From the NCBI GenBank assembly GCA_937861115.1, contig CALMBD010000014.1:1-41253 (forward strand): a stretch of 41,253 bases of DNA, read 5' to 3'. Position 1 is the first letter of the stretch; every line of letters starts with the position of its first letter. This DNA is from an uncultured Bacteroidota bacterium (GTDB taxonomy: Bacteria; Bacteroidota; Bacteroidia; Chitinophagales; Saprospiraceae). Shown here one piece after another: positions 1-41,253 of this stretch. The notes under the pieces are model-generated. The model saw only the letters and a list, made by a program, of their open reading frames with translations, did no database searches and was not told where the DNA came from. A program made the translations under genes and the position numbers.

Positions 1-496
1 TACCGGCCATAACAAGATTTTTCTCCTTGTCCATTATCATGGCGTCGAAAGCATCAAACTTGTCCCCTCCGAAACTTTTTTCCCATATTCTGTTGCCGGT
101 CTGATCCAGTCGCATCAGATAGCCATCGGCAAATTGTACCTGATCGACATTTTTTTCCCGTGTTCCCGCCAAAAAATACCCGAATGTGCCGGGCGAGAGT
201 GCCTGAAAACCGACATAATATCCTGATGAATCACCGGCTGTGATTCTTGCGTTGGCGATGGTATCTCCTTCAGGGCTAATGGTACAGATCCAGATGTAAT
301 GGACGCTGATGGAAAAACCAATATTTCTTCCAGCCAGGAGAAACGATGAAGGGCTGTTTTCGATTTCAATAGCGGCCGAGAACCCCTGCCACATGTCATT
401 TTCATCGTACAGTCTGTTGAAATAGGGCGCCTGGGCCTGGGATACAAGCGGGAAAGCGAACAACACGAACAATAGCAATACCGGATAACGGAACAT
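1..496 (-). CDS. Secreted beta-propeller-like protein, 3' end outside window
   Basis: The reading frame starts with ATG at 496 and stays open to the window edge, giving about 165 residues. The N-terminus is a clear signal peptide (MFRYPVLLLFVLFAFPLVSQAQA), so the product should be exported. The visible part contains stretches such as FLLAGRNIGFS, GYFLAGTREKNV and a GGDKFDAFDAM segment followed by DKEKNLVMAG. This resembles the repeats of Bacteroidota secreted propeller-type proteins (a line on what happened, then 'GG' and 'AG' turns). Such proteins usually end in a T9SS sorting domain, which would lie outside this window. The start lies only 17 nt from the perfect palindrome at 513-544, which would sit in the 5' untranslated region. 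The function cannot be told from sequence. Confidence 0.75.
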   Translation of the reverse strand, partial: MFRYPVLLLFVLFAFPLVSQAQAPYFNRLYDENDMWQGFSAAIEIENSPSSFLLAGRNIGFSISVHYIWICTISPEGDTIANARITAGDSSGYYVGFQALSPGTFGYFLAGTREKNVDQVQFADGYLMRLDQTGNRIWEKSFGGDKFDAFDAMIMDKEKNLVMAG

Positions 497-512
497 GACG
501 AAGCAATTGATG

Positions 513-544
513 ACATGCCCGGCGAGCCGGCTCGCCGGGCATGT
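513..544. repeat. Perfect 32-bp palindrome
   Basis: Positions 513-528 are the exact reverse complement of 529-544, with a GC-rich core (GCCCGGCGAGCC on one arm). It lies between the stop of the T9SS fragment (551) and the start of the gene at 496. On the minus strand it could form a strong hairpin, but no T run follows. It may act as a factor-dependent terminator, a 3'-end protector or a dispersed palindromic repeat. Confidence 0.8.
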
Positions 545-550
545 ATTGAT

Positions 551-763
551 TTAGTGAATAACAGAGAGTTTTTCCATTCTAATGACCTTACCATTGACGC
601 TAAGCCTTACAAAATAGATTCCTGGGGGCCAGGATTCGATGGAGAAAAAATACCGGGCTGCCCCGGTATAGCCGGACAGTTCAAATTGTCGGACTTCCCG
701 GCGGGTAATATCGATAACTTCCAAAACGGACTGATGAGTCGTTTCGGCTGACTTATCCTGATT
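551..763 (-). pseudogene. Orphan T9SS C-terminal sorting domain remnant
   Basis: On the minus strand, an open frame of 70 codons runs from just after an in-frame TAA (764-766) to the stop at 551-553. It reads like the last two thirds of a type A T9SS sorting domain: LEVIDITRREVRQFELSG, then PPGIYFVRLSVNGKV and a KLSVIH end. These match the usual 'v.v.D.tGr.v', 'L..G.Y.vrl' and 'K..v' positions of that domain. It has no usable start codon apart from an internal ATG near the end, and no secreted body upstream. It is therefore most likely the surviving 3' end of a decayed or frameshifted cargo gene. A sequencing frameshift further upstream is possible, but the upstream frames show no recognisable protein. 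Confidence 0.7.
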
Positions 764-766
764 TTA

Positions 767-1011
767 GTTTACAGTTTGTGTAAACCTATTTCAGGACAAG
801 TCACCGGGATTATTCGGCGCGCCCTGTACCACGATACGGGTCCCTGCCGAAAAGAAAAATTGAAAGGATAGTGCTGAACAGTTGCAGTAAGGGGATTATA
901 TCAAAGTTCCCGGATTCAGGAATGTCGCGGTGGTGTGCTGCTGAAAAATCAAACGCCCGGCATGGATCGTATTTTCTCCTTCCTGCATCTATCATGAGGC
1001 CATATCCGGTT
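767..1011. other. Intergenic stretch with no recognised feature
   Basis: About 245 bases between the sorting-domain remnant and the next minus-strand gene. The only frames here are short and composed like random sequence (for example a 61-codon minus frame at 810-995). I see no promoter consensus, RNA or repeat. It may be the decayed body of the gene whose end survives at 551-763. Confidence 0.4.
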
Positions 1012-2901
1012 TTACTCCTTCACAAACGAAAGCACGCTCTGCCCCGCCTCCGTTCGAACCACCGCAAAATATATTCCGCCGGGCAAGGCATCTGATTGCA
1101 CCGGCAAAAGGGCTTCTCCTTCCAGTTCCAGGCTCCAGAACAAGCCCGCCGGCGTGCCTGCGGCGTTGAATACCGTTACCTGCACGGAGGTGGCTTTTTC
1201 ACTGAACAGGTACAATTCGCCTTCCTCCCGGATCACATTCGGGCGAAAGGCCGCATAGAAGTTGCCCATCCCGATCTTTACCGCTTTTGTATCCGAATAA
1301 GTACCGGTACCGTCAAAATCCGTTTGCCGAAGGCGGAAATAGTGTGTGCCTGCCGGAAGCCCCGGTACCCGGTATTCGTAACGCGCCGGCTGATCCGGTC
1401 CGCCTTTGCCGGGTACGAATCCGTCGGATTGCCAGGTGTTGCGGCCGGTGTCGTGCTGCACATCGAAACCGGCATTATCGATTTCACTCGCTGTTTCCCA
1501 CTGCAACACGGCGTCGCTGCCCTCGGCGCGGACCTCAAATCGCGTCAGTTCGACGGGCAGGCCCACGGGCGCCAGGGCGACGTTGAGGGCGGTCAGTACG
1601 CCGTGGTTGAGCGTGGCCATCGTGTTGTGCGTCACATAGCCTGCCTTGGTGATCTGCACGTTAAAGGTGCCGGCTGCGAGTTGGCCCATTTTGTACAACC
1701 CGGAGGCGTTGCTGAGTTCGGTGAGGTTGGTCGCCAGTATCTTGACCTGTGCGCCGTTGATGGGGAATCCGGTGGAGATATCGGTGATCTGTCCCTCCAG
1801 GTAGCAGCCGCGCACGTAGTTGGGCGCCAGCACCCAGAGTTCGCCGTTGTTGGTACCCTGCGCGCTGATGACGGAGGCGACGATATTGCCCGAGGGCAGG
1901 TAGGGGTATACGCCCCAGCAACCCTGGAAACCGCTGCCCGCGCCATTGGGATAGGTGTCGTAGTTGCCTGTCTGGACCATATTGGCCGGCCGCGACACAT
2001 CCACGATCGTAAAGCCGTCGCGGTACCAGGAGGTAACGGCGTAGTCATTGATAATGAATGTGTTGTGTACGATAGAGTTGCTGCCGGGGTTGCTCTGTAT
2101 CTTGTCGAGCAGGGTGATGTTGTTCGGGTTGCTGATGTCGTACGAAGCGAGAAAAGAGTTGCTCACCTCATCGGTGGTGAACAGGGTATTGCCCGAGCGC
2201 CAGGTGTTGTGGGTAAACAGCCCGGGTGTTTGCTGGGTAGTCACCAATACGGGGTTGCTTTTGTTGGTCATGTTGACGATGGAGAAAAAACCGCCGTAAA
2301 TATGCCCCGAGTACATGATATCGTTGTCGACAAAGCCGTCGTGCACGTAGTTGTGGTTGCTCCCGAAGTTGGAATTGAAATAGCCCACATAACTGGGATT
2401 GTAGGGGTCGGCGTTGAGGTTGAACACCAGTGCGCGCCCGGAAAACAGGTTGGTGCCGTAGAGGTACAGGTAGCCTTTTGTGACGTCGACATGCAGCGCA
2501 TGCGCCCGGATGAGTTGGCCGTTGATGGCGCCGTTGCCGAAATAGGCGTGGAAGGTGAGGTTGTTGCCCGGCAACCCGTTCAGGTCGACCACCTGCAGGC
2601 CGCCGCCGCCCTCCGACACGACGTACGCGTAGTGCGAGTAGGTTTTGATCTCGCGCCAGTCGCTGGTGGGACCGGGTATCTGCACGATCTCGGTTGGGCT
2701 GGAAGGATTGGTCACATCCACGATGCTGAGGCCGTTTGCGGCGCCCACCAGGGCATATTCATTGCCGCCGGCGGCGTATCCCCAAATATTGGACAGGTGC
2801 TGGCCGGTATAGGTGAGTTTGGCGCTGAAGTCGACATTCAGGTTTTGGGCAAACAACGGCGTAGTCAGGGCAGACAGCAGAAAAAGAACCAGGTGACGCA
2901 T
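1012..2901 (-). CDS. Choice-of-anchor B secreted protein with T9SS sorting domain
   Basis: The product has 629 residues from the ATG at 2901. A longer frame begins at 2928, but the signal peptide MRHLVLFLLSALTTPLFAQ begins at 2901. Residues from about 30 to 360 contain LVIVD-type propeller blades (GLSIVDVTNPSSPTEIV, GLQVVDLNGLPG, GFTIVDVSRPAN), the hallmark of the choice-of-anchor B family. Residues of roughly 365-445 form a carboxypeptidase-regulatory-like beta sandwich (LEGQITDISTGFPINGAQV). Next comes the common Bacteroidota module VELTRFEVRAEG...LQWETASEIDNAGFDV. The last 85 or so residues look like a type A sorting domain (VTVFNAAGTPAG, LPGGIYFAVVRTE). The protein should be exported by Sec, moved across the outer membrane by the T9SS and anchored or released. 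No ligand can be named. It is divergent from the his operon. Confidence 0.88.
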   Translation of the reverse strand: MRHLVLFLLSALTTPLFAQNLNVDFSAKLTYTGQHLSNIWGYAAGGNEYALVGAANGLSIVDVTNPSSPTEIVQIPGPTSDWREIKTYSHYAYVVSEGGGGLQVVDLNGLPGNNLTFHAYFGNGAINGQLIRAHALHVDVTKGYLYLYGTNLFSGRALVFNLNADPYNPSYVGYFNSNFGSNHNYVHDGFVDNDIMYSGHIYGGFFSIVNMTNKSNPVLVTTQQTPGLFTHNTWRSGNTLFTTDEVSNSFLASYDISNPNNITLLDKIQSNPGSNSIVHNTFIINDYAVTSWYRDGFTIVDVSRPANMVQTGNYDTYPNGAGSGFQGCWGVYPYLPSGNIVASVISAQGTNNGELWVLAPNYVRGCYLEGQITDISTGFPINGAQVKILATNLTELSNASGLYKMGQLAAGTFNVQITKAGYVTHNTMATLNHGVLTALNVALAPVGLPVELTRFEVRAEGSDAVLQWETASEIDNAGFDVQHDTGRNTWQSDGFVPGKGGPDQPARYEYRVPGLPAGTHYFRLRQTDFDGTGTYSDTKAVKIGMGNFYAAFRPNVIREEGELYLFSEKATSVQVTVFNAAGTPAGLFWSLELEGEALLPVQSDALPGGIYFAVVRTEAGQSVLSFVKE

Positions 2902-3042
2902 CTTGAAAAATTTAATCGCAAAATACAAAGGCCTTGCCGACCCCGGTATTTAAAATCTTTGCCAAAGGCAGCAGATGCGCAAATGAACACAAACCTTCGA
3001 ATGTTCACCCCGTACTGTCAAATTCTTTTTACACGGGTAAAT

Positions 3043-3074
3043 TTTGAAGTATGGGATATCTGCCCCTACTTTTG
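3043..3074 (+). promoter_or_regulatory. his operon promoter
   Basis: TTTG at 3043-3046, 20 nt spacer, TACTTTTG at 3067-3074. This is a full match to the Bacteroidota primary-sigma consensus (TTTG, 19-21 nt, TAnnTTTG). The expected transcription start about 5-7 nt downstream falls at 3080 or next to it, which is the A of the leader-peptide ATG. Confidence 0.88.
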
Positions 3075-3079
3075 CCGCC

Positions 3080-3145
3080 ATGAACGCGATAAATACCGTT
3101 GTACTGTTCCATTCCCATCATCATTGCCCGCCAGGCAAGCGATGA
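3080..3145 (+). CDS. hisL: his operon leader peptide
   Basis: A 21-codon open frame starts with ATG at 3080 and stops with TGA at 3143-3145. The centre reads VVLFHSHHHCPPGKR, with four His codons (3110-3112, 3116-3124) in a span of five codons. It lies between a strong promoter and an intrinsic terminator, directly before hisG. The role follows from the enterobacterial his model: translation of the His codons senses charged tRNA-His. When the tRNA is scarce, the ribosome stalls and the downstream terminator does not form. The ATG is only 5 nt after the -7 box, so the transcript should be leaderless or nearly so. The peptide itself probably has no function. The symbol is by analogy, not by homology. 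Confidence 0.85.
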   Translation: MNAINTVVLFHSHHHCPPGKR

Positions 3146-3178
3146 GGTAATGGCGCATACGCGTCGAAGTGTTCACCG

Positions 3179-3222
3179 AAACCGGCTTGCTGCAAGATTG
3201 CTGCAAGCCGGTTTTGCTTTTT
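3179..3222 (+). terminator. his attenuator terminator
   Basis: AAACCGGCTTGC (3179-3190) pairs perfectly with GCAAGCCGGTTT (3203-3214), and a T-rich run continues to 3222. A candidate antiterminator arm is GCAAGC at 3135-3140, at the end of the leader peptide, which is complementary to GCTTGC at 3185-3190 inside the terminator's 5' arm. A small hairpin at 3124-3138 (TTGCC/GGCAA) overlaps that arm. A ribosome finishing the leader would cover 3135-3140 and allow termination. One stalled at the first His codons would leave it free. The antiterminator is inferred; the terminator hairpin is directly visible. Confidence 0.85.
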
Positions 3223-3250
3223 GTCCCACCCACTCACCCGCTGAAACATC

Positions 3251-4105
3251 ATGTTACGCATTGCTATTCAAAAGTCCGGCCGGTTGTTCGACAACTCCTT
3301 CGCCCTCCTGCGCGACGCGGGCATCTCCCTGGGCAGCAACCCCTCCCGCCTGCTGCGCGCACAGGCCGACAATTTTCCGCTGGAAATCATCTTTCTGCGC
3401 GACGACGATATCCCGGAGTACGTGGAAGGGGGCGTCGCAGATGTGGGTATTGTCGGGGAAAATGTCGTCCTGGAAAAAAACAAATCGGTCGACCTGCTCG
3501 ACCGCCTCGGTTTCGGCAGGTGCCGCATGAGTATTGCCATGCCCAAAAATGCCCACTACGAAAACGCGCGCAGCCTCGAAAACCTGCGCATCGCCACCTC
3601 TTACGTCCGGGTACTTTCCTCCTTTCTCGAACAACAAAACATCCGCGCCGACATCCATGAAATAAGCGGCGCGGTCGAGATCACGCCCTCGCTCGGCATG
3701 GCCGACGCCATTTTCGACATCGTGAGTACCGGCAGTACGCTGCTGGCCAACGGCCTGCGCGAGGTCGCGACGGTACTGGAGTCGGAGGCGGTGCTCATCG
3801 GGAATACCGCTTTGAAACCCGAAAAACAGGATATCCTCGACCGGTTGCTTTTCCGCCTGCACGCGAACCGGAATGCCCGCAGCAACCGATACATCCTGCT
3901 CAATGCGCCCAACGATAAACTGGACACGATCATCGCTATCATACCGGGCATGAAGAGCCCGACTATTCTGCCGCTGGCCAAGGAGGGCTGGAGCAGTCTG
4001 CACAGCGTCGTGCCCGAAAATGCCTTTTGGGACATCCTTGAACGCCTCAAGGCCGCCGGCGCCGAAGGCATACTCGTCGCCCCGATCGAACGCATGATCC
4101 TGTAA
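3251..4105 (+). CDS. hisG: ATP phosphoribosyltransferase (long form)
   Basis: First step of histidine synthesis: ATP plus PRPP gives phosphoribosyl-ATP. The 284-residue length fits the long form, which carries its own C-terminal regulatory domain and needs no HisZ. The N-terminus MLRIAIQKSGRLFDNSFALL, the DVGIVGENV segment and the PRPP-binding loop region EITPSLGMADAIFDIVSTGSTL are typical of the family. Residues from about 205 to 284 form the ferredoxin-like feedback domain (IIAIIPGMKSPTILPLAKEGW, then AEGILVAPIERMIL). In long-form enzymes this domain binds histidine and inhibits the enzyme. It is the first structural gene after the attenuator, so it is controlled both by attenuation and, by family knowledge, by feedback. 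Confidence 0.97.
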   Translation: MLRIAIQKSGRLFDNSFALLRDAGISLGSNPSRLLRAQADNFPLEIIFLRDDDIPEYVEGGVADVGIVGENVVLEKNKSVDLLDRLGFGRCRMSIAMPKNAHYENARSLENLRIATSYVRVLSSFLEQQNIRADIHEISGAVEITPSLGMADAIFDIVSTGSTLLANGLREVATVLESEAVLIGNTALKPEKQDILDRLLFRLHANRNARSNRYILLNAPNDKLDTIIAIIPGMKSPTILPLAKEGWSSLHSVVPENAFWDILERLKAAGAEGILVAPIERMIL

Positions 4106-4128
4106 AAACCTGTTTCAACCTGTTGACC

Positions 4129-5418
4129 ATGAATATTTTAAAGTACCCCGCCCCAGACGAAATTGCCGCGCTGCTGCTGCGCCCTGCCGATGCGCAGGCG
4201 GGCGCCCGCCGTGAAAAAGTTGCCGCGATGCTCGACGCCGTCCGGACGGAAGGCGATGCTGCAGTGCGCCGTTTTGCCCTCGAATTCGACGGCTTTGCGC
4301 CCCGGCAGTTGGCGGTCGGGGAGGCGGAGTGGCGCAACGCAGATGCTGCGCTAACTCCGGCCCTGAAGACCGCCATCCGGCAGGCATACGACAACATCCG
4401 CCTGTTTCACGATGCACAAGCCGGAGAAAGTCAGTCGGTGGAGACCATGCCCGGGGTGCTGTGCCGGCGCAAAAGCGTGCCCATTGAAAAAGTAGGACTG
4501 TACATACCCGGCGGCACGGCGCCGCTGTTTTCCACGGTACTCATGCTGGGTGTGCCCGCTCAGATAGCCGGGTGCCGGGAAGCCGTATTGTGTACGCCGC
4601 CGCAGTCCGACGGCGCCGTGCATCCGGCCGTGCTGTTTGCCGCCGGCTTGTGCGGGATCAAACGGGTATTCGCCATTGGCGGCGTGCAGGCCATCGGGGC
4701 GATGGCATACGGCACGGCGTCGGTACCCCGCGTCTGGAAAATATTTGGCCCCGGCAACGCATGGGTGACGGCCGCCAAGCAACTCGTGGGTCTCGAAGGC
4801 GTGGCCATCGACCTGCCGGCTGGACCCTCCGAAGTGTGCGTCATCGCCGATGCCGGCGCCGATCCGTCGTTTGTCGCTGCCGACCTGCTCAGCCAGGCCG
4901 AGCACGGCCCCGACAGCCAGGTACTGCTGATCGCCGACGCGGAATCTGTGGTGGAAAACGTCGTGCGGGCCCTCGAACGGCAGCTGCGTGACCTGCCGCG
5001 CCGCGAGGTGGCGGAGGCGGCCCTGCGCAACAGCAATGCGGTTGTGGTGCGCGATCTCCACGAAGCGATGGCCCTGTCGAACCAATATGCTCCCGAGCAT
5101 TTGATCCTCCAGGTAGAAGATCCCGAAGCGCTGTCGGAACGGGTTGTCAACGCCGGCTCCGTATTTACCGGCAGGTTTACCCCTGAAAGCGCGGGAGATT
5201 ATGCCAGCGGGACCAACCATACCCTGCCGACGAGCGGGTATGCCCGGGCGTATGGCGGCGTTTCGCTCGATAGTTTTGTAAAAAAGATCACCTTTCAGCA
5301 CATCACGGCCGCAGGTCTGGGAAGCCTCGGTCCGACGATTGTGGAAATGGCCCGGGCGGAAGGGCTTGAAGCGCACGCCCGGGCCGTTGAGGTCAGGTTA
5401 ACCGATACATCAATATGA
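4129..5418 (+). CDS. hisD: Histidinol dehydrogenase
   Basis: Last two steps of the pathway: NAD-dependent oxidation of histidinol to histidine through histidinal. The 429-residue length is normal. Visible family signatures are VGLYIPGGTAPLFSTVLM, VFAIGGVQAIGAMAYGT, the DLPAGPSEVCVIAD segment, LLSQAEHGPDSQ (around residue 255, containing the Gln and His zinc ligands), and NQYAPEHLI with the catalytic Glu-His pair. FTPESAGDYASGTNHTLPT is also present. ATG at 4129 is preferred over the TTG two codons upstream. It follows hisG by 23 nt, and its stop overlaps the hisC start in the sequence ATGA. Confidence 0.97.
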   Translation: MNILKYPAPDEIAALLLRPADAQAGARREKVAAMLDAVRTEGDAAVRRFALEFDGFAPRQLAVGEAEWRNADAALTPALKTAIRQAYDNIRLFHDAQAGESQSVETMPGVLCRRKSVPIEKVGLYIPGGTAPLFSTVLMLGVPAQIAGCREAVLCTPPQSDGAVHPAVLFAAGLCGIKRVFAIGGVQAIGAMAYGTASVPRVWKIFGPGNAWVTAAKQLVGLEGVAIDLPAGPSEVCVIADAGADPSFVAADLLSQAEHGPDSQVLLIADAESVVENVVRALERQLRDLPRREVAEAALRNSNAVVVRDLHEAMALSNQYAPEHLILQVEDPEALSERVVNAGSVFTGRFTPESAGDYASGTNHTLPTSGYARAYGGVSLDSFVKKITFQHITAAGLGSLGPTIVEMARAEGLEAHARAVEVRLTDTSI

Positions 5419-6467
5419 ACCATCCGATGGAGAAACTGGTAAGACCCGGCATACTGGCGCTCGCGCCGTACCGCTCGGCGCGCGACGAATTCGGCAGCAC
5501 AGCCGATGTGTTTCTCGACGCCAATGAAAACAGCCTGGGCGATCCCTGGGGAGACGGGCTGCACCGGTATCCCGACTCCGGGCAGGGTGCTTTGAAGTCG
5601 GCCGTCGCCCGGAGGAAAGGCGTTTTGCCGGAGCAAATTTTTCTCGGCAACGGCTCCGACGAGGCCATCGACCTGTTGCTCAGGGCTTTTTGCGAACCAG
5701 GGCTTGACAACGTCATCATCATGCCGCCAACCTACGGCATGTACGCCGTGCAGGCCGGGATACATGGCGCGGAGCTCAGGCAGGCGCCCCTGCGCCCCGA
5801 CTTTTCGCCCGACCCGCCGGCCGTCAGGGCCGTCACGGATGCCCGTTCCAAACTGCTGTTCCTCTGCTCCCCGAACAACCCGACCGGGCCGTGCCTGCCC
5901 GAAGATTTTATTCTGGACATGTTAGGGGATTTTCCCGGTCTGGTGGTCATAGATGAGGCTTATGTCGATTTTGCCCGGCAGCCGACGTGGCTGGATCGGC
6001 TGAACGATTTCCCCAACCTGGTGGTGTTGCAAACCCTGTCCAAAGCCTGGGGCCTCGCTGCCCTGCGTGTGGGCATGGCTTTTTCCGGGGCGTTTGTCAA
6101 CGGGATTTTAAATAAAATAAAATACCCGTACAACCTTGGCGCGCCGGCGATCGATATTGCGCTGAAGGCACTTGAAAATGAAGCGGTTGTGCAGGAGAAG
6201 GTCAATGTGCTGCTGGCTGAACGCCTGCGGCTTGCGCTGCGATTGCCAGAACTGGCCTGTGTGCAAGAGGTGTTTCCCAGCGATGCCAATTTTCTGCTGG
6301 TGCGGGTCGCAGATGCGGAAGGCATCTACCGCTATTTGCTCGAACAAAGCATCGTGGTGCGCAACCGGCACCGCGAACGGCACTGCGAAAATTGCCTGCG
6401 TATCACCGTCGGCACAGCGGAAGAGAACGACCGCCTGCTGGCAGCACTGAAACATTATCCTGCATAA
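5415..6467 (+). CDS. hisC: Histidinol-phosphate aminotransferase
   Basis: A PLP enzyme that transfers an amino group from glutamate to imidazole-acetol phosphate. The 350-residue protein is of the class I/II fold. It shows [12 protein letters not shown] near the N-terminus, [17 protein letters not shown] (cofactor phosphate region), [20 protein letters not shown] and the Schiff-base lysine in [16 protein letters not shown]. The C-terminal [17 protein letters not shown] holds the substrate-binding Arg. The start overlaps the hisD stop by 4 nt, which implies translational coupling. A second ATG four codons later (MEKLVRPG) is also possible. Confidence 0.96.
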
Positions 6468-6471
6468 CGCC

Positions 6472-7581
6472 ATGACAAAACTGCTTTTTATCGACCGCGA
6501 CGGTACCATCATTGTGGAGCCGCAACCCGACCAGCAGGTAGACAGCCTGGAAAAACTGGAGTTCGTACCCGGCGCCATTTATGCCCTGGCCCGTATTGTA
6601 CGCGAACTGGACTACACGCTTGTTATGGTGACCAATCAGGACGGCCTGGGTACCGACTCGTTTCCGGAGCAAACCTTCTGGCCCGCCCATGAAAAAATGA
6701 TGCTGACCCTCGAACAGGAAGGTATCCGGTTCGAGGCTGTGCACATCGACCGCAGTTTCCCGCACGAACAACTGCCGACGCGCAAACCGGGCACCGCCAT
6801 GCTCACCGGCTACCTGAACGGCGACTTCGACCTCGCCAATTCGTACGTGATCGGCGACCGCCTGACGGATGTGCAACTGGCCGAAAACCTTGGTGCCCGG
6901 GCGATTTTCCTGAATACGGGGGGCGCAACGGATACGCCCGAGGGTCAGGGCATATGGTCGGTCGACACCTGGGAGCAGGTGTATGGCCTGCTCCGCCTGC
7001 CGCCCCGCCGTGTCAGCCACCGCCGCACAACCCGCGAGACAGACATTGCCATAACGCTCGACCTCGACGGTACGGGGCAGGCTTCGGTACAGACAGGTCT
7101 CGGCTTTTTCGACCACATGCTCGACCAGATTGCCAAACACGGCGGACTGGATTTGCACCTTGAAGCGCGCGGCGATCTGCATATCGACGAGCACCACACC
7201 ATCGAGGATACGGGCATTGCGCTGGGGGAGGCCGTCACCAGGGCGCTGGGCGACAAGACGGGCATCGAGCGATACGGGTTCACGTTGCCCATGGACGACG
7301 CGCTGGCTCAGGTGGCACTCGATTTTGGCGGCCGGCCCTGGATCGTCTGGGAAGCGTCGTTTCAACGCGAGAAGATCGGCGATGTCCCCACCGAAATGTT
7401 TTTCCATTTTTTCAAATCCTTCTCCGATGCGGCCCGGTGCAACCTGAATGTGCAATGCAGCGGGCAAAACGAACACCACAAGATCGAAGCCATTTTCAAA
7501 GCCTTTGCCAAAGCCTTGAAAATGAGCGCCAAACGCGATCCGAACAACCGCAACCTGCCAACCACCAAAGGCATCTTATGA
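6472..7581 (+). CDS. hisB: Bifunctional histidinol-phosphatase / imidazoleglycerol-phosphate dehydratase
   Basis: The 369-residue fusion catalyses two non-consecutive steps. Residues 1 to about 165 are a HAD-type phosphatase: the nucleophile motif FIDRDGTI at residues 6-13, VTNQDGLGT, and [19 protein letters not shown]. Residues from about 175 to 369 are the dehydratase: [33 protein letters not shown] and [17 protein letters not shown] carry the metal-binding His-rich motifs. In the Escherichia coli enzyme, a zinc site of three Cys and one His lies between the HAD motifs. Here the matching stretch reads [17 protein letters not shown] and has no Cys, so this is a zinc-less version of the loop. 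It starts 4 nt after hisC. Confidence 0.96.
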
Positions 7582-8195
7582 AAATAGCCCTGGTTAAATA
7601 CAACGCAGGCAATGTCCAGTCCGTCCTGTTCGCACTCCGGCGGCTGGGGCATACGGCCGATTGGACCGACGATCCGGCCACCCTGCGCCGTGCCGATCGC
7701 GTGATCTTTCCCGGGGTAGGAGAGGCCTCATCGGCCATGCATTACCTGAAAGCGCGGGGGCTGGACGAACTGATCCGTTCGCTGCAACAGCCGGTTTTGG
7801 GCATCTGCCTGGGCCTGCAACTTTTTTGCCGGCATTCCGAGGAAAACGACACGCCGTGTTTGCGTATTTTTGAATGTGACGTGCGGCGGTTTGGCGGGCT
7901 GGATATGCCTGCGGAGCCCGGCGGGTCCCGGGCAGTTTTAAAAGTGCCGCACATGGGCTGGAATAAACTGCGCCAGCTTCGGGGGCCATTATTCAGTGGT
8001 GTGGCAGAAGAAAGTTATGTGTATTTTGTCCACAGTTATTACGCCGAAATGCAGCCGGGCGCCATTGCGCAAACGGAGTACGGCGAAACTTTCAGCGCCG
8101 CGTTGCAGCGCGACAATTTTTTTGCCGTCCAGTTTCACCCTGAAAAATCGGGCCCGGTGGGACAACAAATCCTGAAAAACTTTCTAAATATTTAA
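7578..8195 (+). CDS. hisH: Imidazole glycerol phosphate synthase, glutaminase subunit
   Basis: A class I glutamine amidotransferase that supplies ammonia to HisF. From the ATG at 7578 it has 205 residues; the frame is open further upstream, but [16 protein letters not shown] is the family N-terminus. The oxyanion strand [13 protein letters not shown], the nucleophile in [10 protein letters not shown] (Cys near 77) and the His-Glu pair in [13 protein letters not shown] complete the catalytic triad. PHMGWNKL and YFVHSYYAE are also typical. The start overlaps the hisB stop in the sequence ATGA, which suggests coupled translation. The protein works as a heterodimer with the product of hisF, two genes downstream. 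Confidence 0.96.
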
Positions 8196-8231
8196 AAATC
8201 AGTTGATTGTAATTTTTCATAAATCATCTAC

Positions 8232-8954
8232 ATGGAAATCATTCCTTCTTTCGACCTGCTTGACGGGAAATTAGTCCGGCTACGCCAGGGCGACTTCGAA
8301 CAAAAGACCGAATATTCGGCCAGTCCACTCGAACTGGCCTTCGAACTCGAACAGGCCGGCATCCGCCGCCTGCACATGGTTGATCTCGATGGCGCGCGTA
8401 CGGGCCGGCCCGCCAATCTGCACATTTTGGCGGAGGTAGCCGCACGCACCCACCTTCAAATCGATTATGGCGGGGGGCTGCGTTCCATCCCTTCGCTCAA
8501 GCAGGTATGGGATGCCGGGGCCATGCTGTTCTCTGTGGGCAGCGTCGCCGTATTGGCGCAGGATGAGTTCAGCGCCTGGGTGGAAAAATTCGGCCCTGAC
8601 CGTTTTCTCGTCGGCGCCGACGTACGCGACCGTCAAATGGCCGTGCACGGCTGGAAGGAGCAGACCACGGTGTCGCTGTTCGATTTCCTGCGGAAGATGG
8701 AAAGTCTGGGGATCAGCCAGATTTCGGTGACGGATATTGAGCGCGACGGTGAGTTGTCGGGCCCCGCCTCAACACTTTACCGCGATATCCTGGCCGAGTT
8801 TCCGGGTCTGCAACTGGTCGCCAGCGGCGGCATCAGCAGCATTGCCGACCTGGAGGAACTGACCGCGATCGGTTGTGCCGGAGCAATTGTCGGCAAGGCC
8901 TTTTTCGAGGGTAAAATCCCCCTGCAGTATTTCCGGGTTTTTTCAAAAGTATAG
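8232..8954 (+). CDS. hisA: ProFAR isomerase
   Basis: 1-(5-phosphoribosyl)-5-[(5-phosphoribosylamino)methylideneamino]imidazole-4-carboxamide isomerase, a (beta/alpha)8 barrel of 240 residues. The general acid/base Asp residues are seen in [15 protein letters not shown] and in [13 protein letters not shown]. The phosphate-binding loops are DYGGGLRS and [13 protein letters not shown]. The gap of 36 nt after hisH is the longest inside the operon and is AT-rich, but I see no promoter or terminator in it. Confidence 0.95.
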
Positions 8955-8979
8955 CGAACGGGGCGCCCGGACAACAGTT

Positions 8980-9780
8980 ATGCTTGCAAAACGCATTATT
9001 CCCTGCCTCGACATCAAGGACGGGCAGACCGTGAAGGGCATCCGTTTTGCCCGGTTGCGGCAGGCCGGCGACCCTGTCGAACTGGCCGCCGCCTATGCCC
9101 GCCGTGGCGCCGACGAGTTGGTATTTCTCGACATCGCTGCCACGCAGGAGGGCAGGTCCACCTTCACGGCGCTGGTGCGCCGGATCGCGGCGGTGCTCGA
9201 CCTGCCGTTCACCGTGGGAGGGGGAATCAGTTCGGTAGCCCAGGTAGAAACGCTGCTGCAGGCGGGCGCCGACAAGGTGAGCGTTAATTCGGCAGCGGCC
9301 CGCCGCCCCGACCTGATCGACGACCTGGCGCGCACGTTCGGCAGCCAGTGCGTCGTGGTCGCCGTCGACGCGCACCTGCATCACGACGGCGAATGGTACG
9401 TCAGCCTCAACGGCGGCAGCATTCCGACCGAACGCCGCGCCTTTGATTGGGCGGTGGAGGTCGCAGGGCGCGGCGCCGGGGAAATTTTACTCACTTCCAT
9501 GGAGCATGACGGCACCAAGAGCGGTTTTGCGCTGGATTTTACCCGCGCGGTATCGGAAGCCGTGCCCATCCCCGTCATTGCTTCCGGTGGCGCGGGTGCA
9601 AAACAGCATTTTCTCGACGTTTTTACCCTGGGGAAAGCCGATGCCGCGCTGGCCGCCAGTGTCTTTCACTTCGGGGAAATCGACATTCCCGATCTTAAAC
9701 AATACCTGCACGACAATGGAATTTCAGTTCGATTACAGCGCGATAAAGCCCCAGCCTCCGGAGCGGACGGTCAACTTTGA
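8980..9780 (+). CDS. hisF: Imidazole glycerol phosphate synthase, cyclase subunit
   Basis: The (beta/alpha)8 barrel partner of HisH, which makes imidazole glycerol phosphate and AICAR. The start is set at the ATG at 8980 ([15 protein letters not shown]), although the frame is open upstream. Catalytic Asp11 (CLDIKDG) and the second Asp (VVAVDAH) are present, as are the phosphate loops [10 protein letters not shown] and [17 protein letters not shown]. At 266 residues it is 8-15 residues longer than usual. The extra tail [14 protein letters not shown] is encoded in the part that overlaps the start of hisIE. Confidence 0.95.
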
Positions 9781-10360
9781 TAAAATGGCCGACGGCCTCG
9801 TGACTGCCGTCGTGCAGGACCATCATACGGCGGTGGTGCTGATGCTCGGTTATATGAATGCCGAAGCGTACGCCAAAACGCTCGAAACGGGCTATGTGAC
9901 CTTTTTCAGTCGCTCGAAGCAGCGCTTGTGGATGAAAGGGGAATCTTCAGGTCATGTCCTGCGGGTGCGATCGCTGCGGATCGACTGCGACGGCGATGCT
10001 ATTTTGCTCAAGGCAGAGCCTGCCGGACCGGTTTGTCACACCGGCGACGATACTTGCTGGGGGGAAAGCAACAATTCGGCGTGCTTTTTGAAAGTATTGG
10101 AACATATCATCGGCGATCGGAAGGAAGCCCGGCCGGAAGGCTCGTACACGGTGCAGTTGTTCGATGCCGGTATCGCTAAAATTGCCCAAAAAGTGGGGGA
10201 GGAGGCGGTAGAAACGGTGATCGAGGCACTTGGCGACAACCGCGAACGAATGCTAGATGAAAGCGCCGACCTGTTGTATCACCTGCTGGTACTGCTGGCT
10301 GCAAAAAACATCCGGCTGGAAGAAGTAGAAAACATACTAAAAAATCGTCACGTAAAATAA
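9716..10360 (+). CDS. hisIE: Phosphoribosyl-AMP cyclohydrolase / phosphoribosyl-ATP pyrophosphatase
   Basis: The 214-residue fusion catalyses the second and third steps. Residues of about 20-125 are the HisI part: [40 protein letters not shown], and the zinc and magnesium site [27 protein letters not shown]. Residues from about 130 to 214 are the all-alpha HisE part: [16 protein letters not shown] and [18 protein letters not shown]. The ATG at 9716 is chosen because residues just before the next ATG (9785), reading [10 protein letters not shown], align with the usual family N-terminus. This makes the gene overlap hisF by 65 nt. It is the last gene of the operon; no clear terminator follows. 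Confidence 0.94.
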
Positions 10361-10548
10361 TAATTCTGAAGCATCGTTAAATTCGTCTTTGAATCAGATG
10401 ATGATTCCGAAAATTAACTATAAAGTCCTTAAATATTCTTTTGTCTCCCGTCTTGCGGCATCAACGAACAACAACCAGGATTGCGTATCGAATAATTTTA
10501 CCCAACAAGTATTCACAACATTTTCATCAACTTATCATCCGCATTCCT

Positions 10549-11214
10549 ATGAACTTTAAGACGTTGTTCGTCGCCGCCTTGCTGACGGCCGCTACCGCCA
10601 CTATTTCCGCTCAGGCCCGCTACCAGATGGGTTTTACCTTTGGCAGCAATTATTCCTCGCTCCGTTCCGACCTTTTCACCACCTCCTCCGGCCGACTCGG
10701 GTTTGCCGCAGGTTGCTCCTTTGTGATCGGTTTGGGCGACCAGTTTGAACTGAACCCCGAAATCGTTTTCACGCAAAAGGGCGCCAGCGCCCAGGCTGCG
10801 TACTTCCTTCCCGAAGAAAAAGCAGATATCCGCACCTACCAGTATTTCTACAACACCTTTGAAGCGGGTGTTTTTGCCGGGTACAAACCCGTGGCCGATG
10901 TTCCGTTTCAGGTACAGGCCGGCGGTTTTTTCGGCACACACTTCAACAACCTCGACCGGAACAACACCGAGCTGTATGTCGGTGATTATGAAGACATCAA
11001 CAACGCCACCCGCGCGGCCGACCTCAACGAAGCCTTTACGGGCGTCGACTTTGGTCCTGCCGTAGGCCTCAGCGCCGGCGACGGCCGTTTCCGCGCCAAC
11101 TTCCGCTACTACATGGGCGCCCGCAACCTGTACAACAACGTGTACGGAGCAAACGACGGCCGCTACATCCGCACCAATTCGCTGCGCTTTACGCTGACGT
11201 ATTTCCTGCAATAG
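10549..11214 (+). CDS. Outer-membrane beta-barrel protein
   Basis: The product has 221 residues from the ATG at 10549, where the signal peptide MNFKTLFVAALLTAATATISAQA begins. The rest is a series of alternating amphipathic strands: QMGFTFGSNYSS, LGFAAGCSFVIGL, FELNPEIVFTQKG, FEAGVFAGYKP, FQVQAGGFFGTH. The end is an aromatic-terminated strand (SLRFTLTYFLQ). This is the pattern of the PorT/OmpW-like outer-membrane barrels that are abundant in Bacteroidota. It follows the his operon by about 190 nt and is likely a separate unit. A weak -7-like box (TTCTTTTG) is at 10436-10443. Its function is unknown. Confidence 0.85.
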   Translation: MNFKTLFVAALLTAATATISAQARYQMGFTFGSNYSSLRSDLFTTSSGRLGFAAGCSFVIGLGDQFELNPEIVFTQKGASAQAAYFLPEEKADIRTYQYFYNTFEAGVFAGYKPVADVPFQVQAGGFFGTHFNNLDRNNTELYVGDYEDINNATRAADLNEAFTGVDFGPAVGLSAGDGRFRANFRYYMGARNLYNNVYGANDGRYIRTNSLRFTLTYFLQ

Positions 11215-11223
11215 AAGGTTTCG

Positions 11224-11310
11224 CGCAGATCGACGCTGAAAAACGACGCGGATTCTCGCTGATGGCAGTAATCCGCGCACTTCTGTGAGGTTTTTCAGCG
11301 TCGATCTGCG
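11224..11310. repeat. Nested inverted repeat (21-bp outer arms)
   Basis: The arms at 11224-11244 and 11290-11310 are perfectly complementary over 21 bp (CGCAGATCGACGCTGAAAAA plus one more pair). Inside lies a second stem, CGCGGATT at 11247-11254 with AATCCGCG at 11270-11277. It begins 10 nt after the outer-membrane protein's stop. It may terminate transcription there or be a dispersed intergenic repeat. Confidence 0.8.
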
Positions 11311-11354
11311 GGAAATACCCTGCGAAGAAGCATTTCAGGTTGCCGCACATGTAC

Positions 11355-11530
11355 CCCGGAATGGTATTCCGGGATCAAATTACTGTGCCTTGTATCCCGG
11401 AATGGTATTCCGGGGCATGTACTACCATTCAAGGGCGCGGAATACCATTCCGCGATACAGTTCTGCTCGGGAGCGCGGAATGCCATTCCGCGATACAGTT
11501 CTGCTTGGGGGCGCGGAATACCATTCTGCG
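11355..11530. repeat. Cluster of five 19-bp palindromes (REP/BIME-like)
   Basis: Units at 11355-11373 and 11396-11414 have the core GGAATGGTATTCC flanked by CCC/GGG. Units at 11436-11454, 11474-11492 and 11512-11530 have the reverse-complement core GGAATACCATTCC (one G and one T variant) flanked by CGC/GCG. The last three repeat with a period of exactly 38 nt and share the spacer GATACAGTTCTGCT. The cluster therefore consists of two units facing three units. It lies between convergent genes, as REP/BIME elements do in other bacteria. Confidence 0.8.
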
Positions 11531-11564
11531 ATACCATTCGGTGATAGCCAGTGGGAAAATATGC

Positions 11565-12692
11565 TTAATTCCGCTTTGCCCAGACTTCCTTCAGCCGCAA
11601 AAACGGCTTTTCCAGAAATGCCCAACTCAGGCGCGCCAGCAGGTAGGTACCTGTAAAGGCCAGCAGGGAATAGATACCCTGACCGATAACGGGCGGGAGC
11701 CCGCTGTCGATCAGGTAGTAGCCGAAGGCATTTTTCCATTGAAACTCGAACATCTGGTGAAATACGTACATGCCGTAACTGTAGTGGCCGAGGTGCCGCA
11801 ACAGTCGGGTTTCGCAGATACGCCTGACCAGCGCCTTCGGGTCGGTGTTGAGCGACAGATACATTAGCGAGGCAAAAAACAGTGCGGAGAGGGTGTAGAG
11901 CCGCATTTCGTTGCCGTGCAGGAATATCTGGATGATCTGCCAGCCCGTCCAGCACAGCGTGATCCGGGCGATCCATTTGTTGAAAGGGATAAAACTGTGC
12001 AGGTCCAGCCGTAAAAAGACGGCCAGAAAACTGCCTGCTGCGAGTCCGTCCATCCTGGTGAACGGCAGCACGTAGGTCGCCACCGAATTTACCCCCTGGT
12101 CGCCCGCCACCCAGAACCGCAGCGGCGTGCTGATGAGAACCAGTGCCGCGCAAAGCAGGATCAGCCGCCGCATCGGCAGCCAGCGCACGATAAAAGGCCA
12201 GAGAATGTAAAATTGTTCCTCTACTGCCAGCGACCACAAGTGATTGAGATTGAATACGTTGCTGTGCGATAACCAGGTGTTTTTCAGCGACATCGCGATA
12301 TTGGGCGTGAAGGTGAAAAACCACACAAATGAGTCGTATCCGTGCAGGCGTTCGGGCGTTTTTTCAATAAACAGCACCGTAAGCCAGGTGACCGTTACGA
12401 CAAAGAAGTAGAGCGGGAAAATGCGCAATACCCGGCGCTTGTAGAAGGAACTCCAGTAGTTCTCACTATCCTTTGTATCGATCAAAATGCCTGTAATAAG
12501 AAACCCCGACAGCACGAAAAACATGTCTACACCCAGCCAGCCGGATTTCGCCAGTTCGTAGTACGGCCCGTCGGGCCAAAAGGCGCGCAGGGTAAAATGG
12601 CTGAACAGCACCAGTACCACGGCTATGCCCCGCACCCCGTCGAGGGCCGGTATTTTCCCCCTGAAAAAATCGCTGGTTCGGGTATCTGACAT
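11565..12692 (-). CDS. Acyltransferase family 3 membrane protein
   Basis: The 375-residue protein has about ten hydrophobic segments and the family motifs IPALDGVRGIAVVLVLFSHF (with the catalytic-type His), GWLGVDMFFVLSGFLITGIL and YKRRVLRIFPLYFF. LNHLWSLAVEEQFYILWP is also typical. Members of this family (OafA-like) O-acetylate or otherwise acylate surface polysaccharides, peptidoglycan or lipids at the inner membrane. The substrate here is unknown. It begins 6 nt after the end of the adaptor gene upstream on the same strand, so the two are probably co-transcribed. Confidence 0.9.
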   Translation of the reverse strand: MSDTRTSDFFRGKIPALDGVRGIAVVLVLFSHFTLRAFWPDGPYYELAKSGWLGVDMFFVLSGFLITGILIDTKDSENYWSSFYKRRVLRIFPLYFFVVTVTWLTVLFIEKTPERLHGYDSFVWFFTFTPNIAMSLKNTWLSHSNVFNLNHLWSLAVEEQFYILWPFIVRWLPMRRLILLCAALVLISTPLRFWVAGDQGVNSVATYVLPFTRMDGLAAGSFLAVFLRLDLHSFIPFNKWIARITLCWTGWQIIQIFLHGNEMRLYTLSALFFASLMYLSLNTDPKALVRRICETRLLRHLGHYSYGMYVFHQMFEFQWKNAFGYYLIDSGLPPVIGQGIYSLLAFTGTYLLARLSWAFLEKPFLRLKEVWAKRN

Positions 12693-12698
12693 AAGTCG

Positions 12699-13763
12699 TT
12701 AGTTCGTCGACGTCACCTGTACGCGCGCGCCGTCGGATAGGTTCATCTGGCCGGTCACTACCACTTTTTCACCTTCCTGCAAGCCGGAGATCACTTCAAT
12801 CATCTCTCCAAAGGCGCCTCCCAGCACTACAGAGCGCAGGACGGCCAGTGAATCCTGCACCACGTACACCTTTGCATCCTGCAAACTGCCTGCTATGGCT
12901 TTTCTGGGCAGGACCAATCCCTTTCGGTTGGCATCGAACGTAAAAGAGGCCTGTGCGTGCATACCGGCGCGCAGGGGTGTTTTTTTCGGGTTGATCACCT
13001 CAATCTCTACGTCGTAGGTAAAGGCATTGTCGGCCCGCAGGCCGATGTTCGTCACTTTTCCCGGGATAGTGACACCGGGATACACATCGGCAGTCACGCT
13101 TACGCTCTGGCCTTTTTTGAGTTTCAGTACATCGCGTTCGGTGACCTTGACCATGAGGAACAGTTTTTCCAGGTTGGTGATTTGCGCAACCTGGATACCC
13201 GGGCCGATGACGCTTCCGCGTTCGATAAAGCGAAAGCCCAGCGCTCCGGTCATGGGCGCCTTGATGCTGGTGTTGGCGATCTGTTTTTTGAGCCCTTTTT
13301 CCTTTGCTTCGGCGGCAAGTATGCCCAGTTCCACGTCTTCGATCTTGTTTTTGGGTGCTGCATCCCCTTCAATGAGGTTGGTGAGGCGGTCCTGATCTTT
13401 TTTGAGTTTGGCCAGGTTGGCTTGCGTCGCTTCGAGTTCGATACGCAGCACCTCGTCGTCTACCTTGGCGATCAGGTCGCCTTCATTTACCCATTCGCCC
13501 TTGTTTTTGTACACCTCCACGACGCGGCCCGCCGTCTCTGAAATCACGAACATTTCCTTGGCGGGCAAAAAAATGCCGTTGGCCTCAAGGTGATTGGCCA
13601 GCGTTTCGAGTTGTACCGCCGTCACCTCCACGGGTACGTAGGCGCGTGTAACGTCGCTGAGTTTGGTCTCCTCAGCCAGTTGTTGTTTATTGGTGTAAAG
13701 TTTCCATGCGACGAAAGCCACGCACAGGAACAGAAAGAGCCAGAGATAGGTACGTTTGTGCAA
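12699..13763 (-). CDS. RND efflux periplasmic adaptor (membrane fusion protein)
   Basis: The product has about 354 residues if translation starts at TTG 13763 (protein HKRTYLWLFLFLCVAFVAWK, a membrane anchor). The frame is open to 13922, but that extension lacks ATG and reads like non-coding sequence. Family features are the biotinyl-like half-motifs (ISETAGRVVEVYKNKGEWVNEGDLIAKVDD, given here in part), a coiled-coil hairpin (EATQANLAKLKKDQDRL ... ILAAEAKEKGLKKQIA), then IKAPMTGALGFRFIERGSVI. The C-terminal beta domains include KVTERDVLKLKKGQSV and GLQEGEKVVVTGQMNLSDG. Adaptors join an inner-membrane RND pump to an outer-membrane channel. Neither partner is encoded here; the next gene is an acyltransferase. 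The start codon is uncertain. Confidence 0.88.
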   Translation of the reverse strand: MHKRTYLWLFLFLCVAFVAWKLYTNKQQLAEETKLSDVTRAYVPVEVTAVQLETLANHLEANGIFLPAKEMFVISETAGRVVEVYKNKGEWVNEGDLIAKVDDEVLRIELEATQANLAKLKKDQDRLTNLIEGDAAPKNKIEDVELGILAAEAKEKGLKKQIANTSIKAPMTGALGFRFIERGSVIGPGIQVAQITNLEKLFLMVKVTERDVLKLKKGQSVSVTADVYPGVTIPGKVTNIGLRADNAFTYDVEIEVINPKKTPLRAGMHAQASFTFDANRKGLVLPRKAIAGSLQDAKVYVVQDSLAVLRSVVLGGAFGEMIEVISGLQEGEKVVVTGQMNLSDGARVQVTSTN

Positions 13764-13873
13764 GTGAATCGATATTGGTAAAGAAAACAGGGTGGTCGCT
13801 GTGTTGTTTGGCCTTCCTTTCCTGCTTTCAAATGTAAAATCAAGATGCAAAACTACACAAAGCGCGCGCAGTT

Positions 13874-13905
13874 TTTGAACAGCCTTGTCCGGCAGCCTAT
13901 CTTTG
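13874..13905 (+). promoter_or_regulatory. Promoter of the TrpF-like gene
   Basis: TTTG at 13874-13877, 20 nt spacer, TATCTTTG at 13898-13905: a full Bacteroidota consensus match. The start of transcription is expected near 13911, giving an untranslated leader of about 30 nt before ATG 13943. Confidence 0.8.
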
Positions 13906-13942
13906 CCGGTATTCGTCGACAAAATGTTCCGAGCGCACCATC

Positions 13943-14542
13943 ATGGTCATAAAAGCATCCCGTATTACCAATCTCACCGATGCCCGCTACTTTGCAGCCA
14001 GGGAAGTTGATTTCCTGGGTTTTAACCTCGAAGAGGGCACGGCTTCGTACCTCGATCCCGTGTATGTGAAGGCCATCCGGGAATGGGTGGAGGGCCCGGG
14101 GATCGTCGGTGAGTTTTCACGCGAACCCGTTTCGGTGGTGCGTGAAGCGGCGGCGTTTTACGGGCTCGACGCCGTGCAGGTCACGGAGGCTTATGCCGAT
14201 CAACTGGCTGCGCTCGAGGGACTTACCGTTATCATGACCCTGGAATCCGGACACGACACCGGATCGATACTGCGCCTGCTGGAGGCGGCAAAGCCGTTTG
14301 TCGCGTGGTTTCTGGTGGGGTTCGGCAGCGCCGTCCTGACGGCTGAAGAGACCGACTTTTGGTCGAAGTGCTGCAAAACATATCCTGTATTGATCGAAAC
14401 GGAAGCCACCGCAGGCGAGGTGCCGGAACTGGTCCGCGCACTCGGCGCTGCTGGTCTGAGTCTGGCCGGTGGCGAAGAGGAACAGGTAGGGGTAAAATCC
14501 TTCGACGATATCGAAGAGATTTTTGAAGCGCTGGGGCGGTGA
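13943..14542 (+). CDS. TrpF-like protein lacking catalytic residues
   Basis: The 199-residue protein keeps the outline of phosphoribosylanthranilate isomerase: MVIKASRITNLTDARYFAA aligns with the N-terminal strand of TrpF, FLGFNL with the second strand, GLDAVQVTEAY with the 'AVQLHG' strand. FDDIEEIFEAL aligns with the last helix. The catalytic Cys of TrpF (in K-I-C-G) is replaced by Ala/Ser-type residues (KASR). The catalytic Asp strand is replaced by AWFLVGFGS. The phosphate-binding loops are also eroded. It is not in a trp operon and has its own promoter. It is best described as a TrpF-fold homologue, possibly a pseudoenzyme, rather than a working TrpF. An annotation pipeline would probably call it TrpF. 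Confidence 0.75.
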   Translation: MVIKASRITNLTDARYFAAREVDFLGFNLEEGTASYLDPVYVKAIREWVEGPGIVGEFSREPVSVVREAAAFYGLDAVQVTEAYADQLAALEGLTVIMTLESGHDTGSILRLLEAAKPFVAWFLVGFGSAVLTAEETDFWSKCCKTYPVLIETEATAGEVPELVRALGAAGLSLAGGEEEQVGVKSFDDIEEIFEALGR

Positions 14543-14545
14543 TGG

Positions 14546-15931
14546 TTACCAATAGTAGCGTTGCAGTATGGCGACCGCCATGGCGCTATTCCCCAGGAGC
14601 AAGACGAGCAGTGCAGCCATCCGTATTTCCCGCCTGAAACGCTGTAAAAGGTCATTTGCCACGGCCAATGCGACCAGCGGGGCAACAGGTACGAAATACC
14701 GCCCCTGAAAGTTGGTCACTTCCCCGGCGCCCACGGGACACCAGATGGCATACATGGTAAATGCGAACATGCCCGTAAACAAGAGTACCGCAGAGGCAGC
14801 CAGCCACCGCAACCTTTGCTCCACCCGGTACTGTTCGCTGGACAGCACTGCCGCGAGGGCCAGCCACAGCAGGGCCAGCCATACCGGCCCCAGGTAATTC
14901 TTTTCCCATCCGAATTTTCCGGTGAAATGCGCCGCAGTCGAGGGCAGCGACCTGACGAGGGAGATCGCAGCCGTTTGAATAAAATATATCGGGTTGTCGC
15001 ACACAAATGCCATCTGCCGGGCGGGATCGACGCCCTCGTTCAGGGTTTGGGCATCGCGGAAGGCGGGATTGTACGCGTCGTAGGGTATAAACCACTTGCC
15101 TGCCAGGCTGCCCCAGCAGAGCGCCCCTGCCAGACCTATCACTGTCAGTAAGCCCGATGCGCGGGCGCTGGTTTTTGGCAAAAAACGCATGATCACGATT
15201 GGTACGACGATCAGTTTATTAATACAGGCGGCGAGAAACGCGGCACATTGCTTCAGGTAAAAAAGAACGGATGGCGGCTTCTGCTCTGCTACAGTGTTTA
15301 AAAACGCCGCTACCAGCCACCAGCACAGACCGTTGGTAACGACATCAGCATTGGCAGAGGCCGCGATGACCAGCGAAGCGGGCAGCAGCGCCAGCAGGGC
15401 CAGACTGTCGCGCAGAAACGGCATCAACCGAAGGGCAGAATAAACCAGCAACAGCCATACGAGGAGGTTGGCCATCCTTGCTCCGTACAGCATTTGGAGC
15501 GGTGAAGCGCCGAGCGGGCGCAGGAGTGCCATAGCGCCTGCCTGCGGCAGATAGGCGGTCGGCGCATAAACAGCCGTGTTGGGGAAGTCGGTGAACCGGC
15601 GCGTCCCGTCATTCAGCGGTGTGTACAGGTTCTTGAAGATCAGTTCCCTGTCGAGTCTTGCCTGTCCGTTCATTTTCAGGTAGGCAAAGGCATCGCACAC
15701 CTCCCAGAGCGATACCGGGAGTGTCCCGCCGAGCCGTCGATCAGCGGTTTCCGGGAAAAATACGCCTTCACTCACCTGATAGGCCCGCAGGAAATGATTG
15801 GGCTCGTCGGGCGATTGAAAGGGCGGCGTGATCAGGGCAAATATGCTGCCGAACAGAAGGGCTGCACTGACCCAGATCACCGCTGTTTCCGGAGCCTTCA
15901 CCGGGTTATTACAAATTTCTGCTGCCCCCAT
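14546..15931 (-). CDS. DUF2142 polytopic membrane protein
   Basis: The 461-residue protein has about ten to twelve transmembrane segments. The N-terminal periplasmic motif TPPFQSPDEPNHFLRAY is characteristic of DUF2142, a GT-C-like family often found near surface-polysaccharide genes. Further features are the NTAVYAPTAYLPQA segment, ASANADVVTNGLCW, a large outer loop with FIPYDAYNPAF, and the C-terminal NFQGRYFVPVAPLVAL. The family resembles membrane glycosyltransferases, but the activity is not established. The start at 15931 overlaps the upstream gene's end by 34 nt. A GTG at 15880 would give a 444-residue protein with no overlap. Confidence 0.85.
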   Translation of the reverse strand: MGAAEICNNPVKAPETAVIWVSAALLFGSIFALITPPFQSPDEPNHFLRAYQVSEGVFFPETADRRLGGTLPVSLWEVCDAFAYLKMNGQARLDRELIFKNLYTPLNDGTRRFTDFPNTAVYAPTAYLPQAGAMALLRPLGASPLQMLYGARMANLLVWLLLVYSALRLMPFLRDSLALLALLPASLVIAASANADVVTNGLCWWLVAAFLNTVAEQKPPSVLFYLKQCAAFLAACINKLIVVPIVIMRFLPKTSARASGLLTVIGLAGALCWGSLAGKWFIPYDAYNPAFRDAQTLNEGVDPARQMAFVCDNPIYFIQTAAISLVRSLPSTAAHFTGKFGWEKNYLGPVWLALLWLALAAVLSSEQYRVEQRLRWLAASAVLLFTGMFAFTMYAIWCPVGAGEVTNFQGRYFVPVAPLVALAVANDLLQRFRREIRMAALLVLLLGNSAMAVAILQRYYW

Positions 15932-18507
15932 GTTTTGCCGTTGGTACGCGCAAAGGCCACATAGACGCCGGGTGCGAGGTTTTGCGTATCGACCGGCGTT
16001 TCCCGGCGCAAAAATCCTTTAAACTGCTCCTGGTGCAGGATGCGACCCGCCAGGTCGGCAACGATCAGTTCCGTTTCGTATTGGGTGCTGGTGTGTTCGG
16101 TGACCAGGGTGGCGAGGCCGTTTGCCGGATTGGGCGTTACCAGGAGCATGGGTTGTTTGCTGCCTCCCGGGTTGAAGGTCGACACATTTTCGCCGCTTTG
16201 CAGCGAATCCAGCGGGAACGTCATGATACTGCGGGCGTATGTACCGGCGATGAGCGTTCGCTTGACGGGGTTGATGTCGATGTCGTACACGGGTATGACC
16301 GGCATGCCGGCGCCAAGCCTTTCCCAGTGCTGGCCGCCGTTCAGGGTGCCGTACACCCCGCCGTCGGTGGCGACGAACAGGATGGAGTCCTGGTGCCCCG
16401 GAAGCACATGAATATCGTTGATGGCCAGGTTGGGCAGATCGCCGGAAACAGCAGTCCAGGTATCGCCCTGATCGTCGGAGCGGTGCAGGTGTGCGGTAAA
16501 ATCGTTGGATTTGTAGCCGGTGTGGGCTACGTAAACGCGGTTGGTGATGTTGGGCGAGGCTTTTACCGACGACACGTAGCGGTCGGGTAGTCCGGCGGAT
16601 ACATCGGTCCAGTTGCCGAGGTCCGGGTTGCCGCGCCACACGTTGCCGTCGGTGGTGCCGACGTAGAGCAGGTCGGGATCGAGCGGGCTTTCGTCGAGGG
16701 TACTGATGGTGTGAAAGCGGTCGCCATAGATCACGCCGTCGGTGAGGTCGTCGCTGATGGGAAACCAGAAGGGCAGGTGGCCGAAGCTCTGGTAAACGCG
16801 GTAGGTACCGGTGTACATTTTATCCGTATCGTGGCGGCTGAGAATGTACTGCATATCCCAGTGGCGCCGGTCGTCGGGCTCTATGCCTTCATCACCGCTT
16901 CCATAGGAGCCGCCGCCGTCGTTGGTGCCGACAATATTGCCGTTTTGGGTTTCAAAATAAAAGATGTTTTCGTCGTCGGGATGGAAAACCGCCTGGAAGC
17001 CGTCGCCGCCGAACAGTCGCGGCCAATCGTTGATAAAGTCTTCGTTGCCACCCGATGTACCGTTATCCTGCATGCCGCCGTAGTACCAGTCGGGTGCAAA
17101 GGGGTTGTATGCCACCCGGTAAAACTGCGAAGCCGGGATATTCTCGATCTTTTCCCAGTTGAAGCCGCTGTCGTTGCTCCGGTACAGGCCGCCGTCGGTG
17201 GCCAGCAGGCAGGTGCTGGCATTGGGGAAGGCCATATCGTGTTTGTCGGCATGCACGTCATACTGCCACCAGGGCGGAGTAGCTTCAAACCAGTTTTCAC
17301 CGCCGTCGACGGAGCGCCAGAGATCGACCCCGCAGACGAAAATATCGTCGTCGTTGAACGGATTGATGAACACTTTTCCAAAATACCAGCCGAAACCGCC
17401 CATAAAGCCCGGATCCAGACCTTCGGTCGGGAGCACCGACCAGTTGACGCCGCCGTCAACGGTTTTGTAAATACCCTGAAAATCAAGGGCCTCATTGACA
17501 TATACCGCCATGACAAGGTCGGGGTTACTTGCAGAAATAGACAGGCCGATGCGGCTCATGGGTTCTTGCGGCAACCCGCCCTCCAGCATGGTCCAGTTGG
17601 CGCCGGCGTCCTCTGTTTTCCAGATGCGGGCGTTGTTGCCGCTTACGAGGCTCTCCTGGTTGTTGCGGATGCGGTCCCAGGCGGCGGCATAAATGACGTC
17701 GGGGTCGTTGGGCGACATGACCATGTCGATGATGCCGGTGGAGTCGGAAACATGGAGTATCTGTTGCCAGGTCTGTCCGCTGTTGATGGAAAAATAGACG
17801 CCCCGGTCGTTGTTGCGTTCGAAAGGCAGGCCCATCGTAGCGGCATAAATGACGGCAGAATTGTCGGGCCGTATGATGATTTTTGAAACAATGCGCTGGT
17901 CTGTGAGCCCGAGGTGCTGCCAGGTCTGTCCGCCGTCGGGGCTTCTCCAAATCCCGTCGCCGATAAAAGGATAGCCGCTGATATTGAGATCGCCGGTGCC
18001 GACATACACCACGTTGGGTTGCTGCGGGTCCAGTTCGATATCGCCAATGGCGAGAAAAGGCTGTTTGTCAAATATGGGCAGCCAGGTTTGACCGCCGTTG
18101 GTGGTTTTCCAGACGCCACCCTGTGAATAGCCGATATAGATGATGTTCGGATTGGTGGGATGTACTTTGATGCAGTTCACCCGGGCGCCGATATTGCCGG
18201 GGCCCTGCACTGTCCATGGTGCAGAGAAGCCCGGATTGGCGCCGCGCTGGACGGCAGCTGCGCCGGCCTGTTCGATCGCCTGTGCGTATGTTTTCACGTC
18301 CGTACGAAAATCGGGGTATTCGCGCATGGTAAACAGCCATTCGGCAGGGCGGAGGCCACCGCCGTTTGTTTCCTCCGTTTCTTCTTCGGGTTTGCCGGAA
18401 GACTGCTGCATGCTTCTGAGCAGAATAAACAAAAACGCCAGAACGATGGCGGCAAAAAGCAGGATGTTGCGGACAGGAAAAGGCTGGCGCGTTTGGCGTT
18501 GAAACAT
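15898..18507 (-). CDS. Sortilin/VPS10-like beta-propeller protein with T9SS sorting domain
   Basis: The 869-residue protein starts at ATG 18507. The upstream extension to 18633 does not look coding. The N-terminus MFQRQTRQPFPVRNILLFAAIVLAFLFILL is a hydrophobic segment that could be an uncleaved anchor or an atypical signal. Then follow many BNR/Asp-box blades: GGVWKTTNGGQTW, DGIWRSPDGGQTW, GVYFSINSGQTW, GIYKTVDGGVNW, DLWRSVDGGENW, LHRSDDQGDTW, GVYGTLNGGQHW. This is the VPS10-like ten-bladed propeller found in many Bacteroidota exoproteins, including some glycosidases. The last 80 or so residues are a type A sorting domain (LLVTPNPANGLATLV, LIVADLAGRILHQ, LAPGVYVAFARTNGK). No catalytic residues are evident. 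Confidence 0.88.
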   Translation of the reverse strand: MFQRQTRQPFPVRNILLFAAIVLAFLFILLRSMQQSSGKPEEETEETNGGGLRPAEWLFTMREYPDFRTDVKTYAQAIEQAGAAAVQRGANPGFSAPWTVQGPGNIGARVNCIKVHPTNPNIIYIGYSQGGVWKTTNGGQTWLPIFDKQPFLAIGDIELDPQQPNVVYVGTGDLNISGYPFIGDGIWRSPDGGQTWQHLGLTDQRIVSKIIIRPDNSAVIYAATMGLPFERNNDRGVYFSINSGQTWQQILHVSDSTGIIDMVMSPNDPDVIYAAAWDRIRNNQESLVSGNNARIWKTEDAGANWTMLEGGLPQEPMSRIGLSISASNPDLVMAVYVNEALDFQGIYKTVDGGVNWSVLPTEGLDPGFMGGFGWYFGKVFINPFNDDDIFVCGVDLWRSVDGGENWFEATPPWWQYDVHADKHDMAFPNASTCLLATDGGLYRSNDSGFNWEKIENIPASQFYRVAYNPFAPDWYYGGMQDNGTSGGNEDFINDWPRLFGGDGFQAVFHPDDENIFYFETQNGNIVGTNDGGGSYGSGDEGIEPDDRRHWDMQYILSRHDTDKMYTGTYRVYQSFGHLPFWFPISDDLTDGVIYGDRFHTISTLDESPLDPDLLYVGTTDGNVWRGNPDLGNWTDVSAGLPDRYVSSVKASPNITNRVYVAHTGYKSNDFTAHLHRSDDQGDTWTAVSGDLPNLAINDIHVLPGHQDSILFVATDGGVYGTLNGGQHWERLGAGMPVIPVYDIDINPVKRTLIAGTYARSIMTFPLDSLQSGENVSTFNPGGSKQPMLLVTPNPANGLATLVTEHTSTQYETELIVADLAGRILHQEQFKGFLRRETPVDTQNLAPGVYVAFARTNGKTWGQQKFVITR

Positions 18508-18667
18508 ACTCGTTGATTTGGTTGGTGTGCGTTTGTGTCCGCTAAAATAGATGTTTCGATACGTCCCGGTTTGGAAAAAAATCCAAAAGTCATGAATTGA
18601 CGGATTTGGGCTTCGCTCAGTGAGATGCCGCACTTGCCCACAGGCCAGGTATATTCAATCATTCGGA

Positions 18668-18697
18668 TTGTTTTTTTTAGAGAGGGCGACTAACTTG
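18668..18697 (+). promoter_or_regulatory. Probable promoter of the 18739 gene
   Basis: TTG at 18668-18670, 20 nt spacer, TAACTTG at 18691-18697. It fits the TTG / TAnnTT(T)G pattern with one T missing in the -7 box. Transcription would begin near 18703, about 36 nt before the start codon. Confidence 0.5.
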
Positions 18698-18738
18698 CAA
18701 CAGGCATAAACGCATTTTCCAAATCAAATTTTCACAAG

Positions 18739-20427
18739 ATGAACATGAAACTGATCTTTACCTGTTTTATCCTGCTTGCCGTTGCGGGCGCTTTACACGC
18801 ACAGCCCTGTACAAGCGCCGACGCCCAGATCGACCTGGAAGGCAATGCAATCCGCGCCCGGATATTGAACAACGGCAACCTTTTTACCGACTATGATTTC
18901 GGGCAATTTCTACCCAATCCGCTGCCTTTTGTACAGCAAAACCCCTCCACCATATTTGCAGCCGGGCTTTGGCTGGGCGGGATAAACCCGGCGGGCTTTC
19001 TTCGGCTCAACGTACCTACCTACAACGGAGGCTATGCTGCGGGACCATTGAACGACGACGGACAGACCACGACGACCGATTGCTCCAACTGGGACAAACA
19101 TTTTTTGGTCAAAGGCAGCGATGTAGCGGCATTTCTTGCCGACCTGCCCAACCTTGCCGGGAATCCGGCCGCTGCGGTTGCGCAATACAAATCCATCATG
19201 GGCTGGCCGGGCAGGGACAATCCCTATTTCAGCAACATCTGGGGCTTCGATCTGCCGTTTAACACCCAGTCGCTGGCGCCGTTTTACGACGAAGACGGCG
19301 ACGGCGTGTACAACCCGCTGGCCGGCGATTACCCGGTGGTGCAGTTGCGCAACAAACCGCCGTTTGTACCGGAGGTATTTGTCTGGTCGGTGTTCAACGA
19401 CCGAAGTGTTTCGCCGGCTTTCCCGGTAGAAGTACAACAGACGGCCTGGGCATTCAACTGTCCCGACCGGCCCGTGTTGAACCACTCTGTTTTTACCTCG
19501 CACAAGATTATTTACAGGGGTATTGAAAAACTCGACTCCTGCTTTTTCGGCATGTGGGTCGATTTTGACCTGGGTTGTTATACGGACGATTACCTGGGCA
19601 GTGCTCCGGACCAGGATGCATTTTTTGTGTACAACCAGGATATCACTGACGGCAGTGCCGGGGCTACCTGCGAGCAGGGGGTGCCCACCTTTGCCGACAA
19701 CCCGCCGGTGCAATCCGTGACTTTTCTGAGTCAATCGCTCGATAAATTCATGGTTTATAACAGCCCTTCCGTCGGCAGCCCGTTGCCCGGCACCACTGAT
19801 CCGTCAACAAGCCTGGAGTTTTATCGTTACCTGACCGGCTACTGGAGAGACGGCAGCCCGTTGACCTATGGCGGCAGCGGCTTTCAATCGGCGGGCGGAC
19901 CTACGGATTATGCATTTCCTTCCAATCCGGCTGACCCGAACGGCTGGACCATGTGTACGGCCAGTTTGCCGCTGGCTGATCGCAAAGGACTGGGAAGCCA
20001 CAAGGTGGGCACGCTGCTGCCCGGTCAGGTTGAAGAAATGACCATAGCATGGACCGTGCACCTCGATCCGGACCTGCCCTGCGGTGTAGGCGATATGTAC
20101 GACGATATAGCAGGTGTCAGAAGCCTGTACGACGGCGGCTTTACGGGTGTTTGTTCGCCCCTCACGAGTTTGTCCGAGGCGCTGAACGCAGCAATCGGCC
20201 TTTTCCCCAACCCGTCGGCCGGCACGGTTACGGTGCAGTACGGCGACTTGCCCGTGCGGGAAATCCGCCTGTTTGCGGCAGACGGTCGCCTGGCGATGGC
20301 TCTGCAAAACCCTCAGCCCGAACAAAGCGTGCTGGATTTAGGCCAACTGGATAATGGTGTCTATACCCTGGTGTTGCTGAGTGAGCGGGGTATGGCAGTA
20401 AAAAGACTGGTTGTTTTAAAAAATTAA
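18739..20427 (+). CDS. Secreted protein with T9SS sorting domain
   Basis: The 562-residue protein begins with a signal peptide (MNMKLIFTCFILLAVAGALHA, then QPC). The body has a layout common in Bacteroidota exoproteins of unknown role. ILNNGNLFTDYDFGQF and STIFAAGLWLGGINPAGFLR lie near the N-terminus. DEDGDGVYNPLAGDYP in the middle looks like a calcium-binding acidic loop. A region rich in aromatic residues and Cys follows (FGMWVDFDLGCYTDDYLGS, DQDAFFVYNQD). The C-terminus is a type A sorting domain: AIGLFPNPSAGTVTVQYGD, IRLFAADGRLAMA, LDNGVYTLVLLSERG, then KRLVVLKN. It should be a T9SS cargo. A start two codons later (MKLIF) is equally possible. Confidence 0.85.
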   Translation: MNMKLIFTCFILLAVAGALHAQPCTSADAQIDLEGNAIRARILNNGNLFTDYDFGQFLPNPLPFVQQNPSTIFAAGLWLGGINPAGFLRLNVPTYNGGYAAGPLNDDGQTTTTDCSNWDKHFLVKGSDVAAFLADLPNLAGNPAAAVAQYKSIMGWPGRDNPYFSNIWGFDLPFNTQSLAPFYDEDGDGVYNPLAGDYPVVQLRNKPPFVPEVFVWSVFNDRSVSPAFPVEVQQTAWAFNCPDRPVLNHSVFTSHKIIYRGIEKLDSCFFGMWVDFDLGCYTDDYLGSAPDQDAFFVYNQDITDGSAGATCEQGVPTFADNPPVQSVTFLSQSLDKFMVYNSPSVGSPLPGTTDPSTSLEFYRYLTGYWRDGSPLTYGGSGFQSAGGPTDYAFPSNPADPNGWTMCTASLPLADRKGLGSHKVGTLLPGQVEEMTIAWTVHLDPDLPCGVGDMYDDIAGVRSLYDGGFTGVCSPLTSLSEALNAAIGLFPNPSAGTVTVQYGDLPVREIRLFAADGRLAMALQNPQPEQSVLDLGQLDNGVYTLVLLSERGMAVKRLVVLKN

Positions 20428-20432
20428 AACCT

Positions 20433-20670
20433 TCAGACAGGATTTGCAGGGTTCACAGGATTATCGACAGCGGAGTTGTCCTTTTTATCCTGTAAGAGGC
20501 TGTTTGAGTTAGGCTTTTGGTTTTGTTATGCCCCTTTTTAACCTGCTTTTCGTTCCCAAAATCCTCATTTAACTCAGGCTAAACTCCGGTTTTGGTGCCT
20601 CAATCAGATTAAAAATGATCTATAACAAACTCCAAAAGCCTAACTCAAACAGCCTCTAAATCCTGTCTGA
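20433..20670. repeat. Inverted-repeat spacer interrupted by the MITE-like element
   Basis: TCAGACAGGATTT (20433-20445) is the exact reverse complement of AAATCCTGTCTGA (20658-20670). Further ACAGGAT/ATCCTGT copies lie between. This is the kind of imperfect hairpin repeat ('CAGGATT...AATCCTG') found after genes in many Bacteroidota genomes. The right arm appears to have been split by the element at 20496-20656: joining the flanks restores ATCCTGTAAATCCTGTCTG. Confidence 0.65.
20496..20656. mobile_element. MITE-like element, 161 bp, 25-bp terminal inverted repeats
   Basis: The ends are perfect 25-bp inverted repeats (20496-20520 and 20632-20656), starting GAGGCTGTTTGAGTTAGGC. The element is flanked by TAA on both sides (20493-20495 and 20657-20659), which would be a 3-bp target duplication. 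The interior of 111 bp has no coding frame of note. Some IS5-family groups make 3-bp TNA duplications and have ends beginning GAG, so a non-autonomous derivative of such an element is a reasonable guess. No transposase is present in the window. Confidence 0.7.
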
Positions 20671-20820
20671 AAAAATGAAAAATCCTTTCAAAATTTGCAA
20701 CCCGGCGGACTTGCCGATCGTCCTCTTGAAAGGCCGTTTCCCGGGGTTCATTTGGATGAAGCAAGGAGAAAGCGGCTGAAACAATACCTTCCGGACCCAG
20801 ATTCACGACTAAATCGCTTT

Positions 20821-21387
20821 ATGGAAAACAACCCGTCACTCCACTACCTCGAAGGCGCCAAAAAACTGTTCCGCTACTACCGCCAACTCGGCGACAAGGC
20901 GCTCGCCCAGATCGGCGACGCGCATATACACTGGCAGCCGGGTCCGGAAAGCAACAGCGTAGCGGTCATTGTTAAACACCTGAGCGGGAATATGCTCAGC
21001 CGGTTCACCGATTTTCTTACTTCGGACGGAGAAAAGCCCTGGCGCAACCGCGACGCGGAGTTTGAGAACGATTATGCCGACAAGTCCGAACTCCTTGCGG
21101 CCTGGAACAAGGGCTGGGAATGTTTTTTTGCGGCCGTCGAGCCGCTCACCGAGGCCGACCTGTCGACCGTCGTGTATATCCGCAACGAGGGGCACACGGT
21201 ACTGGAGGCACTGAACCGGCAGTTGGCGCATTATCCCTACCACGTCGGCCAACTGGTTTATGTTTGCCGGATGCTGGCAGGAGCGCAGTGGCAGTCGCTG
21301 TCTATTCCCAAAGGTGGCTCGCAGGCGTTTAACGATGGCAAGTTTAGCCAGGACAAGTCGCAGACGTTCTTTACGGATAAACTTTGA
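20821..21387 (+). CDS. DUF1572 / DinB-like protein
   Basis: The 188-residue protein starts at ATG 20821. The upstream frame extension has no signal or family similarity. It is predicted to be a four-helix bundle of the DinB/YfiT type: LEGAKKLFRYYRQLGDKALAQI, VAVIVKHLSGNMLSRFTDFL (metal-ligand His position), TVLEALNRQLAHYPYHVGQLVYVCRML (second His pair). Family members bind a metal through three His residues, and some act as thiol transferases; the reaction here is unknown. The C-terminal tail (FSQDKSQTFFTDKL) is typical of DUF1572. It lies directly after the MITE-like element. Confidence 0.88.
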   Translation: MENNPSLHYLEGAKKLFRYYRQLGDKALAQIGDAHIHWQPGPESNSVAVIVKHLSGNMLSRFTDFLTSDGEKPWRNRDAEFENDYADKSELLAAWNKGWECFFAAVEPLTEADLSTVVYIRNEGHTVLEALNRQLAHYPYHVGQLVYVCRMLAGAQWQSLSIPKGGSQAFNDGKFSQDKSQTFFTDKL

Positions 21388-21437
21388 GCGGGTACGGTGG
21401 CAAGCACATCCCCTTTTTTACTGTCCACTGCAACCTC

Positions 21438-22043
21438 CTACCGTACTTCCACCCAAACCCGTACTTCCTGCAGCGGCCGCCCGTCGGCGTCGCGGGGCAG
21501 TGCCGCGATCTTTTGGGCTACTTCCATGCCGCCGGTTACGCGACCGAAAACGGTGTGTTTGCCGTGCAGTTGGGGCAGGCCGCCGTATTTTCGGTACGAA
21601 GCGCGTACCCGGGCGTCAAGCCGGCGGCCGATTTTTTGTTCCGCCCGATCGAGCGAAGCATCATCCTGGGGGCGGTCCATGACGATAAAAAAATCGGTGC
21701 CGTCAGAGTAATCACCCTGCCCTGCGAGGGGCGCTGCCAATGCACCGCCCAGCATCGGAGCGCTGATTTCCGGTTCAATTGCCACATCGTGTTGCGTGCT
21801 GTCGGGTGTTGGGCCGAACTGAATGGCAAAGTCGCGCTCGATGCGGTAAAACGTCAGGGTATCCGCTTCTGGCCTGTCGAACAGCATTAGGAAATTGTCG
21901 CGGTGGTGTGGTGTGCTGTTGAACAGTTCTATGGATATATCACCCATGCCGGTATGCAGGATGGCATGAACGTTTTTATCCTGGCCGCAGGCAGCAAACA
22001 GGAAGAGTATGAAAAGGGAAAGCAGACGCATGGTATTCATCAT
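21438..22043 (-). CDS. Lipoprotein cyclophilin-type peptidyl-prolyl isomerase
   Basis: The 201-residue protein has a lipoprotein signal (MRLLSLFILFLFAACG, with Cys as the likely lipidated residue). The cyclophilin domain covers residues from about 25 to 201: AILHTGMGDISIELF, HHRDNFLML, TFYRIERDFAIQFG (the core Arg of cyclophilins is in the RIERDF stretch), GTDFFIVMDRPQ, and LHGKHTVFGRVTGGMEVAQKI. It should assist folding of exported proteins, probably attached to a membrane. ATG 22043 overlaps the stop of the upstream gene in the sequence ATGA. MRLLS (4 codons later) is an alternative start. Confidence 0.9.
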   Translation of the reverse strand: MMNTMRLLSLFILFLFAACGQDKNVHAILHTGMGDISIELFNSTPHHRDNFLMLFDRPEADTLTFYRIERDFAIQFGPTPDSTQHDVAIEPEISAPMLGGALAAPLAGQGDYSDGTDFFIVMDRPQDDASLDRAEQKIGRRLDARVRASYRKYGGLPQLHGKHTVFGRVTGGMEVAQKIAALPRDADGRPLQEVRVWVEVR

Positions 22044-22387
22044 TCATCATTCTCCTTAAAATACCGCACCGCATTGATCTTCAGCATTTTTTCCTGTTGC
22101 TGGGTATTTTGTTCGGGCATTTCGAGCGCCTGGCGATAGTGGGGCCAACCGTCTTCGTCGCGTCCGACAAATTCAAAATAGCCGTCGTAACTGAGCAGTC
22201 GACAAACGGCAATATGCATCAGGTCCTGCTTTTCCTCCTTGCTGAAATCCTTTTTCCAACGCCCGAGTTCCTGAATACCGATGAGGAACAGCACCGTGTT
22301 CAGGTCGGGGAGTGTTTCGCGGCGCATGGCGTCTTTTACCATGTGCTGCGTGCGCAGCCATTCGAAGTCGAGTTCCCAGTCTTCCAT
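22040..22387 (-). CDS. Conserved hypothetical protein, 115 residues
   Basis: A small acidic, mainly helical protein without signal peptide or membrane segment. The stretches LPDLNTVLFLIGIQELGRW, FSKEEKQDLMHIAVCRLLS and GYFEFVGRDEDGWPHY look like a compact conserved family that I believe recurs in Bacteroidota, but I cannot name a function. It overlaps the cyclophilin gene by 4 nt and precedes it, so the two are translationally coupled. A -7 box ends 7 nt before its ATG, so its mRNA may be almost leaderless. Confidence 0.8.
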   Translation of the reverse strand: MEDWELDFEWLRTQHMVKDAMRRETLPDLNTVLFLIGIQELGRWKKDFSKEEKQDLMHIAVCRLLSYDGYFEFVGRDEDGWPHYRQALEMPEQNTQQQEKMLKINAVRYFKENDE

Positions 22388-22394
22388 AGGGGAG

Positions 22395-22402
22395 CAAAGG
22401 TA
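22395..22402 (-). promoter_or_regulatory. -7 box of the 22387/22043 operon
   Basis: Reads TACCTTTG on the minus strand (22402 to 22395), a perfect TAnnTTTG. No good TTTG is seen 19-21 nt upstream. Only 7 nt separate it from the ATG at 22387, so the transcript would start within 1-2 nt of the start codon. Confidence 0.6.
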
Positions 22403-22595
22403 GACAGGGTTTGATTCGTTGAGGCGCTTGTATGGCCCTGAATTAATAAATTAGGCATTCAAGATGTTCAATAATGGCAATTGTGTATTTCCCGGCGCTG
22501 ATATGTCGCGGATTGTCTTTTTGCTATGGGCGGGGTATTTCGCTTGCGGATAATTTTACCGGACAAACAAACGATCACCTTCTAAAAACAAAGCC

Positions 22596-24308
22596 ATGCG
22601 AAAGATCATCCTGCTTTTCCTCTGTAGCCTCAGCGCAACGACGGCATTTTCCCAGTTCTATTTTTCCGAAGAATTCAACACCCTGGACAATATCGCCTGC
22701 CCCTTCGATACACTCCAGACAGTACAGTACCCGGAAGGGTGGATTATTTATCAAACACTCGACGGCAACTGGGACGGGCCTGTCGACTCAACCCGGTGTA
22801 TCAGTGCCGAACTCGTGGGTGTATTTGGCTCTATTCGCATTCATCTGGGGCAAATCGACCCGGAAGAGCCGCTTTTTTTGCGAGCCAGGGCATCCATATT
22901 GACAGATCTCAATGATTTCGGGCCCAACAACCTGAATCAGGCCGATGTTTATTCCTTTGTCACCACTCCTTCGGCTACGCCTGTTTTCGGAACAGGTTGT
23001 GTGCAGGATCTGTGTACCGGCCTGATCATAGGCATTGAAACGCCGGGCGATACCCGTTTTCATACCGGTGTCAGTTCCGGCAATAATTTTCCCCAAACCA
23101 CACTCGATTTCTCGACCTGTTTTCCGACGGAATATTTCAGCGGCCAACGGTTGAAAGAACTGATCCTGAAATACACTTTTCCTGCCGATGCAGTGCTGGA
23201 CGGTGAATATCTCCATGTGAATTACCTCGGCATCAGTGAATTGTTTATCCCGCCGGGACTGGTCAGCGCAGTGAAGGCGGGTACAAGCAATATCAACGCC
23301 ATCACGGGAGAATACGACGTCAACGTATCGGAGGCCGCTCCGTTTTCTTTTACAGACAATTATCTGCTTCAGTACACGGCGCCGACATTCCCCAGCGCGC
23401 AGAATCCGTCTTTTGTCATCGGCTCCATTGATCCGAACAGTTCGGAGCAGGAAACCATTAACCTGACGGTGTCCCAGTTTCAGGTGCTTGAAATACAGCC
23501 CTTTACATACCTTGCCGGCGATCTGGTGGCGGGCAGCGACAGCCTGCGGCACCAGGTCAACCTCGTCAACGAAGGCGGTGATCTTTGCCTTAATTTTGTC
23601 GATTTTGTCGTTGGCGGAGGCGATGAGTACCGGCACCGCAGTGGTTCGATAAACATGAACAACGCCTTTTCCTGTATGAAATTTGTCGACGGCAGTGCCC
23701 TGCGTGTGATGCAGGGGGCCACTCTGCATTATGGCAACGCTGGAACGGGCATGCTTGCCCTTTGCGCCAACAGCAGTATTATCCTCGAGCGCGACGCCAC
23801 GCTGCTCTTTGACGGCATCCTCAACCTGGCCGAGTGCAATGACGCCCTTCCGCCCCAACAGATATATATGGACCTGCCGCCGGGTGCTCGCCTGGCGTTT
23901 ACCGATCGCGCGCGGTTGACCAACCGTTTCAGTCAGGGGCAACAGATGCTGCTTAATGTGCGCATGCTTGGCGGAACGCTCGACGATACCGCGCTTGCAC
24001 CGGAAGACCGGGCGTTGATCCGTCGCATCTATCCCGAACCGGCGCCTGTTTTTGCCGATAATGTTTCTGTGGCGCCGAATCCTTTTGCCGACGTCCTGAC
24101 CTTGCGTTACCTGTCGGCAGGAGCGGAAAAAATAACCGTGCGCTGGGCGGATATGAATGGCCGGATTGCCGGAGAGCAGCAACTGGCGGCAGAAAAGGGC
24201 ATGAATGAGTGGCAGCCCGAGGTTCCGCAGGCGTCGGGGGTATATCTGCTTACCCTCGAAGCGGGCGCAGGTACCTGTACGATAAAGGTGGTGAAGGTCG
24301 GGCGCTAG
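22596..24308 (+). CDS. Secreted protein with T9SS sorting domain
   Basis: The 570-residue protein has the signal peptide MRKIILLFLCSLSATTAFSQ. The N-terminal region (FYFSEEFNTLDNIACPFDTL, then PEGWIIYQTLDGNWDGP) is reminiscent of choice-of-anchor J/MAM-like beta-jelly-roll modules of Bacteroidota exoproteins. The middle contains GGGDEYRHRSGSINMN and YGNAGTGMLALCANSSIILERDA, a right-handed beta-helix-like stretch. The C-terminus is a type A sorting domain: VSVAPNPFADVLTLRYL, ITVRWADMNGRIAGE, ASGVYLLTLEAGAG. The role is unknown; the fold assignment of the first two parts is tentative. It is convergent with the next gene, with 5 nt between the stops. Confidence 0.82.
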   Translation: MRKIILLFLCSLSATTAFSQFYFSEEFNTLDNIACPFDTLQTVQYPEGWIIYQTLDGNWDGPVDSTRCISAELVGVFGSIRIHLGQIDPEEPLFLRARASILTDLNDFGPNNLNQADVYSFVTTPSATPVFGTGCVQDLCTGLIIGIETPGDTRFHTGVSSGNNFPQTTLDFSTCFPTEYFSGQRLKELILKYTFPADAVLDGEYLHVNYLGISELFIPPGLVSAVKAGTSNINAITGEYDVNVSEAAPFSFTDNYLLQYTAPTFPSAQNPSFVIGSIDPNSSEQETINLTVSQFQVLEIQPFTYLAGDLVAGSDSLRHQVNLVNEGGDLCLNFVDFVVGGGDEYRHRSGSINMNNAFSCMKFVDGSALRVMQGATLHYGNAGTGMLALCANSSIILERDATLLFDGILNLAECNDALPPQQIYMDLPPGARLAFTDRARLTNRFSQGQQMLLNVRMLGGTLDDTALAPEDRALIRRIYPEPAPVFADNVSVAPNPFADVLTLRYLSAGAEKITVRWADMNGRIAGEQQLAAEKGMNEWQPEVPQASGVYLLTLEAGAGTCTIKVVKVGR

Positions 24309-24313
24309 ACAGG

Positions 24314-25363
24314 TTATTTAACCTTGCCGCAGTTGTCTTCAATCTCTGTTTTGACCCTGCCGGGGTTTCTGAGAATATCGAAAAAGCCCTCCAAGTAGCC
24401 GGTTGCAGCCCGTTTTGCGCTTTTCGACAGGTCGGGAAAGTTTTCACAATGCTGGAGTATCGCCTCACGGTTGGCAATAAAGTGGTTGATTGCCGCCTTG
24501 TACTCGTCGGTACTCCGGCATTGCCCCATGTAAAAGCGTTCCTGCACGGAGTTGATGGGTATTTGTGGAGAGGGGAGGGCATAATCGGTACCCACCAACG
24601 CAGCATAGTCGAAATCGTATGCCACAGGGAAGATCGGCCCGTCGGGTTGCTGATAGAACACTTTGATGTTGTGCCGGTTGCGAACGCCCCAGTCGGTATT
24701 GCCGATCATGAATTCGAATAAGGCCATCCGGTCGTACGTCTCCGGGTCAAGGCTTTGGGTCGACACCACTTTCGGTTTCAACGGCCTGGCGTTGAGCCGG
24801 GCGGCCATTTCTCTTTCGCTTTCTATGAAAAAGGAGAAGCTGTTCAGGGCACTGCTTTTTTTGCCTGCGTTGGCAAACCGGATCTGGGCGGGTTTCACCC
24901 TGAAACTCTTGTCCGTGACAATATTGTACAACTGATAGGTCAGGCATTCCTTTCTCACCCATTCTTCGTCGAGGTTGGTGTTTTTGCAACTGGTGACCAG
25001 TTTCAGATCGCTGATGTGTGCGATGCTGTCATTTTCAGACGTTTCGGCGGAAAAGCGGATTTTAACGGGTGGGAAATGGCAGGTTTTCTTTCGCATATTG
25101 CCGCGCGCTGCTACCTGCACCTGGATGGTTTCAGCAATACTGTCGCCTACGAGAATCTTAAAAACAGCGGGTTGCCATTGTTCGTCGCCCCGGTCTTTTT
25201 TAAGCAGTTTCATGTCGGTCTCCAGCGTCACTACAAGCGGATCATATTGCTGAAGCCGGGCGAAGACGCCTTCGATGCCTTGCTCTGTGGACTGGGCAAA
25301 TAAGGAAAACGGGAGAAAGAGCCCCAGAATGAGGGTGCAGAAACTGGATCGCATTGTTTTCAA
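24314..25363 (-). CDS. Secreted protein with kinase-like (CotH/HipA-type) motifs
   Basis: The 349-residue protein has the signal peptide MRSSFCTLILGLFLPFSLFAQ. The middle reads QVAARGNMRKKTCHFPPVKIRF, resembling the N-terminal lobe of CotH-like proteins ('RG.s.~...~k~s~~ikf'). Later it has LFEFMIGNTDWGVRNRHNIKVF and FPVAYDFDYAALVGTDYALP. These resemble the catalytic-loop 'N-D-x-x-x-N-x-x' and the metal-binding 'DFD' of atypical kinases such as CotH, HipA and Fam20-type enzymes. If so, it may be a kinase acting in the periplasm or outside the cell. This is an inference from motif shape only. It lies 31 nt after the end of the 25703 gene on the same strand. Confidence 0.65.
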   Translation of the reverse strand: MKTMRSSFCTLILGLFLPFSLFAQSTEQGIEGVFARLQQYDPLVVTLETDMKLLKKDRGDEQWQPAVFKILVGDSIAETIQVQVAARGNMRKKTCHFPPVKIRFSAETSENDSIAHISDLKLVTSCKNTNLDEEWVRKECLTYQLYNIVTDKSFRVKPAQIRFANAGKKSSALNSFSFFIESEREMAARLNARPLKPKVVSTQSLDPETYDRMALFEFMIGNTDWGVRNRHNIKVFYQQPDGPIFPVAYDFDYAALVGTDYALPSPQIPINSVQERFYMGQCRSTDEYKAAINHFIANREAILQHCENFPDLSKSAKRAATGYLEGFFDILRNPGRVKTEIEDNCGKVK

Positions 25364-25394
25364 GTGGTGGTTGGTGACGCAAAACCGGGTGAAG

Positions 25395-25703
25395 TCAGTT
25401 CACCGAAAAAGCAGGCGCAAAAGGATTAGCGGCATTGAAGAACGTCAGTTCGTTGATGCTTACGTTCATGTAACGGGTAAGGGGCAGGGTCTGGATGAGT
25501 TGCATCAGTTCTGATTCCGAATGTACGGAAAACACTGCCCAAAGCTTGGAGTTTTCAAGGGAAAGGGCATAGTTGAGAATCTTTCCTTCATTGAGCAGCC
25601 GGCTGACTGCTGCGCGTTGATGAGGAATGCGGCTGACGAATTCCTCAGTCAATTCTTTGGGCATGGTAAAATCAACCATGAATTGGATTAGACTGGATTC
25701 CAT
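25395..25703 (-). CDS. Muconolactone-isomerase-like small protein
   Basis: A 102-residue cytoplasmic protein. The pattern FMVDFTMPKELTEEFVSRIPHQRAAVSRLLNEGKILNYALSLENSKLWAVFSVHSESELMQLIQTLPLTRYM (shown in family form; see residues 8-78) fits a single ferredoxin-like dimeric alpha/beta-barrel domain related to muconolactone isomerase or YCII-type proteins. No catabolic genes are nearby, so a role in aromatic degradation is not implied. Homologues in Bacteroidota are usually unannotated. Confidence 0.7.
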   Translation of the reverse strand: MESSLIQFMVDFTMPKELTEEFVSRIPHQRAAVSRLLNEGKILNYALSLENSKLWAVFSVHSESELMQLIQTLPLTRYMNVSINELTFFNAANPFAPAFSVN

Positions 25704-25772
25704 GTATGTTGCCTGATTATGAACGGGTTGTGATAGCAGTATCCCGGGGTGCGCAATGGATCAATGGTCGAA

Positions 25773-25780
25773 CAAATATA
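25773..25780 (-). promoter_or_regulatory. Candidate -7 box of the 25703 gene
   Basis: Reads TATATTTG on the minus strand, matching TAnnTTTG, in a very AT-rich stretch. No TTTG is seen at the right distance upstream. The transcript would have an untranslated leader of about 65 nt. Confidence 0.4.
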
Positions 25781-25918
25781 ATACAAATTTGATATAAAAC
25801 GCAGCCCCTGACGTGCAGGTTGTATGGTACTGTTCAAAAACTGTGCAAATTTTACAAAACGGCGGGCATAACTGCCAATCCGTCAGGTATATTTAACGAA
25901 AATAAAACACTGTAACAA

Positions 25919-25949
25919 CAAGGGAGCGACCGAACAGGCCGCTCCCTTG
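25919..25949 (-). terminator. Intrinsic terminator of the repeat-protein gene
   Basis: CAAGGGAGCG and CGCTCCCTTG (25919-25928 and 25940-25949) form a 10-bp stem with an 11-nt loop, about 30 nt past the stop codon. On the minus strand it is followed by TTGTTAC, a weak T run. It lies between two minus-strand genes. Confidence 0.65.
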
Positions 25950-25980
25950 CAAAAATATTCAGATAAGAACGGGAGTCGAA

Positions 25981-27360
25981 TTAGTAGTTGACGCCCAATG
26001 CCTTGAGGGTCTCGAAATCGAGGTTGCCGACGGGCAGACCTTTGTCTCTCTGGAATTTCGTGAGTGCTGCTTTGGTGCGCGTACCCATTACGTTATCGAC
26101 GGGGCCCGGATCGTAGCCCGCTTTTACGAGCGCATCCTGGATCTGGCGGATGGTGTAACCGGTAACTTTTTCGCCGCAAAGCACTTCACGCCATTCGGTG
26201 AAACCGCCGGGTTTTACGAGGCGGCGCTTGGTGACGGTGGTGTACTCCGCAGGGATGGTTTCCGTGCGTGTGGTAGCGGCTGCTTTTACGGTCTTCAGTG
26301 TTACCGTTTTGTATTCAGCCGGGATCACCTCTTCGCGCGTGGTAGCCGGCGCTTTGATCACCTGCTTGGTAACCGTGGCGTATTCAGCCGGGATTTCCTC
26401 TTCGCGGACCGTGGCCGGCGTTTTCAGCACCTGCTTTTTCACAGTGGCGTATTCGGCCGGGATCACCTCCTCGCGGGTGGTTGCCGGTGTTTTTACCTTG
26501 CGGACCGTCATCGCTTTGTATTCGGCCGGGATTACTTCCTCGCGGGTGGTTGCCGGCGTTTTTACTTTGCGAACGGTGCGTGTAGCCATTTTGGCCGGAA
26601 CCTGGATGGTTTTGGTGCAACCGGCGTCGGCAACACCCGAACCGTCGCAACCCTTGTTTACGCGCTTGGTGATGGTCTGGTATTCAGCCGGTACTTCAAC
26701 AAGACACCATACGAGGCAATCGTCGGGATTGGCGCTCAGGCAGTTGGCATCGGCCTTTTTCTTCACCCATTTGGTGGAAGCGGGTTTGATTTCGACGCGC
26801 TCGGTGACGGTTTCGTATTTCGGCTGGAGCACTTCTGTTTTGGTGTAAGCGGGCTCTGACTCGTAAGTTTCGGTAACGGTTTCATAAACGGCCGGTACTT
26901 CTACAAGGCGCTTGGATTCGGGCTTTACCATGACCTGCTCCGAAACAGTTTCGTATTCGGCCGGTACGCTGATGAGCCGCTTGCTTTCCGGCTTGATCAT
27001 CACGCGCTCGTCGACGGTCTCATACTGTGCTGGTACGGGAATAAGGCGTTTGCTGGCTGCCTTTACTACAACCTTTTCCGTTACGGTTTCGTATTGCGCC
27101 GGAACGGCGATAATACGCTTGCTTTCGGCCTTTACCAACTGCTGTTCCGTTTTGTTTGCGTATTCGGCAGGGATCGGAATCGTGCGGGTGGCAGCCGGCT
27201 TTACCATCACCTGTTCGGTGACGTTCTCATATTGGTCAGGGATGTGACATTTTGCATAACACTTGCCAGGTTGTGCATTTGGGGGTGCATCGCCGGGTTG
27301 CGCATTGGCGGCGAAAGCAACGCATATGAGAAAAAGGATGATTGAATTGAATTTTCTCAT
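25981..27360 (-). CDS. 23-residue tandem-repeat protein with C-terminal peptidoglycan-binding domain
   Basis: The 459-residue protein starts at ATG 27360 with signal peptide MRKFNSIILFLICVAFAANAQ. The frame continues upstream to 27414 without a signal. From residue 40 to about 385 there are 14 copies of a repeat of about 23 residues, model IPAEYATVTKQVIKAPATTR plus three residues. Two copies carry Cys-rich insertions (KKKADANCLSANPDDCLVWC and GCDGSGVADAGC). Residues 401-459 form a peptidoglycan-binding (PGBD1-type) helical domain: IRQIQDALVKAGYDPGPVDN, GTRTKAALTKFQRDKGL. The repeats are Thr/Val/Lys-rich and probably form beta strands in an extended rod. The protein is likely to sit in the periplasm or outer membrane and hold the cell wall. 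The family is uncharacterised as far as I know. Confidence 0.85.
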   Translation of the reverse strand: MRKFNSIILFLICVAFAANAQPGDAPPNAQPGKCYAKCHIPDQYENVTEQVMVKPAATRTIPIPAEYANKTEQQLVKAESKRIIAVPAQYETVTEKVVVKAASKRLIPVPAQYETVDERVMIKPESKRLISVPAEYETVSEQVMVKPESKRLVEVPAVYETVTETYESEPAYTKTEVLQPKYETVTERVEIKPASTKWVKKKADANCLSANPDDCLVWCLVEVPAEYQTITKRVNKGCDGSGVADAGCTKTIQVPAKMATRTVRKVKTPATTREEVIPAEYKAMTVRKVKTPATTREEVIPAEYATVKKQVLKTPATVREEEIPAEYATVTKQVIKAPATTREEVIPAEYKTVTLKTVKAAATTRTETIPAEYTTVTKRRLVKPGGFTEWREVLCGEKVTGYTIRQIQDALVKAGYDPGPVDNVMGTRTKAALTKFQRDKGLPVGNLDFETLKALGVNY

Positions 27361-27447
27361 GACTTGAATCGGATTGGTGAACATGAATGTTTGAATTTGG
27401 AATGTTTTACTCATTCTTAAGTTTAGTTAAAAAGGATGCATTCAGGG

Positions 27448-27455
27448 CAAAAGTA
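27448..27455 (-). promoter_or_regulatory. -7 box of the repeat-protein gene
   Basis: Reads TACTTTTG on the minus strand, a perfect TAnnTTTG, about 88 nt before ATG 27360. No TTTG is found at the -33 position. Confidence 0.5.
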
Positions 27456-27515
27456 ATCGAATGAGCCCAGAAATGCGGATAAAGCAGTGTGAATTTTTAG
27501 GCAATACGGATGACA

Positions 27516-28724
27516 TCAGGTCAGTTTTTTGGGATAACAAATGAAGTGCTTCGTAACTATTTGAGTGTAAGGCGGAACGTCCGAACATTCAGTTATTGGA
27601 AGTACCTCGCCGCTTTTAAAAAGAATTCTGATCTGGTCCGCAGCATCGTCATAGGCGCGGTTGCTCTCCGATCCCGTATATACAAAATGTTCAGGTATGG
27701 CCTGTTCTCCCAGCACCTGCCTGACCCGCGCGCGCAAGGCATCGCGATAATCGGCAGGCACTTGCCTGTTGTGCCATTCCAGGCGAAACAAGTGTCTGTC
27801 AAGAAGGCTCTTCGACAAAAAAGAGAGGGTAAAGTCGTCGGCTTCCGACCAGTATTTTATTGCAGCGGTGACGTCGTTGTCGTCAAGGAGGGCAAAGTGA
27901 AAGAGCGATTCGATTGGTTCGATTTTCCCGCTGTTGTCCCGGTACAAAAACCAGGCCAGATGGCGGGGCGCTTCCAAACGGACGCCTTCGAGGGCCAGTT
28001 CGCGTGCGCGTTGCAGGGTGTGAATCAGCATTTGCTCGGCCGCCACGCCTGTTTTGTGGAGGTACACCTGCCAGTACATCAGACGCCGGGCAATCAGGAA
28101 TTTTTCGATGCTGTATATGCCTTTTTCTTCCACCACCAGTTCGCCTTTGTGCACCGCCAGCATCTTGATAATCCGGTCGTAACCGATGACGCCCTCGCTC
28201 ACACCGGTAAAAAAGCTGTCGCGATTCAGGTAGTCCATCCGGTCCATATCCAACTGTCCCGACACCAACTGGTGCAAAAACTTTTTGGGATATCGGTCAT
28301 TAAATATAGCGATGGCGAGCGACAACCTGCCGTCAAACTGCCGGTTCAGGTCTTCCATCAGCAGGGTGGATACCTCTTCGTGGTGCAAATCGAGCAACAC
28401 ATGTTCGAGTGCATGCGAAAAGGGACCGTGTCCGACATCGTGCAGCAATATAGCGGCGCTGACGGCTTCCGCCTCCTCGGCCGTGATCGTGGCGCCTTTG
28501 GAACGCAGCATTTCAATGGCCTCCTGGGTAAGATGCAGGGCCCCCAGGGCGTGGTGAAAACGGGTGTGCATGGCGCCGGGATACACATAGGGCGCCAAGC
28601 CCAGTTGCCGGATGCGTCGCAACCGCTGAAAATAGGGATGATCAATCAGGTCGAGCAGCAGGCCGTAAGGCACCGACACAAACCCGTAAACGGGGTCGTT
28701 GAATATTTTTTTTCGGCTGGTCAT
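27516..28724 (-). CDS. HD-domain phosphohydrolase (dNTPase-like)
   Basis: The 402-residue cytoplasmic protein starts at ATG 28724 (MTSRKKIFNDPVYGFVSVP). The metal-binding HD signature is spread over YVYPGAMHTRFHHALGALHL, AAILLHDVGHGPFSHALEH and LVSGQLDMDRMDYLNRDSFFTGV. This is the arrangement of SAMHD1/dGTPase-like enzymes, which hydrolyse dNTPs to nucleosides and triphosphate. Most Bacteroidota carry one such gene of this length; the substrate has not been shown. It has its own promoter at 28748-28779 and runs away from porX. Confidence 0.9.
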   Translation of the reverse strand: MTSRKKIFNDPVYGFVSVPYGLLLDLIDHPYFQRLRRIRQLGLAPYVYPGAMHTRFHHALGALHLTQEAIEMLRSKGATITAEEAEAVSAAILLHDVGHGPFSHALEHVLLDLHHEEVSTLLMEDLNRQFDGRLSLAIAIFNDRYPKKFLHQLVSGQLDMDRMDYLNRDSFFTGVSEGVIGYDRIIKMLAVHKGELVVEEKGIYSIEKFLIARRLMYWQVYLHKTGVAAEQMLIHTLQRARELALEGVRLEAPRHLAWFLYRDNSGKIEPIESLFHFALLDDNDVTAAIKYWSEADDFTLSFLSKSLLDRHLFRLEWHNRQVPADYRDALRARVRQVLGEQAIPEHFVYTGSESNRAYDDAADQIRILFKSGEVLPITECSDVPPYTQIVTKHFICYPKKLT

Positions 28725-28747
28725 CAGTAATCGGATGAAGGTTGGCA

Positions 28748-28779
28748 CAAAGTTGCGTATTCGTGCGGGCGCTGTCAAA
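28748..28779 (-). promoter_or_regulatory. Promoter of the HD-domain gene
   Basis: On the minus strand: TTTG at 28779-28776, spacer of exactly 20 nt, CAACTTTG at 28755-28748 (one mismatch to TAnnTTTG). The start of transcription would be near 28742, some 18 nt before the ATG. Confidence 0.65.
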
Positions 28780-28884
28780 TTAGTTTTCAACAACCGAAAA
28801 TAAGCTGTTAGGCGACAGCGTTCCCAAACATACCAAAGGGTGAGGCAGGAACATATTTGAACGGATATGCAAATTCCAAAACGG

Positions 28885-28916
28885 TCTGATAAAGACCTGT
28901 ATTAATGTTACATTTG
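28885..28916 (+). promoter_or_regulatory. porX promoter
   Basis: TCTG at 28885-28888 (one mismatch), 20 nt spacer, TACATTTG at 28909-28916 (perfect TAnnTTTG). The transcript would carry about 66 nt before the porX ATG. Confidence 0.65.
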
Positions 28917-28987
28917 GCCCATTCCCTTTTTTTCATTCATCATCACAAAATCATTACCCCCTTAACCATCTTTAATACATTCACCCT

Positions 28988-30547
28988 ATGGATAAAATCA
29001 AAATACTCTGGGCCGACGACGAGATTGATCTGCTCAAGCCCCACCTGATGTTTTTGCAAAGCAAAGGCTATGATGTAGTGACGGCCTCCAACGGCCACGA
29101 CGCAGTGGAAACTTACCTGGAACAGGCCGGCGAAATCGACGTGGTTTTTCTGGATGAAAGCATGCCCGGCCTCACCGGCCTCGAGGTATTGCCAAAAATC
29201 AAGGAGATCAACGCACTGGTGCCGGTGGTCATGATCACCAAAAACGAAGCCGAACACGTGATGGAAGAAGCCATCGGTTCGCAGATATCCGACTACCTGA
29301 TCAAGCCGGTCAACCCCAACCAGATACTGCTGACGCTTAAAAAGATCATCGACAACAAACGGCTCGTCCGGGAAAAAACGGCGATGGACTACCAGCAGGA
29401 GTTTCGCCAGATCTTTATGCAGATCACCGGCGGCCTCGACCATGCGGAATGGGTAGATGCCTATAAAAAGATCGTCAACTGGGAGCTCCGCCTCGACAAC
29501 AACCAGGCAGAGGTGGGCGATATCCTGTCGCAGCAGAAAGAACAGGCCAATACCGAGTTCTCCAAATTTGTCGGAAAAAACTACTTCGACTGGGTGGATA
29601 AAAACAAGGAATCCGGTCCGGTGATGTCGCACTCCATGATGCGCAAGCATATCTTTCCGCATATTGGCAGCGAAGTGCCGACGATCGTGCTCCTGCTCGA
29701 CAACCTGCGCTTCGACCAGTGGAAAGTGATCGAGCCTTTCATCAACGAGATGTTCCGCACGGAAAACGAAGGCTACTTCTTCAGCATCCTGCCTACGGCT
29801 ACCCAGTACAGCCGCAACTCCATTTTTGCCGGGATGATGCCCGCCGATATTGAAGCGGCATTCCCCGACAAGTGGAAAAACGACACGGACGAGGGAGGGA
29901 AGAACCTGTTCGAAGATTTCTTCCTCGGCAAACAACTCGAACGCACCTTCCGAAAAGGGGTCAAATGGGAGTATATCAAGGTGACCAACGTCCAGCACGG
30001 CAAAGACCTGGTCGACGACATCCTGCACACGCTCAACAACGACCTGACGGTGATCGTGTACAACTTTATCGATATGCTTTCGCATGCCCGCACCGAAATG
30101 GAGGTACTCAAGGAACTTGCCGGCGATGAACGCGCCTACCGCTCGCTTACCCGCTCGTGGTTTGTGCACAGCCCGTTATGGGCCGCCCTGCAAAAACTGG
30201 AAGGCCGCGACGTGCAGCTCTTTGTCACCACCGATCACGGTACCATCCGCGTAAATACACCCTCCAAGGTGGTCGGCGATCGCGAAACAACCACCAACCT
30301 GCGTTATAAAGTAGGCCGAAACCTCCAGTACGAGCGCCGCGACGTACTGGAAGTGCGCGACCCCAAACAGGCCGGCCTGCCGCGCCCCAACATCAGCAGC
30401 ACGTTTATTTTTGCAAAAGAAGACTGCTTTTTCCTGTACCCGAACAACTACAACCACTTCCACAATTACTACAAGAATACCTTTCAGCACGGAGGTATCA
30501 GTCTGGAAGAAATGATCTGCCCGATCGTGCGGCTGCGGAGCAAGTAG
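28988..30547 (+). CDS. porX: Response regulator PorX with PglZ-type phosphatase domain
   Basis: The 519-residue protein matches PorX of Porphyromonas and Flavobacterium in length and architecture. Residues 1-120 are a receiver domain: acidic pocket WADDE (Asp10, Asp11), phosphorylated Asp56 in VFLDESMPGL, then VVMITKNEAEHV and DYLIKPVNP. A helical linker follows. The rest is a PglZ domain of the alkaline-phosphatase superfamily: VLLLDNLRFDQW, LPTATQYSRNSIFAGMMP, VYNFIDMLSHARTE, LFVTTDHGTIRV and FQHGGISLEEMICPIV carry the metal ligands and nucleophile. PorX with sensor PorY and sigma factor SigP controls T9SS genes, and the PglZ domain has been reported to cleave oligonucleotides. Several T9SS cargo genes lie in this window. 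No porY is near. Confidence 0.93.
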   Translation: MDKIKILWADDEIDLLKPHLMFLQSKGYDVVTASNGHDAVETYLEQAGEIDVVFLDESMPGLTGLEVLPKIKEINALVPVVMITKNEAEHVMEEAIGSQISDYLIKPVNPNQILLTLKKIIDNKRLVREKTAMDYQQEFRQIFMQITGGLDHAEWVDAYKKIVNWELRLDNNQAEVGDILSQQKEQANTEFSKFVGKNYFDWVDKNKESGPVMSHSMMRKHIFPHIGSEVPTIVLLLDNLRFDQWKVIEPFINEMFRTENEGYFFSILPTATQYSRNSIFAGMMPADIEAAFPDKWKNDTDEGGKNLFEDFFLGKQLERTFRKGVKWEYIKVTNVQHGKDLVDDILHTLNNDLTVIVYNFIDMLSHARTEMEVLKELAGDERAYRSLTRSWFVHSPLWAALQKLEGRDVQLFVTTDHGTIRVNTPSKVVGDRETTTNLRYKVGRNLQYERRDVLEVRDPKQAGLPRPNISSTFIFAKEDCFFLYPNNYNHFHNYYKNTFQHGGISLEEMICPIVRLRSK

Positions 30548-30602
30548 CCTTGAAGCGTGGTCCGGGTGTTTTCCCTTCCGGACAGGGGTTTGTCATGTTA
30601 TG

Positions 30603-30631
30603 GTGGCACACGGGCATTACCCGTGTGCCAC
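30603..30631 (+). terminator. Intrinsic terminator after porX
   Basis: GTGGCACACGGG (30603-30614) and CCCGTGTGCCAC (30620-30631) form a perfect 12-bp stem with loop CATTA, followed by an AATTTTTA run. It lies 56 nt after the porX stop and just past the end of the convergent DUF1569 gene, which it may serve as well. Confidence 0.85.
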
Positions 30632-30640
30632 TGCTAATTT

Positions 30641-31090
30641 TTATCCCCCAAACTGCCTCAAATGATGGTCGAGGTGCTTCCACATGCCGATGCTCCATTC
30701 GTCGGGCGTCAATTCCCCGAAAAACGGATGCGGGTGTGTGGTTACGTTTCCGGCCCCGCCCTGATGAAATTTTTGTACCTGACTGATCAACTGTGCCTTT
30801 TCCCGATCAAAATCGAGCGATTCGGCCTTGTTTATGGCGCGGCTGGTCGGACTGTTTTTCTCAAAAGGCTCTTTGTCCGAATATTTTGACCGGAAAAAAC
30901 GGCCGATCAGCCGCCCGATGAAGGCGCGAGGCGGGTTGATCTCGCCGGAAGCCATTTTCAAAGCCCCGGTGCAATGGTTCAGCATTTGTACGACTTCCAT
31001 TTGGCCCCATTGGCGTTGAGCGTCCGGCTGGATATTTTCGATACGCCGGAGTATGTCCTGCATGTCCGTTGGGGAGAAAAGGTTGTTCAT
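30641..31090 (-). CDS. DUF1569 (DinB-superfamily) protein
   Basis: The 149-residue protein has RIENIQPDAQRQWGQMEVVQMLNHCTGALKMASGE (residues of about 16-50; His in the first ligand position), KPEPFEKN-like segment KYSDKEPFEKNSPTSR, and a C-terminal HPFFGELTPDEWSIGMWKHLDHHLRQFGG. These carry the conserved His residues and the WxxxxWxHxxHHLRQF end of DUF1569. It is predicted to be a four-helix bundle binding a metal. The substrate is unknown. It follows the DinB gene by 47 nt on the same strand. Confidence 0.88.
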   Translation of the reverse strand: MNNLFSPTDMQDILRRIENIQPDAQRQWGQMEVVQMLNHCTGALKMASGEINPPRAFIGRLIGRFFRSKYSDKEPFEKNSPTSRAINKAESLDFDREKAQLISQVQKFHQGGAGNVTTHPHPFFGELTPDEWSIGMWKHLDHHLRQFGG

Positions 31091-31137
31091 ACGAATAGGC
31101 TTGGTGTGAAGGATGTTGTTTTCAGACAGGTAAAGTT

Positions 31138-31638
31138 CTATGAAAAACTTGGATCATCCGCACTCGGTCCGTAACTGCCGGGGATGGGCACATCCAGCAG
31201 GCGCAGGTAAACGCCGAGTTGCGCCCGGTGGTGGATGATCTGGCTGAACGTCATACGGATAACGTCCATTTTGGGCGATACGCTGTAGATTGTATCCCCA
31301 TTGCGAAGCGTCCAGGGTTTGTTCAGGTGTTGTTCGTTTTCATCCACGAGTTGGGTTTTGCCGTCGGCCAGACTTTTTTCAAAATGCGCGAGCAATTCGG
31401 GGGTGTTGTTGATCTCCAAGGGTTGGTAAGGGTTCGACGCGAAGTCGAGTTCGTCTGTCGTGAGAATCATTGGGACCCAGGTCGGCAGTTCGGCGATATG
31501 CGTCGCCAGGCTCCGGATGTTCATGCTTTTGGGGTGCGGACGCCAGTCGTATTTATCGTCGGGCACGCAGGACAGCATTTTGCGGGTGGTACGGGCTTCT
31601 TGTTCCAGTTCATGGAGAAACAGTTGAATAATGGTCAT
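31138..31638 (-). CDS. DinB-family protein
   Basis: The 166-residue protein shows MLSCVPDDKYDWRPHPKSMN, IRSLATHIAELPTWVPMIL (first His ligand) and MTFSQIIHHRAQLGVYLRLLDVPIPGSYGPS (second and third His ligands, and the usual family ending). DinB-type bundles bind zinc or nickel and include thiol-dependent transferases, but most members, like this one, have no known reaction. Between it and the YafY-type regulator upstream lies an inverted repeat that may be an operator. Confidence 0.92.
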   Translation of the reverse strand: MTIIQLFLHELEQEARTTRKMLSCVPDDKYDWRPHPKSMNIRSLATHIAELPTWVPMILTTDELDFASNPYQPLEINNTPELLAHFEKSLADGKTQLVDENEQHLNKPWTLRNGDTIYSVSPKMDVIRMTFSQIIHHRAQLGVYLRLLDVPIPGSYGPSADDPSFS

Positions 31639-31683
31639 TTTGCATCAATTTATGGTGAAGAATGATGCAAAGGAAACGGCGCT

Positions 31684-31705
31684 CACTGACAGCCTTATGT
31701 CAGTG
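31684..31705. promoter_or_regulatory. Candidate operator between the WYL regulator and dinB-like gene
   Basis: CACTGACA and TGTCAGTG (31684-31691 and 31698-31705) form a perfect 8-bp inverted repeat with 6-nt centre GCCTTA. A second one, TTTGCATCA (31639-31647) and TGATGCAAA (31663-31671), lies directly before the DinB start codon. A weak -7 box (TTCCTTTG on the minus strand) lies between them and partly overlaps the second. The placement suits a repressor site for the adjacent YafY-type regulator, but this is inferred. Confidence 0.5.
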
Positions 31706-31740
31706 GATTTGACGCAACGTTTAAAAAAATAGAAAAAATA

Positions 31741-32454
31741 TCAGGCCGTCTCCCGCATCACCATTTCCTCCATGATCTTCAGATATTCGGCCAGGGCGAT
31801 GTGGTCTGTTTTTAGAAATGGCATCATCGTCGCGGCCAGCCGCCGGATGCGCGAGGTGCGGAAATCGCGGTAGTCGTTGCGCAGATGACACCAGGCGATC
31901 AGGTGCCAGTTGAGCGAATAAAAGGTCAGGCCGATGGGTTCTACTTCACGGGTACTGGTTTCTCCACCGGAGGTTTCGTATTCGATCCGGAGGATGGTTT
32001 TCCCGACGATCGCGTTCTGGATGGTGGTCAGGTAACTGGTATCCGGTAACATGTGGGCATATATTTCCGGAATGAAATGCGCTGTTTGTGCCTGTATCTG
32101 CTCGAAGTTTTTTCGCTGCAGGTTGCCCAGTACCATCTTGATTTTCGAGAGCGCCGTTCCGAAATGCTGCCGGGTCGATTTATCGGAGAAACGCGTGACC
32201 AGCGGTTCGAGCAAGGCCAGGGTATTGGCCTCCTCCATCGTGAGCGATACCGGTGGCAGAAAGTAACCTTCGGTGATAAAATACCCTTTCCCGGCTTCGA
32301 AACCGACAGGCACTCCGATCTCGCCCATAGCCCGCAGGTCGCGGAATACGGTGCGCACACTGGTATTGAAGTGCGCGGCAATGGCCTCGGCGGTCATGTA
32401 TTTTTTCGATTGCAGGGCAGTCACGATGCCCATGAGGCGGTCAACCCGGTTCAT
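31741..32454 (-). CDS. YafY-family transcriptional regulator (HTH + WYL)
   Basis: The 237-residue protein starts at ATG 32454 (MNRVDRLMGIVTALQSKKYM). Residues 1 to about 60 are a DeoR/HTH_11-like winged helix (TAEAIAAHFNTSVRTVFRDLRAMGEIG). The WYL domain covers roughly residues 130-220, with VEPIGLTFYSLNWHLIAWCHLRNDYRDFRTSRI holding the ligand-binding core. The Trp-Tyr-Leu motif itself reads NWHLIAW. WYL domains sense nucleotides, DNA ends or small ligands. The two DinB-superfamily genes downstream on the same strand are its likely targets. The open frame continues upstream to 32577 without family similarity. Confidence 0.9.
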   Translation of the reverse strand: MNRVDRLMGIVTALQSKKYMTAEAIAAHFNTSVRTVFRDLRAMGEIGVPVGFEAGKGYFITEGYFLPPVSLTMEEANTLALLEPLVTRFSDKSTRQHFGTALSKIKMVLGNLQRKNFEQIQAQTAHFIPEIYAHMLPDTSYLTTIQNAIVGKTILRIEYETSGGETSTREVEPIGLTFYSLNWHLIAWCHLRNDYRDFRTSRIRRLAATMMPFLKTDHIALAEYLKIMEEMVMRETA

Positions 32455-32522
32455 ATCTGAAATTGAAAACTTTAATTGATTAACACAGGCTCGGCGTATG
32501 GCGTCTCGCCCGGGGCACATTT

Positions 32523-32530
32523 TATCTTTG
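32523..32530 (+). promoter_or_regulatory. -7 box of the methyltransferase gene
   Basis: TATCTTTG, a perfect TAnnTTTG, 63 nt before ATG 32594. No TTTG at -33. The untranslated leader contains a small hairpin, CCATCC (32541-32546) with GGATGG (32555-32560). Confidence 0.55.
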
Positions 32531-32593
32531 CAGCATTGCACCATCCGGCAAGCAGGATGGCCCAATATTGTCTGCACTCGTAAAAATACAACA

Positions 32594-33325
32594 ATGTACT
32601 ATAACCAGGATTTGGCCGTCATTCACGACACCGGATTTTCTGCCATGGCAGAAGCGGCAGCGACACAGGCACTCGACCTGATCCGTCGGAGTGGCATGCA
32701 GTACGCTGTCGTGGTTGATTTAGGCTGTGGCAGCGGCACATTTGCAAGGCATGTTGCAGCCGAAGGACACCGGGTGGTGGGTGTGGATTATTCCGAAAAC
32801 ATGGTGCGTATTGCCAGGGAGCAGGTGCCCGCAGCCGAGTTCCACCAGGGCTCTTTTCTCGATTTTGCGCTGCCGCCCTGCGACCTCGTTACGGCAATCG
32901 GCGAAGTTTTTAATTACCTGTTTGACGAAAAAAACAGCCTGGATGCGCTGGAAGGTGTATTTCGCAACATTTATGCAGCCCTGCATCCGGGAGGCATTTT
33001 GATGTTCGACAGCATCGAGTCCGGTATTTTGGGTGCGTCGCCGCAAAGCAGGCGTATTATTGAAAACGACGCATGGACGCTGTTTCTGGACTATTCAGAA
33101 GATCGCGCTGCCGGTACCCTGGAACGCAGGATTGTAATTTTCAGGAAAGAGGGAGGCTCCGAACTGTACGCCAAAAGTGTTGAAGTGCACCGCCTGAACC
33201 TCTATGACCGGCAACTGATACGGGACCGGCTGCTTTCTGTCGGCTTTTCCGAGGTAACTACTCTGGAACGATACGCGAATTTGCAGTTGCGGGACAAGAA
33301 CTATGTAGTGGTAGCCGTAAAATAA
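32594..33325 (+). CDS. Class I SAM-dependent methyltransferase
   Basis: The 243-residue protein starts at ATG 32594 (MYYNQDLAVIHDTGFSAMAE). The SAM-binding motif I is VVDLGCGSGTFARHVAAEGH, followed by VVGVDYSENMVRIARE (motif II acidic residue) and DLVTAIGEVFNYLFDE. The pattern LHPGGILMFDSIE is motif III. The substrate cannot be told from sequence; the nearest look-alikes are small-molecule methyltransferases. It is divergent from the YafY-type regulator, with 139 nt between the start codons. Confidence 0.88.
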   Translation: MYYNQDLAVIHDTGFSAMAEAAATQALDLIRRSGMQYAVVVDLGCGSGTFARHVAAEGHRVVGVDYSENMVRIAREQVPAAEFHQGSFLDFALPPCDLVTAIGEVFNYLFDEKNSLDALEGVFRNIYAALHPGGILMFDSIESGILGASPQSRRIIENDAWTLFLDYSEDRAAGTLERRIVIFRKEGGSELYAKSVEVHRLNLYDRQLIRDRLLSVGFSEVTTLERYANLQLRDKNYVVVAVK

Positions 33326-33450
33326 GGCAGGCCGGGGATGAGATACTGGAACAGGAAATGCCGGTTGCGACAACAACTTTCCTCCAATTGTAACCACTGA
33401 TACCGTAGTATTGAAAGCGAATGCCCCATTTTTGCGGGAAAATCACCGCC

Positions 33451-34635
33451 ATGCGCGTATTTCGCTATGCTACCCTGTTTTTAATGATGCCGCTTCTCTT
33501 CAGCGCATCCCGTTGCCAGACCCAAACGCCACCCGCACTTTCCGGACATATTTCCCTCCGGCCCGGCCGGCGGCCGGTGCTGTACCTTGTGCAGCCGCGC
33601 AGTTTCGAGGAGATCGCTTCGAATTATGCAGGCCTCGTGGTGGATTCGGCAGTTGTTCAGGCAGATGGTTCCTTCGCTTTCAATCGTTTTGAACCGCCGG
33701 CCGCCCCCGTGCTGCTCGAACTCGTCATCCAGCCCGTCCCCGGCCGTTTTCCCAACAAATTGATCGATGATGACCCGGAAAAATCCAATTACCTGCCCCT
33801 GGTAGTGCAAAAAGGTATGCCCCTGCGGGTAAAGGCGGAAGCAGAGCATTTTCAGGCCACCGCTATGACAGAACCTTTTTCTGCAGATAACCAGGCCTTG
33901 CGGCAACTGCGCGACATCCGAAGACAGGCGTTTGGGCATTCGCCCGCCGCCGATGAGCACGTCGATGAAGGCACGTTAATGGAGCAGGCGACCCGGCTGG
34001 CGCAATTTCGCGCGCCGCTCATGGCCTTTGCCGACACAACGGCTTCGATGTGGGCCGCGCTGGTTGCCGTGCGATGGGTTAGTCCCGAAAACGACTACGA
34101 ACGGGTACCGGAATTTTTAAGCGGGCAATGTATCCGCTGGCGGGAAAGGTACCCTGAACACCCTTTCACGGCACAACTTTGCCGCCGCGCCGCGCCCGGT
34201 AAATTGCCTGTAATGATCGGCGACACCATTCCCGATGTTCCGCTGCCCATGTCGGACGGCGACACCCTGCGCCTGCACACGCTGCTTGGCGCCCGGCTCA
34301 CCCTGATCGATCTCTGGGCCTCGTGGTGCGCGCCCTGCCGTCGCGAAAACCGGGAGGTGCTGGCGCCGCTTTGGGCGGAATACCGCGACGCCGGACTGGC
34401 CATCGTCGGTTATGCACTCGACAGCAGTCCGGAGGCCTGGCAGGCCGCTATTCGAAAAGACGGGGCTTCCTGGGCGCAGGCGTCGCACCTCGGCGGCGAT
34501 GAGTCGCCTTTCCTCGAGGCCCTGCGGGTGACGACAATCCCGGCAAATTTCCTGCTTGATGCAGACGGGAAAATAGTGGCCAGGAACCTGCACGGGCAGG
34601 CGTTGAAGGATTTTGTGCGTGTTTTTGTACAATAA
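33451..34635 (+). CDS. TlpA-like thiol-disulfide oxidoreductase, exported
   Basis: The 394-residue protein starts at ATG 33451 with a hydrophobic signal (MRVFRYATLFLMMPLLFSASRC). The Cys could be lipidated, but the lipobox is poor (Arg before Cys). Residues from about 25 to 110 form a beta-rich DUF4369-like domain, usual in Bacteroidota TlpA relatives. The thioredoxin domain begins near residue 255: IPDVPLPMSDGDTLRL, then LIDLWASWCAPCRRENREV with the CxxC redox site, and TTIPANFLLDADGKIVARNL with the cis-Pro. It probably reduces or isomerises disulfides in the periplasm or at a membrane. It appears to be a single-gene unit. Confidence 0.88.
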   Translation: MRVFRYATLFLMMPLLFSASRCQTQTPPALSGHISLRPGRRPVLYLVQPRSFEEIASNYAGLVVDSAVVQADGSFAFNRFEPPAAPVLLELVIQPVPGRFPNKLIDDDPEKSNYLPLVVQKGMPLRVKAEAEHFQATAMTEPFSADNQALRQLRDIRRQAFGHSPAADEHVDEGTLMEQATRLAQFRAPLMAFADTTASMWAALVAVRWVSPENDYERVPEFLSGQCIRWRERYPEHPFTAQLCRRAAPGKLPVMIGDTIPDVPLPMSDGDTLRLHTLLGARLTLIDLWASWCAPCRRENREVLAPLWAEYRDAGLAIVGYALDSSPEAWQAAIRKDGASWAQASHLGGDESPFLEALRVTTIPANFLLDADGKIVARNLHGQALKDFVRVFVQ

Positions 34636-34715
34636 GGGCTGTTGTTTGTCGCGGCGATACGATATTTGCTCACCACGACAATAGACGCACAGACTCGTCA
34701 ACTCAGCACGTTCAG

Positions 34716-35060
34716 ATGAAACACAGCATCTCCACCATCACCCCCTTCACCATTTCAAGAGGCTTCCACGCCCGCATGATCCATACCGATAACATGACTA
34801 TCGCATATGTCGATGTGGAGGAAGGCGCTGACCTGCCGGAACACGCGCACCTGCACGAACAAGTGCTTAATGTGCTGGAAGGTCGCTTCGAACTGATCGT
34901 GAACGGGCAACCGCATTTGCTGGAACCGGGTGATGTGTTTGCCATACCTTCCAATGCCCCGCATTCGGGTAAAGCGCATACGCGCTGTCGCATTATCGAC
35001 GTATTTCAGCCCGTTCGGGAAGATTTTCGAAGCGGAAATGTAGCCTATGCCGTCCGGTAA
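34716..35060 (+). CDS. Cupin-domain protein
   Basis: A 114-residue single-domain cupin. The motif 1 His residues are in EEGADLPEHAHLHEQVLNVLEGRFEL, and motif 2 is LEPGDVFAIPSNAPHSGKA. Together they provide a three-His (plus Glu or Gln) metal site. The substrate is unknown. It is the first gene of a tight plus-strand run (gaps of 3, 15 and 6 nt) with the EamA transporter, the 3-hydroxyanthranilate dioxygenase and the protease fusion. Confidence 0.9.
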   Translation: MKHSISTITPFTISRGFHARMIHTDNMTIAYVDVEEGADLPEHAHLHEQVLNVLEGRFELIVNGQPHLLEPGDVFAIPSNAPHSGKAHTRCRIIDVFQPVREDFRSGNVAYAVR

Positions 35061-35063
35061 GCG

Positions 35064-35927
35064 ATGACGATATCGGTCTTGCTGCTCGTCATATTATCGG
35101 CATTTATCCATGCCTACTGGAATTATCTGGCCAAAACCGTCCCCAGCGGCGCGCCTTTTGTGTGGCTGCTGGCAGTGGTCATGTCGGTACTGCTGCTGCC
35201 GGGTGCGGTTATTTATGTGGCCATTTACGGTTTCGACTGCACCTTTGAGAATGTAGCCATACTGGCGATAACAGGTGTGCTGCACCTGGTCTATTTTCTG
35301 GTGTTGCAGCAGGGGTACCGGGTGAGCGATTTGTCGGTCGTGTACCCTTTGGCGCGGGGCAGCGGGCCCGTGTTTTCCACGATCGGCGCCGTGCTGTTTT
35401 TGAGCGAAACCGTTTCGGTGTGGTCGGTAGCGGGCCTGGCGACGGTGGTGGCGGGTGTTTTGTTGATTTCCGGATTTGGCCAGCGGCAAACAGGTGATGC
35501 GTCCAGGCGCCGGGCCGGGATATGGTACGGCATTTTTACCGGCATCCTGATCGCCTGCTACACGGTATGGGACGGCTATGCGGTAAAAAACCGGGCGCTG
35601 GCGCCGATCCTGATCGAATACTGCTCGCACCCGATCCGGGTGGCTGTGCTGGCGCCCGTCGGATGGCGACAGTGGCCGGCAGTACGTGCCCTGTGGGCGG
35701 CGCACCGCTGGAAAATAATCGTGATCGGTGCGATCAGTCCCCTGGCTTTTATCATGGTATTGTATGCCATGAAAACGGCGCCGATACATTATGTGGCGCC
35801 CGTCCGCGAAATGAGCATTGTTTTCGGCGTTATTTTCGGTGCAAAACTCCTGACCGAGGAAAATTTCAAACCCCGCCTTGTCGGATCACTGTTGATTCTG
35901 GCAGGAATCGTACTTTTGTCAGTCTAA
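35064..35927 (+). CDS. EamA/DMT-superfamily transporter
   Basis: A 287-residue inner-membrane protein with ten predicted helices arranged as two EamA repeats. The first repeat ends in VYPLARGSGPVFSTIGAVLFLSE, and the second in YVAPVREMSIVFGVIFGAKLLTEE with RLVGSLLILAGIVLLSV. This is the usual signature of drug/metabolite transporters (metabolite export or uptake). The substrate is unknown. The link with the next gene allows, but does not show, a role in tryptophan-derived metabolites. Confidence 0.9.
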   Translation: MTISVLLLVILSAFIHAYWNYLAKTVPSGAPFVWLLAVVMSVLLLPGAVIYVAIYGFDCTFENVAILAITGVLHLVYFLVLQQGYRVSDLSVVYPLARGSGPVFSTIGAVLFLSETVSVWSVAGLATVVAGVLLISGFGQRQTGDASRRRAGIWYGIFTGILIACYTVWDGYAVKNRALAPILIEYCSHPIRVAVLAPVGWRQWPAVRALWAAHRWKIIVIGAISPLAFIMVLYAMKTAPIHYVAPVREMSIVFGVIFGAKLLTEENFKPRLVGSLLILAGIVLLSV

Positions 35928-35942
35928 CTAATTTACCAAATC

Positions 35943-36461
35943 ATGGGCATCGCAAAACCATTCAACCTCCAGGCCTGGATCGACGAAAACCGCCACCTGC
36001 TCAAGCCGCCGGTAGGCAACAAACAGATCTACGTCGGGAACGACGATTTTATCGTCATGATCGTCGGCGGCCCCAATGGCCGCAAGGACTACCACTGGGA
36101 GGAAGGCGAAGAACTTTTCTACCAGTTGGAAGGCGACATTCAGGTGAAGATCATCAACGAAGACGGCAAACCGGAAACCATCGACATCCGGGAAGGGGAG
36201 ATGTTCCTGTTGCCTCCGCGCATCCCGCACTCGCCGCAGCGCCCGGCAGGCACGGTCGGCCTCGTGCTCGAACGCACCCGCAACGAAGGCGAGGTGGACA
36301 AACTGTTGTGGTTCTGCGACAACTGCGGCGCCAAATTGCACGAGGCGGGGTTCCCGCTCAAGGATATCGGCACCCAGATCAAACAGGCCATCGGCGAATT
36401 TATGGATGATGAAAACGCGCGTACCTGCAAACAATGCGGCACGGTAATGCCGAAATCGTAA
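35943..36461 (+). CDS. haaO: 3-hydroxyanthranilate 3,4-dioxygenase
   Basis: Opens the ring of 3-hydroxyanthranilate to give the precursor of quinolinate, in the kynurenine route from tryptophan to NAD. The 172-residue cupin keeps the iron ligands His51 and Glu57 (YHWEEGEELFYQLEGD) and His96 (PRIPHSPQRP), and the substrate-binding Arg47. A second, rubredoxin-like metal site of the bacterial enzyme is present: Cys125 and Cys128 (FCDNCGAK) with Cys162 and Cys165 (TCKQCG). The N-terminus IAKPFNLQAWIDENRHLLKPPVGN is typical. Other kynurenine-pathway genes are not in this window. Confidence 0.95.
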   Translation: MGIAKPFNLQAWIDENRHLLKPPVGNKQIYVGNDDFIVMIVGGPNGRKDYHWEEGEELFYQLEGDIQVKIINEDGKPETIDIREGEMFLLPPRIPHSPQRPAGTVGLVLERTRNEGEVDKLLWFCDNCGAKLHEAGFPLKDIGTQIKQAIGEFMDDENARTCKQCGTVMPKS

Positions 36462-36467
36462 CACCCG

Positions 36468-37553
36468 ATGAGCGACTTTGTAGAAACCTATCGCAACGTT
36501 ATAGTTCAGATCGCAACGCCCAACAGCACCGGCACGGGCTTTTTCCTGCGCAACCGCGGCCTGATTGTGACCAACCACCATGTCGTGGAGGGCAACCGCG
36601 CCGTTGTGGTGGAGGGGGCAAAGTTTCCCAAACAACTCGCCAATGTGCGCTACACCGATCAGCGTTACGACCTGGCATTTCTCGACGGCCCCGGCGGCGA
36701 TATCGATCTGCCGGAGGTACGGCTCGGTGTGGGGAAAGCCCTTCGTGAACGCGATCCGGTCACGGCAATGGGACACCCTTTCGGCTTGAAGTTTTCAGTA
36801 AAAAGCGGTATTGTTTCCAATACACGGGAAGTCATGAACGGCATCCCGTACCTCCATATCGACGCAGCCCTGAATCCGGGCAACAGCGGCGGTCCGCTGG
36901 TCGACAACGACGGCGAGATCGTCGGCATCAATACTTTTGTCATCCGCGACGGCGACAATACCGGTTTTTCGCTGCCGGTCGGCTTCCTGCAGGAATCGCT
37001 CGACGGTTTTTTGCAACTGGATACGGACAACGCCTGCCGCTGTCCGGCGTGTATGAACATCGTTACGGAAAAAACCGTCGACAAAGACTTTTGCACTTTT
37101 TGCGGCAATCGTGTGGAATTGCCCTCCGCTGTCGACGAATACGCGCCCTCGGGCGTCCCGAAAACGATCGAGTTGCTCATCGGAAAGGTGGGCCACGATG
37201 TAGCGCTCAGCCGCTGCGGTCCCAATGCCTGGGAGATCAGGCAGGGCAGCGCCAAGATCATCATCACTTACCACGACAAATCGGGGCTTATCTCCGCCGA
37301 CGCCGTGCTTTGCCAGTTGCCCAAGGATAACATCAAACCCCTGTACGAATACCTGCTCCGGCAGAACTACAGCAACGAGGCACTCACCCTGAGCGTGCAC
37401 GACCAGGACATCATCCTGTCGCTGCTCATCTACGACCGCTACTTGAACGAGGAAACCGGGCAGTCGATGCTGGCCAACCTGTTCGACAAAGCCGACTATT
37501 ACGACGATATTCTGGTGGAGCAGTATGGCGCGACGTGGAATGTGGAGGATTGA
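36468..37553 (+). CDS. Trypsin-like (S1C) protease fused to zinc ribbon and YbjN/chaperone-like domain
   Basis: The 361-residue protein lacks a signal peptide or membrane segment and should be cytoplasmic. Residues 1 to about 185 are an HtrA-like protease: His38 (VTNHHVVEG), Asp68 (RYDLAFLDG) and Ser140 (LNPGNSGGPLVDN), with the oxyanion GNSGGP intact. There is no PDZ domain. Residues 190-213 form a small zinc ribbon (Cys192, Cys195, Cys209, Cys212). The remaining 145 or so residues (IELLIGKVGHDVALSRCG, AKIIITYHDKSGLISADAVL, LPKDNIKPLYEYLLRQNY) resemble YbjN/type III-chaperone-like alpha/beta domains, which bind proteins. The combination suggests a regulated protease with its own adaptor. This last step is inferred. 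Confidence 0.85.
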   Translation: MSDFVETYRNVIVQIATPNSTGTGFFLRNRGLIVTNHHVVEGNRAVVVEGAKFPKQLANVRYTDQRYDLAFLDGPGGDIDLPEVRLGVGKALRERDPVTAMGHPFGLKFSVKSGIVSNTREVMNGIPYLHIDAALNPGNSGGPLVDNDGEIVGINTFVIRDGDNTGFSLPVGFLQESLDGFLQLDTDNACRCPACMNIVTEKTVDKDFCTFCGNRVELPSAVDEYAPSGVPKTIELLIGKVGHDVALSRCGPNAWEIRQGSAKIIITYHDKSGLISADAVLCQLPKDNIKPLYEYLLRQNYSNEALTLSVHDQDIILSLLIYDRYLNEETGQSMLANLFDKADYYDDILVEQYGATWNVED

Positions 37554-37579
37554 GGTGTGATATAAAATCGGCGCCGGAG

Positions 37580-37609
37580 TTTTGTTTTTCTGAAAAACCG
37601 CTACTTTTG
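37580..37609 (+). promoter_or_regulatory. ileS promoter
   Basis: TACTTTTG at 37602-37609, identical to the his promoter's -7 box. TTTG at 37581-37584 is 17 nt upstream, shorter than the usual 19-21. The leader ATG begins 5 nt after the box, exactly as in the his operon. Confidence 0.75.
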
Positions 37610-37614
37610 CGGCC

Positions 37615-37674
37615 ATGTTACATCCGATCATTTCCAGCAGCATTATTATTATTCGTCCCGGTGCGCACACCTGA
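37615..37674 (+). CDS. Ile-rich leader peptide of ileS
   Basis: A 19-codon frame from ATG 37615 to TGA 37672-37674, reading MLHPIISSSIIIIRPGAHT. Six of 19 codons are Ile, including four ATT codons in a row (37642-37653). It lies between a promoter and an intrinsic terminator directly before the gene for isoleucyl-tRNA synthetase, the enzyme that charges the tRNA these codons need. The function is inferred by analogy with amino-acid operon leader peptides: shortage of Ile-tRNA would stall ribosomes here and raise ileS transcription. I have not seen a name for this element. Confidence 0.83.
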   Translation: MLHPIISSSIIIIRPGAHT

Positions 37675-37699
37675 CGCGGTAAGGCTGTTGGAAAAACAG

Positions 37700-37734
37700 A
37701 AACCCCGGCAAGTGTGCAACTGGCCGGGGTTTTT
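37700..37734 (+). terminator. ileS attenuator terminator
   Basis: AAACCCCGGC (37700-37709) pairs with GCCGGGGTTT (37723-37732), with a run of five T (37730-37734). A candidate competing pairing joins GCACAC (37665-37670, end of the leader frame) with GTGTGC (37712-37717), and may extend through 37658-37662 with 37719-37723. A small hairpin, CTGTT/AACAG (37685-37697), lies just before. The hairpin is directly visible; the competition is inferred. Confidence 0.83.
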
Positions 37735-37773
37735 GATTGGGAAAATAACAACGAACAACAAGCGATAAATATA

Positions 37774-41175
<3,402 letters not shown>

Positions 41176-41253
41176 TGGCCGGTTCAGCCAGGGGAGGGCA
41201 TGTATCATAAGTAACAGCCTTGAGCAATTTACCCAATTTTATTGCGGGGGCGA

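Follow-up and report, generated by a model that had tools for sequence, protein, structure and literature searches.

The ileS upstream region of the window

Is the isoleucyl-tRNA synthetase gene (ileS) of an uncultured member of the Saprospiraceae controlled by a short peptide encoded just upstream, and how far does such control extend among its relatives? The question is raised by an Ile-rich frame directly before ileS in a contig of 41,253 nucleotides, which as a whole is called the window here, and for which the original prediction was a leader peptide attenuator. Leader peptide attenuation of synthetase genes is exemplified by Escherichia coli pheST with its pheM leader, and leader peptide control has been little studied in the Bacteroidota. 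The predicted elements of the locus are as follows:

37581..37584 (+): candidate −33 element TTTG (sequence; consensus as in the parts of PMC7366714 covered)
37602..37609 (+): −7 box TACTTTTG (TAnnTTTG; sequence; box position as in the parts of PMC9723704 covered)
37615..37674 (+): leader peptide frame, MLHPIISSSIIIIRPGAHT followed by stop codon TGA; 19 sense codons, six of them Ile
37627..37632 (+): Ile codons 5-6 (ATC ATT; sequence)
37632..37641 (+): region 1, the 5' strand of the putative shielding helix P1, TTCCAGCAGC, pairing with 37684-37693
37642..37653 (+): Ile codons 10-13 (four times ATT), the proposed stall site (sequence; Ile run aligned among relatives)
37664..37680 (+): region 2, the putative antiterminator strand across the leader stop codon, core GCACAC at 37665-37670
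37684..37693 (+): 3' strand of helix P1, GCTGTTGGAA, pairing with TTCCAGCAGC
37703..37729 (+): terminator hairpin, regions 3 and 4 (fold and comparison)
37704..37718 (+): partner of the antiterminator strand inside the terminator hairpin, core GTGTGC at 37712-37717
37730..37734 (+): terminator U-tract, TTTTT (sequence)
37774..41175 (+): ileS, isoleucyl-tRNA synthetase, ATG at 37774 (Pfam tRNA-synt_1 and Anticodon_1 domains)

The 19-codon frame with six Ile codons, four of them ATT in a row, is present at 37615-37674 as originally predicted, and the −7 box before it, the intrinsic terminator after it and ileS as the next gene were all found at the places claimed (37602-37734, ileS from 37774). 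The Ile richness had been called hard to explain by chance, and this was borne out: among 20000 dinucleotide-shuffled versions of 37554-37773, 8 contained a frame of 8-45 codons in which 5 out of 8 were Ile, a figure which applies to the frame alone, as promoter, terminator and proximity to ileS were not part of the criterion. The RNA from 37610 to 37745 has a fold z-score of −4.75, with none of 200 shuffles equally stable. A simple terminator scanner reported no terminator in 37400-37900, which is probably explained by its loop limit of 3-8, since this excludes the interrupted stem of the window. A leader covariance model, with the window sequence among those used to build it, matched 37615-37736 with an E value of 3.1e-6, the sole match at E ≤ 0.1 in the window's genome. 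The genes 5' of the attenuator encode a 3-hydroxyanthranilate dioxygenase (3-HAO, 35943-36461) and a trypsin-like protease (36468-37553).

Distribution of predicted ileS leaders in Saprospiraceae

Among labelled records, those nearest to the window belong to Saprospiraceae. We expanded the analysis to 150 Saprospiraceae genomes, 142 of which had ileS matches, and inspected 130 ileS upstream regions (30 + 100) after checking their orientation. Frames with an Ile run (8-45 codons, 5 Ile in 8) were present in 51 of the 130, or 50 after removal of L137, which was dropped as false as it is without a terminator, while the same scan for any other residue gave 0-8, the reverse strand gave 10 and mononucleotide shuffles gave 17/1300. 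When the rule was relaxed to 4 Ile in 8 but a terminator required, 54/130 regions scored in Saprospiraceae versus 0/60 in the other families of the class. Together with 13 named loci (143 upstream regions in total) this yielded 58 leaders, 54 of which, one being a duplicate, have a terminator (hairpin followed by at least four T) 18-38 nt past the leader stop codon; the terminator rule was failed by L006, L033 and L036. L098, which carries the leader of the cultured Phaeodactylibacter luteus KCTC 42180, was omitted from the alignment as a duplicate of L030, L078 and L102 were dropped for want of usable sequence upstream, and 53 leaders were aligned. The weakest frames are exemplified by G057, with three Ile codons of which two are adjacent.

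When finds made with the covariance model are included, 65/150 family genomes bear a leader and 85/150 were not counted as bearers; two of the 15 genomes added in this way (G015 and G122) stop at the contig edge, with the downstream ileS out of view. In the window's genus 27/42 genomes match the model at E 0.1, and 25/42 were accepted as real leaders on inspection (17/42 not counted as bearers), a count for which L432, L436 and L437 were judged non-leaders and L434 was left out. Thirteen of the 14 named loci near the window or labelled as its family also match the model, five of these being model-building sequences or a copy of one, and L035 does not match. Some loci appear to come from the same genome (L424/L103, L428/L101, L429/L032 and L433/L034), and relatedness was treated by nearest-neighbour comparison rather than with a tree.

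Outside the family, no Ile-run frame (5-in-8 rule) was present at any of the 64 named ileS loci that were taken as other families by label and 52-58% identity, and the covariance model gave nothing at E ≤ 0.1 for these 64 loci and 60 further other-family regions (drawn from 100 other matched genomes, orientation checked). Three candidates for outside leaders were rejected: L072 because of its position downstream of ileS, L402 because it maps to the opposite strand, and L407 (ileS strand, E 0.11) because its hairpin comes with no Ile frame. In other families the order-wide search gave weak matches (12 genomes, E 0.001-0.008), and of the two inspected, L285 proved to be no leader, while L286 precedes ilvD; of the class-wide matches outside Saprospiraceae, L347 precedes ilvE-ilvD and L348 is not a leader, as is also the case for the weak Saprospiraceae matches L277, L278, L282 and L283. 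By these comparisons the predicted ileS leader is lineage-bound and patchy, with many Saprospiraceae lacking a detectable one. The expectation that Ile-rich frame, candidate promoter box and terminator are kept in relatives held within Saprospiraceae (65/150 genomes, 25/42 in the genus; a strict box before 33/53 leaders), whereas the attribution of the leader to Bacteroidota was too broad, as none was found at the outside ileS loci tested.

Terminator, antiterminator and helix P1

The predicted parts of the attenuator and their conservation are established by sequence and comparison. The terminator is 93% paired, with both sides changed in 13 of 17 pairs. In the 53 aligned leaders the bases across the stop codon are complementary to the 5' arm of the terminator, with a consensus of CAATCTG with CAGATTG, represented by GCACAC with GTGTGC in the window and by TTTACACCTG with CAGGTGTAAA in L040. 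The duplex has a mean of −14.2 kcal/mol with a leader's own partner versus −11.0 kcal/mol with swapped partners, so that swapping among leaders costs about 3.3 kcal/mol, and 0/5000 permutations were as low; a control strand (48 nt before the leader) used as antiterminator gave −7.0. Swapping with the three nearest relatives still costs 2.95, with the own antiterminator better in 42/53 leaders (Wilcoxon 1.7e-7) and the relatives' partners pairing better on average in 11/53. Antiterminator cells are 79% paired, versus 68.5% in column shuffles and 22-42% in slid controls; the number of double-sided pair changes is unremarkable (6 versus 4.8 in column shuffles, 115/500 of which reach 6).

A further helix, P1, is predicted to form between the Ile-codon region and bases 3' of the stop codon (window: TTCCAGCAGC with GCTGTTGGAA; many other leaders: ATTAGCA with TGCTAAT). 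In the partner-swap test 0/5000 permutations were as good, and in comparison with neighbours' partners the own partner was better in 36/53 leaders and the neighbours' better on average in 17/53. P1 is the weakest helix, being 73% paired versus 69% in column shuffles and up to 59% in slid controls, and its double-sided pair changes are likewise unremarkable (5 versus 3.9 in column shuffles, 81/500 of which reach 5).

Judged from the alignment, the antiterminator strand co-varies with the terminator 5' arm even in comparison with the nearest relatives, which is the strongest support for the attenuator, and the predicted antiterminator and terminator pairings are mutually exclusive. The antiterminator strand did not feature in the original prediction, and the pairings add to its reading as an attenuator; a leader peptide attenuator controlling ileS is thus supported by conserved parts and by co-varying pairings in relatives. 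The co-variation is strong enough to guide point mutations.

Candidate promoters upstream and downstream of the leader

The window elements match the −33 and −7 promoter consensus of Bacteroidota given in the parts of PMC7366714 covered, and a box at −12 to −5 is described for a flavobacterium in those of PMC9723704. With TACTTTTG at −12 to −5, transcription would begin at about 37614, the base adjoining the ATG, and the 5' UTR would measure about 1 nt; it is because of this box-based position that a near-leaderless start is predicted in the window. Genome-wide, 3.7% of 5' UTRs are shorter than 10 nt and 5.5% of mRNAs are leaderless according to the covered parts of PMC7366714 and PMC9723704. 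Counting promoter boxes solely as strict TAnnTTTG, a box is present within 60 nt before 33/53 leaders versus 1.4 in shuffles (20/53 being without a strict box), and the spacing from box to start codon is 4-7 nt in 10 of these 33, for which a near-leaderless start is likewise predicted.

A second strict box is found between the terminator and ileS in 43/53 leader loci (3.3 expected from shuffles), and 58/81 family loci without a scored leader likewise have a box no more than 110 nt from ileS (4.6 expected), from which we infer that the ileS promoter is the older element and that the attenuator module was placed in front of it later. In the loci that have it, the second box could let ileS escape, and so blunt attenuation. 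There is no strict box between the terminator and ileS in the window, and therefore ileS would depend there on the attenuated promoter alone.

Folding model and proposed mechanism

In model folding of the RNA before the terminator 3' arm is made, a ribosome on the Ile codons leaves a mean of 11.3-11.6 antiterminator pairs, versus 0.6 with the ribosome at the stop codon (11.8 versus 0.0 in the window), the latter result being partly a consequence of the ribosome mask itself. In the absence of a ribosome the mean is 5.7 antiterminator pairs, but the window has 0.0, as P1 is predicted to hide the strand there. The geometry of the leader and the model folding both fit a choice of structure set by the position of the ribosome. 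Once the hairpin is complete, the terminator prevails whatever the ribosome state (0.97-0.98 mean probability, with L150 as an exception), and the switch would therefore have to be kinetic; the order of folding is represented in the model by a single snapshot.

We consider it highly probable that this is a classical ribosome-mediated transcription attenuator, which senses charging of tRNA-Ile and controls ileS, and we infer where transcription starts, how the ribosome stalls, how termination occurs and how the leader responds to Ile, as follows. RNA polymerase would start near 37614 with a ribosome following along the leader frame. When Ile-tRNA is plentiful, the ribosome would reach the stop codon and cover the antiterminator strand (about 37664-37680), upon which the terminator would form and transcription would end near 37734. 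When Ile-tRNA is scarce, the ribosome would wait at the ATT run (37642-37653) and open P1, and the freed antiterminator strand would pair with the terminator 5' arm while the 3' arm is still to be transcribed, allowing read-through into ileS. If the window leader RNA is not translated, the antiterminator strand is predicted to stay shielded by P1. The cell thus probably makes more IleRS when charged tRNA-Ile runs short.

Predicted specificity for isoleucine

The 53 leaders contain 326 Ile and 9 Val residues, with the Ile codons divided over ATT (217), ATA (62) and ATC (47). Mixed Ile/Val leaders were found before ilvD-ilvB or ilvE-ilvD at L275, L276, L286, L288, L289, L293 and L347, of which L286 and L347 fall outside Saprospiraceae, and in a five-genome scan an Ile/Val leader with a terminator preceded 3/7 true ilvD loci. 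Leader composition tracks the gene, because ilvD leaders in some relatives mix Ile and Val. These ilv leaders of Bacteroidia resemble the ileS leader in having an Ile-rich frame followed by a hairpin terminator, in some cases with an NIIISIxII core, but differ in the admixture of Val and in their biosynthetic target; they are a possible source of the ileS leader. At the other synthetase loci (PF00133, PF00587 and PF01409 in five genomes, 14 residue groups), no frame with a terminator was found except at ileS, in a scan that left out L317 and counted frames without a terminator as chance, and ileS may be singled out among synthetase genes for leader control.

The window genome (G000) and its genus-mates G040 and G141 have no ilvD (PF00920) match, and G040 and G141 are also without a leader match. 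The lack of ilvD suggests that these genomes are auxotrophic for branched-chain amino acids and that the window genome must import them, so that raising IleRS could be a main lever there. This idea is not general, since most leader-bearing genomes have ilvD: among the 150 genomes there are 53 with both leader and ilvD, 12 with a leader only, 46 with ilvD only and 39 with neither. A general link of the leader with Ile auxotrophy was accordingly rejected, as leaders are commoner in ilvD-bearing genomes (Fisher 0.0005, uncorrected for kinship among genomes).

Alternative explanations

Two other readings are in our view improbable. The nascent Ile-rich chain could act as a TnaC-like arrest peptide which stalls the ribosome together with a small molecule, e.g. 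free isoleucine, in place of a stall due to slowly decoded Ile codons, and the recurrence of a core N-I-I-I-S-I-I-I among many leaders would fit this. However, the non-Ile residues vary (the window clade has IISSSIIII), the number and position of Ile shift among leaders, and the conservation of the central AGC codon can be explained by its place in helix P1; no conserved peptide beyond the sensed codons, as in TnaC, was found among the leaders compared. It is similarly improbable that ileS is mainly driven by constitutive tandem promoters, with the box after the terminator in charge, the terminator idle and the short upstream transcript a relic or small RNA. The second boxes of 43/53 leader loci and the boxes near ileS in 58/81 loci without a scored leader are in line with such an arrangement, but the window has no such box, and the pairings co-vary even among near relatives, suggesting a switch under selection.

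Two further explanations are very unlikely indeed. The terminator hairpin begins 150 nt past the end of the protease gene (36468-37553) and might belong to that gene, with the frame beside it by chance, yet such a frame is rare in shuffles (8/20000), and frame, terminator and antiterminator recur together before ileS in other genomes. A T-box or other tRNA- or ligand-binding RNA would have precedent in the T-boxes before ileS in Firmicutes. T-boxes also precede ileS in Actinobacteria (covered parts of PMC1262725). Against this, a scan of the whole window with Rfam gave no match at gathering scores, and the predicted transcript consists of a 60-nt frame and a terminator.

Related systems

Having weighed these, we return to the classical attenuator, which has parallels at other synthetase genes. 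As at ileS, pheST combines a peptide rich in the cognate residue, a terminator and an aminoacyl-tRNA synthetase gene, but with Phe rather than Ile and in another lineage. In Streptomyces, classical attenuators were predicted before the synthetase genes trpS2 and leuS (Seliverstov 2005, covered parts of PMC1262725); these are similar in arrangement, but concern other residues and another phylum, where ileS has T-boxes. In bacilli, His leader peptides precede two hisS paralogues (Naville and Gautheret 2010, covered parts of PMC2965389), which is again a synthetase gene preceded by a leader peptide, here among bacteria that commonly use T-boxes, but differs in the residue (His) and the phylum (Firmicutes); neither the word ileS nor Bacteroid- occurs in the main text of PMC2965389. 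Closest by phylum is Flavobacterium psychrophilum, where leader peptide attenuation was inferred before amino-acid operons and structured 5' UTRs were described for synthetase mRNAs; this is the same phylum and type as the ileS leader, but concerns biosynthesis operons, and ileS is not named in the parts of PMC9723704 covered. The arrangement had been put forward as undescribed, and this stood in so far as no ileS leader peptide was found among the matches listed in the open-access literature. With this leader, the short list of synthetase genes for which leader peptide attenuation is established or predicted gains ileS as a gene and Saprospiraceae as a lineage.

Genes between the probable attenuator and ileS

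The ileS attenuator is very likely real, and its most interesting extension is a slot for cargo genes behind it. While 14/25 leader loci in the window's genus lead straight into ileS, 11/25 have at least one intervening gene (L414, L420-L424, L427-L430 and L433), as have L268, L271, L280 and L281 elsewhere in the family. The cargo genes are read on the ileS strand, directly behind the terminator, with an overlapping opposite-strand frame making the strand less sure in L420 and L422, and three of the 11 loci (L421, L422 and L427) end before ileS. A DUF1016/YhcG nuclease was found at L103 and L430, and by tblastn (60-82% identity) at L421, L423, L424 and L427; further cargo in the genus comprises an Mrr restriction enzyme, a weak HEPN-like match and SUKH-4, and elsewhere in the family Abi_C, Uma2, DUF433 with DUF5615, SoFic, and endonuclease V with an IS200-like transposase (all Pfam and PADLOC, with PADLOC labels, e.g. 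PDC-S02, denoting candidate defence). The slot is a hotspot of inserted genes, several of which resemble defence or toxin genes. The cargo proteins of L032, L422 (272-aa form) and the first of L414 had no Pfam match.

No strict box was present between cargo and ileS in 12/12 rows where both were located (10 distinct; ileS was not located in 2/14 cargo rows), and 6/14 rows (L032, L034, L433, L101, L414 and L271) have a box within 75 nt before the cargo. The attenuator might, as a tentative and on balance doubtful proposal, be the control head of a variable operon of cargo and ileS. If so, IleRS and a defence gene would be induced jointly whenever charged tRNA-Ile is lost, be it through starvation, an inhibitor or phage, and the defence-like genes behind the attenuator make this link between starvation and defence testable.

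With regard to individual loci, the stretch just before the cargo of L430 repeats the ileS start of that locus (25 of the first 28 bases), possibly as a remnant of an insertion event at the 5' end of ileS. In L269, L270 and L271 the ileS leader is present in tandem, and a Fic (SoFic-like) gene lies between two identical leader copies (G056; L270).
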